A stretch of DNA of 64,000 bases from Acholoe squamosa (lineage: Eukaryota; Annelida; Polychaeta; Phyllodocida; Polynoidae), in assembly GCA_949317995.1 (NCBI GenBank), contig OX439047.1:35626950-35690949 (forward strand), written 5' to 3'. Position 1 is the stretch's first letter. Each line of letters starts with the position of its first letter. The notes beneath the pieces are model-generated. The model made no database searches. It saw only the letters and a program-made list of their open reading frames with translations, and was not told the DNA's origin. A program made the position numbers and the translations under genes. Shown here piece after piece: positions 1-64,000 of this stretch.

Positions 1-165
1 GTTGCGGAAACAAAATGTTTACTTGCGGAAACAAAATATAACTTGGGGAAACAAAAATAAAAAGTTGCGGAAACGAAAATAAAACTTGCGGAAACGAAAA
101 TAAAACTTGCGGAAACAAAAAATAAACTTGCGGAAACGAAAATAAAACTTGCGGAAACAAACTAG
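1..165. repeat. Tandem repeat, about 21-bp unit (CTTGCGGAAACAAAAATAAA)
   Basis: About eight imperfect copies of a unit built on CTTGCGGAAAC followed by an A-rich stretch run from the left edge of the window. The array is probably cut by the window boundary. No coding potential is seen. Confidence 0.85.
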
Positions 166-298
166 AGAAAAAAATGTGTAGAAACGGATGTCCTTTTAGG
201 GGCTCCGTAGTTTTCACACCGTCAGGGAGTTCTGTAACATCATATGCCTAGGGACCGGTGGGCAGGTCTACCGAGGGCCTACCGAGCGGAGGTAAAAA

Positions 299-313
299 AA
301 AGAGAGGAAGAGA

Positions 314-357
<44 letters not shown>

Positions 358-405
358 CAGAGACAGACAGACAGACAGACAGAGGCAGACAGACAGACAG
401 AGAGC
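299..405. repeat. GA / GACA microsatellite
   Basis: A run of GA dinucleotides passes into GACA tetranucleotides. The open frames here (Arg-Glu on one strand, Ser-Leu on the other) are by-products of the repeat and not genes. Confidence 0.9.
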
Positions 406-489
406 GACCCATTGTCCTGGGGGGGGGGAGGGGGCACTTCATACGTTTGACATATGCCCACACATGTGCGTGGCTGGCAAGGGTAGGGG

Positions 490-915
490 AAGGTTGCCTA
501 ATTTGGACCGGCTCCTAAATTGGACCCTAGTGGCAGTAATAGGAACTAGGTGCTGCCATTTTTTAGTCAATATCACTAAAGTTCATAATAACTTCCAAAA
601 AGTGTAATTTTTCTGTAATTTTATGCACATTTTTCGTGAAAAATGGTTTTTGGACTTCTTGATCTTATTTGTGTCACTGCTTACTTAAGCCCTCCTGGTT
701 GCTAGGCAACATTTTTTTTGTTCAAAATCCTTTCAAATTTTTAGATATCATATTATACTTTTAGACTAAAATGAAATTTGATAAAAACCATTGTCATGTT
801 TTAGAAAACAAACTATCAATGAGAAAGATGAGAAGTTGCCTAAATTGGACCAGCTTGAGTTGCCTAAATTGGACCACCCGGTGGGGCCTAGGCCTAGTTT
901 TCTAAATTGGATCAA
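490..915. repeat. Interspersed repeat carrying CCTAAATTGGACC motifs
   Basis: The motif CCTAAWTTGGACC or a close variant occurs around 499, 514, 838, 861 and 900, at both ends of a roughly 400-bp AT-rich segment. This suggests a short non-autonomous element, but I could not define clean ends or a target duplication. Confidence 0.35.
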
Positions 916-2378
916 CATGTAACCTTTTTCTTACGCCAGTACGGAGCAAGTTCACATGATATTGATGGAAATACTAAGAGGACATCTGATATCATATATC
1001 AAAAGTTCCCTAGTTTTATATATTTCTCAATATAATCAAAGTATAAGGAAAGACAGAACAATAGTGCATATTGGTCCAAATTAGGATACCAACCATACCT
1101 GTAGAATCCTATATGAATCTTCATTGTATAGGTCAACGTGGGTGGACCTGAAAAGCCACGTTCAATCTGCATGTACTACCACACAAGCACAAAATGACAG
1201 ACGCTCAGAAGATAGTAGTGTCCCAAGATAGTAGTGTCCCCTAGTGTGTTAACTGGGAATTAGAAAATTTGTGCCATAGCCTTATAAGACCGCACAACGG
1301 ATAGATGGTGCCAAATTCGGATGACCGTACAATCGTTGTGCAATCACACTTAGCCCTCCAAGGGCAGAGGAAAAATGGTTGCCCTGGTCATGGGGACGGC
1401 CTCTGAAAAAAGTATAGTTCCTAGAGGACGAGCCTATTTTCAATTCCTATATAAATCCTATATAATGGCCCGTCGACTATAGTCGATGCTAGGCCTACCA
1501 TGGTGTCGACTATAGTCAATGCTAGCCCTCAATGGCTTAAATTAATTAAATGTCAGTAATTCTTTAAATAACGATAGAAAAGGACGTCCCGACCTTAGTG
1601 CCATCTCTTTCATTTCAGATTACCTTTTGATAACATTTGATACAAAAAATTACAAGCAGACAACTGAATCTTTCATATTATTGTTTTATTCCTGGGTTAT
1701 TCCCAGTGTCGTGCCAACGACTACAATAGTTGACATCATATTATTCATATCGACCTCATAATATTCTCAATAATAATAATTCTCATTTTTATTGCCTAAA
1801 TCAACAACAACAATATACCAGTATCACAATACTAGTGGGCAAATTTGGCAACCAATTACGCTAAATTATTTCATGACGATGTGGAGAAAATGATACAGAA
1901 AATGACAAGTGGGTTTTTATAATGCCAGCAATTTCATATCATAGGATTCATAAGAAAATGACCAGAAAATGAAAAAAACGGCGAAGCTCTGGCTAGAAAT
2001 AAATATTCCAAAAAAACAATGCAGAATGGTAAATGAACGTGTGTCAGTGATTTGCGTGGTTACATCTGGTCGGTTATCCAACTGAACTATTAGGCTGAAA
2101 TATAAAACAAAATAGAATTTAAAGGAATGTATCTAATCATAGTAAAATTCATATCAAACATGACTTTGTATTACCATACTAACTAATGATTCTATTACGA
2201 GTATTACAGCCATTTGATTTCGGGGTTATTAAATATAACAACACCTTAAAAATATGATATTCAGTGGTGCTTCAACGTTAGGGACAGATTATATCATTGT
2301 TTCTCATCTGCGAGAAGGATGCAATCACGCACTTTTGTAATAAAGGGAGATAAGATAACTCCATTTTACTCAACTTAC

Positions 2379-2460
2379 TCGACTCTGCCAACAGGCCGTT
2401 CTTAAATTCATCCCACGACAGCTTGCCATCTTTGTTAGAGTCATCATTGCTCATGAACAA
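2379..2460 (-). CDS. EF-hand calcium-binding protein, exon 2 (gene continues off left edge)
   Basis: This 82-bp exon has an acceptor (TTTTTTCAG) just before 2460 and a donor GTAAGT starting at 2378. It begins with Leu-Phe-Met-Ser and carries a full EF-hand loop, DSNKDGKLSWDE, with acidic or amide residues at loop positions 1, 3, 5 and 12 and glycine at 6. It joins in phase 0 to the exon at 7361-7203 and ends in phase 1, so at least one more exon must lie left of this point. I saw no further exon between here and the window edge. Confidence 0.75.
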
Positions 2461-2682
2461 CTGAAAAAACAAAGACAAAAAGACAACACCATTAGTGTGA
2501 GCTCATAGAAGAATGGGAGCAAACAGCTGATGTCGACAGACCAGTCGACAGTCGACAGTTATGAGTATACAATTGCGTTGTTCTGACTTGTGCAGTACCT
2601 CGAAGTATAACATCACCAAGAGGTTATTTCTCAAGGTGCTACGATTTCTTCCCTTAGAACTGCGTGCAGTCATGGTGCCTTA

Positions 2683-2990
2683 AGGGAGTGGTCTTTATTT
2701 ATCAACAGGGGGGGTGGGTTTGAGGGGGGGGCGTAAAAATTTCAGACCCCTCCCGAGGGGGGGGGCTAAAAATATTTTGACCCCTCTTGAGGGGGGCTAA
2801 AAAATTCACCCTCTTTTTAGCAAAAAAGCCAGCGCGCTACTATAGATCAAAGAGGGGCGCGAAAACTCTCCGCGCCTCTGGTGCGGGGGGTGCAAAAAAT
2901 TTTGACTGCCGTCGAGGGGGGCGTAAAAAATGTTCGTGCATCCGCGCAAAAACACACCACCCCCCTGTTGATAAATAATGACCACTCTCT
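2683..2990. mobile_element. Terminal-inverted-repeat element (MITE-like), GGGAGTGGTC ends
   Basis: The left end AGGGAGTGGTC...TTTATCAACAGGGGGG is mirrored at the right end by CCCCCCTGTTGATAAA...GACCACTCTCT, over about 30 bp with few mismatches. The inside is rich in G-runs and GCGTAAAAA motifs. It lies in the intron of the EF-hand gene. TA precedes the left end; the matching TA on the right has decayed to AA. A close relative is at 5732-6061. It codes for no transposase. Confidence 0.75.
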
Positions 2991-3459
2991 AAGTTGAGAG
3001 ATAGCCTCTCGTCGGGCATCAAGAGTTAAGAATGCACATGTAAATGGGAGTGGGTGGTCTCTCCTTATGTGTGTTATCTAACAGTACTAGAACACCCATA
3101 TAAACAGAGCTAATATTAGTATCAGTGTATTTACAGGCTTATCGTTAGCCTCAATGCCTATCTGTAGACCTGTTTGTATTGGAGGTCCATGTGGGTTATA
3201 TCACTTAAGTAGGTATACAGGGACACATAGTGTTAGTGTGTAAGCTGGCCTAAGCTGAATGTGCAAGCTGTGTGAGAGATCCATATCACGTCTCCCCATT
3301 CGGAAATGCTTTAAACGAAGAATAGGTTCAGATGATTGCTAGGATGGCTGACCAACAACTGATCTTTTCCTTTCACGCTATAAGGAATACAAAGCTGAAT
3401 TTATGAATAACCCATGATTTCTATCAGTTGCTTAATAAAGGACCGATCATTTATTTCAA

Positions 3460-3460
<1 letters not shown>

Positions 3461-3522
<62 letters not shown>
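3461..3522. repeat. (TA)n microsatellite
   Basis: About 31 perfect TA dinucleotides. Confidence 0.95.
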
Positions 3523-3525
<3 letters not shown>

Positions 3526-4407
3526 CAAATAAACGAACTTTGAAAATACCTCACTAAACAACATGAGGTAAATGCAAAGGCTCACTCAAATTGTTCTGAC
3601 AGTCTGTAAGCCGTCATAAGCTCTAGGTTCCATACAAAATGCACAAGCTCTGTGAGGTTTAGTGCATTTCCCCCTGCTCCCCACAAATACACCAGCCTAC
3701 CTGTTCACATTATCAAGTTACTACTCCTTAACAAGAGACAGAAATTCATCCCTTTCCTTACCCCCTCATCTCTGATAAAGTGCCTGGGAGTCACATATTA
3801 TTTATTTTGATCTAAATTAATACTGTTGTACACATGATCACGAAACATTCAGCCATTCATCATGATAGGCAATGTCATCAATGCAGGCTTGGGTGCTACA
3901 GCTACTTGGGTCTGGAGGGTATTTTCACATTAATGTTAACCAACATTATTCATAAATGTCCTCTCGAGGAGCTCAGCTTATACATGTAGATAGTGGACTT
4001 ATGTCACCACTAGGTGTACTGTCATGTTCATTGCATCCAGATTCAAAATTCTTGGCAAACATTTTGCCAGGCAGGTAAAGATTCATATAAAATCTGACCA
4101 TTGCGACTATACATATAACTGTGCAGCATACTTAACCACAGATTATTGAGGCATCTGGTATTATGGCACTGAACGGTTCAACACAGCCCTTCATCAAAGA
4201 GGTCACTGCATACCTACAAGGCATACAATGCACAAGTAATACATTCAATCGAATGGGGGAACAGTAATGGGGTCTTAGCTGAAGGTTACTTTGGCATGAC
4301 TTGATTCATTTGATTTCATTTGGGAAGGGTAAGAAAGAGTACAACGTTATATTAGATGCAGCTGGCAGGTGAACTATCATGGAAATGGAGGACATGTGAA
4401 AGGTGAG

Positions 4408-4940
4408 TCTGGGGGTAGACGTATAGTGTTCTGGGTGGCAGAGTATGGTATAGGCACATGTGGGGTAAATTCACCACTTTCGGACGTTTCAAGGTGAGCC
4501 CTTTTCTTTGATTATGATATAGGAAAGTCTTTTAAGAGAGTTGGAGGAAAGGGGATGGGATGGGAAGGGGGGGGCAGGTATGCATTCATGATATGTAGCT
4601 CAAATCCTATAAAAGTACCATTATTAGTGTATTGTACTGGCCAATGATTAGAGGGAATAGGCTAAATACAGATCAAGTTTAGACAAAATGTAGGGTGGGA
4701 AACAGAAAGGAAATGTCAAGAAGGCCAGTATAAACATTTTGAGGCGCAGATCGCAGTGTCTGCTCAGCGTCTCTTCTACCACAAACACTGAGGCACTGTC
4801 ACATGATCATCTAGGACAGGTCAGAGTCTGTGGTAGACGTATAGTATTGTGGGAGCAGAGTATTGTAAGGCACATGTGGGGAAGATTCACCACTTTCGGA
4901 CGCTGAATTTCAATTTCAAGATGAGCCCTTTTCTTCGTGC
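4408..4940. repeat. Pair of ~105-bp direct repeats
   Basis: The segment at about 4408-4510 (GTCTGGGGGTAGACGTATAG ... CACCACTTTCGGACG ... GAGCCCTTTTCTT) recurs at about 4829-4937 with scattered changes. The pair is 420 bp apart in the EF-hand gene intron. No function can be read from it. Confidence 0.6.
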
Positions 4941-5731
4941 CTATCTGAATACACTTATATAGAAAAAGGAGTATTGTAGCTTATTTGACCAGTAATTTAT
5001 CAATTAATGCCCTTGACAAATAAAGTATGGCCTACATCATGATCAAATGGATCTCATGGATTTGAAGAAAACAGGGGAAATATGATATTCAAGAGCATCC
5101 CTACTGGAATGGTAATTAGAATATATATTACTTGGGACGTATTGGTGACACGAATATCTTTGAGTGTTTTCCTATAATGATTGAATGGCCTGTTGTACAC
5201 CACTCTTCCAATTGTCCCTATTGTTATTTCTGTGTTTTGGTAGATTAGTATGTTATATATATAGTCAGAGCGACACACCCATCTCTCAGCACCATCAACA
5301 ACGTGCCACCCCAGTGGTACATCAGGGCCAGAGGGTGTACATAGGATGTATACCAGAAAATACCAACTCACTACTCCACCCATCCTTTTATGGATGATGG
5401 CTGTTGTACTCCCTCAGGTAAAGATACCGTTCTCCTCCCCCCAATGCCCCTCCCTCCCATACCTCCTCCACCCCCCTCTCCTCCCCCCAAAGCCCCTCCC
5501 TCCCATACCTCTCTCTCTGAGATCACTCAAAAACACAAGCCATATAAGTCACTTTCCTGTACAAACGATGTATTGATTGCTGTATAACCACTACCGGTAC
5601 TTATTTAACTGCTACCTGTGTGAATCTATACATCCTTTTATCTTCATCCCAACATACTTGCCTGTAGCATCCCCCCTCTGGGCGTATGTATCCTTCTTTA
5701 TTGACATATTCCTCTTATAATATACGTACTA

Positions 5732-6061
5732 AGGGAGTGATCATTTTTTAACATCGGGGGGGGGGGGGGGGGGTACTGGTGGGCTTGAGGGGGGGGGTCA
5801 GAATTTTTTCAACCCCTTGACCAGGGGGGTCAGATTTTTTTGCCCCCTTGACTAGGGGGAGGTCAAAATAGTTTCACCTGTTTTCAGCGAAAAAGCCCGC
5901 ATGTTACTATAGGATAAAAGGGCCCATTTGCACACGATTTTTGCCTGCTGAGGGGGTCAAAACTTTTTTTTGACCTGTCGAGATGGGGGGGCAGAATCTT
6001 TTTCGCGTGTCCGCGTGTAAACCCAACAGCCCCCCCTGTTGTTAAAAAATGATCACTCCCT
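5732..6061. mobile_element. Terminal-inverted-repeat element (MITE-like) with TA target duplication
   Basis: The ends AGGGAGTGATCATTTTTTAAC and its inverse complement frame 330 bp. TA dinucleotides flank both sides (5730-5731 and 6062-6063), as expected for Tc1/mariner-type insertion. The internal G-run and GGGGTCAAAA blocks match the sequence style of the element at 2683-2990, so the two are the same family. There is no open frame for a transposase. Confidence 0.8.
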
Positions 6062-6545
6062 TATCTACATTGCTACATACATGGCCTACCATCTCCATCT
6101 ACCACAATCACAAATCTACCTCTAAATCCACTGGACCACTCCTTATTCACATTGGTTTACACGAATAACTGTTTTTGACTGGAGAATGTGGGTGTGCTTG
6201 CATTATTTTCTAGATTGTTGCATGGCAATGCAAACCTATACTTAATCAAGTCCTCGTAAAATGAATTCATGAACTCCTACTATAGGAATAATATTGTACT
6301 TTGGCAATACATGACCATTGGTGTGTGATTTATCAACTGAATAGAACCAAATAAAGTATGTGTACGATGGGCTGCTGTGAAGTGTCATCTGTAACTGATC
6401 CATATATAATCTATAAGGACTTCAGCCTCTACTATAGAGGAGTGAGGGGGATACTTGACACCTGGGTATTGTGACAGTAACAGGTAAATGTAGTTATTTA
6501 TAGACATCCTCCCACACACCTGTAACATACAAAACTGTTTGGATA

Positions 6546-6577
6546 ATGAGAGAGAGAATGAGAGAGATATGAGAGAG

Positions 6578-6647
<70 letters not shown>

Positions 6648-6710
6648 CAGACAGACAGACAGAGAGGTAGGCAGGCTGACAGACAGAAAGAGACAGAGGG
6701 ACAAAGTACA
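6546..6710. repeat. GA / GACA microsatellite
   Basis: A long GA-rich run passes into CAGACAGACAGA. The Ser-Leu and Arg-Glu frames through it are repeat artefacts. Confidence 0.9.
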
Positions 6711-7202
6711 TGGAAATGATAGAAAGAACGACAAACAAGTAAATAGTGAACTAGGGAGGGACAAGGGGCATGGATATTAGGAAACATCCAACAATTATGT
6801 CACTGTTTTTTTCTGCATTTGTCAGGACCCACCCACCCCCTTGTCACTGTTCTTGTATATAATATTATATAGCCTTGTCAGCGGAACCTAAATACCCCCC
6901 ACCCCCAACCCTAAGCAGTGACGTAGTTGTTGAAAATTCCCTTATGCTGAAACGGAATCTTCAAATACATGTAATTCCTATAGATACACCAAAAAAGGAA
7001 CTTCCATTCACAGCAGTACGGTTCTCTCAACCCCAGTGTGTATCAGGATTAAAAAAGAAAACAGAAGAAAAAGAAAGGGGTATACGCCCATCACTATACC
7101 AATTTTTAAATTTGATACACGCCTACTTCCAATTCAGCCACCATCTCCACCCATACAAAGAACATTTGAATCTGATATCAGTGAAATAAATATATACTCT
7201 AC

Positions 7203-7361
7203 CTCTAATAGCTCTTCCATCTCGGGTCCTGGGCAGACTCCTAGTTTCTCTAGCGCTGAAGATAACTCTTTCCTGTCGATGCATCCGCTCCTATCGGTAT
7301 CTATCTCATCAAAACAGGCTCTCAACTCCTGCTCTTTGAATGACTTAGACCTAGAAGACAT
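7203..7361 (-). CDS. EF-hand calcium-binding protein, first coding exon
   Basis: The exon starts at ATG 7361 and gives 53 residues ending in Glu-Leu-Leu-Glu, followed by a donor GTAGAG starting at 7202. Residues about 20-31 form a canonical EF-hand loop (DTDRSGCIDRKE) with the flanking helices expected of calmodulin-like proteins. Joining in phase 0 to the exon at 2460-2379 puts the second EF loop 27 residues after the first, three more than in calmodulin. The intervening intron is about 4.7 kb and contains two MITE-like elements. The product is a small calcium sensor or the N-terminal sensor half of a larger protein; the rest is outside the window, so I give no gene name. Confidence 0.8.
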
Positions 7362-7439
7362 GATGAGATATGTTTTTGTATGTTGGTACAGAGAGAATAG
7401 AGTGACTGTAAGTTCCAGCGGTGTAGTGGGTGTGTAGAG

Positions 7440-8390
7440 GTTGTGTGCTATGACTAGTTCTTGTTCCAGAGTCAGACCGTGTGGTGTTTGGCAGTAGAGG
7501 GATCAGCAGCAGGCCTATGGGGGACATTATGCTGTGCCAAGTGTCATCACTTGTTTCTGCACATAAAAAGAGGTCCGCAAGATTTCCTGAAGTTCTAGAA
7601 CTGCTTGAGTTAACTTCATCAGGATACTTTAGAAGTGTGTGGCTCCATTTTCCCGAATCAATTGCGAGACTTTCAAGGTGTAGGTTGCATTATATTGAGA
7701 GGGAGCATTCCTACTCCAGTGGAATTATACTCCACGCAATTTTACTCATGTGAGCATTTCTAAGCCGTTATGGTGGGGGTGTCAAACAAAATTTGTAAAA
7801 AAGAAAATGTTTATTAATGCACAAGAATGTTGGCTGATGCATATACACTTGACTCCCCATTCCCACACCCCGTCGTGCTGACCTTGAAATACTGTGTAGC
7901 CCCAAAGTACTATGTGTAGCTACTTCTATACTAGCTTATTTTGGGATCATGCTTTTTGTGCACAAAATATACATGTCCTCTCCTTCATGGGCATGGGACT
8001 TCTTTTTTCAATATACCCTTTGACAAATATAGCACAGCCAAGTGCTTTAAATGTCCATTTTCTAAGTCACTAAGTAGCTTAGCCCTGTTGTGCCATGGTC
8101 ACTGTGCAGATGTAGGCCCTGGCATATATAACGGCGGTCACATTTGGGTCAAACGGTCTCGTCAAGAATAAACATATGTAACCATTACACTGATGTGGAC
8201 ACAGTCTGGGATATGAGGCTAGTGTAGGTCTACACAGCAGAGACCTATTAATAAAGGCTATACTAGGACACTGATGGCAAAATTTATAATCAACATTAGA
8301 CCCTGGAAACACACCTGCGGCCTGTCCATTTATTTGGACTAAACTATTAAATTTTAGCAGTGAGCCATATCACAGCTATATTTTTCTGAC
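7440..8390. other. No gene seen
   Basis: This is sequence upstream of the EF-hand gene start. It would hold the promoter and any 5' untranslated exon of that gene, but no clear TATA or initiator could be chosen. The short frames lack protein-like composition. Confidence 0.4.
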
Positions 8391-8399
8391 CACACCATG

Positions 8400-8620
8400 A
8401 TAAATGTAATACGATGGCCCTAGACCCCTAAAATCGACATGGCGACATGAGCTTTTTTTTTGCTTAGTGACATGAGACATGGCCAATTTCTTAAAATCGA
8501 CACGGGGACATGACCATTCCTTAAAATCGACAAAGGGACATGACAATTTCTTAAAATTGACATGATGACATGGTCAATTCTTATAATCGAATGGGACATG
8601 GGGACCCCCCATCAAGGGCC
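8400..8620 (+). repeat. Interspersed repeat of TTAAAATCGACA...GGGACATGAC units
   Basis: There are five or six imperfect copies of a ~35-bp unit built on CTTAAAATCGACAYGGGGACATGACC. Related sequence occurs in the opposite orientation at about 41830-42075, including the GGGGACCCCCCAT end. This points to one dispersed element with an internal tandem structure. Confidence 0.6.
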
Positions 8621-8639
8621 CCAATACGGGTGATGTATA

Positions 8640-11600
8640 TATGTGATTACAGTTTAATGGGGGACACCCGCATTGTAACAGCTTGTGTAATGATGCTTTA
8701 TAATTTGTGATTTGTGATACAGCCTCTGGAAATTGCTATCAGATAGATATGGGGTGGGGGGCGTTATAGATATTGTACTACCTGGTAGATATTACATTCC
8801 TCCCAAATATGACTTCCCTTCTCAATATTCACTCTGGAAAGAAATGGAATTTTGTTGTATTATTGTCTCCCTAGACCATTCATTTGCCCTTCCTCTCCGC
8901 CTGTCCATTTGGCACTGTCCTTCCTGTTTTCCTAACATTCTGCCACTTCCCTGCCTGTCTGCACGGCTGCATAATCCCTACCTTCCCACCATTATGTCCT
9001 CCCACTTTTCCATCATTTAATTGTCTGTCTACTTGGCTTCCTCCACCTTGCCCTCCCACCTCTCCATCACTTCCTTACCTATTTCCTTGTCTGCATTTTC
9101 TGTCCTCCCATTTGTCTCTCACTCATACCGCACCTGACTGTTGGGCTGTCTTGTTCGTCCCTGTAGGTCACCATACCTTTCATTCTCTCCTTTTCTTTAT
9201 CCCTACCTACATTCCCTTCTCTCATCGTTTCTCTAATACACATTGACCTGCCCCTCCCAACTTTTATGCCCTGGCATTTCCTGTTTTAGTCAGCATTCTC
9301 TAAGCTGGTTTCTCTGTGCTAGACCACACTCCAGACCACACCCTAACCCTATGGAGGGTGTCTCCTCCCCTTGCAGATCAATGGCCTGCTAGGGTAGTGG
9401 ACTATGGCCTTGAGAGACAAGAATCAATACGAAGAATGCTGATGCTCCTCTATCCCTTAAGCAACTGTACTATACTATGGGGTATGGCAATGGGTGCCTA
9501 TACATGGGTGCTCAAAATTTTCAGGATGTCACACTATCACTTTTTATGTATATTCCAATGTACTGGGAAAATTTGAAGGGTTTGGTTCCAAAACACAATA
9601 AATCCATTCCAGATTTTCCGCATATGGTCAATTGCACTGAGATGGGGACAAACCTATTTTTCACCATGGGAAGGGGGTAAATGTGACTAAAGATTGAATG
9701 TTTTGGCTATTTTTCATTTCCATTAGGTGGGTAAGGTCAGGATCTTGCTTGGAAACTATGGTTTTGCCCATGTATCATTAATATTTAAAGCAGCAGGCTA
9801 CAAAATATAAGCTTTTCATGGGGTATTTCAAATGTTTTTTCATAGTGCTGCCATGCACTGGTATGGGGCAAAGTAAAGAGAAAATGCATTGGTAATGTAT
9901 AAATGTTTTATATTTCCACTAGCCCCCAATATTTAGCATTATATATAATCAATTCAAGAACTATTCCCCTTATCTGCCTGGAGTTATTGCTAAAAACCTT
10001 GTGATGTAGGTAAAGTGGAACCATACATGCCTCATTCTTTAATACATGATCGTGGGGAGAAATAAATTATATTTATCAAATGCAAAAATATAATAGGTTA
10101 GCCTTATGTGCCAACTATCAGTCATTAGGTAAAGAATTTTAGATTCATTAACATTATACCTCAGTATTGCCATATTTGAAATTGCAATGTGATTTGGTGT
10201 AGTTTTAGAGGAACCATATGTGCCACATACAGTGATTCCTCAAGTGTATAGCTATGGGATTTCCTATAGATGCATTGTCATAAAGATTAACCACTTATGC
10301 ACCTATCTTCATGTAAATATTACAGTCCCATTATACAACTCAATGGAAATCTATGGCAGTTTTTTCATGTCAGGAACCATACGTGCCACAATATGTATTA
10401 TGCCTGAAATATCATGAATTAAGAAATTTTGTTGTTATGACAGATAACTATTATAAAAGGAAAATGCCCAGCATCATGCAAAAATGAGATCATATGAATG
10501 TGTTCACTTGATGGTGAAAAATTAACTCCCCAAAAATGAGCCTATTTGGACCAGAATCTAATGCTAAATAATGGAATTGACTCTAAAATTGGCAATTTTT
10601 GATATTAGTGTTCCCAATTTTCAGGGTAGGTGCCTCAGTGTGCCAGTATTTTGGACACACAATTTCAAAACAATCCAAGCAGTTTAATTTTTACTGCGTA
10701 GTGAGCCCTGTGTGACCCCAACTCAGTGCAATTGACCATAATATGTACATTTTTGGAGTGCTCTCCTGAGGTAAATTGTAGTGTTTTCAAGATAAAATCT
10801 TCACTATGTAGACTCCAGACAGTCAGAAAATACACTTTTCAAAGAAAATAGTCTCTGTATTACATCTAACTATCTGTACTTTTAAAACATTTGCCTCTTT
10901 CTTCAAAATGGCGTTTATTGCATTTTAGAACCAACTCTTCCTTTGAAATTGTCATCGTCCATCATTTTTTAAAACCCCTGCATCACAGCCGTCACTTTTT
11001 AAAACCCCTCTGTCACAAGTGTCACGAGTGTCACTTTTTACCCATGTATAGGCACAATGGAGTAATGCTTAAATGACATACAATTATTAGCTTTCATCAT
11101 ATGATTTTTTTTAATTCAATACAGTTGCCGTTGTAAACAAATTAGGACATCTCTTGTATTTAAAACTGCAATTATCACAGTGAAGCTCCACTTAATTGAT
11201 TAATGTATTATGTTCACTATGACTTGTATTAGGAAAAATAGATGGATTTGTCTCTGTAATTGGTATGTGATATGCCTGTTTATGTATGGTGATGTAACAG
11301 ATAGCGAGTTATGGAATGAAGGATGTTTACCAAAAAGACCAGTCAAAGGCCCCACCCAGTACATATACTAGACTGCAAAGTGAACGTACCAATTTGCTGT
11401 CTGAGAGTAGACCTATGCTTATCCATTTCTGAGTAGGATAGGGCGTGGTACGATAAATCCTTCATAATTGGGTCGGATGCATACCTTGAATTGGGTGCTT
11501 GGTTTGGTAGTTTTACATAATTATCAATGCTGAGTCATTTACCAGTGGATTACAGTACAACTCTCTTATCAACCAAGAACAAGAGGGTTTTGCAGTGCAA

Positions 11601-13050
11601 ATCAAAATGTTCTACATAAGGCATGCGTCCAACTTGTGATGAATCTACCCTGTGTAAGGTTGCCCAGGTTAGATTCAAACACATCTATTTGGCAGAGATA
11701 TGGTATATTAGGGTGGTGGGGTGACCTCTTCCTGGAAGCTGTCTCGTACCCACAGCAGACACTGTCCTCTCAATCAATGCACTCAAAGACCTTTACACTC
11801 CCTGATCAATTAGGCCCACTGTGTAGCAGGAGGTAGAGGCACGGAGTGATGGACGAAGGTGGATAGGGATGGGAACTATGGGTGAGAAAGGAGGGGGGGG
11901 GTATGGTAAAGTCTGTTACAGTTCAGCCAAAGGTTCAGTGGTTGATGTTGTCAGTCACAAATCACTAAATGTCCCTAAATTAGTGGAGCTGAAGGAAACG
12001 AAAATTGAGGAAAGAAGGATAACATGTATTTGGGCGTTTCTCTAGATCGTTGGCCCATTATTTAATTGATTATAAAGTGCAGAATGTAAATCTACAATCA
12101 TCAAATGCATGCCGGTTTACGTTCAGTTTTCACTATCTGAATACTAGCAGGAATGTCAATGCATTCTAGTACCATATAGCATAAGAACTTCAAGAGACAT
12201 ACTGTTGAAGGATTGTGACCGTGATTCCCCTATTGAAGGGGAGGCAAACTAGAACTATTTCCAAAACACACCCATGACGAAGGAATACAGAGTGGGCAAT
12301 GTTCTAGATAAGGCCAAAAAAAAAGCTGTGTTTCCGGTAACATGGTCCAAAAAGTTGAGATAGGTAGGTCGGATTTTATTTTTTTTCTTCTTTTATTTTG
12401 GTCCAAGGTCTCATAATAGTCATTCTTTCCTGAGTTCTCACTGGTGGATGTTCATTTTCTGCATGGAGTATTAAAAAACCATTGGGAAATATGTCCCTAC
12501 ATGTCGAATAACAATTTTGGAAGAGAATATCTAAAAATTCTGAAAGAAAATCTTCAAAAAATCTTTAAAAAATCAGTAGAAAATTGAAAAAAATATTAAA
12601 AAAATTCTGAGGTCGGCCCTATTTAGCTAAGGACGGTCGGTGACCGGGAACAAACCTTTTTTTGCCTAAACAATTGCATAAACTTGAGTAGAATAGTTTC
12701 CAAATTCTGCTAAGTTAAATGATGAATTGAGATAATTGGTACTGAATCTGTGTTGTAAAGTAGAACCCGTGGAAAGAAAGTCTGCTCATATAATGAAGCA
12801 ATTTGAAACGACAGAAGTGGCAGTAACAAGATAAATTTGGTCACTAATTCGATTCTTTTAATATATTACAGAAAACTAGAGGAATCAATTAGTTATGAAA
12901 GAATCTTAACAAATCCTAACATATTTATGGTTGTCGTAAGGCCTATGCATTGATTAGTTTGCAAAACCATAAATATTGCTCAAGTTTACAGCCAGATGGT
13001 GCCACTGTGCTCGAAATCACAGGGCCGATGATATACGAACGAGGGCCTCG
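8640..13050. other. AT-rich DNA without a recognisable gene
   Basis: I read all frames here and found only short frames without motifs or consistent splice borders. The stretch 8860-9250 is pyrimidine-rich on the plus strand (many CCTTCC and CCTCCC blocks), which explains its open frames. The phrase GGAACCATAYGTGCCACA recurs around 10010, 10212 and 10374, hinting at an old dispersed repeat. Confidence 0.4.
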
Positions 13051-13063
13051 TGTGTATAGTGGC

Positions 13064-13498
13064 ACTATACGCACAAGGAAAAGGAGGTCATAGGACAAGC
13101 TGGCAATGGTCACAGGACTTCATCCTTATGGGGTGGTCACAGGACAGCACGAGGAAAAGGTGGTCGCAGGACTACATATTTATAGGGTGGTCACAGGACA
13201 GCACGAGTAAAAGGTGGTCACAGGACAACCTGAGGGTGTCTATGTCCTGTGACCACCCCTCCTTGTGTATCCTGTAACCACCCCTCCTTTTGTGTCCTGT
13301 AACCATCCCCTCCTTGTGTGTCCTGTAAACGCCCCTCCTTTTGTGTCCTGTAACCATCCCTCCCTTTGTGTCTTGTAACCACCCCTCATTGTGTGTCCTG
13401 TTCCCCTCTGTGTATGTCCTGTAACCACCCACCCCCATTTGTCCTGTGACCACCCTTCTTTATATTGTCCTGTGACCTCCTTTTCCTCGTGTGTATAT
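13064..13498. mobile_element. Foldback element with tandem subrepeats in both arms
   Basis: The left end ATACGCACAAGGAAAAGGAG is mirrored by CTCCTTTTCCTCGTGTGTAT at the right end. Inside the left arm GGTGGTCACAGGACA is repeated about five times; in the right arm the complementary CCTGTAACCACCCCTCCTT is repeated about nine times. The whole 435 bp can therefore fold into a long hairpin with slipped registers. It carries no protein. Confidence 0.8.
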
Positions 13499-13589
13499 CG
13501 CTGGTCAAATCACAGTTCACCCACAGTACACAGAGCAGCTTGCACGCTGAGCGTTAACTTCATGTAGGCTCTAAATCCACTCACACCTA

Positions 13590-14490
13590 CACTGCAAAAA
13601 TGGTGTTTAGATCCTAAACACAATTCTAAACATATTCTTGCAACGTTTTTGTAATCACATTAATTTCCTAAACATGTTTAGCCAAACAATATGCTTAGCT
13701 CAAGTGTTTAGAAATGTAGGTGTTTAGGTTAAAACGTTTGTGTTTAGATATATGAATTTTTGTGTTTAGGTGTTTATGAATTTTTGTGTTTAGATGTTTA
13801 AATGATTGGATGGAGAGTTAAGGTTTGCAGACATGTATGCATTAAAAAACAGATATATATATTTTTTTTCTCATTTACTGGGAGGGGGGGACATCAGCAG
13901 GTATTTACTTGTCAAAGTCTCCAAAGATGTCAGCCACAGCTATATACGTGTACATATATTAAACACTGCATCAGAATGAGAGACTTGAGAAAGTACAACA
14001 GCTTGGCAGGAAGGACTTTGCCTTATCTATTCCAGAATAACATCAAATAGGTGTCAGTCATGGAGTTTATTGATTATTTTATGGTAATGATGGTGGCATG
14101 AGGTGAATTTAGTCAATTTTCTATTCCCCTTTCTATTCACATGACATTCTATGAAATGAAACCATGATAAACATGGGATTTGGGGATATTTATCACAACA
14201 ATTGATTATAAGTGTGTGCAGATAGTCCAGTCAAAGGTAGTGCTGCTACCTGGTGTGGATTCAACATCCAAGTATCTAAACATATTGATGTTTAAATCTA
14301 AACACCTATTATTCAACTGTCTCAACTCAAAACATCTAAACATGTTTAGCGTAAATGTTTATGTAGTTAGAATGAAAGTGTTCATTTCCTAAATGTGTAG
14401 TCGATGAGACACCTAACTGACCTATATGTTTAGGTTTTAAACGTGTTTAGACCTAAACATGTTTAAAATCTAAACACCATTTTTGCAGTG
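13590..14490. mobile_element. 901-bp terminal-inverted-repeat element, CACTGCAAAAATGGTGTTTAG ends, TA duplication
   Basis: CACTGCAAAAATGGTGTTTA at the left is matched by its complement at 14471-14490. The element is flanked by TA on both sides (13588-13589 and 14491-14492). Subterminal regions hold many GTTTAG and CTAAAC motifs in both orientations, which could be transposase-binding repeats. There is no transposase frame, so it would depend on an enzyme supplied elsewhere. The TA duplication suggests a Tc1/mariner-type source. Confidence 0.85.
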
Positions 14491-15115
14491 TATATTTTAG
14501 TCTCTGTATCGTGCCTCTAACTAAAAATGAAATGTTATGCCCAGTAAAGAGGATCTTATAAAATCTTTTCAAAACCCCACAGGGCCAAATGATGCCCTGG
14601 CAGAAGCTTTGAATGGTATAGGGTTTCTTAGAAATCTATTGAGTCACATTTACATGTGACAATATTCTTAGGATATCATTTCCTCAAATTCTATGAGAGG
14701 TGGTTACTGGTCAATTATTTTTATGAATGATAGTCACTTGTTTCTTGTTTTCTTAAAAGCAGCACCCTAATTTTGTATGAGCACATTTTAATGACATAAA
14801 AACATTCTGACATATATTTTGGGAAGCAGTAGGCTTATAGCTGATGCGTTACATATATGCATCAGGTACTGCACGTCTTATGGGTGTAGGCTGTTTCAAA
14901 AATCGTTTTGCAATAGTGAAGTTTGCACCGCCACCATATTATAAAGACAGCTTTTGCAGGGTTCTTGAATAACAATGCCTGAAGCATACATACTTATTGG
15001 ACCATAAGAAGGTTACAAACATAATCTGTTTTCAGATTAACAGTGCTGTGTAAGCACATGACACTGAAGGTAAACCGAATGCCCTGTGTTGAGCTGACAT
15101 GAGATATTAGACCTT

Positions 15116-15163
<48 letters not shown>
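15116..15163. repeat. (GA)n microsatellite
   Basis: A perfect GA run of about 48 bp, roughly 280 bp upstream of the receptor gene start. Confidence 0.95.
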
Positions 15164-15166
<3 letters not shown>

Positions 15167-15375
15167 TGCACATGGTTTCACCTGTGTCATGATAGCTTTT
15201 AGAGCAGCAGGATGCCAATCTGATAGGGTCGGACCCGTACCTACTTTCTCATTGGTCTACCCATTAGACGCCATCAACAGAGGATGTTGGCTGGTAATCT
15301 AGACATGAAACATTTGCTTGGGCTCACTTGGCACAGGTAGTGATCTTACTCAGGAGGTAACATCACAGGGATTCC

Positions 15376-15385
15376 TTATTCTCAG
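15376..15385 (+). other. Possible 3' splice site of a 5'-untranslated intron
   Basis: TTATTCTCAG ends 60 bp upstream of the receptor ATG and would fit an acceptor for a leader exon. Many single-coding-exon receptors have such a split leader. No donor could be assigned. Confidence 0.25.
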
Positions 15386-15445
15386 GAAATCTGGAATTCA
15401 TATTTCATAACAAGCAAAATACATGGGAGTATAACTTTGAGGACA

Positions 15446-16873
15446 ATGGGAGATGCATATATAAGAAACTCTTCAAATAATACTGATATAGCTGAGAGTG
15501 AGGGGCACAGTAGGACATTGTACTATTTCATGGCCATTACACAGGACATAGTGGGGATTCTGACTATTATATTGAATATAATTCTGATTGCTGCTCTCAA
15601 ACGCCTCCATTCGAAACACATCAAGATGACCTCTCGCCTCTTCCTCTACTTTGGGGCTATAAACCATTCCTTATTGGGGCTGGTTTTGATGCTTAGGCCC
15701 TACATACCCTTTGAACATTGTGCTGCATTTGGATTATCAGTGCTATTCTTTGGTTTAATGATAGTAACAGGACTATTCCTCCTCTCTGTGGACTTATTCC
15801 TTGTCCTTCTCAGGCCTTACAAAGTACTGCTAACTCCAAGAATTGCCAGAGGTCTCATTGCATTTGTGACAATGTACTGGGGCATTCTCTGCTTGATTGC
15901 CTTTTCCTATAGATCCTCCATGGCAAGACGCTCAACCGAGTCCTGTACCATTAACAATGGCCAAGTCCCCAATAGACTTCTCATCTTTCTCATCAGCTCC
16001 TGTGGTGTTCTTATTATCTTCTCCACGGCTATGCAGCTGAGGACAGTTTGGCAACTTAAGAAGAGAGGCCAGGTGAGTGTGGCTGAAACAGCCACTACTA
16101 ATATAGCCACAACCAATGCCTCCTCAGCATCAACTATCAACCTAACGACCGACAACGCCCGCTCATTATCAACTATCAACCTGAGGACTGACAATGACTC
16201 CTCAATGTCCAAGACTGAAAATGTCCCTTCAGTGTCAGCTATCAACAAACAGACTGACAACAGACTCTCAGTGTCGACTATCAACCTTGAGAATGACAAC
16301 ATGCCCTCAGTATCGACTATCAACCTTAAAACTGACAACATCCCCTCAATGTCAACTATTAACCTAAATTCTAGCAATATTCCCTCAGAGTCAAATATCA
16401 ACCTAAAGAGCGAGAATATCCTCTCAGTGTCAAATATCAAATCAACTACAACCCGTGGCCCCACATTTGCAAACATCAACCCAAACTTCAGCGATGTCCC
16501 ATCAGTTTCAACCATCAACCTGAGCACCTCACAAGCAGCTGGAATCAGCCGGGGGAGCAGCTCAACAGAACCAACCACTAACCCTAGTGTGGCAACAAAG
16601 GCAGGAGGTCGTCAATTTAGACTCTTACTCTTGCTCACTACCTCCTGTATGTCCACCTTTGTGTGTTGGTTCCCCACAGTGTATGGTTTAATGGCTACTG
16701 CCATCAGTGATGAGCTGGGTCAGGACACCTCAGGGCTGGATTCTGTAAGGTCACACTTCACCCTACTGGTCCTATTGGATGGTGTGCTCCACCCTGGGAT
16801 TGTGATTTGGATGAGCTCTGAACTCCGCACGGCTGCTAAGGGATTGTTTTGTAAGGTACAGCAAGATGCATAG
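15446..16873 (+). CDS. Rhodopsin-like seven-helix receptor with repeat-filled third intracellular loop
   Basis: This is a single-exon frame of 475 residues starting at ATG 15446 in a good context (ACAATGG). Hydrophobic helices lie at about 33-53, 62-84, 93-120, 137-155, 177-203, 391-417 and 438-458. Class A landmarks are N44 in helix 1, C92 and C167 as the likely disulfide pair, W145 in helix 4, CWFP at 407-410 in helix 6, and P450 in helix 7. Deviations are clear: the helix 2 aspartate is H74, DRY reads DLF at 116-118, and NPxxY reads HPGIV. Residues 203-390 form a very long third intracellular loop with about eleven copies of a 13-residue unit like VPSVSTINLKTDN. Asn-linked glycosylation motifs sit near the N-terminus (N8, N11). 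The protein should be in the plasma membrane; the ligand is unknown. It resembles lineage-expanded invertebrate orphan receptors. An antisense frame across it is a shadow. Confidence 0.88.
   Translation: MGDAYIRNSSNNTDIAESEGHSRTLYYFMAITQDIVGILTIILNIILIAALKRLHSKHIKMTSRLFLYFGAINHSLLGLVLMLRPYIPFEHCAAFGLSVLFFGLMIVTGLFLLSVDLFLVLLRPYKVLLTPRIARGLIAFVTMYWGILCLIAFSYRSSMARRSTESCTINNGQVPNRLLIFLISSCGVLIIFSTAMQLRTVWQLKKRGQVSVAETATTNIATTNASSASTINLTTDNARSLSTINLRTDNDSSMSKTENVPSVSAINKQTDNRLSVSTINLENDNMPSVSTINLKTDNIPSMSTINLNSSNIPSESNINLKSENILSVSNIKSTTTRGPTFANINPNFSDVPSVSTINLSTSQAAGISRGSSSTEPTTNPSVATKAGGRQFRLLLLLTTSCMSTFVCWFPTVYGLMATAISDELGQDTSGLDSVRSHFTLLVLLDGVLHPGIVIWMSSELRTAAKGLFCKVQQDA
16107..16540 (+). repeat. 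39-bp coding minisatellite inside the receptor gene
   Basis: About eleven imperfect 39-bp units (consensus around CCCTCAGTGTCAACTATCAA) encode the Ser/Thr/Asn-rich repeats of the third intracellular loop. One unit is shortened by 12 bp. All length changes keep the reading frame, so the protein appears to be under selection at least to stay open. Confidence 0.85.
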
Positions 16874-17337
16874 GAAGGCCAGTTTAGGCTAGAAAGTAAT
16901 ATTTTTGGCATGTTTACTTGTTTTATATTTGTCAAACGACCATACTAGTTTGCCAAGTTAATATTAGTGAGACAGAATTACAATGTAATATGCTGAATAG
17001 ACATTTAGATAGCTGGAATAGAAATATTGCCAGGTAATGTCACACACCATAGGCTAGAGTTCAAAGAATTGAGAAGGTCTTTGATTTCAATATGTGGTAT
17101 TGTTTATGGACAATGAACGTGGTATGCATGGATTCTTAATGGCAATATGCCCTTGTGGGCAGAATGAATTATGTTGAAAGGTGTTTTTTTTTTTTTCAAA
17201 ATGGGGTGCATTATTTGTAAGTACATTTACAAGCAACCTCGGACATGATGCAAACATAGTATTGTGATTATATGGGAAAGTATTACTCAAATATAGAGGA
17301 GGAATGGGGATAGGGTCAAGCTCATGAGTTTGCAACA

Positions 17338-17343
17338 AATAAA
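17338..17343 (+). terminator. Candidate polyadenylation signal for the receptor gene
   Basis: AATAAA lies 465 bp after the receptor stop codon; another AATAAA-like motif follows about 20 bp later. It is the closest standard signal I noticed. Confidence 0.4.
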
Positions 17344-17349
17344 AGTGAA

Positions 17350-19230
17350 AAAATCGTAAAAAATAAATCTTTCTTTTCTAATAATTTGTCAATTGCAATG
17401 GAAAATATAGGTCTTCAAGAACATGCACAAGAAATTTCATGATATAGGTATGAATATTTCTTGGGAAATTTTCATCATGAAAATACCTTGTTAAATGATA
17501 GTTTTGATCACTGTCCCAGAAATTGGAATATTTTCTGATAAAAAGGCCTCTTACTAAGCAACCATTCGGAATAGAACAAGATGGATAGCACCATTGGATT
17601 CCTTGGCATCGATTTAGGGGGGGTAGGTAACCTTAAAATTTTCATAGGATGATTACTACCGATGCTAGGATCTCCAACATTTTAACTTCTCCTGTATTTC
17701 ATATGGCTCCATATGACCCCATATGGCGTAACGGACGCGTAACGGACACTCTTAACATGGTCGTTTTGTGACATTGAGATGAAAACATTGTAAAAATGCA
17801 GAAAATCCATATTTTTGAATTCTAAAAGAGTCTGTTTACATCTACAGAAAATCCCAAATCGTTCCATGGCATTTTCACGCACCTGTCTATCTAATTTGTA
17901 TTTTTAAATATTTTTCAAAGAAAAAAAGTAACAGATTATTATTTTATTTCTATTTGTAAAGGATTTTTCCAGAAAAGACAGAAAGTTGGGAAAATATAGT
18001 AAAAACTCTTTAATCACATCATAGGAATGGTAATGATATCAACTTTGTCATAGATAGTAATCTGATTTATAATACCATCTCTTTCTCTTTGCATTTTCGA
18101 AATGAAATTTTGATAGTGTCTTTGTGACATTCTCATATATGGGGTCTGTGGCATCTTCATGAGCTTCACCCGATAGCGTCGGAGAGAGAAAGAGAGGGAG
18201 AGAGACAGAAGAGAAAGAGAGAGCGAGGAAATAGGTTGATATGGAAGTTACAAACAGCATCCGAGGCTTGTAAGTGGCACTGTGGTTCCATAAGTTCTGT
18301 ATAGGTTTCCATCATGCAACACAACAAAGCATGTACACCAGCCCAACCAGCATCATCAGTGAATCCAACCGTATCAAGGCTCCACCATGCCATCCCGCCC
18401 ACATGCATTAGGGAGAGTGGTCAATTTGGATCACTTAAGTAAAAGTAGTCCTTTCCATCTCTGCTAAAATAGTACATTAAGTAGAACAGGGTGTTTCACC
18501 TGTAGATGCCTGACCTTCCCACCTGCTCACGTGACCTCAGGCTAAAGCTGGGTTGTTCCTAGATTTTAGGTTTACCCTTTGAATCAGCCTTCCAATATTC
18601 ACATGTTTACTATAGATTTCTTTGTGAAGATTATGTGGGTCAAATACGGTGAATGACTTGTGGCCGACTTGTGAAGGATCCCACGTATGCTTCAAAGTAA
18701 CTTGCGTTTCTTTCAATATACCAATGATGTACTCATGATATCCTTAATAAATGCAAAGAGGAATGGCTATTCCAGTGATCTGTCTTCTTTATGTATATAC
18801 ACGTTCATTACTGACTTGTATCCTAGAGCGTATACATGTCCAGTACGTTTTAGACTGAGCTAACTATTGCGATGTTTCTTTTGTATAATGTTTATATTTG
18901 ACTTGCACTCTGCATGAAACAAGTCGAGTTCTAGACTGAGCAACTCTGTACAATCATGGTTACTCTCATTGATTAGAGTGAAATTACCCCTCCAATAACT
19001 TCCTTAAAACGACTGTTACAGGAAACAGTTCTATTTTTCTCTCATGCTATGAGTAGGGAGGGCATTCTACTAAAAAGAGATTCAGGTGAATAGGGTCTGC
19101 TGAGCTCCCTACATGCATGGTGGATCAACAAATGTGACATGATATAACATTGTGTAAAGGGACTTCATAGTATACTATGGGCAAAAGACTTAGAATTAAC
19201 TTTAATGTGGATTGAGACAACCATCACATT

Positions 19231-19315
<85 letters not shown>

Positions 19316-21270
19316 TATCAGCTATTGTGTTCCTTGCGGTGACCTAAAAGAATAACAACTAAAGCATATTAGGTGATATTATCCTATGAGGGGTACTTGA
19401 TATTCTATTAAGTTATATCCGAGTTGCTATGGACCAATGAAGGAAGAAAGGGTGACTTCTACAAAAAAAAAACACCTTGCGTTTGCATAGGTCTATAAAT
19501 ATCATATATGATTATCACATAGGTTCATCCTTAAAGAAATAACAAATAAAGTCATCTTCAAGTAAATAGTTTTTATTTCGACATGAAATGACTGACATGA
19601 AGAAAGATACTTTCAATATAATTGATTCTGTAAACCCAACGACCACTGGCTACTCCAGCCATCTCTTCTCCTCGTTATTCCACTATTCATCTGGCCTCAC
19701 CTAGAAGGAACACCTCCACATGTAGTTCACGGGCACAAAGTATCAAACCGTTATTCCACCAAAATCGATTTTAGAGAGATATTATGCCATTGTTTCACAT
19801 TTCAAAATCGCTTTTGGTGGAACCCAGCTTAAGAGAACATACCAGCGTTCTGCACAGTTTGTATAAAAAAGAAGAAGCCATTTCTAAGTCATGTAAGTCA
19901 CAAACAACACTATTAAATAGCACTGAACCTGCTCGATGAATGCTGTACAATATTCATGTATAGAGTGAGCTTTGAGTCACCTATTTGCTCGATGGTTGAT
20001 CAGTAGAGGGCTAGAAAGTCTGGAAGTAGCTTTTTAATAGGAAGTGTAAAAATGGCAAGGATCGAGGAACCTTATATTAGACTATGTCCCCATGGTGATT
20101 TTTCTTTTTCGTTTCTAGAATAGGGCTTATAGTATTCACAATGATTTATTAGATTTCATTTTTTTGAAGGGATTCAGGGGAGCTGGAGAAATATTCTTGT
20201 TCTTTTTCATCTGCGAATAGTTCATGGGTATCAACACATATTATAAATGATAAATAGTAATTTATGTATGAAGAGCTATAATCACTAGGATTGTATTCGT
20301 GGGGAGGGGCCTATTGCTATGGGAATAGTCCATATCTGCTGCAGCTGAAGCTTATTGAGCAAAATACATTATTATATAATTTTGACATTCCTTTGCACCT
20401 CCTGTTTAAATATTTTCGACATATAACATTTCACACATGTTTAATATCCTTGCTATGAGAGGAATAAAATATGATTCACATCACGACATCCTAATGGGAA
20501 TAGTAATCTGCTTGGGATGACATATCTTTCCATTCCTCAAATGCAAAACCCCATAGCAAGGAATTTGTAGCAGGCAACATAAATGTTGCTGCAAATCATG
20601 ACATACAAGAGAGGGACTTTTTTTTATATTTGGGAATACATTATCAATGCCACTTTCTATTAGAATCTCTGACTGGAAAAAGTCCCTGTGATGGATTTCT
20701 TGTGTTTATCAGCACCATTTGGCGAATGAATTAATTTTAAATCGGAAATTCAAGTTAGTGGGGTAATTCTCAAAACACGACATTGGGTGTACTTAGCACT
20801 GACAGGTGGAGGGATTATAATCTAATTTCTTCTGTCATGATTTGCTATTGCCATGGCAATTGTTGTTTCATTACTTTGTAGTTTATAGTTTATAACAAGA
20901 ATGATATTATATGGTACCTTTCTATAAATGAATTATAAAGTCTAGTAACGAATATCCAGTATTAAAGGTAAAACTAATTCATAGTAAATACTTTGGCCTT
21001 CAGAATCCAGAACTATGTACAGAATATGCTGATAGCAAATTTTCTATGTGGATAGAAAATAGGATACACCAACTTATGGTATACTTTCTATCAAAAGACA
21101 ACTGCCTTGCTATGTCGTTAATTCCTTGACAATTCATCAATACGTAAACTGTAATCAGAGAATCCCATCTCTTTATCTCTTGGGAGGATTCCGTACCCCG
21201 TTAAGCTACTCTGAATATGTATCCATTTCTTCTTTTATAAAGTTAGGTATTCTTTCACAACCAAATGAAG
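17350..21270. other. AT-rich DNA without a recognisable gene
   Basis: Nothing here shows exon-like coding with splice borders. It includes a GA-rich patch at about 18180-18230 and a long TA microsatellite at 19235-19313. Confidence 0.4.
19235..19313. repeat. (TA)n microsatellite
   Basis: About 39 near-perfect TA dinucleotides. Confidence 0.95.
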
Positions 21271-21278
21271 ATTCAGAC

Positions 21279-21284
21279 TTTATT
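21279..21284 (-). terminator. Candidate polyadenylation signal for the large membrane protein gene
   Basis: AATAAA on the minus strand lies about 730 bp past the stop codon at 22012. It is the first standard signal I found downstream, but the true 3' end cannot be fixed from sequence alone. Confidence 0.3.
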
Positions 21285-22011
21285 GCTGGTGTTGGTAAAA
21301 TATCGCCTGCTAATATCCGAATATGGTCGGCAGATGACGTCTCCCTTTGTTTGCTTTTCACACTAAGTATATGTCCATCTCTAAGAATGAAACAAGGTAA
21401 TTAAATACCAGTTTTGTTGGACTAGATTAGGGCGGTCATATCAAATTAAAGATTACAGAAGCCTTTCTTGTGTTTCAAGAAAATCGACGATACATAATTA
21501 AATACATTTTGTATATATAAAAAAAAGACTCAGGAGTGTTACTGTTTCTGTCAGAAAATGTATTTATCCTAAATAATATAACTGCTGTCACCAAAGTCAA
21601 TCTAGATAGGTACTTTTTAAAAATGTTATTCATTGGGTCATAGTAAATAATTGTCATATTGAGACGATCGTCCTTATAATGATAAATACACATACAGCAC
21701 ACATTCCTCTGTAGATAGGCCCTACTCTCCTGATAAGGGTCGTTATCTTAATACACATCCTGATCTCCATACAAAGATAACAAAACACAATCTGTCACAT
21801 TCATACACTTAATATATACAACCACAGATACACACACAGACGCAATTGGGAAAAGGATGAAATCAGCTTCTTATCGTATATCGATATATTATCTCCTCTT
21901 TTCCTCATCATTTCCTCACAGCTTTATCATAGTAATATTAACGAGTCTGTGAATTATCATGGCATCATGGCCTACATGGACTCTCACAGTGAAAACTGCT
22001 ATCAGTAGTGG

Positions 22012-22141
22012 TTAAAAAACCCACAATGTAAGTGCCCTTTCCGTCTTGATACAGATATCCGTCTTTTTCAGGTACTGGCTAATCATTCTAGCCAACCTGT
22101 CCATAGTTGCTCTCCTGTTTTCCACCCGAGTAATGTCCAGT
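22012..22141 (-). CDS. Membrane protein, last coding exon (cytoplasmic tail and stop)
   Basis: The acceptor is TGTTCTTACTTCCCAG. The exon completes an Arg codon in phase 2 and encodes a basic tail of 42 further residues ending Leu-Trp-Val-Phe before TAA. It is the least certain exon because the preceding intron is 3.3 kb and a small exon could be missed there. A competing acceptor about 50 bp upstream would end in an early stop. Confidence 0.65.
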
Positions 22142-25100
22142 CTGGGAAGTAAGAACATGCAAAATCGGGTATGATTTTCTGAAGGATCCCACTGTAGGGA
22201 ACAATACATTTGCGGCAGTGCCTCATGTGCAAAAAGAGCTTTTCACTAGGAGTAAGTCATCATTCTGACGTCACGCCCTTAATTAATGACACAGCAGTAG
22301 GAGTGACGTTGACGAGGACGTACTTTATGACGTAGGTTCACCCACAGGCCTGGCTTGTTTCAGGATAGGTCTCACAGTGTTCCACTTCAAATAGAGGTTT
22401 CAACCGCAATAAGTTGAAGCTGAAACATATAGAAATGAACCTTAGATTATTATTCAATAAACACAGAATACACACATACATTAACGATGCTTTTCTTTGG
22501 ATTCACTACTATCTGGGGTACATTGTAAAAGGACATTCAGAAATAAAATGAACACTACTGGGATAATAATTCGTAGGAGGATTTCGGTTATAACATCCCA
22601 GCCTTAAGTAAAAAAAGGGAATTTGAATCTACAATGTATAAATGAATACTTATGTCTACCTTACAAAATTAATAAATATTAGATCGGATTGATCCTTGAG
22701 ATTAAGGTAGAAAACTTGGCATATAACCATTAAAGCCTGATTCCTTGCCTCCTTGAAATAACCAGGGTTTTCACAGGAGTCAAATTTACATCATAACCTT
22801 TGTGCAACTACCTTAGTCTGAATTACATCTAAATAATTAGTGTACTATGTTTGTTAATTGGATATTATCTGTACTCCCATCATTTCCATTTTCTCTCATG
22901 GCAATGTGAAGTCCATACACATCTCTCTCTTAATATAAAGTACGATTCTGTTTGTTTTCAGATAAAATGCGATTTACTGTAGGTAAAGTAGCTTATTATT
23001 TTTGAATGAATTTTGTATTTTTAGGCTTTATCACAACGAAGTAATTGTTGGTCAGATAGAATGTTAGTTGACAAAAATCTATCTTAGTCTCTATAGAACA
23101 TTCAACACAAGTTCACAAGTCAATACCTAACAAAAGATCTGCCTTTTGTCTAATGAAACTTCAATTATTAATGATTGATTAATATCTAGCCTAGGTAACA
23201 TAGAAACAGTTAATAAATCATCAATACATCACAGTTTTGAGACAGCTTGCATTTCTTCATGATAGAAATGTTTCAATATGAAGTAAAGATCCACACTAGA
23301 CAGGTCCACCCTTCTCAATATCAAGAGAGGCAATAAACATAATACCGGGTAATATGCAAAAGAAAAGAGAGATGAATTTGATGCTAAAAACCTACAACCA
23401 AAATAAATGATACCAAATCAAACTCAAACACCCCTTTCAATCGGAAACGGTTTCCAGTAAATTAGGCCTTAATGAAAAATAGTATATAGATGGAACATCT
23501 GTCAAGCATGGATTTTACTTAAGCCCTGGCTCACCGAGTGAAAGGCAACTCTTATTATGTGAAGTCAAACACCTATTACTATCTATAAGCACACCACACT
23601 AGCCTGCTTCAAACAAGGTCAACTAATGTCTAAGGGTACCATAGACAAGGAGCGAACCATTTCTGGGGACGAGGGGTCTCGGTCTAAGGAGAGATCACTG
23701 TCAATTCTGCACTTAGGAATAAGTTTGAGAGAAACTGAAAAACTGAAAGGACGAAACAACACAAAACTGAATGGTGTGAAAATGACTATGTTTACAAGGT
23801 GGTGGATGGGGAGATGATTACAATCTTCCATGAAGGTTTAGGAAATGTTCCTACAATTTAGAATTCAACATGGTTAAATAAACTAGGAATGATGTAGTCA
23901 AACCAGGGGGAATAGCTACATGAAACTATAACTGTTCGGGATGGACATTGGCCAAATATCCAATTTGTGAAATTTTAGGCTTCAAATTCGATTTAAGGCG
24001 TATATACAAAGATAACTCCAAATCAATATTAACTCACCAATCGCCCTTAAGCTTAAGTTAACTTACTTTTAGTGCCATCAAAGTAAAACGTGAATATTTA
24101 CAGGAGTCGGTATAGTTGAAATGCATTACAATGTTCAGGCTTTCTTTAATTAATGATAGAAATCCAAGAGATTTTGTTTCAAGATATATTACTGTATAGG
24201 GCTTGCAATGATGATATTACATAATTGGATAAGCAGATTCTATGAACCAATAATTTCACAGATTTTGTAGGTAGATAATAATGATTAAAAAATCATGCTA
24301 AGGAATGGAACCAAAGTTGTCTGAGATATAATAATGCACATGCAACATTATTTGGAGTAGTCAAAGAAAAAAAAAGAAATGTTTTGATACATACATCTAA
24401 ATCAAAACCATTGAGGGTTTGGGCTTTCTAACAATCAAAATTCTTTAATTAAGTGATTCAGTGAGATAGCATCAAAGGATGAGCAACATTGATTCTTTTA
24501 CACAAGCAAATATAATTATACATACATCATTAACCTAAACACCAAACCAAAGTGTTAGGGGGTGAGACAACTTGTGCAAAAGAAAAATCAATGTTACTGT
24601 CCTTAGCAAAAACTAATGAGCATTATCATTACTCTAGCAGTCATCAGATATAGACATACAAACTGAGCACATTAGTGGCAAGATATCTGTTTGAAAAATG
24701 CACCTTGATATCACTGCTAAATCTGTCATTTCTTTTATCCCATTCTAAATCTAAATCTATCCTCACTTTTTCACTCTGGTCTGTCCCTACACTCATCATT
24801 AAGTACACCATGAGCATTGGTAAAGTCTAGTATATACATGTATGTACCTCCCATCCTATACTACTCTCTTACCTACCACTTTTAACAACTTTATCTAAAC
24901 CTTGAATACCCTGTAATTATTGTACTAATTAGATGCTGCACATAACTGCCCAGTTTCCCTTTTATTCATGCAATGGGATGCTGCACCCTCGCTCCATTGT
25001 ATACTTCACCATTGTTGAAATGATGGAAAGCTACAGGCTCCTCATGACTGGATTTACCTCTGATGTTGGTAATGGAGACTCAGCATATCAATTAATCATT

Positions 25101-28100
25101 GCCCAGCAAAGCACTTACCATCATTGCCTAGTTTACCCCTTATATTGAAATAGTGGGATGCTGCACACTCATCATATTGAGTCACAACCTAGTTTATATC
25201 TAATATTGTACAACTGAGATACTGAGATGCTAACTCGACATTACTCACTCAGCTCACTGTACCTCAAATATTTAACACCTGAGATGCTACACACTCACAT
25301 TAACTGCCTAGTTTAACTCTTATCCTAGACTAGCCGCACCCTCACCATATCAAATGCCCAGTTTGTCTCTAATATTGACCAAAATGTCAGATGCTGCAGA
25401 GATGCTGACAACTCACCGCTTTAGATAGATCCATGTGACTGCTCCTAGTATGTCGACGAGGACGAGCAGGGAGATGAAGATGAGCACCAGGTGACAGGTG
25501 TCCATGACGATCTGTCGGGCCGAGTTAATGTAGGGCACCATGGACGCACTCAGCTTGTCCTTCTGTGCTGAGAAGTCACGCCTGCAAAGGTGGAAAGGGT
25601 TAGGCTAGTATAGTGAGTTTTAGGTACTAACTTCATACAGATTTATAAATTAAGGGTATTAGTTTTCATTTTTAAGTGCATTATACCATATTATATAGAT
25701 CACCTATGCTGCCTTCTGTATGTTACTTATAGGCCTAAATGCAGTATAGATCCGACTCTTTTAACTTTGTCGAGAAATTACAAGGCTGTTTCCACCTCAT
25801 ACACCCCGGGTTTACAAAAGCAAATATCACAATAATGTAAAATCCCTAACTATGCAACATGGTATTCAAATGCTAAACAATATAACAAAACCACTAACTT
25901 CCTATAGGGCTGGGGAGTGACTGGGGGCAGTTCACAGCCATCAAACTGCAGTTTGACTGTCTTGGCTGTGGTACAGTTACATTTCTCTGCTGGGTTGAGC
26001 ATCTTCTTCCATGCACAGTACTCGGAGTCATGGAGGATATTGTTGGACCGTTGTAAATCTCTGTACATCTCCAGCATGAGCTGGTAGCGCTTTGTGCGCA
26101 CATTGATGAGCTCTTCATAGAATGGGTATTCGAACTTGTTGATACGGTACGCATTGGTCTTGATGCGGGTCTTTGCAAGACGATAGCTTGTTTCCATCGG
26201 TGCGACCTAAGTATAAAAGAAATGCACGTTGGTCTTTATTATATGGATGGTAGAAATATGGACCAAATTAAAATATTCTATGGTATTAAAGTGTGAAAAA
26301 TATCAAAGTCAAGATAATTGCTATTGTCTTTTAATATACTAATACAGAATTAGGTAGTCAACTACCAACTGGCTTCTGATTAGAATACACTTCACTTTCC
26401 AACATCTCTTTTGGTGTTTCATAACTGTTTCTTTTACCATAATCATGAATCTTATTTTGATATGAAGCTTCCTCTACTTACGAGTGTGTCAAAGTAGCCC
26501 ACTGAGGCTAGTGTTTTAACAGTGAGCAGATGAGCTGATACCCGTAACACAAGGTAGATGGCGCAGCAGGCGGTTGCTGTGGCAACCAGTTTAGGGATGA
26601 ACTCGGTTTTCATGATCTGAAATTAAGTCACAGAAAATAGGAAATTTGAAACTGCAATAAGGCAATCGGGATGGGGGAAATACTCAGAATATTGATCATT
26701 GTTATTAGATATTGCAAGCTTATTTTTACATTTCATAATGTTACTTTGTGTGAGGCCATATAAGAATGATTCCATGCAGATCATGAGATGGAGTTAGTTC
26801 AATATCTTTGTTTGTCAAAAGGAAAAAAAGAAATTTAGAGAATCTTGCACCAGCATTTTGTCCTCGATTCTTTTCTATGTTACTAAACTCTCAATTCTAT
26901 CTGTATCAACACAATAACTGCAGGAGCTGTTGTGTATAAGTAACAGAATATCTCTTTAGATTGAGATGCACACTTAACCCTTAAATACCGTATGATGCCT
27001 CCAGCTTTATGTAATGGAGGCGCAACATAATGTGTCATCATCGTCTTGGGGTTAGACTTGGGGTTCTTAGCTATACTATGTTACTTACCCTAAGGTTCAG
27101 GTCTTTGAGGAAGGTGAGGCAGCGGCCAGAGTGGGCGGGCTGGGACCGGCCTCTCTGTCCACGCTGTGGGGACCGAGAGTCACCTAGTGATAGAAAAGTC
27201 CAAATTTAGATATCTATAATCAGGGCTCCGCTGTGTGACACTGGCAACAGCAAAACACAGCATTTTTTCTTCTGTTTGTATTTGTACATGTATATATTTT
27301 CTATCTGTCTGGGATTTGCATTGTCTCTTCAATTAGTCACATATGGCTCCTAAATTTCTATAGCTATAGAAGAGTACGCCATAGTAGACCATCCTACCTG
27401 GGGTATTCGGGTACACCATAGTGGAACATCTTATGTAGTGTCTTCTTACAATTGATATAGTATGGTACATCATAGTGGACCATCTTACCTGGTGTCTTCC
27501 TACAATCTATATTATTAAGGTACACCATAGTGGACCATCTTAACTGGTGTCTTCTTACAATCTATATCATTAAAGTACACCATAGTGGACCATCTTAACT
27601 GGTGTCTTCTTACAATCTATATCATTAAAGTACACCATAGTGGACCATCTTAACTGGTGTCTTCTTACAATCTATATCATTAAGGTACACAATAGTGGAC
27701 CATCTTACCTAGTGTCTTTAAGGTACATCATATTGGACCATCTTACCTCCTGTCTTCCTACAATCTATATCATTAAGGTACACCATAGTGGACCATCTTA
27801 ACTGGTGTCTTCCTACAATCTATATCATTAAGGTACACCATAGTGGACCATCTTACCTGGTGTCTTCTTACAATCTATATCATTAAGGTACACCATAGTG
27901 GACCATCTTACCTGGTGTCTTCTTACAATCTATATCATTAAGGTACACCATAGTGGACCATCTTACCTGGTGTCTTCTTACAATCTATATCATTAAGGTA
28001 CACCATAGTGGACCATCTTACCTGGTGTCTTCTTACAATCTATATCATTAAGGTACACCATAGTGGACCATCTTAACTGGTGTCTTCCTACAATCTATAT

Positions 28101-30674
28101 CATTAAGGTACACCATAGTGGACCATCTTACCTGGTGTCTTCTTACAATCTATATCATTAAGGTACACCATAGTGGACCATCTTAACTGGTGTCTTCTTA
28201 CAATCTATATCATTAAGGTACACCATAGTGGACCATCTTACCTGGTGTCTTCTTACAATCTATATAGTATGGTACACCATAGTGGACCATCTTACCTGGT
28301 GTCTTCTTACAATCTATATAGTATGGTACACCGTAGAGGATCATCTTGGCAGTGGAGTAAGACTTGGCCATGCGGTGTAGGAACCACACAATGTCTACAA
28401 ATATTAGGATGATCAGAAGGCGTGTCCAGCTCATGATGCGACTAGTGTCCAGCTGACCCTTCTTCTTAGGCACAGCTGAGGCCGATTCATCATTGGGACC
28501 CTTCTCAAATTGGAAATACCTAGGGGAAAAGAAATATACACTTGCTTATCATTGTCCAACCTACTGGGGGCACCTTTCAGAAAACGTTGGCCCCATTGTG
28601 GGACACCTTTCCTTACCTACATAACTAATGTGATATCGCTTTACAAAATGCGGGGGGGGACCTATACCTTTACTCTGAATTACCATTGGGCAAATTATTC
28701 TATAGAGTATGGCATTACAGTATGGGGCTTGGCTTTTAAATAGATGAATGATCAGATTATTATATCTATCACAAAGAACAACTTTCAATGGTCAAACTTG
28801 TCAGCAATTACTATAATCATAAATCTTATAATCTAAAATTAAAGTTTTAGTCTAGAGGCATTACAGTTGCCAAACATGTTTTGTCCTATATAAGTAGTAT
28901 ACAACAATGAAATTTTGTTTCTGGTTCAGGTGAAGGGTGATCGATATATAGTGATATGGATAATTGTGTAGGATTAGTGACTTTTCCAATGATATTGACT
29001 TATGGTTTTTAGACTTACCATTGGTTGCGTGGCAGACTGACGTCCTCGATACTTGGGACACTTGACTGGCGGTGATTGGTTTTGGGGACTTGGAGTGAGA
29101 GGAACTCAGTGAGGTTCGGCATAGGGAAATTCTCGAGGGCAAGATCTGAAAAAGAAGTTAGACAATGCTTTGGATGATGTTATTGAGTGAGACATCATGA
29201 GACTGGATCAGTTGGTTTCAATTCTGACTAGAAGTATTACGAAAGATGATTGATTGATTTTATTGCCAAGCCTAGGTTCATGCATGCTATTTTTCATATA
29301 GACATAAATTCACAGCGTCCTTTGACCGTTATTACGCATTGAAGGAGCCATAATGAATGAATGGAAGATGTGCTGTATAGCAAACATGGCTGAGGGTGGG
29401 TGGTATTATATGCAAAATCTGGTGCAAGACACAAGAGCAGGAATTTTGCTGCCACTTTTGAATGATTTGTTGACTACTGCCCGAACAGCAGCGTTGTTCT
29501 ATAGATTAGTATGTGTTAGGTGGTTTAATTTCCAGACACTTTTGGGTCCATTTTAGCCCTTAACTATAGAATTCTATGAGGAATTGCATAGAGCCGGAAT
29601 TAGCTAAGACATAGGTTCCCATGGGGGACTGAAAAGTTTGAAAATCAGAAGTTTTTCATGGTCCAATTTCAATGGATACTTTCGGTATGAAATGTTTTTT
29701 TTTTCTGAATCAATGATATGCTGTGAATTGTTTGTTTTCCTTTCGTGTATTATATGTAATGAAATGTGGAGGATTTTAATTTTTAATTTGATGTTTTTAA
29801 AAATTTGAGTCGTGCATTTTGAAAAGGCCACCAGAAACCAGTGGCTATGACTCAGGAAGACCCTGAGCCAATAAATCCCATGGGCCTGGGGACATCATGT
29901 GTCCCTTACACATTAGGTATTTTTTATTGATAACAAACAGGAGTTATGTGTCCCTTACTGGTTTAGGTATTTTTCATTAATAACAAACAGGAGTTACCCA
30001 CCCACAGAGAGTCGCTCAACTTCCTGCTGTATTCCAACCCAGTCCATGAAGGGCTTGGTATTCTGACCCTGAGCTGCTCGTTTACTCTGCACCACGTCGT
30101 AGATGACCTTAGCTCCTGCCAACCATTTGTTTCCTTGTAGAGCACTAGACGTCTGTACGATACTACGGGTTAACCGGTCTACCGACTTTCTAGCATAGGC
30201 AGTAAACTCTTGTCTGAAATAGAGAGCGAGAAATGTGATATTTACCCTATTTGTTTTAAAAATTTCTCCAGTCTTAGGGAGTCAAAATATCAGTTGTAGG
30301 AGATTGTTGATTTTGTTTCTTACAACAATGGTGGGGTGATCTTGACTTTCAAATCATCTGGGTGTTTTCCCACAATATGAAATACTAATGATAATCTACT
30401 AGAAGTTTACTGCATGACATTTTTATGATAGAACTTTATTTTCCCCAGTATATGATTTAAGTTTGACAGTAGGAGATGCTTACTTGAATTTCATTATATC
30501 ATTAGTGAGGTTGAGGATCATTAGGCGTGTATACTGCAGGGCCACCTGGGAGACAAGTCTTTCCTCAGTGTCTTCCACCCGTAACTGCTGTTTTGTCTGT
30601 GCAAGAGGATAACAGATCAGGGGTGTACATTATACTAACCTAATGTCAATCAGGAGCCACACTCTTCAGCAATA

Positions 30675-30739
<65 letters not shown>

Positions 30740-33700
30740 GGCCTATATGACATCAAAACCAATTAAACAATAAGGTCAAGGCTTCGGGTCCAATAGTCCT
30801 TCTCAAAATTCAACTTGTTCGTGCCCGAATATATCGACTTGTTCTCTGAACTAGTGTCTGAGAGTTGACCTTACCATCTGTTATGGAACTGTGGTCAATA
30901 GCAGTATAGATTGAAATGTCATTCATAGCTACATGACAGCAACGCTACACTGTGAAATGGAAAGAGCATGATCAGTTAATAAAGATTTACAAAAGGTTTC
31001 TGTTATGATTGAAGGAGACCAGGCTTTTGTCACAGAATAATTTTCAAATTCTGAGCCCCGGGAGAAAAGCAGTAGCCTACATACATAATATACCCTTACC
31101 TGTTCGAGGACATTCTGAAGTTGCTGAAGTTTGCCCTCACACAACACCTTGGTCTGGTTGGCCAGCTGGTTCTGCCTGTTGAGCTCTTCCATGACAAAGG
31201 ACTGGATCTTACCCACCTCACTCTTCTGAACGTTGTCTGCCGTGTCCACATACCGGTCAAACTCCATTATCGTACCCACAGATTCTCTGGTATTGTCACA
31301 AAGTAAAGTGTAGGATTTATTTGAAATTTATATTTAGTAAGTCTTATTTCAATGTAGACTTAGTCAGGTCTGAGAACGGGCCATGATTTACAGACTTCAA
31401 TAGTACCCACATGATATGAAGAAGTTGTGTCTTGATGAGAAGAATGCAGAAATTTAGGGGGTGTACTTTTGTCAGAAACCATGGTTTCACGTGCGCGTCA
31501 TGCATGAATGTGTACGATTACCAAGGTATCATAAAAGGGAAAATCACTTTCTGCCTGCTGTAGATTTAGAATAAAATGATTTTTAATTCAATAGAACCAT
31601 CACCAAGATTTACAACTGCCTGGGAGCAGCTTATAATTACCAAGATATCAGTATCACTAGGGCATTTTATGTGAGCCTAGTGACTGTCTAATCCAGTTTA
31701 TTTTGATGATGTAATAAAGTTGATTTATAGTGTCATCTAAGAATGTGGAATCGCAATTGGATGGCCATTCTGCCATTGGTGTAACGCTCAATATAATTCA
31801 TGGATAACCACTGGTTCAGATAGGATTAAATTATAAGGAGTATGGCAATTCCCCCCAAATGTTAGTTTAAGACTCTCCCAACCATACAGAAGAACAACCA
31901 ACTGTCACTGTCATTGTATTTACTGCACACTTACTCCTATGAAGATTTCCCTTAATTAATCCACCACTTCCCCAATGGCATAATGGAAAGCCAGTCACAC
32001 TTTCAACATCTGATTTATTGCGAAGATTAATCAAACGGTTTGCGACTGGCTCACATTAAATTCTATAGAGTCATGAGCCTAGGGCTGGTTAATCCTCCTT
32101 GACAAACATGTGCAAAAATAGATGGGCACTAATTATTCCATAGAATTAAAAAAAAAGAAAAGGAGTCTGATTCAGAGTTCTAGTCAAAAAGGGCAATCCA
32201 ATTACAACATTGGAAACTACCGTAATTCAAAGGAGCATTAAAAATGAATTTCACATTTGATCTGTTGAATCACAAGTTTTTATTTAAGTGCATTGCTATG
32301 ATATGGATCTGATTGAATCTGATAATACTTAAGTCAGTTTTATACCAAGCATCATAAAAGAACAGAAAGAATGGATTAAATGGAAACTCACCTATTTGCA
32401 AACCGGATAAGCAATAGAAGCACAGTGAAGGTGACTGCCAGAGAATAGGCTGCCCGGAAAGTGACGTAGCAGACTACGAACAGTAAGTGCTGCGAATGAA
32501 CTTTGTTCTCGATGATCTTCTTGGGTGCATGTCCTGGGTGTGCTTTTAAATGTCAGGGGAAAAGAGAGTGAGACTACGTTTTTCTTCTTTTCCTTTCTTT
32601 ACCAGGACTTTCAATTACATGACCAATAAATGCTGAGATACAATCCTCAGAACGCCCTTTTCTATCTGTCATTGAGAAGCCTTTTTGTACTGTCATTGGG
32701 ATAACCTTTTCAGGCTTTGGATTGCGTCCCTTCATCAAAATAAGATGTATCGTAGGGCCACCAAGACCTGGACACTTAAACATCTGCAACTGAGGTTTCA
32801 ACGGGTGTCTACTTCCTATCTTCAAGTTGCAACTGAACATTCCTCTTTTACTTTGCCAGTAATCCGACTGAGCCTTAAGAGTCAGGATAATTCTATGTTT
32901 GATATGAAAAATCTTCTACATGTTGTATCTTTAAGCAAGGTAAGTTGTATAATAATGTTTTTATCTAGAAAATATAGAAAATCTGGACATACCTGGTTCG
33001 GTAACGAACCCAACAAATAGCAGAAGTCCCAAGAAGCTAATAACTACACACAGGACAGCAATGATTGGGGTGAACACCGTCATTTCCTTTTCTCCTTTGT
33101 TTTCATACGTCACCTTAGCGTCTGAAAAATCAATTGAAATATTAACAATCCTTCTACGTTTTTGGAGCAATATCCCTTTGAGTCAGTGAAAATACACTAT
33201 GTGTAAAATATCTGTTAATTGACTCATCTAACATTTCCTCTTTTAAAGCGAAAACTATGTCTGATCTACAAAATTCTATATGTCAGGCAATATGCTGCCA
33301 TGCATTCTTTTCTCAAAAGTGGCAAATACTACCATGCATGATAGGAAATACACCATACATATTTAATTCACAAGAAAAAAATGTAACAAAATCATTTTCT
33401 TGTAAATATCAAAAGACAATCACAAGTACAACACACACGTTATAATCATGATACAAAATTTGAATTTGGGAAGTATGTAGGAGACCTAACGTCTATGAAG
33501 TTAATACTGAAAATATCAAGGATTTGGACTGCTATCTTAACATATGTATTCAGTCGTGCATTTTATCTTTTTATTCCGATCAATATGATCGTCAAACTTA
33601 TATCCCTCTGATTTTGATATCTCCATTTTGATTTTTGTCTCATTAAAGATGTTTCTGAGAAATATAATATCACAATCAGTAGTAAACAGAGGATTTATCC

Positions 33701-36700
33701 ATTATAAGAAGATTCGTCTTTTTAAACTATTTTGGTAAGATCTCAAACATTTGGAAAAATGTTACTGACAGACAAATTATAAAAAAAAACTTTACAAAGC
33801 TTGATCAGAAACAATACAAATATCAATTAGTAGGAAGTATAACGGTTGATCTACAGATTCTTTTATATTTCAATTTCTTACTTCTATCAATCATATCACA
33901 TTATTGCATGAGGTTTGAATATTATTGATTGAATGTGTAAAACCTCCAATACTGACTATACAACAGCCAAAAACTGAACCATGTAACTGACAGTGCATTT
34001 TGCAGGCAGTTATTATAACCTAGCATTTGCTCTTATCTTATCATGCCCTATCAGTTACATTGGGGAACAACAAAGGGTCTCATGAATATTTTCTGATGGT
34101 CTGTCAAAAGACAATTTCAAATATCTCCCATAATATTTCCTGTCTGTCAAATGCCAAATCATTGTCTCTACAAGAGTCTGAGTGATTTCTTATCTACCCT
34201 TTGTGTTATACTTTAATATTCAATTGTCTTTGGCAATCTGGTTTTATATGAATAGTGGTCTATTCAAATGAAATTAAATATTCATGGAGAACCCATATTT
34301 ATAGAATGATATATCCTTACAACATCATTGTAATATATAAAACCTAAATGAAGACACATTATGGTGGCTTTGATGCAGAAAATAAAGATTGCATTGCATT
34401 TGAAAAGTGAACCCAACAAGATCATGCATAAAACTCGCTCTAGATCTTCTTTGGGGAAATTATACCTAAACACTAGCTGACATCTAGGGGTGCAGTGAGT
34501 GAAAACTAAAATCCTAGTCCTAAACCCATCATCTAAAATGAAACAAGTGAGGGTCAGGTTTTCATGCAATCTAAAGGTTTGAAAAGTAAAAGGTTTGATG
34601 AATACATCCATACTGGTTTTGTATTCATCAAACCCTAAGTTCCTATCTTAGGTGGGGTAGGAAGGAAAGGAGAGTACATCTACTTCTGTTGAAATATCTG
34701 TATGTAATGTGTTCAGTATTATTGTGACACTAAATGGTACTATTTGCAAAGGAAACTATTTGAGGGGTGTCCATATATACATATCACAACAGAGATTCAT
34801 AAATAGGGAAAATACTACAGAAAGGAGACTGGCATGTTACTTAGATAGCCTCAACTTGTATACAGTGCATATTTATGTCTGTATATAGCTAGAGGAAGCA
34901 ACATTGGTTCTTTTACTGGTGTTCTGAGCCATTGATGGTTCCCCCAGGTTTAAGGGAAAGCGATGCCGCTGGTTCCGAGACAGCTGGATGAGTGCAGACT
35001 TAACAGTTCTCATCCTAGCTTTGTGGGTTGGGAAGGGCCTAGTATTAAGAGTGTGACCTCTGGTTGCTTTGTTGATAATGGTGGTGCAATTATTTTCCAT
35101 CAAACCATTATCATCTGTACAGCAGTGAGGAAGTGCAAGAAGTGTTTACAACAGTCTGTACTGACAATACACACTATCAGACTAATTATAGTATTACTTA
35201 TAACAGTAATGACATTTCATCATTGTGATAACAGAGAAATTATCAGTTAACTGAACAGTTATCATCATTCTTTTCTATCATTAAGTGGCTGCCGGTAACA
35301 ACTATTACAATTTAGCCTAGTCACATATCAAGTCATGTGCCATAATCCTGCTTCTTATAAACAAATGATATTTCATTTTTCCCTGTAACCAATATCCCTA
35401 CCAGTGGAGACCCTGTACCCTTATGGATGCCTATTTAACTTAATACAAAGTTTGCTGGAAGGAAACCACAATTGGCTGTCAGAACATCCTTAAAGAACAC
35501 TAAAAGGGCAAAAGTTGAGTTGAACATAGCACCAAACTACCCATAAGTACATGATACAACACCCGGCTCATTCATAGTCAGGGCATTCAAAAGAAAGACC
35601 AGATGGAACCAATGAAAATATTACAGAATCTTTGTGACATGCATTCTCCGTTTAAAAAAAAAAAAATATGCAACATGATTAATTCTGGACATACTCTTAG
35701 TCTCGTTGCTCCAAAAGAATGCTATAAAAAACAGCAGTAATAACGGACATCAAGACATGGCACGACAACAGCCAATCACAGCCGTTGGCGCTTGGCGGAC
35801 CAGGTCAAGGTCAAGGCCGGGGGGTCACCAAGTGCAGAGCGGCTATATAGTTTGACGCAAGAACCCTGGATAAGTTAGTTGATCAACCCTAAAACTTTAT
35901 TTGTGTCTCTTATCTAAGCATGCGCTTGTTGATGTGTGAACTAATCAAAATGGCTAAAACAATTTTTCTTTTTTTCAATATTGATTTCATATTGTTGTCA
36001 CAGCAGATGTGTAAGTATGTCATTTTTAAATAATGAAAGTTTTTTTTCTGCATAGACATTTTACTGTAGTAATATATTTCTCATTGGTCAATCAAAAATA
36101 GTGTAAGTTATTGACAAAATGTCAAAAATTGAAAAAAAAATTGAATTGCCACATAATCAAATCTTGGCATATCAAAGAGATCAAGAATGTCTTATATCCT
36201 GTATTTTCTGTGAAATTCCATAACTTAAATGTAATTTGGAAGAGAGCAATAAGGAAAACCATAACAGAAGAGAAACAAGTCACAAAAATTGTTTGCTGAC
36301 AATTGTCACAGACAGCAAAAATTTTCATGACAGAACAGATGTAGGGAAACCATAAGATAAAGTTGTGGCAATTCACTTAGAGAATAAGTATAGGGAATGT
36401 CATAAAAATTTTACACAGCACATCATGGACTGTGAAATTTTCATGACCCAAACTAGGTGAGGGTTCTAACTTATCCATTTCTTGCATCAACACATTTTGG
36501 AGGCAGCATATCGTTCTAGATTAGCTTTCTACTTGAGAAGACTGAAAAGTCTCAGATGTAAAATAGCTTATAGTAGCATTGATCAGTGAGTATTCAATAT
36601 GCAGATAAAATCAATATAGTTTAATGGTTGGTGTTTGCATCTATCATACAGTGTTTAGTTTAGCGGAATCTTCCACCCACTATTCTAGACGCCTAATAGA

Positions 36701-39700
36701 GAGAATTAAACGGTGTATTGTGTTTTCAGAACTTAATTAATAGTTATGAATAGTGGTAATTACACTGCTGATAGATCAGAGAAACACTTCTTAGGTCATT
36801 ACAGGAAATGCCAAATGAGGACATCATGCTTGCTTGAGTGTGGCTCTTGCAGGGGTTGCAAAGACCATATTCATATTGAATTCATTCGAATCAAAGATTC
36901 AGATTCAGAATTCAGAATAAACTACATAGAATTAAATGAATAGAGATAACTTCTAAAATGGTTCGGAAATATATCAATAATAGAACTGCAAGGAAAAGCT
37001 GTTGTGGCTTTTGAATCACAGTATAGACTCTATTACTATTTGATTCTTTTGACCTAAAGTATTATGGATCAACAGCTCATAAATTGGTAGATTGAGCAGC
37101 AATATCCTTTCAGAAGAGAAGTGAGCTTTGTGCCAATGTTAGACTTTAAGAGTGGGAGTGTCAAATAGATGTGGAGTATGGTGGGTGACCCAGGAAGTAG
37201 TATACATTTCTAGGAGAGGAAAATGCTGAAAAGGGCTCATGATGATCAAAAGGGTTATTAAAAACCCAAGACTTGTGCGTATAGGAGGTGGTGACCCCAA
37301 TCCATTGATAGAACCAAATAACAAACTGGATGTCTTGAAAGTACTCCATCACCATTGGGTATCAGATTATTACATATAATATTTTTATGTGTTTGGTACA
37401 TATACTGTGATATTTCATGTCATTGCTTTTTTAGTGTAAAATTCTTAATCGAACCTAGATTTCAAAAAGCAGTTGGGACATAATTTCTTTGTAATAACCA
37501 ATGTTCCAGTTGTAACAAGAAACATACCTTAGTGATAAATATGCTAGATAAATATCACATTCTATTATGGAATAAACATCCTCACAATCCCCAAAGTATC
37601 CTCCCAAATTACAAGATATATCTTCTAAATGCTAACACATTCTTTCACAGTCATCCTCATTGTTTCAAATATAACGTGGTGGGTGTCGTGCTTAGAATGT
37701 ACACAGGTCATTTACTAAATTAATCTCAACTACAAGGTTCTTACAATAGGTTATAGACAAGTAAATAGAATCATCTAATCTGATGTACATACCATAGGTC
37801 TCGTCAGTCATATTGGGGGCTGGTTTGTAGACCATCATGTTGATTGTTCGGTATGTATCCGTAACCTCAACCCGAAGCCTCTTCGCATAATTATCTGGTC
37901 CGCTTGTAGGGATTCTGAAGTCGATGGTGAAGATTCTGGGGCACTTTACTCCTACATCATACTCAAACAAAGGCTGTTCGGGGTATGCAGGGTCTGTGAC
38001 CTTTACGGCAAAGAAGCCTGTAGAAAGAAAGGGAAAATGTTTTGTTGAACATAGGAAGTATAGTGAGACAGGCCAGTAACAATGGTATATCACACAGCAG
38101 GGTGATTCATAAAAACTCAGGATGTCGTCAAGGAAAAACGACCAGAGAACTCTGTAATTCGTCAATACTCATACTTCATGGAAGTAATAGAATTACAGCC
38201 TTTGGAACACACTATTTCATTCACAATAATCATTAATTCAATCAATATTCTTTTAGGGTATGGAAGATTGCATATAATTCCATATAATTTTCTGCGTGAA
38301 TAATTTCTAAATTCATCGTTTAATTCTAGCTGGGTCGTCACTTTTTATCAATCACCTTGCTGATAGCTTAAAAGTTAATTGAAACTAATGGATATTTGTA
38401 AATTATTCAAAGACAGGGGCAAATATTGAGAATCAAAGTATCTCAATGGTGTTGAATTTAACTATGGAAAAATGCAGCAACTTCATAAGGCATTACACAC
38501 CAGGACACTGTTCAATCTCTCCCTTCAGCATGAGTGTCCACATATTTTCTGACCAGAGTATCTCCGCCTTCAGCGTGCTGTCATCCTTCACCGTTGTATT
38601 GTCAAACAGAGGCTGTAGAATGGACTTATTGCTCGGTACCTCAAAATAGATAAAAGGTACAGTGGTCCTGTTGAACATTCGGTACACCCCGTTAGAGACA
38701 AATTGGACGCTCATCTGAGGGTCGGGTCGGTAGGGGTCACTGTCTGGCGGGTTACTTGTAGCCAGCAGCAGCTCCGAAAGCGCATCTGTGTCACAGTCTT
38801 GCCTCTCTGAAATGATGTTCCAAATAAAGAAATGCTTAATGAAAAGTACAGTCAAAAATGTTGTTGGAAGCACAGGCACCCTTGTTAACATGGAATCTGT
38901 AGATATGTAATGTTGAACCCTGATGGGGCTCCTAGGAATTTTGAGTGCGCAATGCATAATCTCCATGTATAGAGATTAAATGAAAGATTACATGACAGAG
39001 CAAAACTCTTAAAATGCAATATAAGAACCATGTCAGTTTACTTTGTGGTGTATACCAGCGCCTACGGCGCTGTGATAATGGACAAAAAGTTAACACAACC
39101 ATTGAAACCCTCTTGCAAAGAATAAAGGTATTTTTAGACCTAAGAATAGAAGAGGAACTAAAGGAATAATTGAAATTATGGGTAATTATCTTTAAGCTTT
39201 CACAAGTCACGCCATCAATACTACTTCCGTTTTGACAGATCCGGTAGCCAGCATTCGAGGGCCGAGGTATTTTATATATGGTAGTTTAATAAGGCACATT
39301 ACTTGATGAGAATTTTTCCTGCATTAGTGCATTAGGAATCTTTATATCTCACTCATCCAGATGCGCTCACCCATCCAGATGCGCTCACCGTCTCAGGAGA
39401 CAATAGGCTTTACTTGTCTTTAATTACTTTTGGTGCCTCTTCCTGTTCACATTTCCATGACCTCCTGTCTCCTATATCCCTTTGTATCTTGACAGTGCCT
39501 GCAGGTTTCCTGGAAATGTCTTGCCCTTTTAACGCCAAGCACTACCTATCAGAACTCTGTGGCAACACTATATATGGCACTCTGTGGTTATGTTGGCCCC
39601 TAAGACCCTAAATTGTAGAAAGTGTTGTGAGCCTCATCTTAAATACAACTAAATCTGAAAAAGAAGAAGAAAATTGTTGAATGCCAATAAGTATCCTTCA

Positions 39701-42700
39701 ATTCAACTGTGGGAAACTCACTCCAGAATTCAGTGCTGACTCCGAATGGTTTGCGGGGGCGGACAGAGAGCGTGCGCGTAGTAACCTCCATCTCGGTGAC
39801 GCGCATGCCCTGATCCGAGTAATAGCCGGAGGAGAAACTACGCATGGAACTGTCGCCCTCAATGAAGTCCACCTCGCCTTTTACTTCGGAGCCATAGTAC
39901 ACCTTTAGGAAGTTATGTCTGTGAGGAGAGGAATTAGAAATGGTTAGGAATGCAATTCAGAGAGAAATTAGAAAAAGTTAGGAATGCAATTCAGATTATA
40001 AACTACTATGGTCTTGCACTGGATTTGATATCCTATTGTAGAACAGTAAACTTTCACCTTTACATAGACATCTCCTGTTTTTTTGGAAGTAGAAATGAAC
40101 AGCAAATATGAAAGAAGCCATCTCGAAAATAAACCACTGTATTATTTGATCCATTTTGCAGCTAATGTCTAAGATACATCACCTAATAATCAATGCTCTA
40201 AGAAAAATATGACACACGGTCATTGAAAGTACTGACGTCAAAGACCGAATTCTGATTTTGCCCTCGGTAAAATGTTGATGATAATTTCGGAGGCTGTCAT
40301 GGCGACTTAATTAAAAGGCACCTGTGGGGGAGGTTTGGAGTTCTCATTAGCGGCCGCGCAGCCGCACATTATCAAGGGGAGGTGTAGTAAAATGTAGTAA
40401 TATGACTTTTTCACTTTCTACCAAAAATACGACTTTCCTGTTGATGGCATTAAAATAATTATTCAAAAAAGAATTTTCACATTCTCATAACCTTTTTATT
40501 GAATACTCGGTTGGTGGGTATTAAAATTCTGCTTAAGAAAGGAAGTTGTGCGCTTGCATTATCTGCAACTAGATTCGCAGCATTTAAGGTACATACACAC
40601 TGAAAACCTTGAAGATCCGAAAGTCGTCAGTGGTGAAAACTTTAGGTCCTCAGATTGACAATGCCTAAATCACAACTTTAGGTGGTCAAAGTGACGACTT
40701 TAGGTCGTCAGGAAGACGACCTAAGTCATCAGTATGACGACTCTGTATTGTCAGTATGATAACTTGTCACGATTCACAGATACAGCCCTATAGCGAGCTC
40801 GAGTTGACTCGTCAGGGCTGCAATCATGTATCGTACTGATCCTAACTGATTTATTATACTCATGATATAGGTCGGCATGAAGCACCAACGCCTCATCGCT
40901 GGTGAGTTGTTCCCCAATGCAAAAGAGGCCCTGGCACCGTAATGCACGGCCGCATTAAAATGTCACGTGACCACCCCTTGACCAATCAGGGCGCCGCGAT
41001 TTTTCCGCTGGTCCCCACGATTTTATGATCGCTGCTTGAATCGGTACCCATGTTGTTAATGTGCGGTGCCAGGGCCCCTTAAAGGCTAACATCCACTATG
41101 ACGCACAGCGGAAAGTCTAATTTCTCATGCGTCAACCCATGCGTCTATACCAAAATGGTGTGTGGGTCTGCTTAGGAGTCTGTGACCTTATGGCTCGATG
41201 GCCAATTTCAGGTCCACATGTCACGTGACGTCTGTTTAGGTCATACATAGTGAGCAGAACACAATGTATTCCAGTGACAAAAAGAAAGCTTGGGGTATTA
41301 TGCATCCCTTAAAGGGTTAATGGTTGACTCACTCGTCTATGGCCTTGTCAGGGTGGTTTCCTTCATAGATCTTCTGCGCTCTGAGGCTGCGGCTGTTGAC
41401 GGGCTTGCCCTTGTAACGCACGGTGTACGTGATGTCGTAGATCTTGTAGCTGGGCTTGGGCTGCACATGACACCCGAACACGGTACCCCGGTGGGAGAAC
41501 ACCGGTGACAAGACAAACTCGGCCAAGTTACCCGTCACACACCTAAAGGGAAAAGGAGAAATGATAGAAACATTACTATATTTTCAAGAATATTCTTGCC
41601 AATTGAGATTCACAATTGAATGCAATGCAAAGCTCATTCAAAAGTAAGTGCAGTCAAGTACCTGTATTGGAACATCTATACAATGAGGTTGGGGTATTAG
41701 AGAAGTTGTCATAAAGGACTTTTCGGTTGACTTTTATATCAAAAGCCCTGGAATTCCCCAAAACTGGAGGGAGCCACACCCCAAGGAGCAGCCTCTAAAT
41801 GTGACACTTATAATGATACATATAACTTATATGTAGGGGGTGTGGATGGGGGGTCCCCCATGTCACATGTCAATTTAAAAAAATGGTCATGGCACTTGTC
41901 ACTTAAATCCCCATGTCCCATGTCACCTCTAAGAGCCTATCATGTCCCATGTCGAATTTAAGAAAGCACCTATGTCATGTCACTAATTGTTTTGCCTCAT
42001 GTCACTAAGGCCCATGTCACATGTCGATTTTAAGAAATGGCCATGTCACCATGTCGAATTTATTGGTCCATACCCATTATGTACGAATCTGCCTATCTCT
42101 CTAATTCCTGCTAAGATTTCACGCATATTTCTTTCATATTATTCATCTTTCATATATTGACTAACCTGACTAGTTCGCACTCAGAGTTGTGGTACACCTC
42201 GCAGATCTTGGAGCAGTCCTGCTTCCCACAGCAACTGAAGCAGTGCTGGAGTCGCGGGGACTCTCCGTTATCCGCATCCTCACCAGTGATGTTGCACCTA
42301 TGCGACCCTTGGCGAGCACTCATTGTACGGGCGCACATAATCGTACATGCGTCACAGTTGGTTCGCTGCTCCGCGCACCTGTTTGATACATTTCAAGGAG
42401 AAAACAGTGTAAGTAAATTGTACATGTTTATTGTAATACATGTACATGTATGCATGGAGTGAACGTTTATACTAGGCTAGTGGGGGTTCTACATAATATG
42501 CCTCATTAATAAGGCTTCACTGAGATGTGATAAAATCCACATAACAAAGAAAAGGTTCCATATGAATCGGAAGTAGATTAAAAAAAACAAACAAAAAAAA
42601 AAAACAACACTCCTTTTGTTTGATTATTCTGACATACAGAAAACAAACTATCAACAGGCCTGGCAGGGGCATAGGAAAAAAGGGGGGGGGGCAGGGCCCC

Positions 42701-45700
42701 CGACTCATAAAGGAGGTGGGGCCTGAGTTTGTCTGGGCCCCCCAAAATTTGCCAAGAATTCCTAACAGATTGAACAAGAAGCTAAAACTTTGCATCTCAA
42801 CTTAGATTGATAGAGTAATGGGATAGGGAAAATAGGGGCCTTGGCCTCAAATCAGATCTAAAATTACTTTTTAATACAAATTTTATATAGGCGCTATTGC
42901 ACTTGAGCCGACAATTCAAGGTGGTCGAGGTTGGGCCCCCCCCCCAATGAATATTTGCTTCCTCCACCTCTGTAATAGGTATTTGATTTAACAGGGGTCT
43001 ATGAGATACAGCCAACTCACTTCTGAATCAGAGAAGTATAATAGGTAGTCTCTGGTGACGACAGAAACTCAGTTTGGACAAACAAGTGAGAGCACCTAAT
43101 CCAACATTATTTTATTTTTAATATTCTTCAACCTATTTGGATATGAATAGTCTGTCATATAGTGTGGGTCAAAAGGTGGCAAATTACGTGCTTCGTTATC
43201 TTGGGCGGACATACACGTATAAACCCTTGTATCAAATAGAACAATGGAAAGACAGAAAGTGTACATGAGATACATGAAAAAGGTGTAGGGTTTCTTAAGA
43301 CTCCACCATGACTCTGCTTTCATATTACCCAGTTATAGCATAGGCCTATTGTTTTATCACAAGGCATAGTATCTCATTTAAGCACACTTAGTATCATTTC
43401 AGCATTTGGGTGTTAAAGGTTGTACAATACTGTATATATGTTTTCCTTCATCATATCACATCAATGCACCCAAAAAATTTACTTTTTCTTAGTAAAGACA
43501 TGGATTACCATTGTCTTCATCTCTGAGAAATCCCAACCAAAAATATAGTCAGAATTCAGCGTGAATTTGACATTAAGGTCTATTTGTTGATTATGTTTGG
43601 TGAATGATGATAAATATTCGTGCTATGATTATGAGACTTCCAGTATTTAAGGCATTTAAAAAGTTCCAAATCCACCACGACCCATGAGCTTGCGTGTGTC
43701 AGAAAAATTCATTGATGTCTTTCTGGCATTTTTGATGCATGCGTGCTTGTGAGTTTTGTTGGATTTGGGCCTTAAAAGAGAGGCATGTGCCTCCAAATTC
43801 TCAGTCTGTGAACCAGACACCAGACGGAGAGCTTGGAATGGGCATGGAGGGAGGGAAAGAACAAATGAAGGGTAAGTGGAAGGGGAGGAAGGGAATGAGA
43901 GAGGAAGAGGGGCATGGGGAAGGGAGCATAGAGCACCATAGAACATGGAGCGCTATGGAGCTCTATTTCTAAGGAGCATGATGGATCATGGTGCACTATG
44001 GAGCATGGAACATAAAGTTCCACAGAGCCTGGAGCATGAAACAGCATGGAGCTCTATGGAACATGGAGCTATATTGAGGTTAGGACACTGTGCAGCATGG
44101 GGCACCATGAAGCATCAGAGAACTTGGAACACCATAGAATATGGAGCACCAAGGAGCTCTATGGAACATAGGGCATGACACACGATAAAGGGATCGTACA
44201 GGATCATACAGGGATTGTACAGGGCCGTACAGGGATAGCACTGGGGGTAGGCGGGTTGTACAGGATCACAGTTTGTACAGGATTGTGCAGTAATCCAGGG
44301 CTCTTACAGGGGGTGCCTGGAAGAACTTTCCCATGGTGCAGGTGCTGGTCCACAGAGGTTATTTATAATAAAATTTTGTTGTCTTTTATGTATATACAAC
44401 CTTCTGGTTATACATAAGGCCCACATCCAGCCAACACAGAGAGTCTGCTTATGCTTAAATACGGGTCTATATATAAGATGGGTAGTTATACATGACAAGT
44501 AGAATGAACTAATTATCATAGGTTATATATAAGGCACTCAGGTATTATATATAAAGATAAGAAATGTCACCTCCAGGGCTCCGTAGTACGGTGCTTCATA
44601 GATACTGTTATGCCTTTATTTGGGAAGATGTAACGATTAAACAGAATGACAAAAAATACAGTTACAAACAACAAGAATAAACAAGAAAAAACATAAGGTC
44701 CCAAATAAACAAAACTGTACTTATAGATGGACTTGTCAGTTCCATATGTATAGGCCTATGGATGCATCAAGTCGTCAACTGTGAACTGTGAACAGAAGGC
44801 TAGGTCCATAAAGACACCTTTCAGCCTGATTACAATCTTTCCAGATCTGACATCTCATCTCTGCAGTGCTAGACTTTTTAGCTCATCTCAAATTGACAGC
44901 TGGTACTCTATTTGGGCTGTGGATGTTACTTTTATTGATCATTCACACCTGAAAATAATGTCAGAAGAAACACACAACCCACTCTGATTAACCAAACTAA
45001 ATGCTGTCAATGATTTCAGTGATTTAAAGTAATGAGTAATAGATGTTTAAAAGGGGGAAAAACAACTAAATATTTAAGACTGACAAGCAATTTAAGTAAT
45101 CACTCACTTGACTGTCCGGTCGATAAACATGGTAGAGAGGTCTTCCAGCTCGGAGCTGACGCCGAATGTGTTGCTGAGGGTGCCGGGCCGGGTGCACAGC
45201 ACACTCCACCCCTCGGGGTTAATGCCCGGCAGACGGCCGAACTGGCTGTACGTCTCACACGGCTCCTGTGGGTCCAGGTAGTAGCCGGTCTCCCGGATAC
45301 ACTTTCCCCCTTCTGCCTCCCGCTTCTTCTTGTTACAGTTGTAGTACTTGGCCCGCGTCGTCACCCCCTAGAGATGAAGATGGAAGATGAAGTTGGGGTA
45401 TGGATGTGGTGTGCCCACTTTTTGTGGTTTATTTTGGTTGTAGAGAGGCCTATAATATCATGGCTCACAAAAAAGAGGGACTATATATGGAAATCTAGAT
45501 TTGTCCAACATCTGGAGGGCGATTCATAAAAACTAACGACCTTTCTGTGCCTATGCATATGGTATACATTTAGAATTAGCATTTAGAAGGAATGATATAA
45601 TATAAATTGAGAGAGTATGCATTTCCTGTGTTAAGTTTTCTTATGCCTGAAATGATGTAGAAATAGCTTGTACGTCTTCACCTTGATTTAGAGCTATTTA

Positions 45701-47700
45701 GATGACTCTTGGATCCTGAGGAAAATCACAATTCTAAGTCGTCAGTTTTATAAACCACCCACCAGAATATTACAACAATACCCCGCTTCCCATGCTTTGT
45801 TTGTGATGTCACTCTTTGTGTAATAAGCGATTTGGGTAAGGACACTGACTGAAATGTTACGACTGCTCATAGTTTGAATTAATGTTTTAGTAGAGCAAGG
45901 GGACAATTGCTTTATTATAAAGCACCTGTAACGCCATTAAATACATTTACACAGGAGTGAAATGATTACTTCAGATAAAACAAGCACACGAAATTGCTTG
46001 CACGATTTTTCTGGAAATCAAATCTTTCTTCTTTAGCCTCACTGCACATGTAATGTATATAATATAGTTCATGATTCTGTAGTCTGGAGAGTTCTGACTT
46101 AATTTGCCAGCGAAAACAGAAAATCTGCCTAGAACCACAATTTCCCTCATACTTTCAGTATCTTTAATTAACTATCGCAGCATTTATAAAGTCAACTACA
46201 TTCATTTAGATTGAAATAGAACAGTGAAGATAGAATGAGAAACAGGAATAGTACTGCGACGTCACTTTATTATAATGGGTTGAATAATCTTTATTTGTGA
46301 GTTTATGTTCCCCTGGCCTTTGAGCCTTGAATCAATTTCTCTATACACTTACTAACCTAATCTTCAGCCCTTTGCCTCCAGTGTGAGGCTTTATGCAAAG
46401 GTTGAACAATGTGCACTGCATATGAAATCAAGTCTTTTGTACACATTTAGAAAGAAAATGGAGAATGGTGTTCAGAGTGGCACCACTCTACCGACTATAG
46501 AACATTTTGCTTTTTTGCTTTGAGTCAATTTTCCAATTTGCTGTTACAAATGACCTCCTTCTGCACAGATCATACAAATAATGGTGTTATCAAAGAATTA
46601 GAAAAAAAAACATTGTTTTAATGTACTTGAGACTTTTGAGGAGATCATCAAAGTGGAGCAAATGGAAAATGTGAGGAGAAGAAACGCTTACATTTCCTCT
46701 CAATGAGAATTCAAAGGAAACTCTTTAAAAAAACCCTCAGTAAACCAATAAGTGAAGTACCCTAATTTGTGATGATGAGCGTCTGTAACATGATTTCTGA
46801 TACAAGCTTTTGAACAAAACAAAAAAGGTAATTTGGATACTGTGGAAAACCATACCCTTTTAAAGGTCAGAAACGATTTAATATGCCACCCCCTTTTCAG
46901 GACGAGTTGCAGTAATAGGGAGAGCGGGTTTTCTCTGGTACTGGGTTGGGGCATTTATCTAACTGAATATTCTTACCTGGTATAGCACCAGGGAGAGCTG
47001 GTACATGTCTCTGGTACTGGGTACATTGGAAATATTCTAATTAAATGGTCTCACCTGATGCAGCACCAGAAAGACTTGGTATTTCGCTGGTACTGGGTAG
47101 GGGCAATATTAGGTATATGGGCAATACTCTAGTTAAATCGCCTCACCTCGCAGCACCAGAGAGCTGGTATGCATCTGGTACTGGGTACATGGGCATTACT
47201 CTAGTTAAAATGGCCTCACCTGGTGCAGCACCAGAGAGAGCTGGTATTTCTCTGGTACTGGGTGCATACACAACACTCTAGTTAAATGGTATCACCTGGT
47301 GCAGCACCAGAGAGAGCTGGTATTTCTCTGGTACTTGGTACATGCATGCACAATACTCTCAATGGTCTCACCTGGTGCAGCACTGGGTCAGAGGGAGCTG
47401 GTATGCCTCTGACACTGGGTACATGGACAATACTCAGATAGCCCCACCTGGTGCAGCACCAGAGAGCTGGTATGTCTCTGGTAATCTGTTCATGGGCAAT
47501 ACTCTAGTTAAATGGCCTCACCTGGTGCAGCACCAGAGAGAGCTGGTATTTCTCTGGTACTGGGTAGGGGCAATACTGTTGGGTGATGGTCAGGTCACCA
47601 TAGAATCCCCCGTTATCGTTGGAATCGGAGTGGTCCACGGCCTGGAAGAGCGGTGCGAGATTACTCTCCTTGAGGTTGATGGAAACAGAAAAGCCATTCC
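22012..47700 (-). CDS. Large five-helix membrane protein gene, 19 exons rebuilt, 5' end missing
   Basis: Exons on the minus strand: 47700-47522, 45367-45108, 42378-42166, 41542-41333, 39918-39722, 38806-38501, 38017-37793, 33121-32993, 32542-32392, 31286-31100, 30596-30484, 30213-30002, 29145-29019, 28519-28296, 27183-27089, 26616-26482, 26206-25899, 25581-25417, 22141-22012. Every junction has AG and GT borders and matching phase, giving 1187 residues to a stop. Residues 1-547 are a Cys-rich, glycosylation-motif-bearing ectodomain. Helices are near 548-569, 592-618, 866-886, 949-974 and 1121-1142. The loop 619-865 is helical and glutamine/glutamate-rich; the loop 975-1120 has a Cys cluster; the tail is about 43 residues. 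With the N-terminus outside, both long loops are extracellular and the basic loop 887-948 is cytoplasmic. Topology is like prominin or tweety homologues, but the long ectodomain does not fit either and I recognise no family. The signal peptide exon was not found. Confidence 0.88.
22264..22336. promoter_or_regulatory. Cluster of cAMP-response-element-like sites
   Basis: A full palindromic TGACGTCA at 22266-22273 is followed by TGACGTT and TGACGTA half-type sites within 65 bp. It sits just upstream, in gene orientation, of the last exon of the membrane protein gene, inside its intron. ATF/CREB-type factors bind such sites; function here is inference. Confidence 0.35.
24930..25416. repeat. Degenerate ~65-70-bp tandem repeat abutting a splice donor
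   Basis: Units contain GAGATGCTGCACACTCACCA followed by TGCCCAGTTTACCCCTTATA. The array begins exactly at the donor of the exon ending at 25417 (GTGAGTTGTCAGCATC on the minus strand), and further GTGAGT motifs occur at 25293-25298 and 25243-25248. Copies are much more diverged than in the arrays at 27.4-28.3 kb and 46.9-47.6 kb. Confidence 0.55.
25417..25581 (-). CDS. Membrane protein exon 18 (fifth membrane helix)
   Basis: The exon is in phase 2 on both sides, with acceptor CCTTTGCAG and donor GTGAGT. It encodes an amphipathic stretch, then helix 5 (residues about 1121-1142, rich in Leu, Ile and Val) ending in a basic stop-transfer Lys-Arg. Confidence 0.88.
25899..26206 (-). CDS. Membrane protein exon 17 (second extracellular loop)
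   Basis: This 308-bp exon encodes a charged helical segment followed by a Cys cluster including CAWKKMLNPAEKCNCTTAK, a glycosylation motif (NCT) and a further Cys. Four cysteines within about 30 residues suggest two disulfides on the extracellular side. Donor is GTTAGT. Confidence 0.9.
26482..26616 (-). CDS. Membrane protein exon 16 (fourth membrane helix)
   Basis: A 135-bp exon, phase 0 on both sides, with clean TTTCAG acceptor and GTAAGT donor. Residues about 949-974 (FIPKLVATATACCAIYLVLR) form helix 4. Confidence 0.88.
27089..27183 (-). CDS. Membrane protein exon 15 (basic cytoplasmic linker)
   Basis: This 95-bp exon encodes an Arg/Ser/Pro/Gln-rich linker between helices 3 and 4, with no acidic residues in its first half except one Asp. 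This fits the positive-inside rule for a cytoplasmic loop. Acceptor is ATCACTAG, donor GTAAGT. Confidence 0.82.
27375..28340 (-). repeat. 55-bp minisatellite made of an exon 3' end plus its splice donor
   Basis: About 18 copies of a 54-55-bp unit run from the end of the exon at 28519-28296 into its intron. On the minus strand each unit reads GGTGTACC...GATTGTAAGAAGACACCAG then GTAAGATGGTCCACTATG. That is, the last ~37 bp of coding exon joined to the first ~18 bp of intron. Donor GT is intact at 28295, 28241, 28131, 28021, 27966, 27911, 27856, 27746, 27708, 27488 and 27397. It is lost at 28186, 28076, 27801, 27653, 27598, 27543 and 27434; the first six of these have the same G-to-T change at the first intron base. 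Confidence 0.92.
28296..28519 (-). CDS. Membrane protein exon 14 (third membrane helix; 3' end is the repeat founder)
   Basis: Acceptor TTCCCCTAG, phase 2 in and phase 1 out. It encodes a charged pre-helix segment, helix 3 (residues about 866-886) and the start of a cytoplasmic loop ending VPYYIDCKKTP. The preferred donor is at 28295. Using the next copy's donor at 28241 would add exactly 54 bp in frame (18 residues); reading past that meets a stop in the third copy. Confidence 0.9.
29019..29145 (-). CDS. Membrane protein exon 13 (end of first extracellular loop)
   Basis: A 127-bp exon with a TTTTTCAG acceptor, GTAAGT donor and matching phases. It encodes a Pro/Ser-rich segment with one glycosylation motif (NLT). 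A second frame across it is longer as a raw frame but does not fit the phases of its neighbours. Confidence 0.8.
30002..30213 (-). CDS. Membrane protein exon 12 (extracellular helical loop)
   Basis: This 212-bp exon encodes an amphipathic, largely helical segment ending in Val-Glu-Arg-Leu-Ser-Val. The donor was chosen as GTGGGT at 30001 because only this gives phase 1 and keeps the next exon open; a GTAACT four bases on would shift the frame. Confidence 0.82.
30484..30596 (-). CDS. Membrane protein exon 11 (extracellular helical loop)
   Basis: A 113-bp exon, phase 0 in and phase 2 out, donor GTAAGC. It is rich in charged and aliphatic residues with one glycosylation motif (NLT), and continues the helical loop between helices 2 and 3. 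Confidence 0.82.
30679..30735. repeat. (TA)n microsatellite
   Basis: About 28 TA dinucleotides in the intron between membrane protein exons 10 and 11. Confidence 0.95.
31100..31286 (-). CDS. Membrane protein exon 10 (start of extracellular coiled-coil-like loop)
   Basis: A 187-bp exon with a good acceptor (ACAATACCAG) and donor GTAAGG. It is rich in Gln, Glu, Leu and Asn, with heptad-like spacing (KLQQLQNVLEQ), so a helical stalk is likely just outside helix 2. One glycosylation motif (NQT) is present. Confidence 0.87.
32392..32542 (-). CDS. Membrane protein exon 9 (second membrane helix)
   Basis: The exon encodes a short basic cytoplasmic turn followed by helix 2 (residues about 592-618). 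The acceptor ACATTTAAAAG has a weak pyrimidine tract, but phase and donor (GTGAGT) fit. Confidence 0.82.
32993..33121 (-). CDS. Membrane protein exon 8 (first membrane helix)
   Basis: A 129-bp exon, phase 1 on both sides, donor GTATGT. After a charged juxtamembrane stretch comes helix 1 (residues about 548-569, IIAVLCVVISFLGLLLFVGF). This marks the end of the N-terminal ectodomain. Confidence 0.88.
33180..37790. other. 4.7-kb intron of the membrane protein gene
   Basis: AT-rich sequence between exons 7 and 8. The only standout is the GC-rich promoter-like patch at 35770-35850. Short frames on either strand have no protein-like features. Confidence 0.5.
35770..35850 (+). promoter_or_regulatory. 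Promoter-like cluster: CCAAT, TCAAGGTCA, TATATA
   Basis: Within a GC-rich island in AT-rich intron lie CCAAT (35772-35776), AGGTCAAGGTCA with the extended nuclear-receptor half-site TCAAGGTCA (35805-35813), GGGTCA (35822-35827) and TATATA (35844-35849), in promoter-like order on the plus strand. No coding exon follows, so this may be an enhancer, an antisense transcript start, or chance. Confidence 0.35.
37793..38017 (-). CDS. Membrane protein exon 7 (membrane-proximal ectodomain)
   Basis: A 225-bp exon, phase 1 on both sides. The alternating beta-strand-like pattern with a Cys, and a glycosylation motif (NMT), suggest a beta-sandwich domain just outside helix 1. Confidence 0.88.
38501..38806 (-). 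CDS. Membrane protein exon 6 (ectodomain)
   Basis: A 306-bp exon with Cys residues near both ends and three glycosylation motifs (NRT, NKS, NTT). The donor is a weaker GTGTGT, but it is the only site that both keeps phase 1 and precedes the in-frame stop. Confidence 0.85.
39722..39918 (-). CDS. Membrane protein exon 5 (ectodomain)
   Basis: A 197-bp exon, acceptor CTCCTCACAG, donor GTGAGT. It is rich in Ser, Tyr, Thr and Val without cysteine. The strand-like alternation suggests beta structure. Confidence 0.87.
40600..40765. repeat. Cluster of GACGAC / GTCGTC palindromic repeats
   Basis: The motif TAGGTCGTC or its complement GACGACTTTAGG recurs in both orientations about eight times in 150 bp. 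The element is probably a decayed small foldback; no ends could be defined. Confidence 0.4.
40925..41080. mobile_element. Short inverted-repeat element, GGCCCTGGCACCG ends
   Basis: AGAGGCCCTGGCACCGTAAT at the left is matched by the complement of GTGCGGTGCCAGGGCCCC at the right, enclosing about 120 GC-rich bases. No coding. Target duplication not clear. Confidence 0.55.
41333..41542 (-). CDS. Membrane protein exon 4 (ectodomain)
   Basis: A 210-bp exon with two cysteines (residues about 218 and 240) and strand-like sequence such as YDITYTVRYKGKP. Phase 2 on both sides; donor GTGAGT. Confidence 0.88.
41830..42075 (-). repeat. Interspersed repeat related to 8400-8620, opposite orientation
   Basis: It consists of repeated CCATGTCACATGTCGATTTTAAGAAATGG-type units, with a GGGGGGTCCCCCATGTC end. 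It lies in the intron between membrane protein exons 3 and 4. Confidence 0.55.
42166..42378 (-). CDS. Membrane protein exon 3 (cysteine-rich module)
   Basis: A 213-bp exon with twelve cysteines in 70 residues, including a CFSCCGKQDC core and one glycosylation motif (NIT). The exon is a self-contained disulfide-rich module with phase 2 at both ends, so it could be skipped or duplicated without shifting the frame. I do not match it to a named domain. Confidence 0.88.
43925..44300. repeat. Degenerate tandem repeats (GGAGCATGGAGC and TACAGGATCG units)
   Basis: Two adjoining simple arrays. About 240 bp is built from ATGGAGCWCYATGGARC phrases, then about 110 bp from TACAGGGATYG phrases of about 10 bp. 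The frames through it are repeat by-products. Confidence 0.7.
45108..45367 (-). CDS. Membrane protein exon 2 (ectodomain)
   Basis: A 260-bp exon, phase 0 in and phase 2 out, donor GTGAGT. It has four cysteines and a Gly/Pro-rich middle (FGRLPGINPEGWSVLC). It is markedly GC-rich against the AT-rich introns. Confidence 0.88.
46925..47575 (-). repeat. ~76-bp minisatellite made of an exon 3' end plus its splice donor
   Basis: About eight copies start at the end of the exon 47700-47522 and run into its intron. On the minus strand each unit reads TACCCAGTACCAGAGAAATA...CTCTGGTGCTGCACCAG then GTGAGGCCATTTAACTAGAG. That is, about 50 bp of coding exon followed by the donor and about 25 bp of intron. 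Donor GT occurs at 47521 (real), 47447, 47371, 47295, 47219, 47146, 47054 and 46976; seven are GTGAG, GTGAT, GTGGG or GTGAGG type and the last is GTAAG. Spacings of 73-92 bp are mostly not multiples of three. Confidence 0.9.
47522..47700 (-). CDS. Membrane protein, first exon recovered (N-terminal ectodomain)
   Basis: A 179-bp exon, acceptor TTTTACTTTCAG, phase 1 in and phase 0 out. It encodes an Asp/Ser/Asn-rich stretch and a CPYPVPEKYQ segment. Because it opens mid-codon and has no signal peptide, at least one exon lies further right; I could not identify it. Confidence 0.85.
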
Positions 47701-48479
47701 CTGAAAGTAAAACAAAATTGCATTGATTCGCTGGCATTCATATGGATATTTGATTTCCACATGATTTGTATATAATTATTATCGATACATAAGTTCCATG
47801 CTTTTGAACTTTTTGGCATTGTATTTCACACTTGTGACATAAGCCTTCCAATAAGTTGAGATCCTGAAAACATGCATAATTATGATGAATTACCTATGCA
47901 AGATAGAAATGGGAGTTTCAACCATTGTGCCCATAATAACATGAACTGTATAGAGAGTTTCAGCTATTCTCCTATGACAAATGACACTGCTTTATGTTTT
48001 CAGTTTCTTTCATTTGTGAAAAAGATAAGGGCGTATCAATGTCGGTGATGGTGATTGGATACTTGAAAGGCAGGACAGCGTGGCGTATAATGTCTATAAA
48101 ATGGTTAAGGCTAGGGCACAGCCCTAAGATACCTATGGTCAACTGTGTTCTATGTGCTATGCTAAACTATGCTATAACTAAATGCTGACAAATAGTGGGT
48201 AATTACTGACATATATTGACTAATTGCTGAGAAATGTTGACAAGATACTGACAAGATGGAGCAGGTTAGGTCTAAGACCTAAAAGACCCGAGTTTTTAAT
48301 GCAATTTCCAATGCTATTTTCAATTCAATTTTCAATATTAAATCAGATATTGACAAATAGTGAGTGATTACTGACATATGTTGATGAACTGCTGACCAAT
48401 AATGAGCAATTACTAACATACATTGACTAATTGCTGACAAATAGTGCATTATTACTGACATATTTGCTGACAATGCATC

Positions 48480-49523
48480 ATGACATCCATAAAAGGGTTA
48501 ACTGCACATCAATGCCTTGTCTATCAATAAAGGGTTGACTGTGCATCAATGCATTATGCTATCCCTAAGGGGTTAACTGTGTATCAATGCATCATGCCAT
48601 CCATAAAGGGTTAAGTGCATCAATGCATCAGGTTATCCATGAAGGGTTAAATGTGCATCAATGCATCATGCCATTCATAAAGGGTTAACTGTGTATCAAT
48701 GCATCATGCTACCCATAAAGGGTTAAAGTGCATCAATGCATCATGCCATTCATAAAGGGTTAAAGTGCATCGATGCATCATGTTATCCATGAAGGGTTAA
48801 ATGTGCATCAATGCTTTGCAACATCCATAAAGGGTTAACTGTGCATCAATGCATCATGCTATCCATAAAGGGTTAACTGTGCATCAATGTTACATGCCAT
48901 TCATAAAGGCTTAAAGTGAATCAATGCATCATGCCATTCATAAAGGGTTAAATGTGCATCAATGCATCATGCTATCCATAAAGGGTTAACTGTGCATCAA
49001 TGCATCATGCTATCCATAAAGGGTTAACTGTGCATCAATGCATCATGCTATCCATAAAGGTTTAATTGGGCATCAATGCTACATGCCATTCAAAAAGGCT
49101 TAAAGTGAATCAATGCATCATGCCATTCATAAAGGGTTAAAGTGAATCAATGCATTATGCCATTCATAAAGGGTTAAATGTGCATCAATGCATCATGCTA
49201 TCCATAAAGGGTTAACTGTGCATCAATGCATCATGCTATCCATAAAGGGTTAATTATGCATCAATGCATCATGCCATTCATAAAGGCTTAAATGTGCATT
49301 AATGCATCATGCCATTCATAAAGGGTTAACTGTGCATCAATGCATCATGCCATTCATAAAGGGTTAAATGTGCATCAATGCATCATGCCATTTATTAAGG
49401 GTTAAATGTGCATCAATGCATCATGCTATCCATAAAGGGTTAACTGTGCATCAATGCATCATGTTATCCATAAAGGGTTAACTGTACATCAATGCATCAT
49501 GCTATCCATAAAGGGTTAACTGT
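48480..49523. repeat. 38-bp tandem repeat (CATCAATGCATCATGC...CATAAAGGGTTAA)
   Basis: About 27 copies of a unit close to GTGCATCAATGCATCATGCY plus ATCCATAAAGGGTTAACT. Two subtypes alternate (CTATCCATAAAGG and CCATTCATAAAGG), suggesting earlier two-unit amplification. More copies lie at 49717-49860, beyond a SINE-like insertion, and at 52540-52765. Confidence 0.92.
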
Positions 49524-49730
49524 GCATTAATGCTACAGTGAGTGAGTAATAGATGTTTAACGCCATTTCGACAGCTAAGGTCATATTCATGGCGAGAACT
49601 ACATTATACAATTTCACAGGGGAATGTGTCAGTGCCCGCGCATATGTGCACCACACACATCCTGAGGGGATAGGAAAGAGAAGAAATAGACCCTTTTAAG
49701 TGGGCTAGGGAGGCCCGCATTAATGCTACA
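49524..49730 (+). mobile_element. SINE-like element copy 1, 14-bp target duplication
   Basis: The element spans 49538-49716 (179 bp), starting GTGAGTGAGTAATAGATGTT and ending GTGGGCTAGGGAGGCCC. The sequence GCATTAATGCTACA is directly repeated at 49524-49537 and 49717-49730. It landed inside the 38-bp tandem array. The duplication length fits LINE-type reverse transcription. No tRNA-type A and B boxes are evident. Confidence 0.85.
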
Positions 49731-50724
49731 TGCCATTCATAAAGGCTAAAGTGAATCGATGCATCATGCCATTCATAAAGGGTTTAATGTGCATCAATGC
49801 ATCATGCTATCCATAAAGGGTTAACTGTGCATCAATGCATCATGCTATCCAAAATGTTTAAGGTTAGGGCAAAGCCCTATTTTATAGTGGCTTCCATGTT
49901 CAAAGAACTATAGTCTATACAAAATTATCATACTAAGTGATGCTATAGTGACAAAGTATATTGACTAATCACTGACTCCAAGTATTTATACACCATATTG
50001 GAATATGAGGGAGGTGATATACAAAGCTTTTGTTTTCTATAAGACAAATCACAGCTTCCCATAGCTCAGCCCCCCCCCCCCACAGCTCACTTTCCTAAAT
50101 CATACTGTCTATTGAGGTCCAATAAATCATCATGTTGCCTGTAAAAGGTCATTAAATGGCAAAGCTAATAAAACATCATGCTGCCTGTACAGGGTCATTG
50201 TATGGTATAACCAATGAACCATCATGTTGCCCTTAATGGGCTATTGTATGGTATAACCAATAGACTACCATGTTGCCTGTAAGGGGTTATGATATTGCAA
50301 AACGAATAAAACATCATGTTGCCTGTAGAGGGTTATTGTACGATGAATTTAATAAACCATCATGTTGCCCATAAAGGGGGTTATTGTATGGTGTGTTTAA
50401 TAAAACATCATGTTGTTTATAAAGGGTTATTGTATGGTATAATCAATAGAATATAATGTTGCCTATGAAGGGTTATTGTGTATGGTATAACTAATAAAAC
50501 ACCATGTTGTCTGTAAAGGTTTGTTTAGTTTGATTAATGAAACATCAGGCTGTCTATGTATATAAAGGTTTGTTTAATTGAACAATACATAGTGTTGCAG
50601 AGGGTTATTGTGTGCTGATAAAACATCATATTGCCTGTAGAGGGTTATTTTATCATAAAACTAATAAAAAAGCATGCTGCCTCTAAAGGGTTATTGTATG
50701 TTATAACCAATAAATCATTATGTT

Positions 50725-50925
50725 TCCTGTAGGGGTCGGGCTTCCCTAGCCCACTTAAAAGGGTCTACTTCTCATCTTCCTATCCCCTCAGGATGTGTGT
50801 GGTGCACATATGCGCGGGCACTGACACATTCCTGTGAAATTGTGTAATGTCGTTCTCGCCATGAATATGACCTTAGCTGTCGAAATGGCGTTAAACATCT
50901 ATTACTCACTCACTCCTGTAGGGGT
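50725..50925 (-). mobile_element. SINE-like element copy 2, 12-bp target duplication
   Basis: Same family as at 49538-49716, reversed, occupying 50737-50913. TCCTGTAGGGGT is repeated on both sides (50725-50736 and 50914-50925). It sits inside the ~55-bp tandem array. Confidence 0.85.
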
Positions 50926-51536
50926 TATTGTATGGTATAGCTAATAATCATAGAACATCATGTTGCCTCTATATGGTTATTATAAGATGAATCTAATAAA
51001 CCATCATGTTGCCAATAAAGGGATATTGTATGGTATAACCAATAGAATACCATGTTGCATGTAAGGGGTTATAATATGGCAAAACGAATAAAACATGTTG
51101 CCTGTACAGGGTCATTCTAAGATGAATCTAATAAACCATCCTGTTGCATATAAAGGGTTATTGTGTGGTATAACCAATAGAAGACCATGTTGCCTGTAAG
51201 GGGTTTTGATATGACAAAACAAATAAAACATCATGTTGCCTATAGAGGGTTATTGTGAGATGAATCTAATAATCCATCATGTTGCCCATAAAGGATTATT
51301 GTATGGTGTGATTAATAAAACATCATGTTGCTTTTAAAGGGTTATTGTACGTACATCTGTATAATCAATAAAATATCATGTTGCCTATAAAGGGTTATTG
51401 TATGGTACAATCCATAGAATATGTTGCCTGTAAGGCGTTGTGGTAAGGCATGATCAATAAACCACCATGTTGCCTATGAAGGGTTATTGTATGGTATAAC
51501 TAATAAAACACCATGTTGTCTGTAAAGGTTTGCTTA

Positions 51537-51808
51537 CCATAATCTCCCGCATATATGGTGCGTCTTATACGGAGGGTTTTAGTTCTCATTGCATCCACAA
51601 GGGGGTCTCCAAGACCTTTCTTTTGATATGTTACATGCCCCCTTAGCCATAATAGGATATATGGGGGCCCAGGGGGGTCCATGGGGCCCAAGTTACACGT
51701 AGGTCTTTAAATTTTGAAAATTCATTAAGTAGAACCAAAGTTATGAATTTTTCAAAACTCTAGGTGTGCCTTATACGTGGGCTGCACCTTATACGCGGGG
51801 GATTATGG
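51537..51808. mobile_element. 272-bp TA-flanked inverted-repeat element with paralogous empty site
   Basis: The ends CCATAATCTCCCGCATATAT and the complement of GCGGGGGATTATGG are inverted repeats; TA lies on both sides (51535-51536, 51809-51810). The neighbouring array copy at 50519-50540 carries the uninterrupted target (GGTTTGTTTAGTTTGATTAA), confirming both ends. Ends of the CGTATAAGG type recall pogo-like elements, but no transposase is present. Confidence 0.85.
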
Positions 51809-52539
51809 TAGTTTGATTAATGAAACATCAGGCTGCCTATGTACATAAAGCTTTATTGTTTAACTGATGACACATAATGTTGCATGCAGAGGGTTATTAT
51901 GAGCTACACTACTGGTAGTACTACATGTATATGCTATATGTGCAGGGTTGCACTCATGCATCATACCATCTGCCCTAGGAGAGAGAAAACAATTACACCA
52001 GGCTTTTCACTGATTTTGTCAATGGCTAGACCTTGGATATTGATAGTGGGGTGCTAGTGCCTACAGCTAATTCATATTAGGTGTAGGCCTGCCCAGAGAG
52101 TGATTGTGGCCATAATAGGCATTAGGGAAGGTGTGTGTGTGTGGGGGGGGGTACATACAGGTGTGGTGGTTTGACCAAGCTGTCAAAGGGAGTGACAGGA
52201 CCTCTGTGCCTATCTCCAAGCATTCACATAGCATATTGGAATACTATGGCAATTTTGGATATAGTCTATACCAGGAGCTTGAGTCATAACTCAAGACACC
52301 AAGTCTCCAAGCTGAAACACACCATATTGGAACATGGGATGAGTTTAGTACAAAGCCTCTGCTTACTATAGAACAAAGCAGAATTGACCACAGCTAATCC
52401 CCACCAGTTCACTCTCCTACATTATGTTGTGTATTGATTTAACAAGGGTGAGTTACAGACCAAGCCTATACATGGATTATTTTCTGTGGCTACTTTCGAT
52501 GGTAGATAGATGTAATTAAGGTAGTGGCTAGCCACTACC

Positions 52540-52765
52540 TTAATAAAGGGTTAATTGTGCATCAATGCATCATGCTATCCATAAAGGGTTAACTGTGCAT
52601 CAATGCTACATGCCATTCATAAAGGCTTAAAGTGAATCAATGCATCATGCCATTCATAAAGGGTTAAATGTGCATCAATGCATCATGCCATTCATAAAGG
52701 GTTAACTGTGTATCAATGCATCATGCCATCCATAAAGGGTTAAAGTGCATCAATGCATCATAGGG
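52540..52765. repeat. Further copies of the 38-bp CATCAATGCATCATGC repeat
   Basis: About six units identical in type to those at 48480-49523, separated from them by the ~55-bp array. Probably one array split by later expansion or rearrangement. Confidence 0.85.
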
Positions 52766-53091
52766 AAGTATGTGAGGCACCTGGACAGCCTGCTAATCCT
52801 GTAAGGATCACAGTGTGAATCAATGCATCATAAACCCTATGCACTGCCCTATGTATACCCCTATAGAAACAGACACCAGTGCATTAAAGGGTTAAAATTG
52901 GTTTTCACGGCTATATCCAGGGTGAGTAGATTGGCTATGGGACTGCATATAACATTCTCTTTCCTTTATTGACTGGCCCCTCTATAATCCTATCATTACA
53001 AAAGTGGTGTATGTGCCCATAACAAAGCTGTGGTGGTGGCAAGACTACAGTAGAACGTCTACTTTACACCAGGGAACTTGGTATATTCCAA

Positions 53092-53122
53092 TATCCTATG
53101 GGCATCCTATGCCCATAGGATA
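53092..53122. repeat. Perfect 14-bp inverted repeat with 3-bp loop
   Basis: TATCCTATGGGCAT and its exact complement are separated by CCT, able to form a stable cruciform or RNA hairpin. No associated gene. Confidence 0.7.
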
Positions 53123-54075
53123 ATAAACATAGGTTTGTTTGAATCCCCTTCAGCTTATAGAAATACATGTATACCTGTATACTATCAAACACAATAAAAT
53201 GCAATTCCCTGACATATAATATTGTACTCGTTTCCAGTGGACAATATGGGGTTTTCTCATACCTGTTAAGAATAAATTTCATATTCTTTTACAAATGCCC
53301 CCATCCGGAAAGGGCGTTCCGTTGTTGTAAATACTTATCATTCCTAATTGATGATGATAGGAGGAATCACCTATACGCAAGGCCTCTATCCAAAGCGTCA
53401 ACCATCTGATGATTACTGATGACAGAAATGATATACATCAGTTCTGACAACAGCTGACTCAGAACTAATAGCTTATGACAGATGGACGCTGGGTGATTTC
53501 TCTACCTCTGGAACTTTGTTTGGTTAATTGCAGCCACGTGTCAGATGCTGATGGCTTGATATCAGATAAGCACGCTGAACAGATGACATTTGTCATTATT
53601 AATGATTGTAATAGCTTATGATAAATAAATCCACGAGGGAAAGCGTAGGGCAATGTGTGTATACATCCAGCTTTAAGTCTTGATTGTTGATACATGACAT
53701 TACACCGATATGAGCATCATGCATGACTGAGGCATACATTCATGTGGATGTGGATAAATCATAGTCCTTAGCGATTCTGCCTGATATGGATAAATGTCAG
53801 CCTTCAGAATGGGGCTTTATGTACAAATGGTACCATGTGATTTGGGCCTTAGCCAGTCTCCTCCATACACTCTTATAGTTTCCCCAACCCGATTTCCAGC
53901 TCAACCTTTACCCATCCACCAACGAAATGCCTACATAAGCCATATGTTTACCGATAAGGAAAGATGCCTAATATACAGAACAATAATGTATGACTGTGTA
54001 TAAACCTTTTAACATATATCACCTTCCTGGGCCATATCTAAAATCATTGCCATAAATTTATATGGGATAGTGTGC

Positions 54076-54078
<3 letters not shown>

Positions 54079-54150
<72 letters not shown>
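54079..54150. repeat. (TA)n microsatellite
   Basis: About 36 TA dinucleotides. Confidence 0.95.
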
Positions 54151-54158
<8 letters not shown>

Positions 54159-55075
54159 TTACCGGGTACTGTAATTATATAATTTCATTTTCTATTTCTG
54201 GTCAAAGTACATTATTGATTCCTATCTAAGATATAATAAAAGAAGCTGCTATATATGTCAAGAAGGATGTTGGAATATGCATTAATAGGATATTTACTAC
54301 CGCTTCAATATATCTGCCCTCAAGATATTTGTCTCATTGTTGGCTTTTGGTATGATCATTGCATTCATGAGTTCTGTATCCTTCTAATTGGTATCTGGTA
54401 GATTTGATGCACAAGATAAAGCTTTTTAAACCAAATGTCATTTCTGAAGGGGACCTGAAACTATTGCAGATTTATTCTATTTCTGTGCTAAAAAATAGGC
54501 ATGCTTGCCATGTATAGTAACGCACATGTAAAAGCCATCTGTGAGGCCCTGTCATGTACACCTGTGGAAGGGACAAGGCACATAATCTAAAGAACAATAC
54601 GCATAAATCAATCCTTTTCCACTCATGGCAAACTGGTATCATCGGCTGCAAATCACAAAACGTAGTCCAAGGGCTCCACTTAAGGGGTACATAATAAGCA
54701 AATGCCTTCAGTTCACTGCTCACCTTTTTGCATTAATTGATTCTAAATGCATTCAATCTTCAGGATCGATTTACTGGAGATGACATTACGGGCCCTGTAT
54801 CAAGTCCCCATTCATATTTCTATTTGAATTTGAACCAGCAATTAAAACTTACATTACATTAATTCACTTAATTGTCCAATCAATAAAACGCAGTGTGAGG
54901 TCATTTAATGGCTAGATGAAATATTCCTGGTTAAATGGTGATCACTTAGGAAACTTCTAAGACCAACAACACAAAACTATGTAAAAATAGAAAAGAAAAA
55001 CCTGACTCAGTATTACATGCCATTCCCTTCTGGTCAAAAGTATAGGCATTTGATATAATCACCAAATAGGTCCTC

Positions 55076-55281
55076 TCTCTAAATGGATAGTGAGTGAGTA
55101 ATAGATGTTTAACGCCATTACGACATCTAAGGTCATATTCATGGCGAGAACTACATTACACAATTTCAGAGAGGAATGTGTCAGTGCCCGCGCATATATG
55201 CACTACACACATCCGAAGGGATAGGAAAGAGGAGATATAGACCCTTTTAAGTGGGTTAGGGAAGCCCTCTCTAAATGGATA
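55076..55281 (+). mobile_element. SINE-like element copy 3, 14-bp target duplication
   Basis: The element at 55090-55267 begins GTGAGTGAGTAATAGATGTT and ends GTGGGTTAGGGAAGCCC. TCTCTAAATGGATA is repeated at 55076-55089 and 55268-55281. Confidence 0.85.
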
Positions 55282-56394
55282 TGTTTCTATGCATATGGTA
55301 TAATACGACCACAAAGGAATGTCATTAATGCATTTGGCACCATAACCGGTGTTTCAATGTATAAAAAAACTCCCTAAAGAGCCATCTCTGGTACAAGATA
55401 AATGTTCTCTTGAGAGAAAAGCTATCTGTAGAGAAGCCAGTTGACAGGATTCGCAAATATCTACAACAGTCAGTGTCGCAAAACCCAGGCGCATCATACG
55501 GACCTACCAAATGTCGTAAAACATAAGTCCCTGGATGCAACAGCGGAAACCAGGCTTGGCGACAGCAAGGCCGGAAATGATTTAGGAATCACCAACATAA
55601 ATCGCTGTGGATAGATATCCAGAGGTCGAGGTTAGTGTCGGAGTTAGTATTGCTAAAGATACAAGACCTAGGGTGTGTACTGAGGTATAGAAGGTGAGTT
55701 TATAAAGCGGGGTGTTGCAATTCATTTTCTAAAGTGGTTCTGTGGTTTCCAACTTTGCTTGCATGTATGTCCTATGGTATTAATATAAGATTATTCTATA
55801 TTAATACAATCCCATTCCATTCAGGAATTTCTCAGGCAAATTTGATGATAATAAAAAGCATCGCTCTCTGTTTGATTTGATTATCAACATCCTCATGTTC
55901 ATTTATAAATGCCTATAACAACATTATAATCCCGGGGACCAAATAGAATCGCTGCCCTTAATTATCAAAAGAGATTATCTGACCAGAGAGTATCATAACG
56001 GGACTAAAACGTTTATCAAGAATGACTCAGTATAGTGGTACTAGTCACTATTTCTCCCATGTCAGCCATCAGTTGTATAGAGATATTTAATTGCCAATCC
56101 ATTGTTAATTTCAACTTTCTTTTTGGTCTAACATGAGATATGGATAACGGGGTACAAAGCAATATGGATATTCTTAAATGTTAAGTCACTCGGGCCTTTC
56201 CCTTCAAGGTGAGGCTAAATTATCCAATGACAATTGTAAAAAAGAAGCATTATCGTTCAGACCAACCTGTCTGGGATTTGGCCTTTTCAGTTGCCTGAGA
56301 GCATATTAACCTTCCCTATACTACTATAAACAGTCATCCAGTAACACCGGAGTTTTCCTGGGGTCTCTTACTCCAATAGATACTAGTATGAAAC

Positions 56395-56601
56395 TTGTGT
56401 TAACACAACTTTTGGAGAATTTGTGCGTAGCAAGCAAGCAGGAATCTAGGTTGTTGCACAGACAAAGTTGCTTTAACGCAAGTGCACAAACTTGCGTTAA
56501 CGCAACTATTAGACTAGAGATAGAGTATAGTGAGTGATAATAGTGGTAATCACCAAAAATTTGCAAAGATGCGAGTCCGGTACAAAGTTGTGTTAACACA
56601 A
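56395..56601. repeat. Cluster of 14-bp palindromes TTGYGTTAACRCAA
   Basis: Perfect palindromes at 56395-56408 and 56588-56601 (TTGTGTTAACACAA) and 56492-56505 (TTGCGTTAACGCAA), plus a near match at 56468-56481. Spacing of about 100 bp between the perfect copies is regular. It could be a binding-site cluster or the core of a small foldback element. Confidence 0.6.
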
Positions 56602-59600
56602 ATCCAGGATTCATCTAAGTAGTACTAGAAATTGTTGGTTTGAATCAGGCAATAAGTCCCGTACTAGCAAGTTCAATGCATACTTTCCAATTTCGTACTT
56701 GCAAGTTGTGCATACTCCCCAGAAAATCTAGGACACCTACCTGAGCTGTCCTAAATCTGAAAGTGGTAAGTACAGTACTTACAGCTTTTTCATACTTGCT
56801 GAAACACAATAAGCCTGCTTACCACTAGTAACTATTGGAGTAACACACCCCTAGGTGACTCTTGACTTTTTAAATGTAGGCTATATAGACAAGGGCGAAT
56901 AACACAAGGTTTAGGGCAAAATAAAACAAAAGCGAGGCAGAAGGTTGGGAGAAAACAGACAGTTGCTAAATTGGTAGTGCACAGAATCTGACAGTTTGAA
57001 ATAGGATTTTAAGAGAAGTCTGACGGAAGAATAGTCAATTTAGAGCATGTGTTTATTTTGCAAGAAGAGGAAATCATTGACCCGAAGGTCTCATTAGTGG
57101 GACTGCCAAGCGTTGCTATAGTTACCCCCATGTGAGCACAGCCCACCAATCAAATCATCAGAGCAAATCGAGGCGTCATGGGACGCCACAAGGACATCGC
57201 AGTCCTATGTCACCACTTCTACCGAGACACTTTTGAATGGAGAGGAGCAGGGGTATGTTTCAGAACGATTAACAATGACCAAAAGTGGCCCTATGACCAT
57301 CACTTTTACATTGTAGTAGGAATCAGGCCCTCTAGACGACTGCTTAATAAATTATACAATGTAAATCATAAAACGTAATTGTACAAATGAGCCTACACAA
57401 TGTCCCGCACAATGTATGACAGTAATACTTATTCTATAGCTGTAGATAGTCGGTGGCCTTGTTCGGTGTGATAATAGAAAACCTCAATAACTGCCAAAAC
57501 GTTAACCATTCTGAAAGATACCCCTGGTGCAATTGTGATGATGGTGATTGAGGGGGGGGGGTATTTGGCCATTCTTAGCCACTCGAAGAAGGAGCTTCCT
57601 GTCAAGTATTCTGATTTGGACCCATAATGATTGAAATCCCTCATTGTTTTATGAAGAAATATTAATTGCGTTATGCGTTAATACCAGGAAGGATGCTCTA
57701 TAGATGTAAAATTGTTACTGGAATAAAGTGTCGCCTATTACATTTAGGCCATGTGATTAGTAATGGGGTATTGTCCTGTGATTGTGCTGAAACAATGATA
57801 TCATCAAACATTGTGTGTCTTATTGTTATTCCTGCATAGGTATTAGAGAGACCAGGACATTCCAATACTACTGGTAGAATCATTACATTGATGAAAGAAC
57901 CATGTTACCTAGATTATAAAATCCTTTGGTAATATCAAAGGTCGATAACATTCGCTGAGAATTTAAAGGCAAACAAAAGTACATTGCTTAGTGTCTTCCC
58001 CTTCCAGAAGCATTCATCAAAATACATCCATCCCTCAGAAAAGGTAATTAGAATCAAATATTCTCCTCATCCATCATTTCAATTGTACGTAAGCCACAGT
58101 CATTCTTTGTTCTCAATTTCAGTTTCTGCTACTCTAATTAAAGAAAGATCCAATAATCCAGTTCATGCCATGGCCCTAATAATGAGTGTGGTTTTATTTC
58201 ATGTTTATAGTTAATCACACAATTGTCATTAATCCTATTTTCATCCCATGGGAATAGAGGGAGTTGATATTATCCTGCCTTTCCTCCAGTCCCCACTGCC
58301 CTGACACAGGAGGACTCCTCTAACAGGAAAGATGATGGATAGGGAGGATCAATAAGAACCAGCTGGTCTTTATTAAAACGACCAAAAGGTAAACAGATCC
58401 ACCTCACGCATGCCAGGCTACTCATTTTATATAGCAAAATGCTTCCCTATCCCCTTTACAAGAGGAGAGTTTGTATCCTTTGCTCTCAAGATCCAGTCTC
58501 ATGCGGTCGGGATTCAGGGAACATCCTCTCTCGTGTTTGGGGATTGTGGGCCCCCATATTCTGGGGAATATTATTACGCATTGTACCTGCCTACATTTAA
58601 CCACTACAGCAACCAGCGGCCAGAACTAGTTTTACCCATAAACGCTGGTCGCAAGAGATGACTCACGCTAGTGCTCGAGCTAGGGCCAATTGTTGGTCCA
58701 CAAATTATGGTGGGGATTAGCATCAGCAGAGCTAGATTTGGAAAACTCCATGTTTCTATGGTAGAGTCACAGGTCCATGGTAAAATTGGTAGAGTCAAAG
58801 TTCGCCCATGCAATTATGACCACACTGGGGTTTGTGTAGATTCCTTTGCAACCGTCTTCCTTCATATGACCTTTCATGGTGATTTGATTGACCTATTATA
58901 ATTATAGGCTCCATAATTTTATTTTTTTCTCATGGCTTATACAACCAAACAAATAGTACCCATATTTGCCGTATTGACAAAAACGTACTGTGAGCTATTA
59001 TCTGTAGCAGGTGACTGTGCACTTTTTACCATCCCAAGTAGGCCTAATGAATAGCAATCACTCATACTCTAACAACTAGTAGTACATAATTGCTACCTCG
59101 AAGCACAGGGACTAGCTTGCAATCACTATCAATAAAAATCTATATATACCACGCTCCTCAGGCAATCAACTATGGGGCAACTGCACTCATCTCGTGTCAA
59201 GGTCAGTCAAAGAACACAAAATGACAAACCTACCGGTCACTGAAATACAGGGATGGAACGGAATACCTTCAACCTTTGAGACTGATAATGGGTGCACGGG
59301 CATGCAATATGGTATGCCTTATGCGTAGACTATGTCGATCAGGCTTCAACTGATGTTGGTTAATTTGCTCACCTTAAATCATACGTTCCCCATTCATCCT
59401 GAGGCATTGGCTCACAAGTATGGACTGTGACGTTAGCGAGGCGACTATATCTAACCAAAGGGAATACAATAGTACCTCTGGTGCCACCTGAAGACACCCT
59501 GCATTACAAGTGCTGGAACAGGTACGAGGTAAAGCTTTTTCACCCTTATATTCACTAATATAATCTGTCATGATACCAAACTAATTCTTGATATCTGGTT

Positions 59601-61281
59601 TGAATCTGTTTACCCTATTTATCTTTTTTTAATTTGCTATTCAATTTTCTACTTTAAACTTCTCCTGGTGATGTTAAGCCGATCCTGTGAATCTTTTGTA
59701 AAGCCCCGACACCAATTGATAAGAGGAGGTGGCAACTACTAGAATAGACTCATTTATAACAGGATAACAGTGTCCTCTTGGGGCCCATCTCCCATAAACC
59801 CTTTAATCCCATTCATTGGGGGGCTAGGAGGCTTTGCCTCGGGGGTGCCATACTTAACCTCAACCGATAAACGAAACAGCCGGGAGGACTTTTCTATTAG
59901 CTTTGAGGGCATTATGCTTAAGATTTGCTTAACATTGGCATGCCCTGGAGGCTCCCTGAGGAGCAATGAGGGTGTGTACATATAGTATTAACTGGAGGTG
60001 TGTAGAGAGAGGCCAGACACTGACTGCATCAGTTGGTTGGTGGGATGAAAGGGGGTAGACCTCCTCCATGTGTAGTTGCTTCCATGAGGCACTATGTGAC
60101 TATCATACCCCCGATAAGTAGAGAAAAATGTAGCAGGACTCCCCTAAGTAGGGCAGTGGCCCGGGGCAGTGGGTAACAGAAGTGAGGTGTATATGGTAAA
60201 CGCAGTCTGATCCGTTCAGAATACCATTGTTAGATTTGCTAGGTGGGCGTCAGATGAGGTACAGTGAAGCAGGACTTCCTTATTCATATGTTAATGATGA
60301 TAGCAACGCAGAGATATATAGCTCAAATGACCATACTATGGGCCATGGTAGATTAGAGAGTAGCAGGGCACAACATTCCGCTTCTGTGAGGGACAGTAGT
60401 CTCTGAGATCTTTAGTATTGGTCCAAACGAAGAAAGTAACGTGATATTCCATATTAATTGTGTATATAAAATCTTTGAAAATGGTGAGACTTGGGTATGG
60501 TACGGTTCTAATCCAGTTCTAAAGCACAGATTTTCATGTTGAGATGAAGTTAATTGCTTCATACATTTGAGCCTGTCTTTACTGTAATGAGCCATTTAGC
60601 CCTTAGCCAAGTCAGCGCGCCAAACAAATGACTTTCAACCATTTAAAGTTTAAACTGCTTTGGGAAGGAAAGGTCGAAGTGCAAGGTTAAATCCAGGAGG
60701 TGCAATTTGGACCTTTCTTCTCGCTTACCAAAGCTTAAACGAGAGAACTTCTATGGAAACCAGGCGGCGCCAGTTCCGGTATCCTCGTGGGGAGCAGAGG
60801 TAATCTTATTACTGACACAGTAGGATTTAGAGAGAAGAACCTAGGGATTTGGAAGTCAGGAGATAGTTATAGCCTACGCCCAGCCTCCCTTAGGGTCCAC
60901 TGCGTTGAGAGCCAGTGTAGCTATTGGAGACACCAAGTCCCCCATTAAGGCTCACTTCCTTCCTCAGTCAGCAGTGGTGCATTGTAATGGTTCATAGATG
61001 AGGTCAAAGGTGAGGCTAGGAACTGGAAGTGGACATATATCAGTGCTGTAAGTACTGGGTAAGTAATAAAGAATAGGATGTCCTAATTGGCGTAGACTTG
61101 GACTGTTCCTTCATGGGTCCTTTCAATGCACATGTATAGTGCTTATAATGAATGTTTAATGGCAAACTATTGTTCCAAATGCCCACTACCCTTAATGTGG
61201 TTGATTATCAGGGTTGTAGACAACTAAAGATAGGCTCTACACAAAATTCTTTGGACTGACAAATACATTTGCTTAGTGATT

Positions 61282-61494
61282 CCCATCAATTGGTGAGTGA
61301 GTGAGTGAGTAATAGAGGTTTAATGCCATTTCGACAGCTAAGGTCATATTCATGGCGAGAACTACATTACACAATTTCACAGAGGAATGTGTCAGTGCCC
61401 ACACATATGTGCACCACACACATCCTGAGGGGATAGGATAGATGAGAAATAGACCCTTTTAAGTGGGCTAGGGAAGCCCCCCCCCCATCAATTG
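61282..61494 (+). mobile_element. SINE-like element copy 4, ~11-bp target duplication
   Basis: The element from about 61293 to 61480 has an expanded GTGA run at its start and a C-run after its end. CCCATCAATTG occurs on both sides (61282-61292 and 61484-61494). Confidence 0.8.
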
Positions 61495-61499
61495 GTCAA

Positions 61500-63825
61500 T
61501 GACTACCAATTTAATTGATGCCCATTAATTCTACTATGCTTAGAGAGCCTGTGGACCGTACATATCAATAACCACCATTTTCACTGATGTAATAGGATGA
61601 GGAGATGTAAGTGCTCATAGCTGCTCCTACACGTGTTGAGAGAGCAGCTTAGCAATACTAAGCATCCATTGTCTCCAGCCTCCAGCCCTGCCTACATCCT
61701 GGCCGAGCAAGACAGACGACTCACCTGCCCCAGGGGTCAGAGCAGGGCTATCATATACCACCCCTACCGTGAGCTGCTCACTCTACTGTGTGGATGGTGG
61801 ATCCATACCGTGAAGAATAGAAGTGAAATGGTTCGACTGCAGCGCAATAGCAGCAGTTGAGATTGGAACTAGCGCATATGACTGAATTAGATAATTACTA
61901 TCGTTTATCATAAGTAGTGTCTTTACTGCTGATTCCTGCAGAGAAATCGATTCCCTTTGATTACCACGGAGCTAATGCTTAGCTTGTAGGGAATTGCATA
62001 CATTCTTCTGGAGGACAAAATGGAAGCCCACACAAAGTGAGCAGTTTTAGTCTCAAATAATCTGCTCCCCCCTATGGGTGCTCCCTATCGCTCCCACCTT
62101 CTTATCTTTGGACACCTATCGCCCATACATCTCCTTCTAGTGGCACCGATAAGACGGCCAAACTGCAGTGGTCACGGTTACCCTGGGCCTCCGTGCCTGC
62201 CTCATCAGCAGGGCAACTTAGTTTCTCTTCTCCCCACAAGGTAAACCCTGTGCTCTCATTCCTTATCTGATGGCTTGGGGGTTGGGTAGAGGAGGGAGAT
62301 AAGGGAAACATGACTGCAGATCGGGATCTCACCCAGACCTATGGTGTTCTCGGATGTCCCTGAAGATAAGTAGCAGATAAGGGGATCATGTGACTTAGGG
62401 TGGGCTGCCTGGAGGTACAAAATGCCAGCTGCTAATCCCCATTAAGTACTGGTAGAGGAATAAGGGGTCCTGAATGCTACATGTTTGCTCCAGGGTACGT
62501 AGGCTCCAGGAGAAGGAACAATAGATACCTACAACTCTATCCTCAGATAGCCGCTTATTATACTGCAAGTGCAAGAATCAATGCAGGCAAACGCTTCATG
62601 CTATCTATTTATGTATCTTCCAGTTGACAATAATTATCATATTGCCAAATTAATACATTTTCCAGGTATGTCAGTGTCTTAGTGTTTCGCCTTAGTAAGC
62701 GGAATCCTTTCATCTTCCAAAGAAAACACCATTTGTTTTGATTTTCGAACGCAGTCAAGGGCAGATGGCATATGAGTGCTTGGGCGTCCAGTGACACGAC
62801 CCCATATTATGCAATATCAAGTCACAGTTACTACATGTGATTCCATTGTGGGTGATACATTCTAGTCAATTCTAACAGAATTGGAGATATTGAATTGTTC
62901 TAAAACATACATTTCATAATGCCATTTGTAATACGCACATTATAGAGATAGAAGTTAACTGGAGACCAGGCGAAATTCCACCTTCAACCCTGACTGCTAA
63001 TATATTGATACAACCCGCAGGCAACAATGTATTTTACTTTACTCCTTTGTCCAGCAAATGCGGAGATTGTTTTCAGGACTGGGATAGCGACAATGAACAT
63101 GTTCTGTGTATATAGGGAAGGTTCCATTCCATTTGGCAAACACAGGGGATAAGATAAAACATATCCTACGAAGGCTGTTAATGGATATTTTCATATAGTG
63201 CCACTGTTGTCTGATTTTCAATGCATTTGTCCTGCCTCAAGGTAACTGGGAATCGATTCACTGATGCACATGCCTGCTGTTGGGAAATATGGCATCTATA
63301 CCTACTGTTCATTGCCATTTGTCAATACTATGCTTGTGGGTTCAATCATATTATAAACAAGGAAATGATTTACAAGGGAAAAAAATGACTGGAAATAGAC
63401 CTTACCCATTTTATATGATGCTGAATGGAATATAAAGGGAGTTTTGACATTTTATGTTCTACTGATATGTACACGGTGTACGACTAGGATAAAACCCACC
63501 TTTAAGATCCCATATAATTATTTCGCACTAGACGACATATATTACGAGAAACCTTATGGGGATTTTCAATATTCAAGGCTATCCATCACACGCCGTGGTA
63601 TTTTCAGTCAAATATCACAGAGATGCTATACAGCTAATTTAGAGACAAATCCCTGATGGCTATTGAAAGACCCTACAAAGAACCTCTAGAGTATGTCATG
63701 GACTACTATATTTTGTCTAGCAGACCTTAAGGACATTCATTATCCGCTACAACTAAAGCGCTTTAATCATCACCACATAAGCAGAGATATTGGACCAACC
63801 AAAGATAAGAGTAAACATTGATAAA
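61500..63825. other. No gene seen
   Basis: Ordinary non-repetitive sequence. A 75-residue plus-strand frame at 61633-61860 and a 76-residue minus-strand frame at 62102-62332 have mixed composition but no motif, and I do not call them. Confidence 0.4.
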
Positions 63826-63827
63826 AT

Positions 63828-63830
<3 letters not shown>

Positions 63831-63912
<82 letters not shown>

Positions 63913-63925
63913 CAGGAGAGAGAGA
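63831..63925. repeat. (GA)n microsatellite
   Basis: About 95 bp of near-perfect GA dinucleotides close to the right edge. Confidence 0.95.
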
Positions 63926-64000
63926 AAATGAAATTAGTAGAGTATACTGTTCACGTTTAAATGGGGATAGAAATAGATGGACCTAAGTAGATGGAGAGAT

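Follow-up and report, generated by a model that had tools for sequence, protein, structure and literature searches.

Exon-end-plus-donor minisatellites in a gene of the polychaete Acholoe squamosa and their recurrence at other genes

Exon E1 and the array that follows it

The DNA studied is a window of 64,000 nt from Acholoe squamosa (GCA_949317995.1, contig OX439047.1, forward-strand positions 35,626,950-35,690,949). It carries a gene for which an 18-exon model joins in frame and gives a protein of 1144 aa, and exon E1 of this gene runs into a tandem array, referred to as array 2 (Table 1). The 1144-aa model gave no Pfam family above the cut-off (best E 0.08), and a search of solved structures with its N-terminal 624 residues returned no relative. 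By eye, the second half of the protein presents several membrane spans.

A paralogue is located on another contig (C18:38935256, L002), where the equivalent of E1 exhibits the same ends, phase and donor, and the array is absent. The mismatches between the two exons, by codon position, are 11/6/22 of 59, mostly in third positions, and the reading from E1 into E2 is conserved. The in-frame 18-exon model together with the array-free paralogue exon support the end of E1 at 47522, as drawn in the initial annotation.

Table 1. Exons, arrays and array 2 copies, in window positions
Feature	Position	Strand	Description
Exon E1	47522..47700	-	179 nt, GNGFSVSINLKESNLAPLFQ...PVPEKYQLSLVLHQ; acceptor TTTCAG, donor CAG|GTGAGG; from in-frame model and paralogue
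Exon E2	45108..45367	-	phase 0 junction with E1 (LHQ|GVTTR); matching exon in paralogue
Exon E14	28296..28519	-	same gene; ends in array 1; from 18-exon model
Array 1	27410..28347	-	55-bp unit, at E14; found at one genome locus
Copy 1	47504..47577	-	last 56 nt of E1 and 18 nt of intron; donor after 47522
Copy 2	47435..47503	-	donor CAG|GTGGGG after 47448; 2-nt deletion
Copy 3	47358..47434	-	donor CAG|GTGAGA after 47372; 5-nt insertion
Copy 4	47278..47357	-	donor CAG|GTGATA after 47296
Copy 5	47201..47277	-	donor CAG|GTGAGG after 47220; top blastn match (97%) to the exon-copy query among intron copies
Copy 6	47129..47200	-	donor GAG|GTGAGG after 47147
Copy 7	47037..47128	-	donor CAG|GTGAGA after 47055; longer; second exon-type unit start (ATTGCCCCTACCC)
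Copy 8	46959..47036	-	donor CAG|GTAAGA after 46977; 2-nt insertion
Copy 9	46908..46958	-	partial; without donor

The 3' end of E1 is itself copy 1 of array 2. The unit starts inside the exon (AGTATTGCCC), and its coding nucleotides, exon end included, are followed by intron sequence. Alignment of this exon-end unit to the region yielded eight units of about 76 bp with a donor and a partial ninth, which bears out the roughly eight exon-end-plus-donor copies proposed earlier; their location at 46925..47575 was right, with the bounds now corrected to 46908 and 47577. Tandem Repeats Finder called the array at 47112-47566 (period 76, 6.1 copies, score 498), with a second call at 47020-47187 (period 92). 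With head-to-tail copies of a unit between 10 and 100 bp, array 2 is a minisatellite.

The donor GT is intact in 8/8 copies. The hexamer GTGAGG, which had been ascribed to every copy, is present in only three; GTGAGA occurs in two, and GTGGGG, GTGATA and GTAAGA in one each. Four of the seven downstream donors equal donor 1 in their match to the consensus (8/9 positions). Indels of 2-5 nt occur in several copies, and an additional unit start is found in copy 7. The mean pairwise identity of the copies is 0.84 in the exon part and 0.70 in the intron part. Over the eight copies, 29 of 74 columns are invariant, AG|GT among these; the longest invariant runs (6 and 8 columns) exceed AG|GT, and of the 70 five-column windows, 6 show no variation.

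Read-through past donor 1 reaches a stop after five codons, and all seven downstream donors lead to a stop at residue 64. The mismatches of the intronic copies to the exon copy are evenly spread over the codon positions (12/122, 14/129 and 17/130), and the reading frames of these copies are broken. Considering the early stops, the lack of codon bias and the broken frames, the array 2 copies are non-coding, and their use as coding sequence was rejected. The period of a 39-bp array inside coding sequence of the window (16211-16440) is divisible by three; among the boundary arrays only the 21-bp one, in a DOCK gene, shares this, the other periods being 20, 55, 67, 67, 76 and 79 bp.

Arrays at E14 and at other genes

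A second exon-plus-donor array of the same gene, array 1, lies at E14. Using a pattern that admits GT or TT, we counted 17 donor-like positions, 11 with GT and 6 with TT, the last of them (27398) just beyond the array bounds. Donor 2 of array 1 is in frame (+54 nt, 18 aa), and the later donors lie behind a stop. The 55-bp and 76-bp units show no similarity, their local score being matched by 49 of 500 shuffles. The two arrays are, as had been claimed, unrelated in unit.

Introner-type mobile introns are recognized by similar copies in many unrelated genes. In a genome-wide DNA search, which passes over simple repeats and very common words, array 2 matched only itself and the exon end of the paralogue, and array 1 only its own locus; neither had copies at unrelated genes.

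The exon-end-plus-donor architecture is not peculiar to this gene and recurs at unrelated ones. Ten of 20 listed loci with donor-motif arrays were inspected, and the repeat finder places three of them (L025, L028 and L034) at exon ends. A fourth open exon (L029) ends in an array by eye; there the repeat finder starts 44 nt into the intron, behind a diverged first copy. Arrays were found at an exon end of WDR26 (79-bp unit, 9.2 copies), at an exon end of a BK-beta-like gene (67-bp unit, three donors; the gene match is below the Pfam cut-off) and at two exon ends of one DOCK gene (units of 21 bp and 67 bp), in a 3.1-kb locus where two of four exon-like stretches end in arrays. DOCK exon a is open on read-through, its 21-bp unit being in frame and adding seven residues per donor; in WDR26, DOCK exon b and the BK-beta-like gene, read-through of the first donor soon meets a stop. 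The unit includes about 9 coding nt in L028 and 5 in L029. By eye, the units of E14 and WDR26 start at an exon AAG, which directly follows the donor GT in the next copy, so that the repeat junction and the working donor GT|AAG coincide.

Among the other inspected loci, L026 has an open stretch of 26 aa without significant match, an uncertain exon end; no convincing exon was found at L022 and L044, and L024, L027 and L041 are members of one dispersed family. Additionally, in a P450 gene (L115) the stop codon, read by eye, is arrayed in the same way (20-bp unit, 13.9 copies), with no donor involved.

Frequency of arrays at exon ends

The exon sample comprised 60 of 141 kinase matches, long single-exon and contig-end copies being left out, and 12 of 101 P450 matches, three of which are terminal exons. 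Of the 72 3' ends, 63 had a donor-like site nearby, and of the 60 5' ends, 51 had an acceptor-like site; the remaining ends could be internal to a coding region or coincide with its end. An array spanned one of the 72 3' ends (a stop codon) and none of the 60 5' ends, compared to about 1.0 and 0.8 expected from the first-copy density of the flanks, where 11 arrays contribute 576 unit bases to a total of 41,564. This yardstick was chosen because copies beyond the first cannot reach across an exon end, and an apparent depletion relative to total coverage (5.0%; 3.6 and 3.0 expected; P 0.01) was set aside in its favour. One further 3' end flagged as spanned (L119) was rejected, its array beginning about 39 nt inside the intron. 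The count of 0/63 for ends with a donor-like site is, in so small a sample, compatible with any rate below about 4-5% (4.2% for n = 69).

Within this gene, random tolerated placement put at least two of the seven arrays at donors in 3.4% of trials (P 0.034) and brought both large ones there in 0.5% (P 0.005), values that are post hoc, the gene having been picked for its arrays, and that use a generous 165-bp unit for array 1. This placement and the DOCK double give a hint that arrays cluster at donors. The initial claim that two arrays in one gene reflect more than chance is thus favoured by the within-gene placement and not by the exon sample. Array coverage is uneven: arrays occupy 9.2% of the introns of this gene, 5.0% of the sampled flanks, 1.3% of a 50-kb region surrounding the paralogue and 3.3% of the following 19 kb of C13.

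Spaced triples of the donor motif CAGGTRAG amount to 3.70% of singles, compared to 0.99-1.20% for three control motifs, all triple counts being weighted heavily by large arrays. On contig C1, by eye and among the first 100 places listed, the donor motif gave 16 loci in 13 families, and the controls 16 loci in 4 families and 9 loci. The acceptor motif TTTTNCAGG showed no clear excess (188 triples vs 135 for its backward control, singles uncounted). TGGACRAG gave 346 triples vs 903 for its backward form; its singles were uncounted, and hence it was not used as a normalised control.

Origin of the arrays and known systems

On the whole, these data favour random minisatellites filtered by selection, that is, arrays that arise without regard to donors and are tolerated at the downstream ends of coding stretches, an explanation that we regard as reasonably probable. 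The layout probably recurs since repeats cost little when they leave coding sequence on its downstream side. Array 2 would have been founded, in an already existing gene, by a tandem duplication that straddled the 3' boundary of E1, and may then have grown through more slippage or unequal exchange; copy 1 would remain the exon end and the other copies would drift as non-coding intron DNA. Where coding sequence ends downstream, be it at a donor or a stop codon, a boundary-spanning array would be mild, and array 2 could survive because its 5'-most donor, which we infer to be the one used, can still yield a normal mRNA. As arrays are common in much of the sampled DNA, donors and stops would be caught now and then, and two arrays in one 18-exon gene would be expected somewhere in a large genome.

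Tandem duplications could instead begin preferentially at exon 3' ends, so that some genes gather several, for instance by way of co-transcriptional splicing, RNA-DNA hybrids or microhomology of the donor AAG with the exon. Such a mutational hotspot would fit the pairs of arrays in this gene and in the DOCK gene, the GT|AAG junctions of E14 and WDR26, and the excess of donor-motif arrays over controls with its exon ends among the inspected loci. However, those loci were picked by the donor motif, a choice favouring exon ends; the 13 families on C1 vs 9 and 4 (by eye) are a modest excess, for which the exon-end cases alone could account; the exon sample shows none, and the units of L028 and L029 hold few coding nucleotides. 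We consider a hotspot possible but doubtful, and unlikely the version in which the 3' ends of exons in transcribed genes are the preferred birthplaces of arrays and splicing itself, through donor structure or AAG microhomology, makes them hotspots. Seeding at AG|GT junctions, as initially suggested, finds no support: first copies start at varied places elsewhere in the exon, and the stop codon is arrayed likewise.

Selection for many donors, the other proposal of the initial annotation, would give graded or regulated splice choice, including stop-bearing transcripts to be degraded. It would agree with the intact GT and consensus-like downstream donors of array 2, the open in-frame unit of DOCK exon a and the in-frame donor 2 of E14; yet TT replaces GT at 6 of the 17 donor positions of array 1, the downstream donors of array 2 all lead to the stop, its donor columns are one among several invariant runs, some longer, and the paralogue manages without an array, which makes such selection improbable. 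It is scarcely to be expected that tandem duplication created or lengthened an intron here, or that the copies are alternative exons: duplicated AG|GT segments can create introns (PMC4974935, PMC3629103), but the copies are out of frame, and the paralogue shares the intron in position and phase yet lacks the array, so that the intron is independent of the array. An assembly artefact is very improbable too, given the divergence between copies and the independent cases in other genes.

With selection-filtered minisatellites as the preferred reading, exon-end arrays are natural tests of splicing choice among equal donors in series, and also of a possible fragility of exon ends towards duplication; if the hotspot were true, several exon-end arrays would build up in some genes, their identical donors competing. 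Tandem duplications that cross an exon border are already known as a rare intron source; what is new here is one animal genome in which exon-end-plus-donor copies trail several exons over tens to hundreds of bases of intron. We did not find such minisatellites described in the open-access literature, which is no proof of absence, nor is a case contained in the accessible parts of PMC2883569 and PMC2809761.

In the potato RdRp case, as given in the accessible part of PMC4974935, a short tandem duplication carrying or crossing a splice site multiplied the splice signal, and the peptide can stay unchanged. The present arrays multiply a splice signal in the same way, but they lie at the donor-side border, number 8 to about 17 copies, and the intron is also found in the array-free paralogue. 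The earthworm metallothionein genes, in the part of PMC12783039 available, have intronic minisatellite repeats and exon-4 copies missing from the transcript; tandem repeats in introns are common to both, whereas array 2, known from DNA alone, begins in a coding exon and repeats the donor. Published introns made of tandem repeats likewise resemble the neighbouring exon and carry proto-splice sites. Those introns are new and have AGGC sites, while here the donors are GT, an array-free relative has the intron, and the unit includes intron sequence.

The gene and the end of its first exon

The genome carrying the window comprises 63 contigs and 1.48 Gb (the window being C13:35626950-35690949). The minus-strand gene was modelled as 18 exons (E1 to E18) with in-frame joins and no stop, giving 1144 residues. 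A Pfam search of the product returned no family at or above its cut-off, and a solved-structure search with the first 624 residues gave no match. In the model made, E17 joins E18 in frame only via a GA donor (CCCTATAG|GAAGTT); either this splice site is non-canonical or the assembly or the model is wrong here.

A relative of the gene is encoded at L002, where matches to E1, E2, E4, E5, E6 and E7 lie in succession; E3 and E8-E18 had no match within 50 kb. The L002 counterpart of E1 has equal length and the same ends, with 41 of 59 residues identical and 11/6/22 mismatches at codon positions 1/2/3. It is followed by a GTAAGG donor, an array-free intron and an exon matching E2. Therefore, as judged from this comparison of sequences, E1 very likely ends at 47522, where the initial annotation had placed it, and the intron after E1 is independent of the array. 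Gain of the array, rather than its loss, is the simpler view of the difference between the two loci; two loci cannot prove the ancestral state.

The ~76-bp unit at this border (array 2) consists of the last 56 nt of E1 and 18 intron nt. Eight exon-end-plus-donor copies, about as many as reported earlier, were recovered, with a partial ninth, extending to 46908. GT is retained in all eight donors, and five of these, including the exon's own 5'-most donor (donor 1), match CAG|GTRAGT at 8 of 9 positions. Compared with the exon copy, the array copies show 12/122, 14/129 and 17/130 mismatches at codon positions 1, 2 and 3, and in several the frame is broken by indels of 2-5 nt. Likeness among copies is 0.84 in the exon-derived part and 0.70 in the intron-derived part (18 columns, several gaps), a difference from which nothing is drawn. 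Use of any donor past donor 1 would add intron sequence in which a stop is met five codons on, at residue 64.

Features and their coordinates (window positions unless a contig or locus is named)
Feature	Location	Details
E1	47700-47522, minus	array 2 at its end
E14	28519-28296, minus	array 1 at its end
E17	25902-26206, minus	GA donor
E18	25417-25581, minus	last exon
Arrays just upstream of E1	48471-52761	several; 38-bp and 46-bp units, common AAAGGGTTA core
Single open frame, 509 aa	15344-16873, plus	by eye resembles a seven-span receptor
Repeat inside the 509-aa frame	16211-16440	39 bp, 5.9 copies; period keeps frame
L002, relative of the gene	C18:38935256	array-free intron after E1 counterpart
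WDR26 exon end		arrayed (repeat finder); match to solved protein, E 4e-24
BK-beta-like exon end		arrayed (repeat finder); E 8e-4 to Pfam CaKB, under its cut-off; unit with only ~9 coding nt
DOCK exon end		arrayed (repeat finder); E 2.5e-21; exon a
Open exon, no known relatives	L029	end like 41-bp unit, by eye; repeat finder starts array 44 nt into intron
DOCK exon a with array behind	L025:1273-1503	21-bp unit open, in frame; each further donor would bring VRVNIKQ
Dispersed tandem family	L024, L027, L041; by eye C1:114171823, C2:4326396	~70-bp unit
P450 stop codon	L115 (C17:3136708-3137048)	stop and surrounding bases in 20-bp unit, 13.9 copies
Kinase-like open frame, 316 aa	e.g. C11:55606, C7:588, C13:71184769	near many contig ends

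The second array and similar exon ends elsewhere

The 55-bp unit of array 1 shows no resemblance to that of array 2 (a score as high arose in 49 of 500 shuffles), and the only further genomic match to either array is array 2 at the relative's exon end, which agrees with the initial annotation in treating the two units as unrelated. In array 1, donor 2 keeps the frame with a gain of 18 residues, and later donors lie past a stop; TT occupies 6 of 17 donor-like positions.

A search for three CAGGTRAG motifs at a spacing of 45-75 gave 4,491 places, and the same search with the motif reversed gave 729. Relative to single occurrences, triples amount to 3.70% for CAGGTRAG, 0.99% for its backward motif, 1.20% for a GT-to-TG control of the same composition and 1.10% for the backward form of that control, all counts being weighted strongly by large arrays. 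Counted by eye on C1, the places with the donor motif fall into 13 distinct families, those with CAGTGRAG into 9 and those with the backward motif into 4. Among 10 inspected loci of the 20 listed for the donor motif, the repeat finder identified three arrayed exon ends, and a fourth was recognised by eye. Four exon-like stretches occur within 3.1 kb at the DOCK locus, two of them identified by search and the others by eye. The second exon identified by search (E 3e-18 to DOCK2) also ends in an array, with a different unit of 67 bp; a pair of exon-end arrays was thus met, unsought, in another gene as well. By eye, this exon is the one with an array among five neighbouring exons at the DOCK and WDR26 loci.

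The unit of the dispersed tandem family carries CAG|GTGAG, CTAACA, a pyrimidine tract and CAG immediately before the next GTGAG, and each unit therefore resembles a complete tiny intron.

Origin of the exon-end arrays

Tandem duplication of a border segment has been described as a way in which new introns arise, though it has seldom been proven (PMC4974935; PMC3629103). In contrast to that route, the donor is here multiplied in an intron also present in an array-free relative, and several genes of one genome are affected, a combination of which no description was found in the open-access literature searched.

The best-supported account is that of ordinary duplications across exon ends, retained when harmless to the upstream copy. 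These would arise at exon ends as at other places, and those leaving the upstream coding copy and the first donor or stop intact would persist and grow. The initial annotation had proposed seeding at AG|GT junctions or selection on donor multiplicity. The arrayed P450 stop codon argues against AG|GT being required, and the stops met on read-through argue against additional donors being of benefit in array 2; by contrast, the frame of DOCK exon a stays open on read-through. The less likely reading in which exon 3' ends are favoured as duplication hotspots is still alive on two grounds: arrays are clustered in two genes, and at E14 and WDR26 the repeat starts, by eye, at an exon AAG placed right after the donor GT, so that repeat junction and donor coincide.

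With random tolerated placement of the gene's seven arrays, at least two fell at donors in 3.4% of trials, and its two arrays with at least five copies both did so in 0.5%; both percentages are post hoc, the gene having been reported for its exon-end arrays. In an independent sample of 60 kinase exons with both flanks and 12 P450 3' ends, arrays of period at least 20 spanned 1 of 72 3' ends (the P450 stop codon) and 0 of 60 5' ends. The unit lengths of the 11 flank arrays sum to 576 of 41,564 bases, which predicts ~1.0 and ~0.8 spanned ends, respectively; there is thus neither excess nor lack in this sample, which is too small to tell against a few-fold excess of arrays at donors. The 316-aa kinase-like frame recurs as if its placement were subtelomeric.
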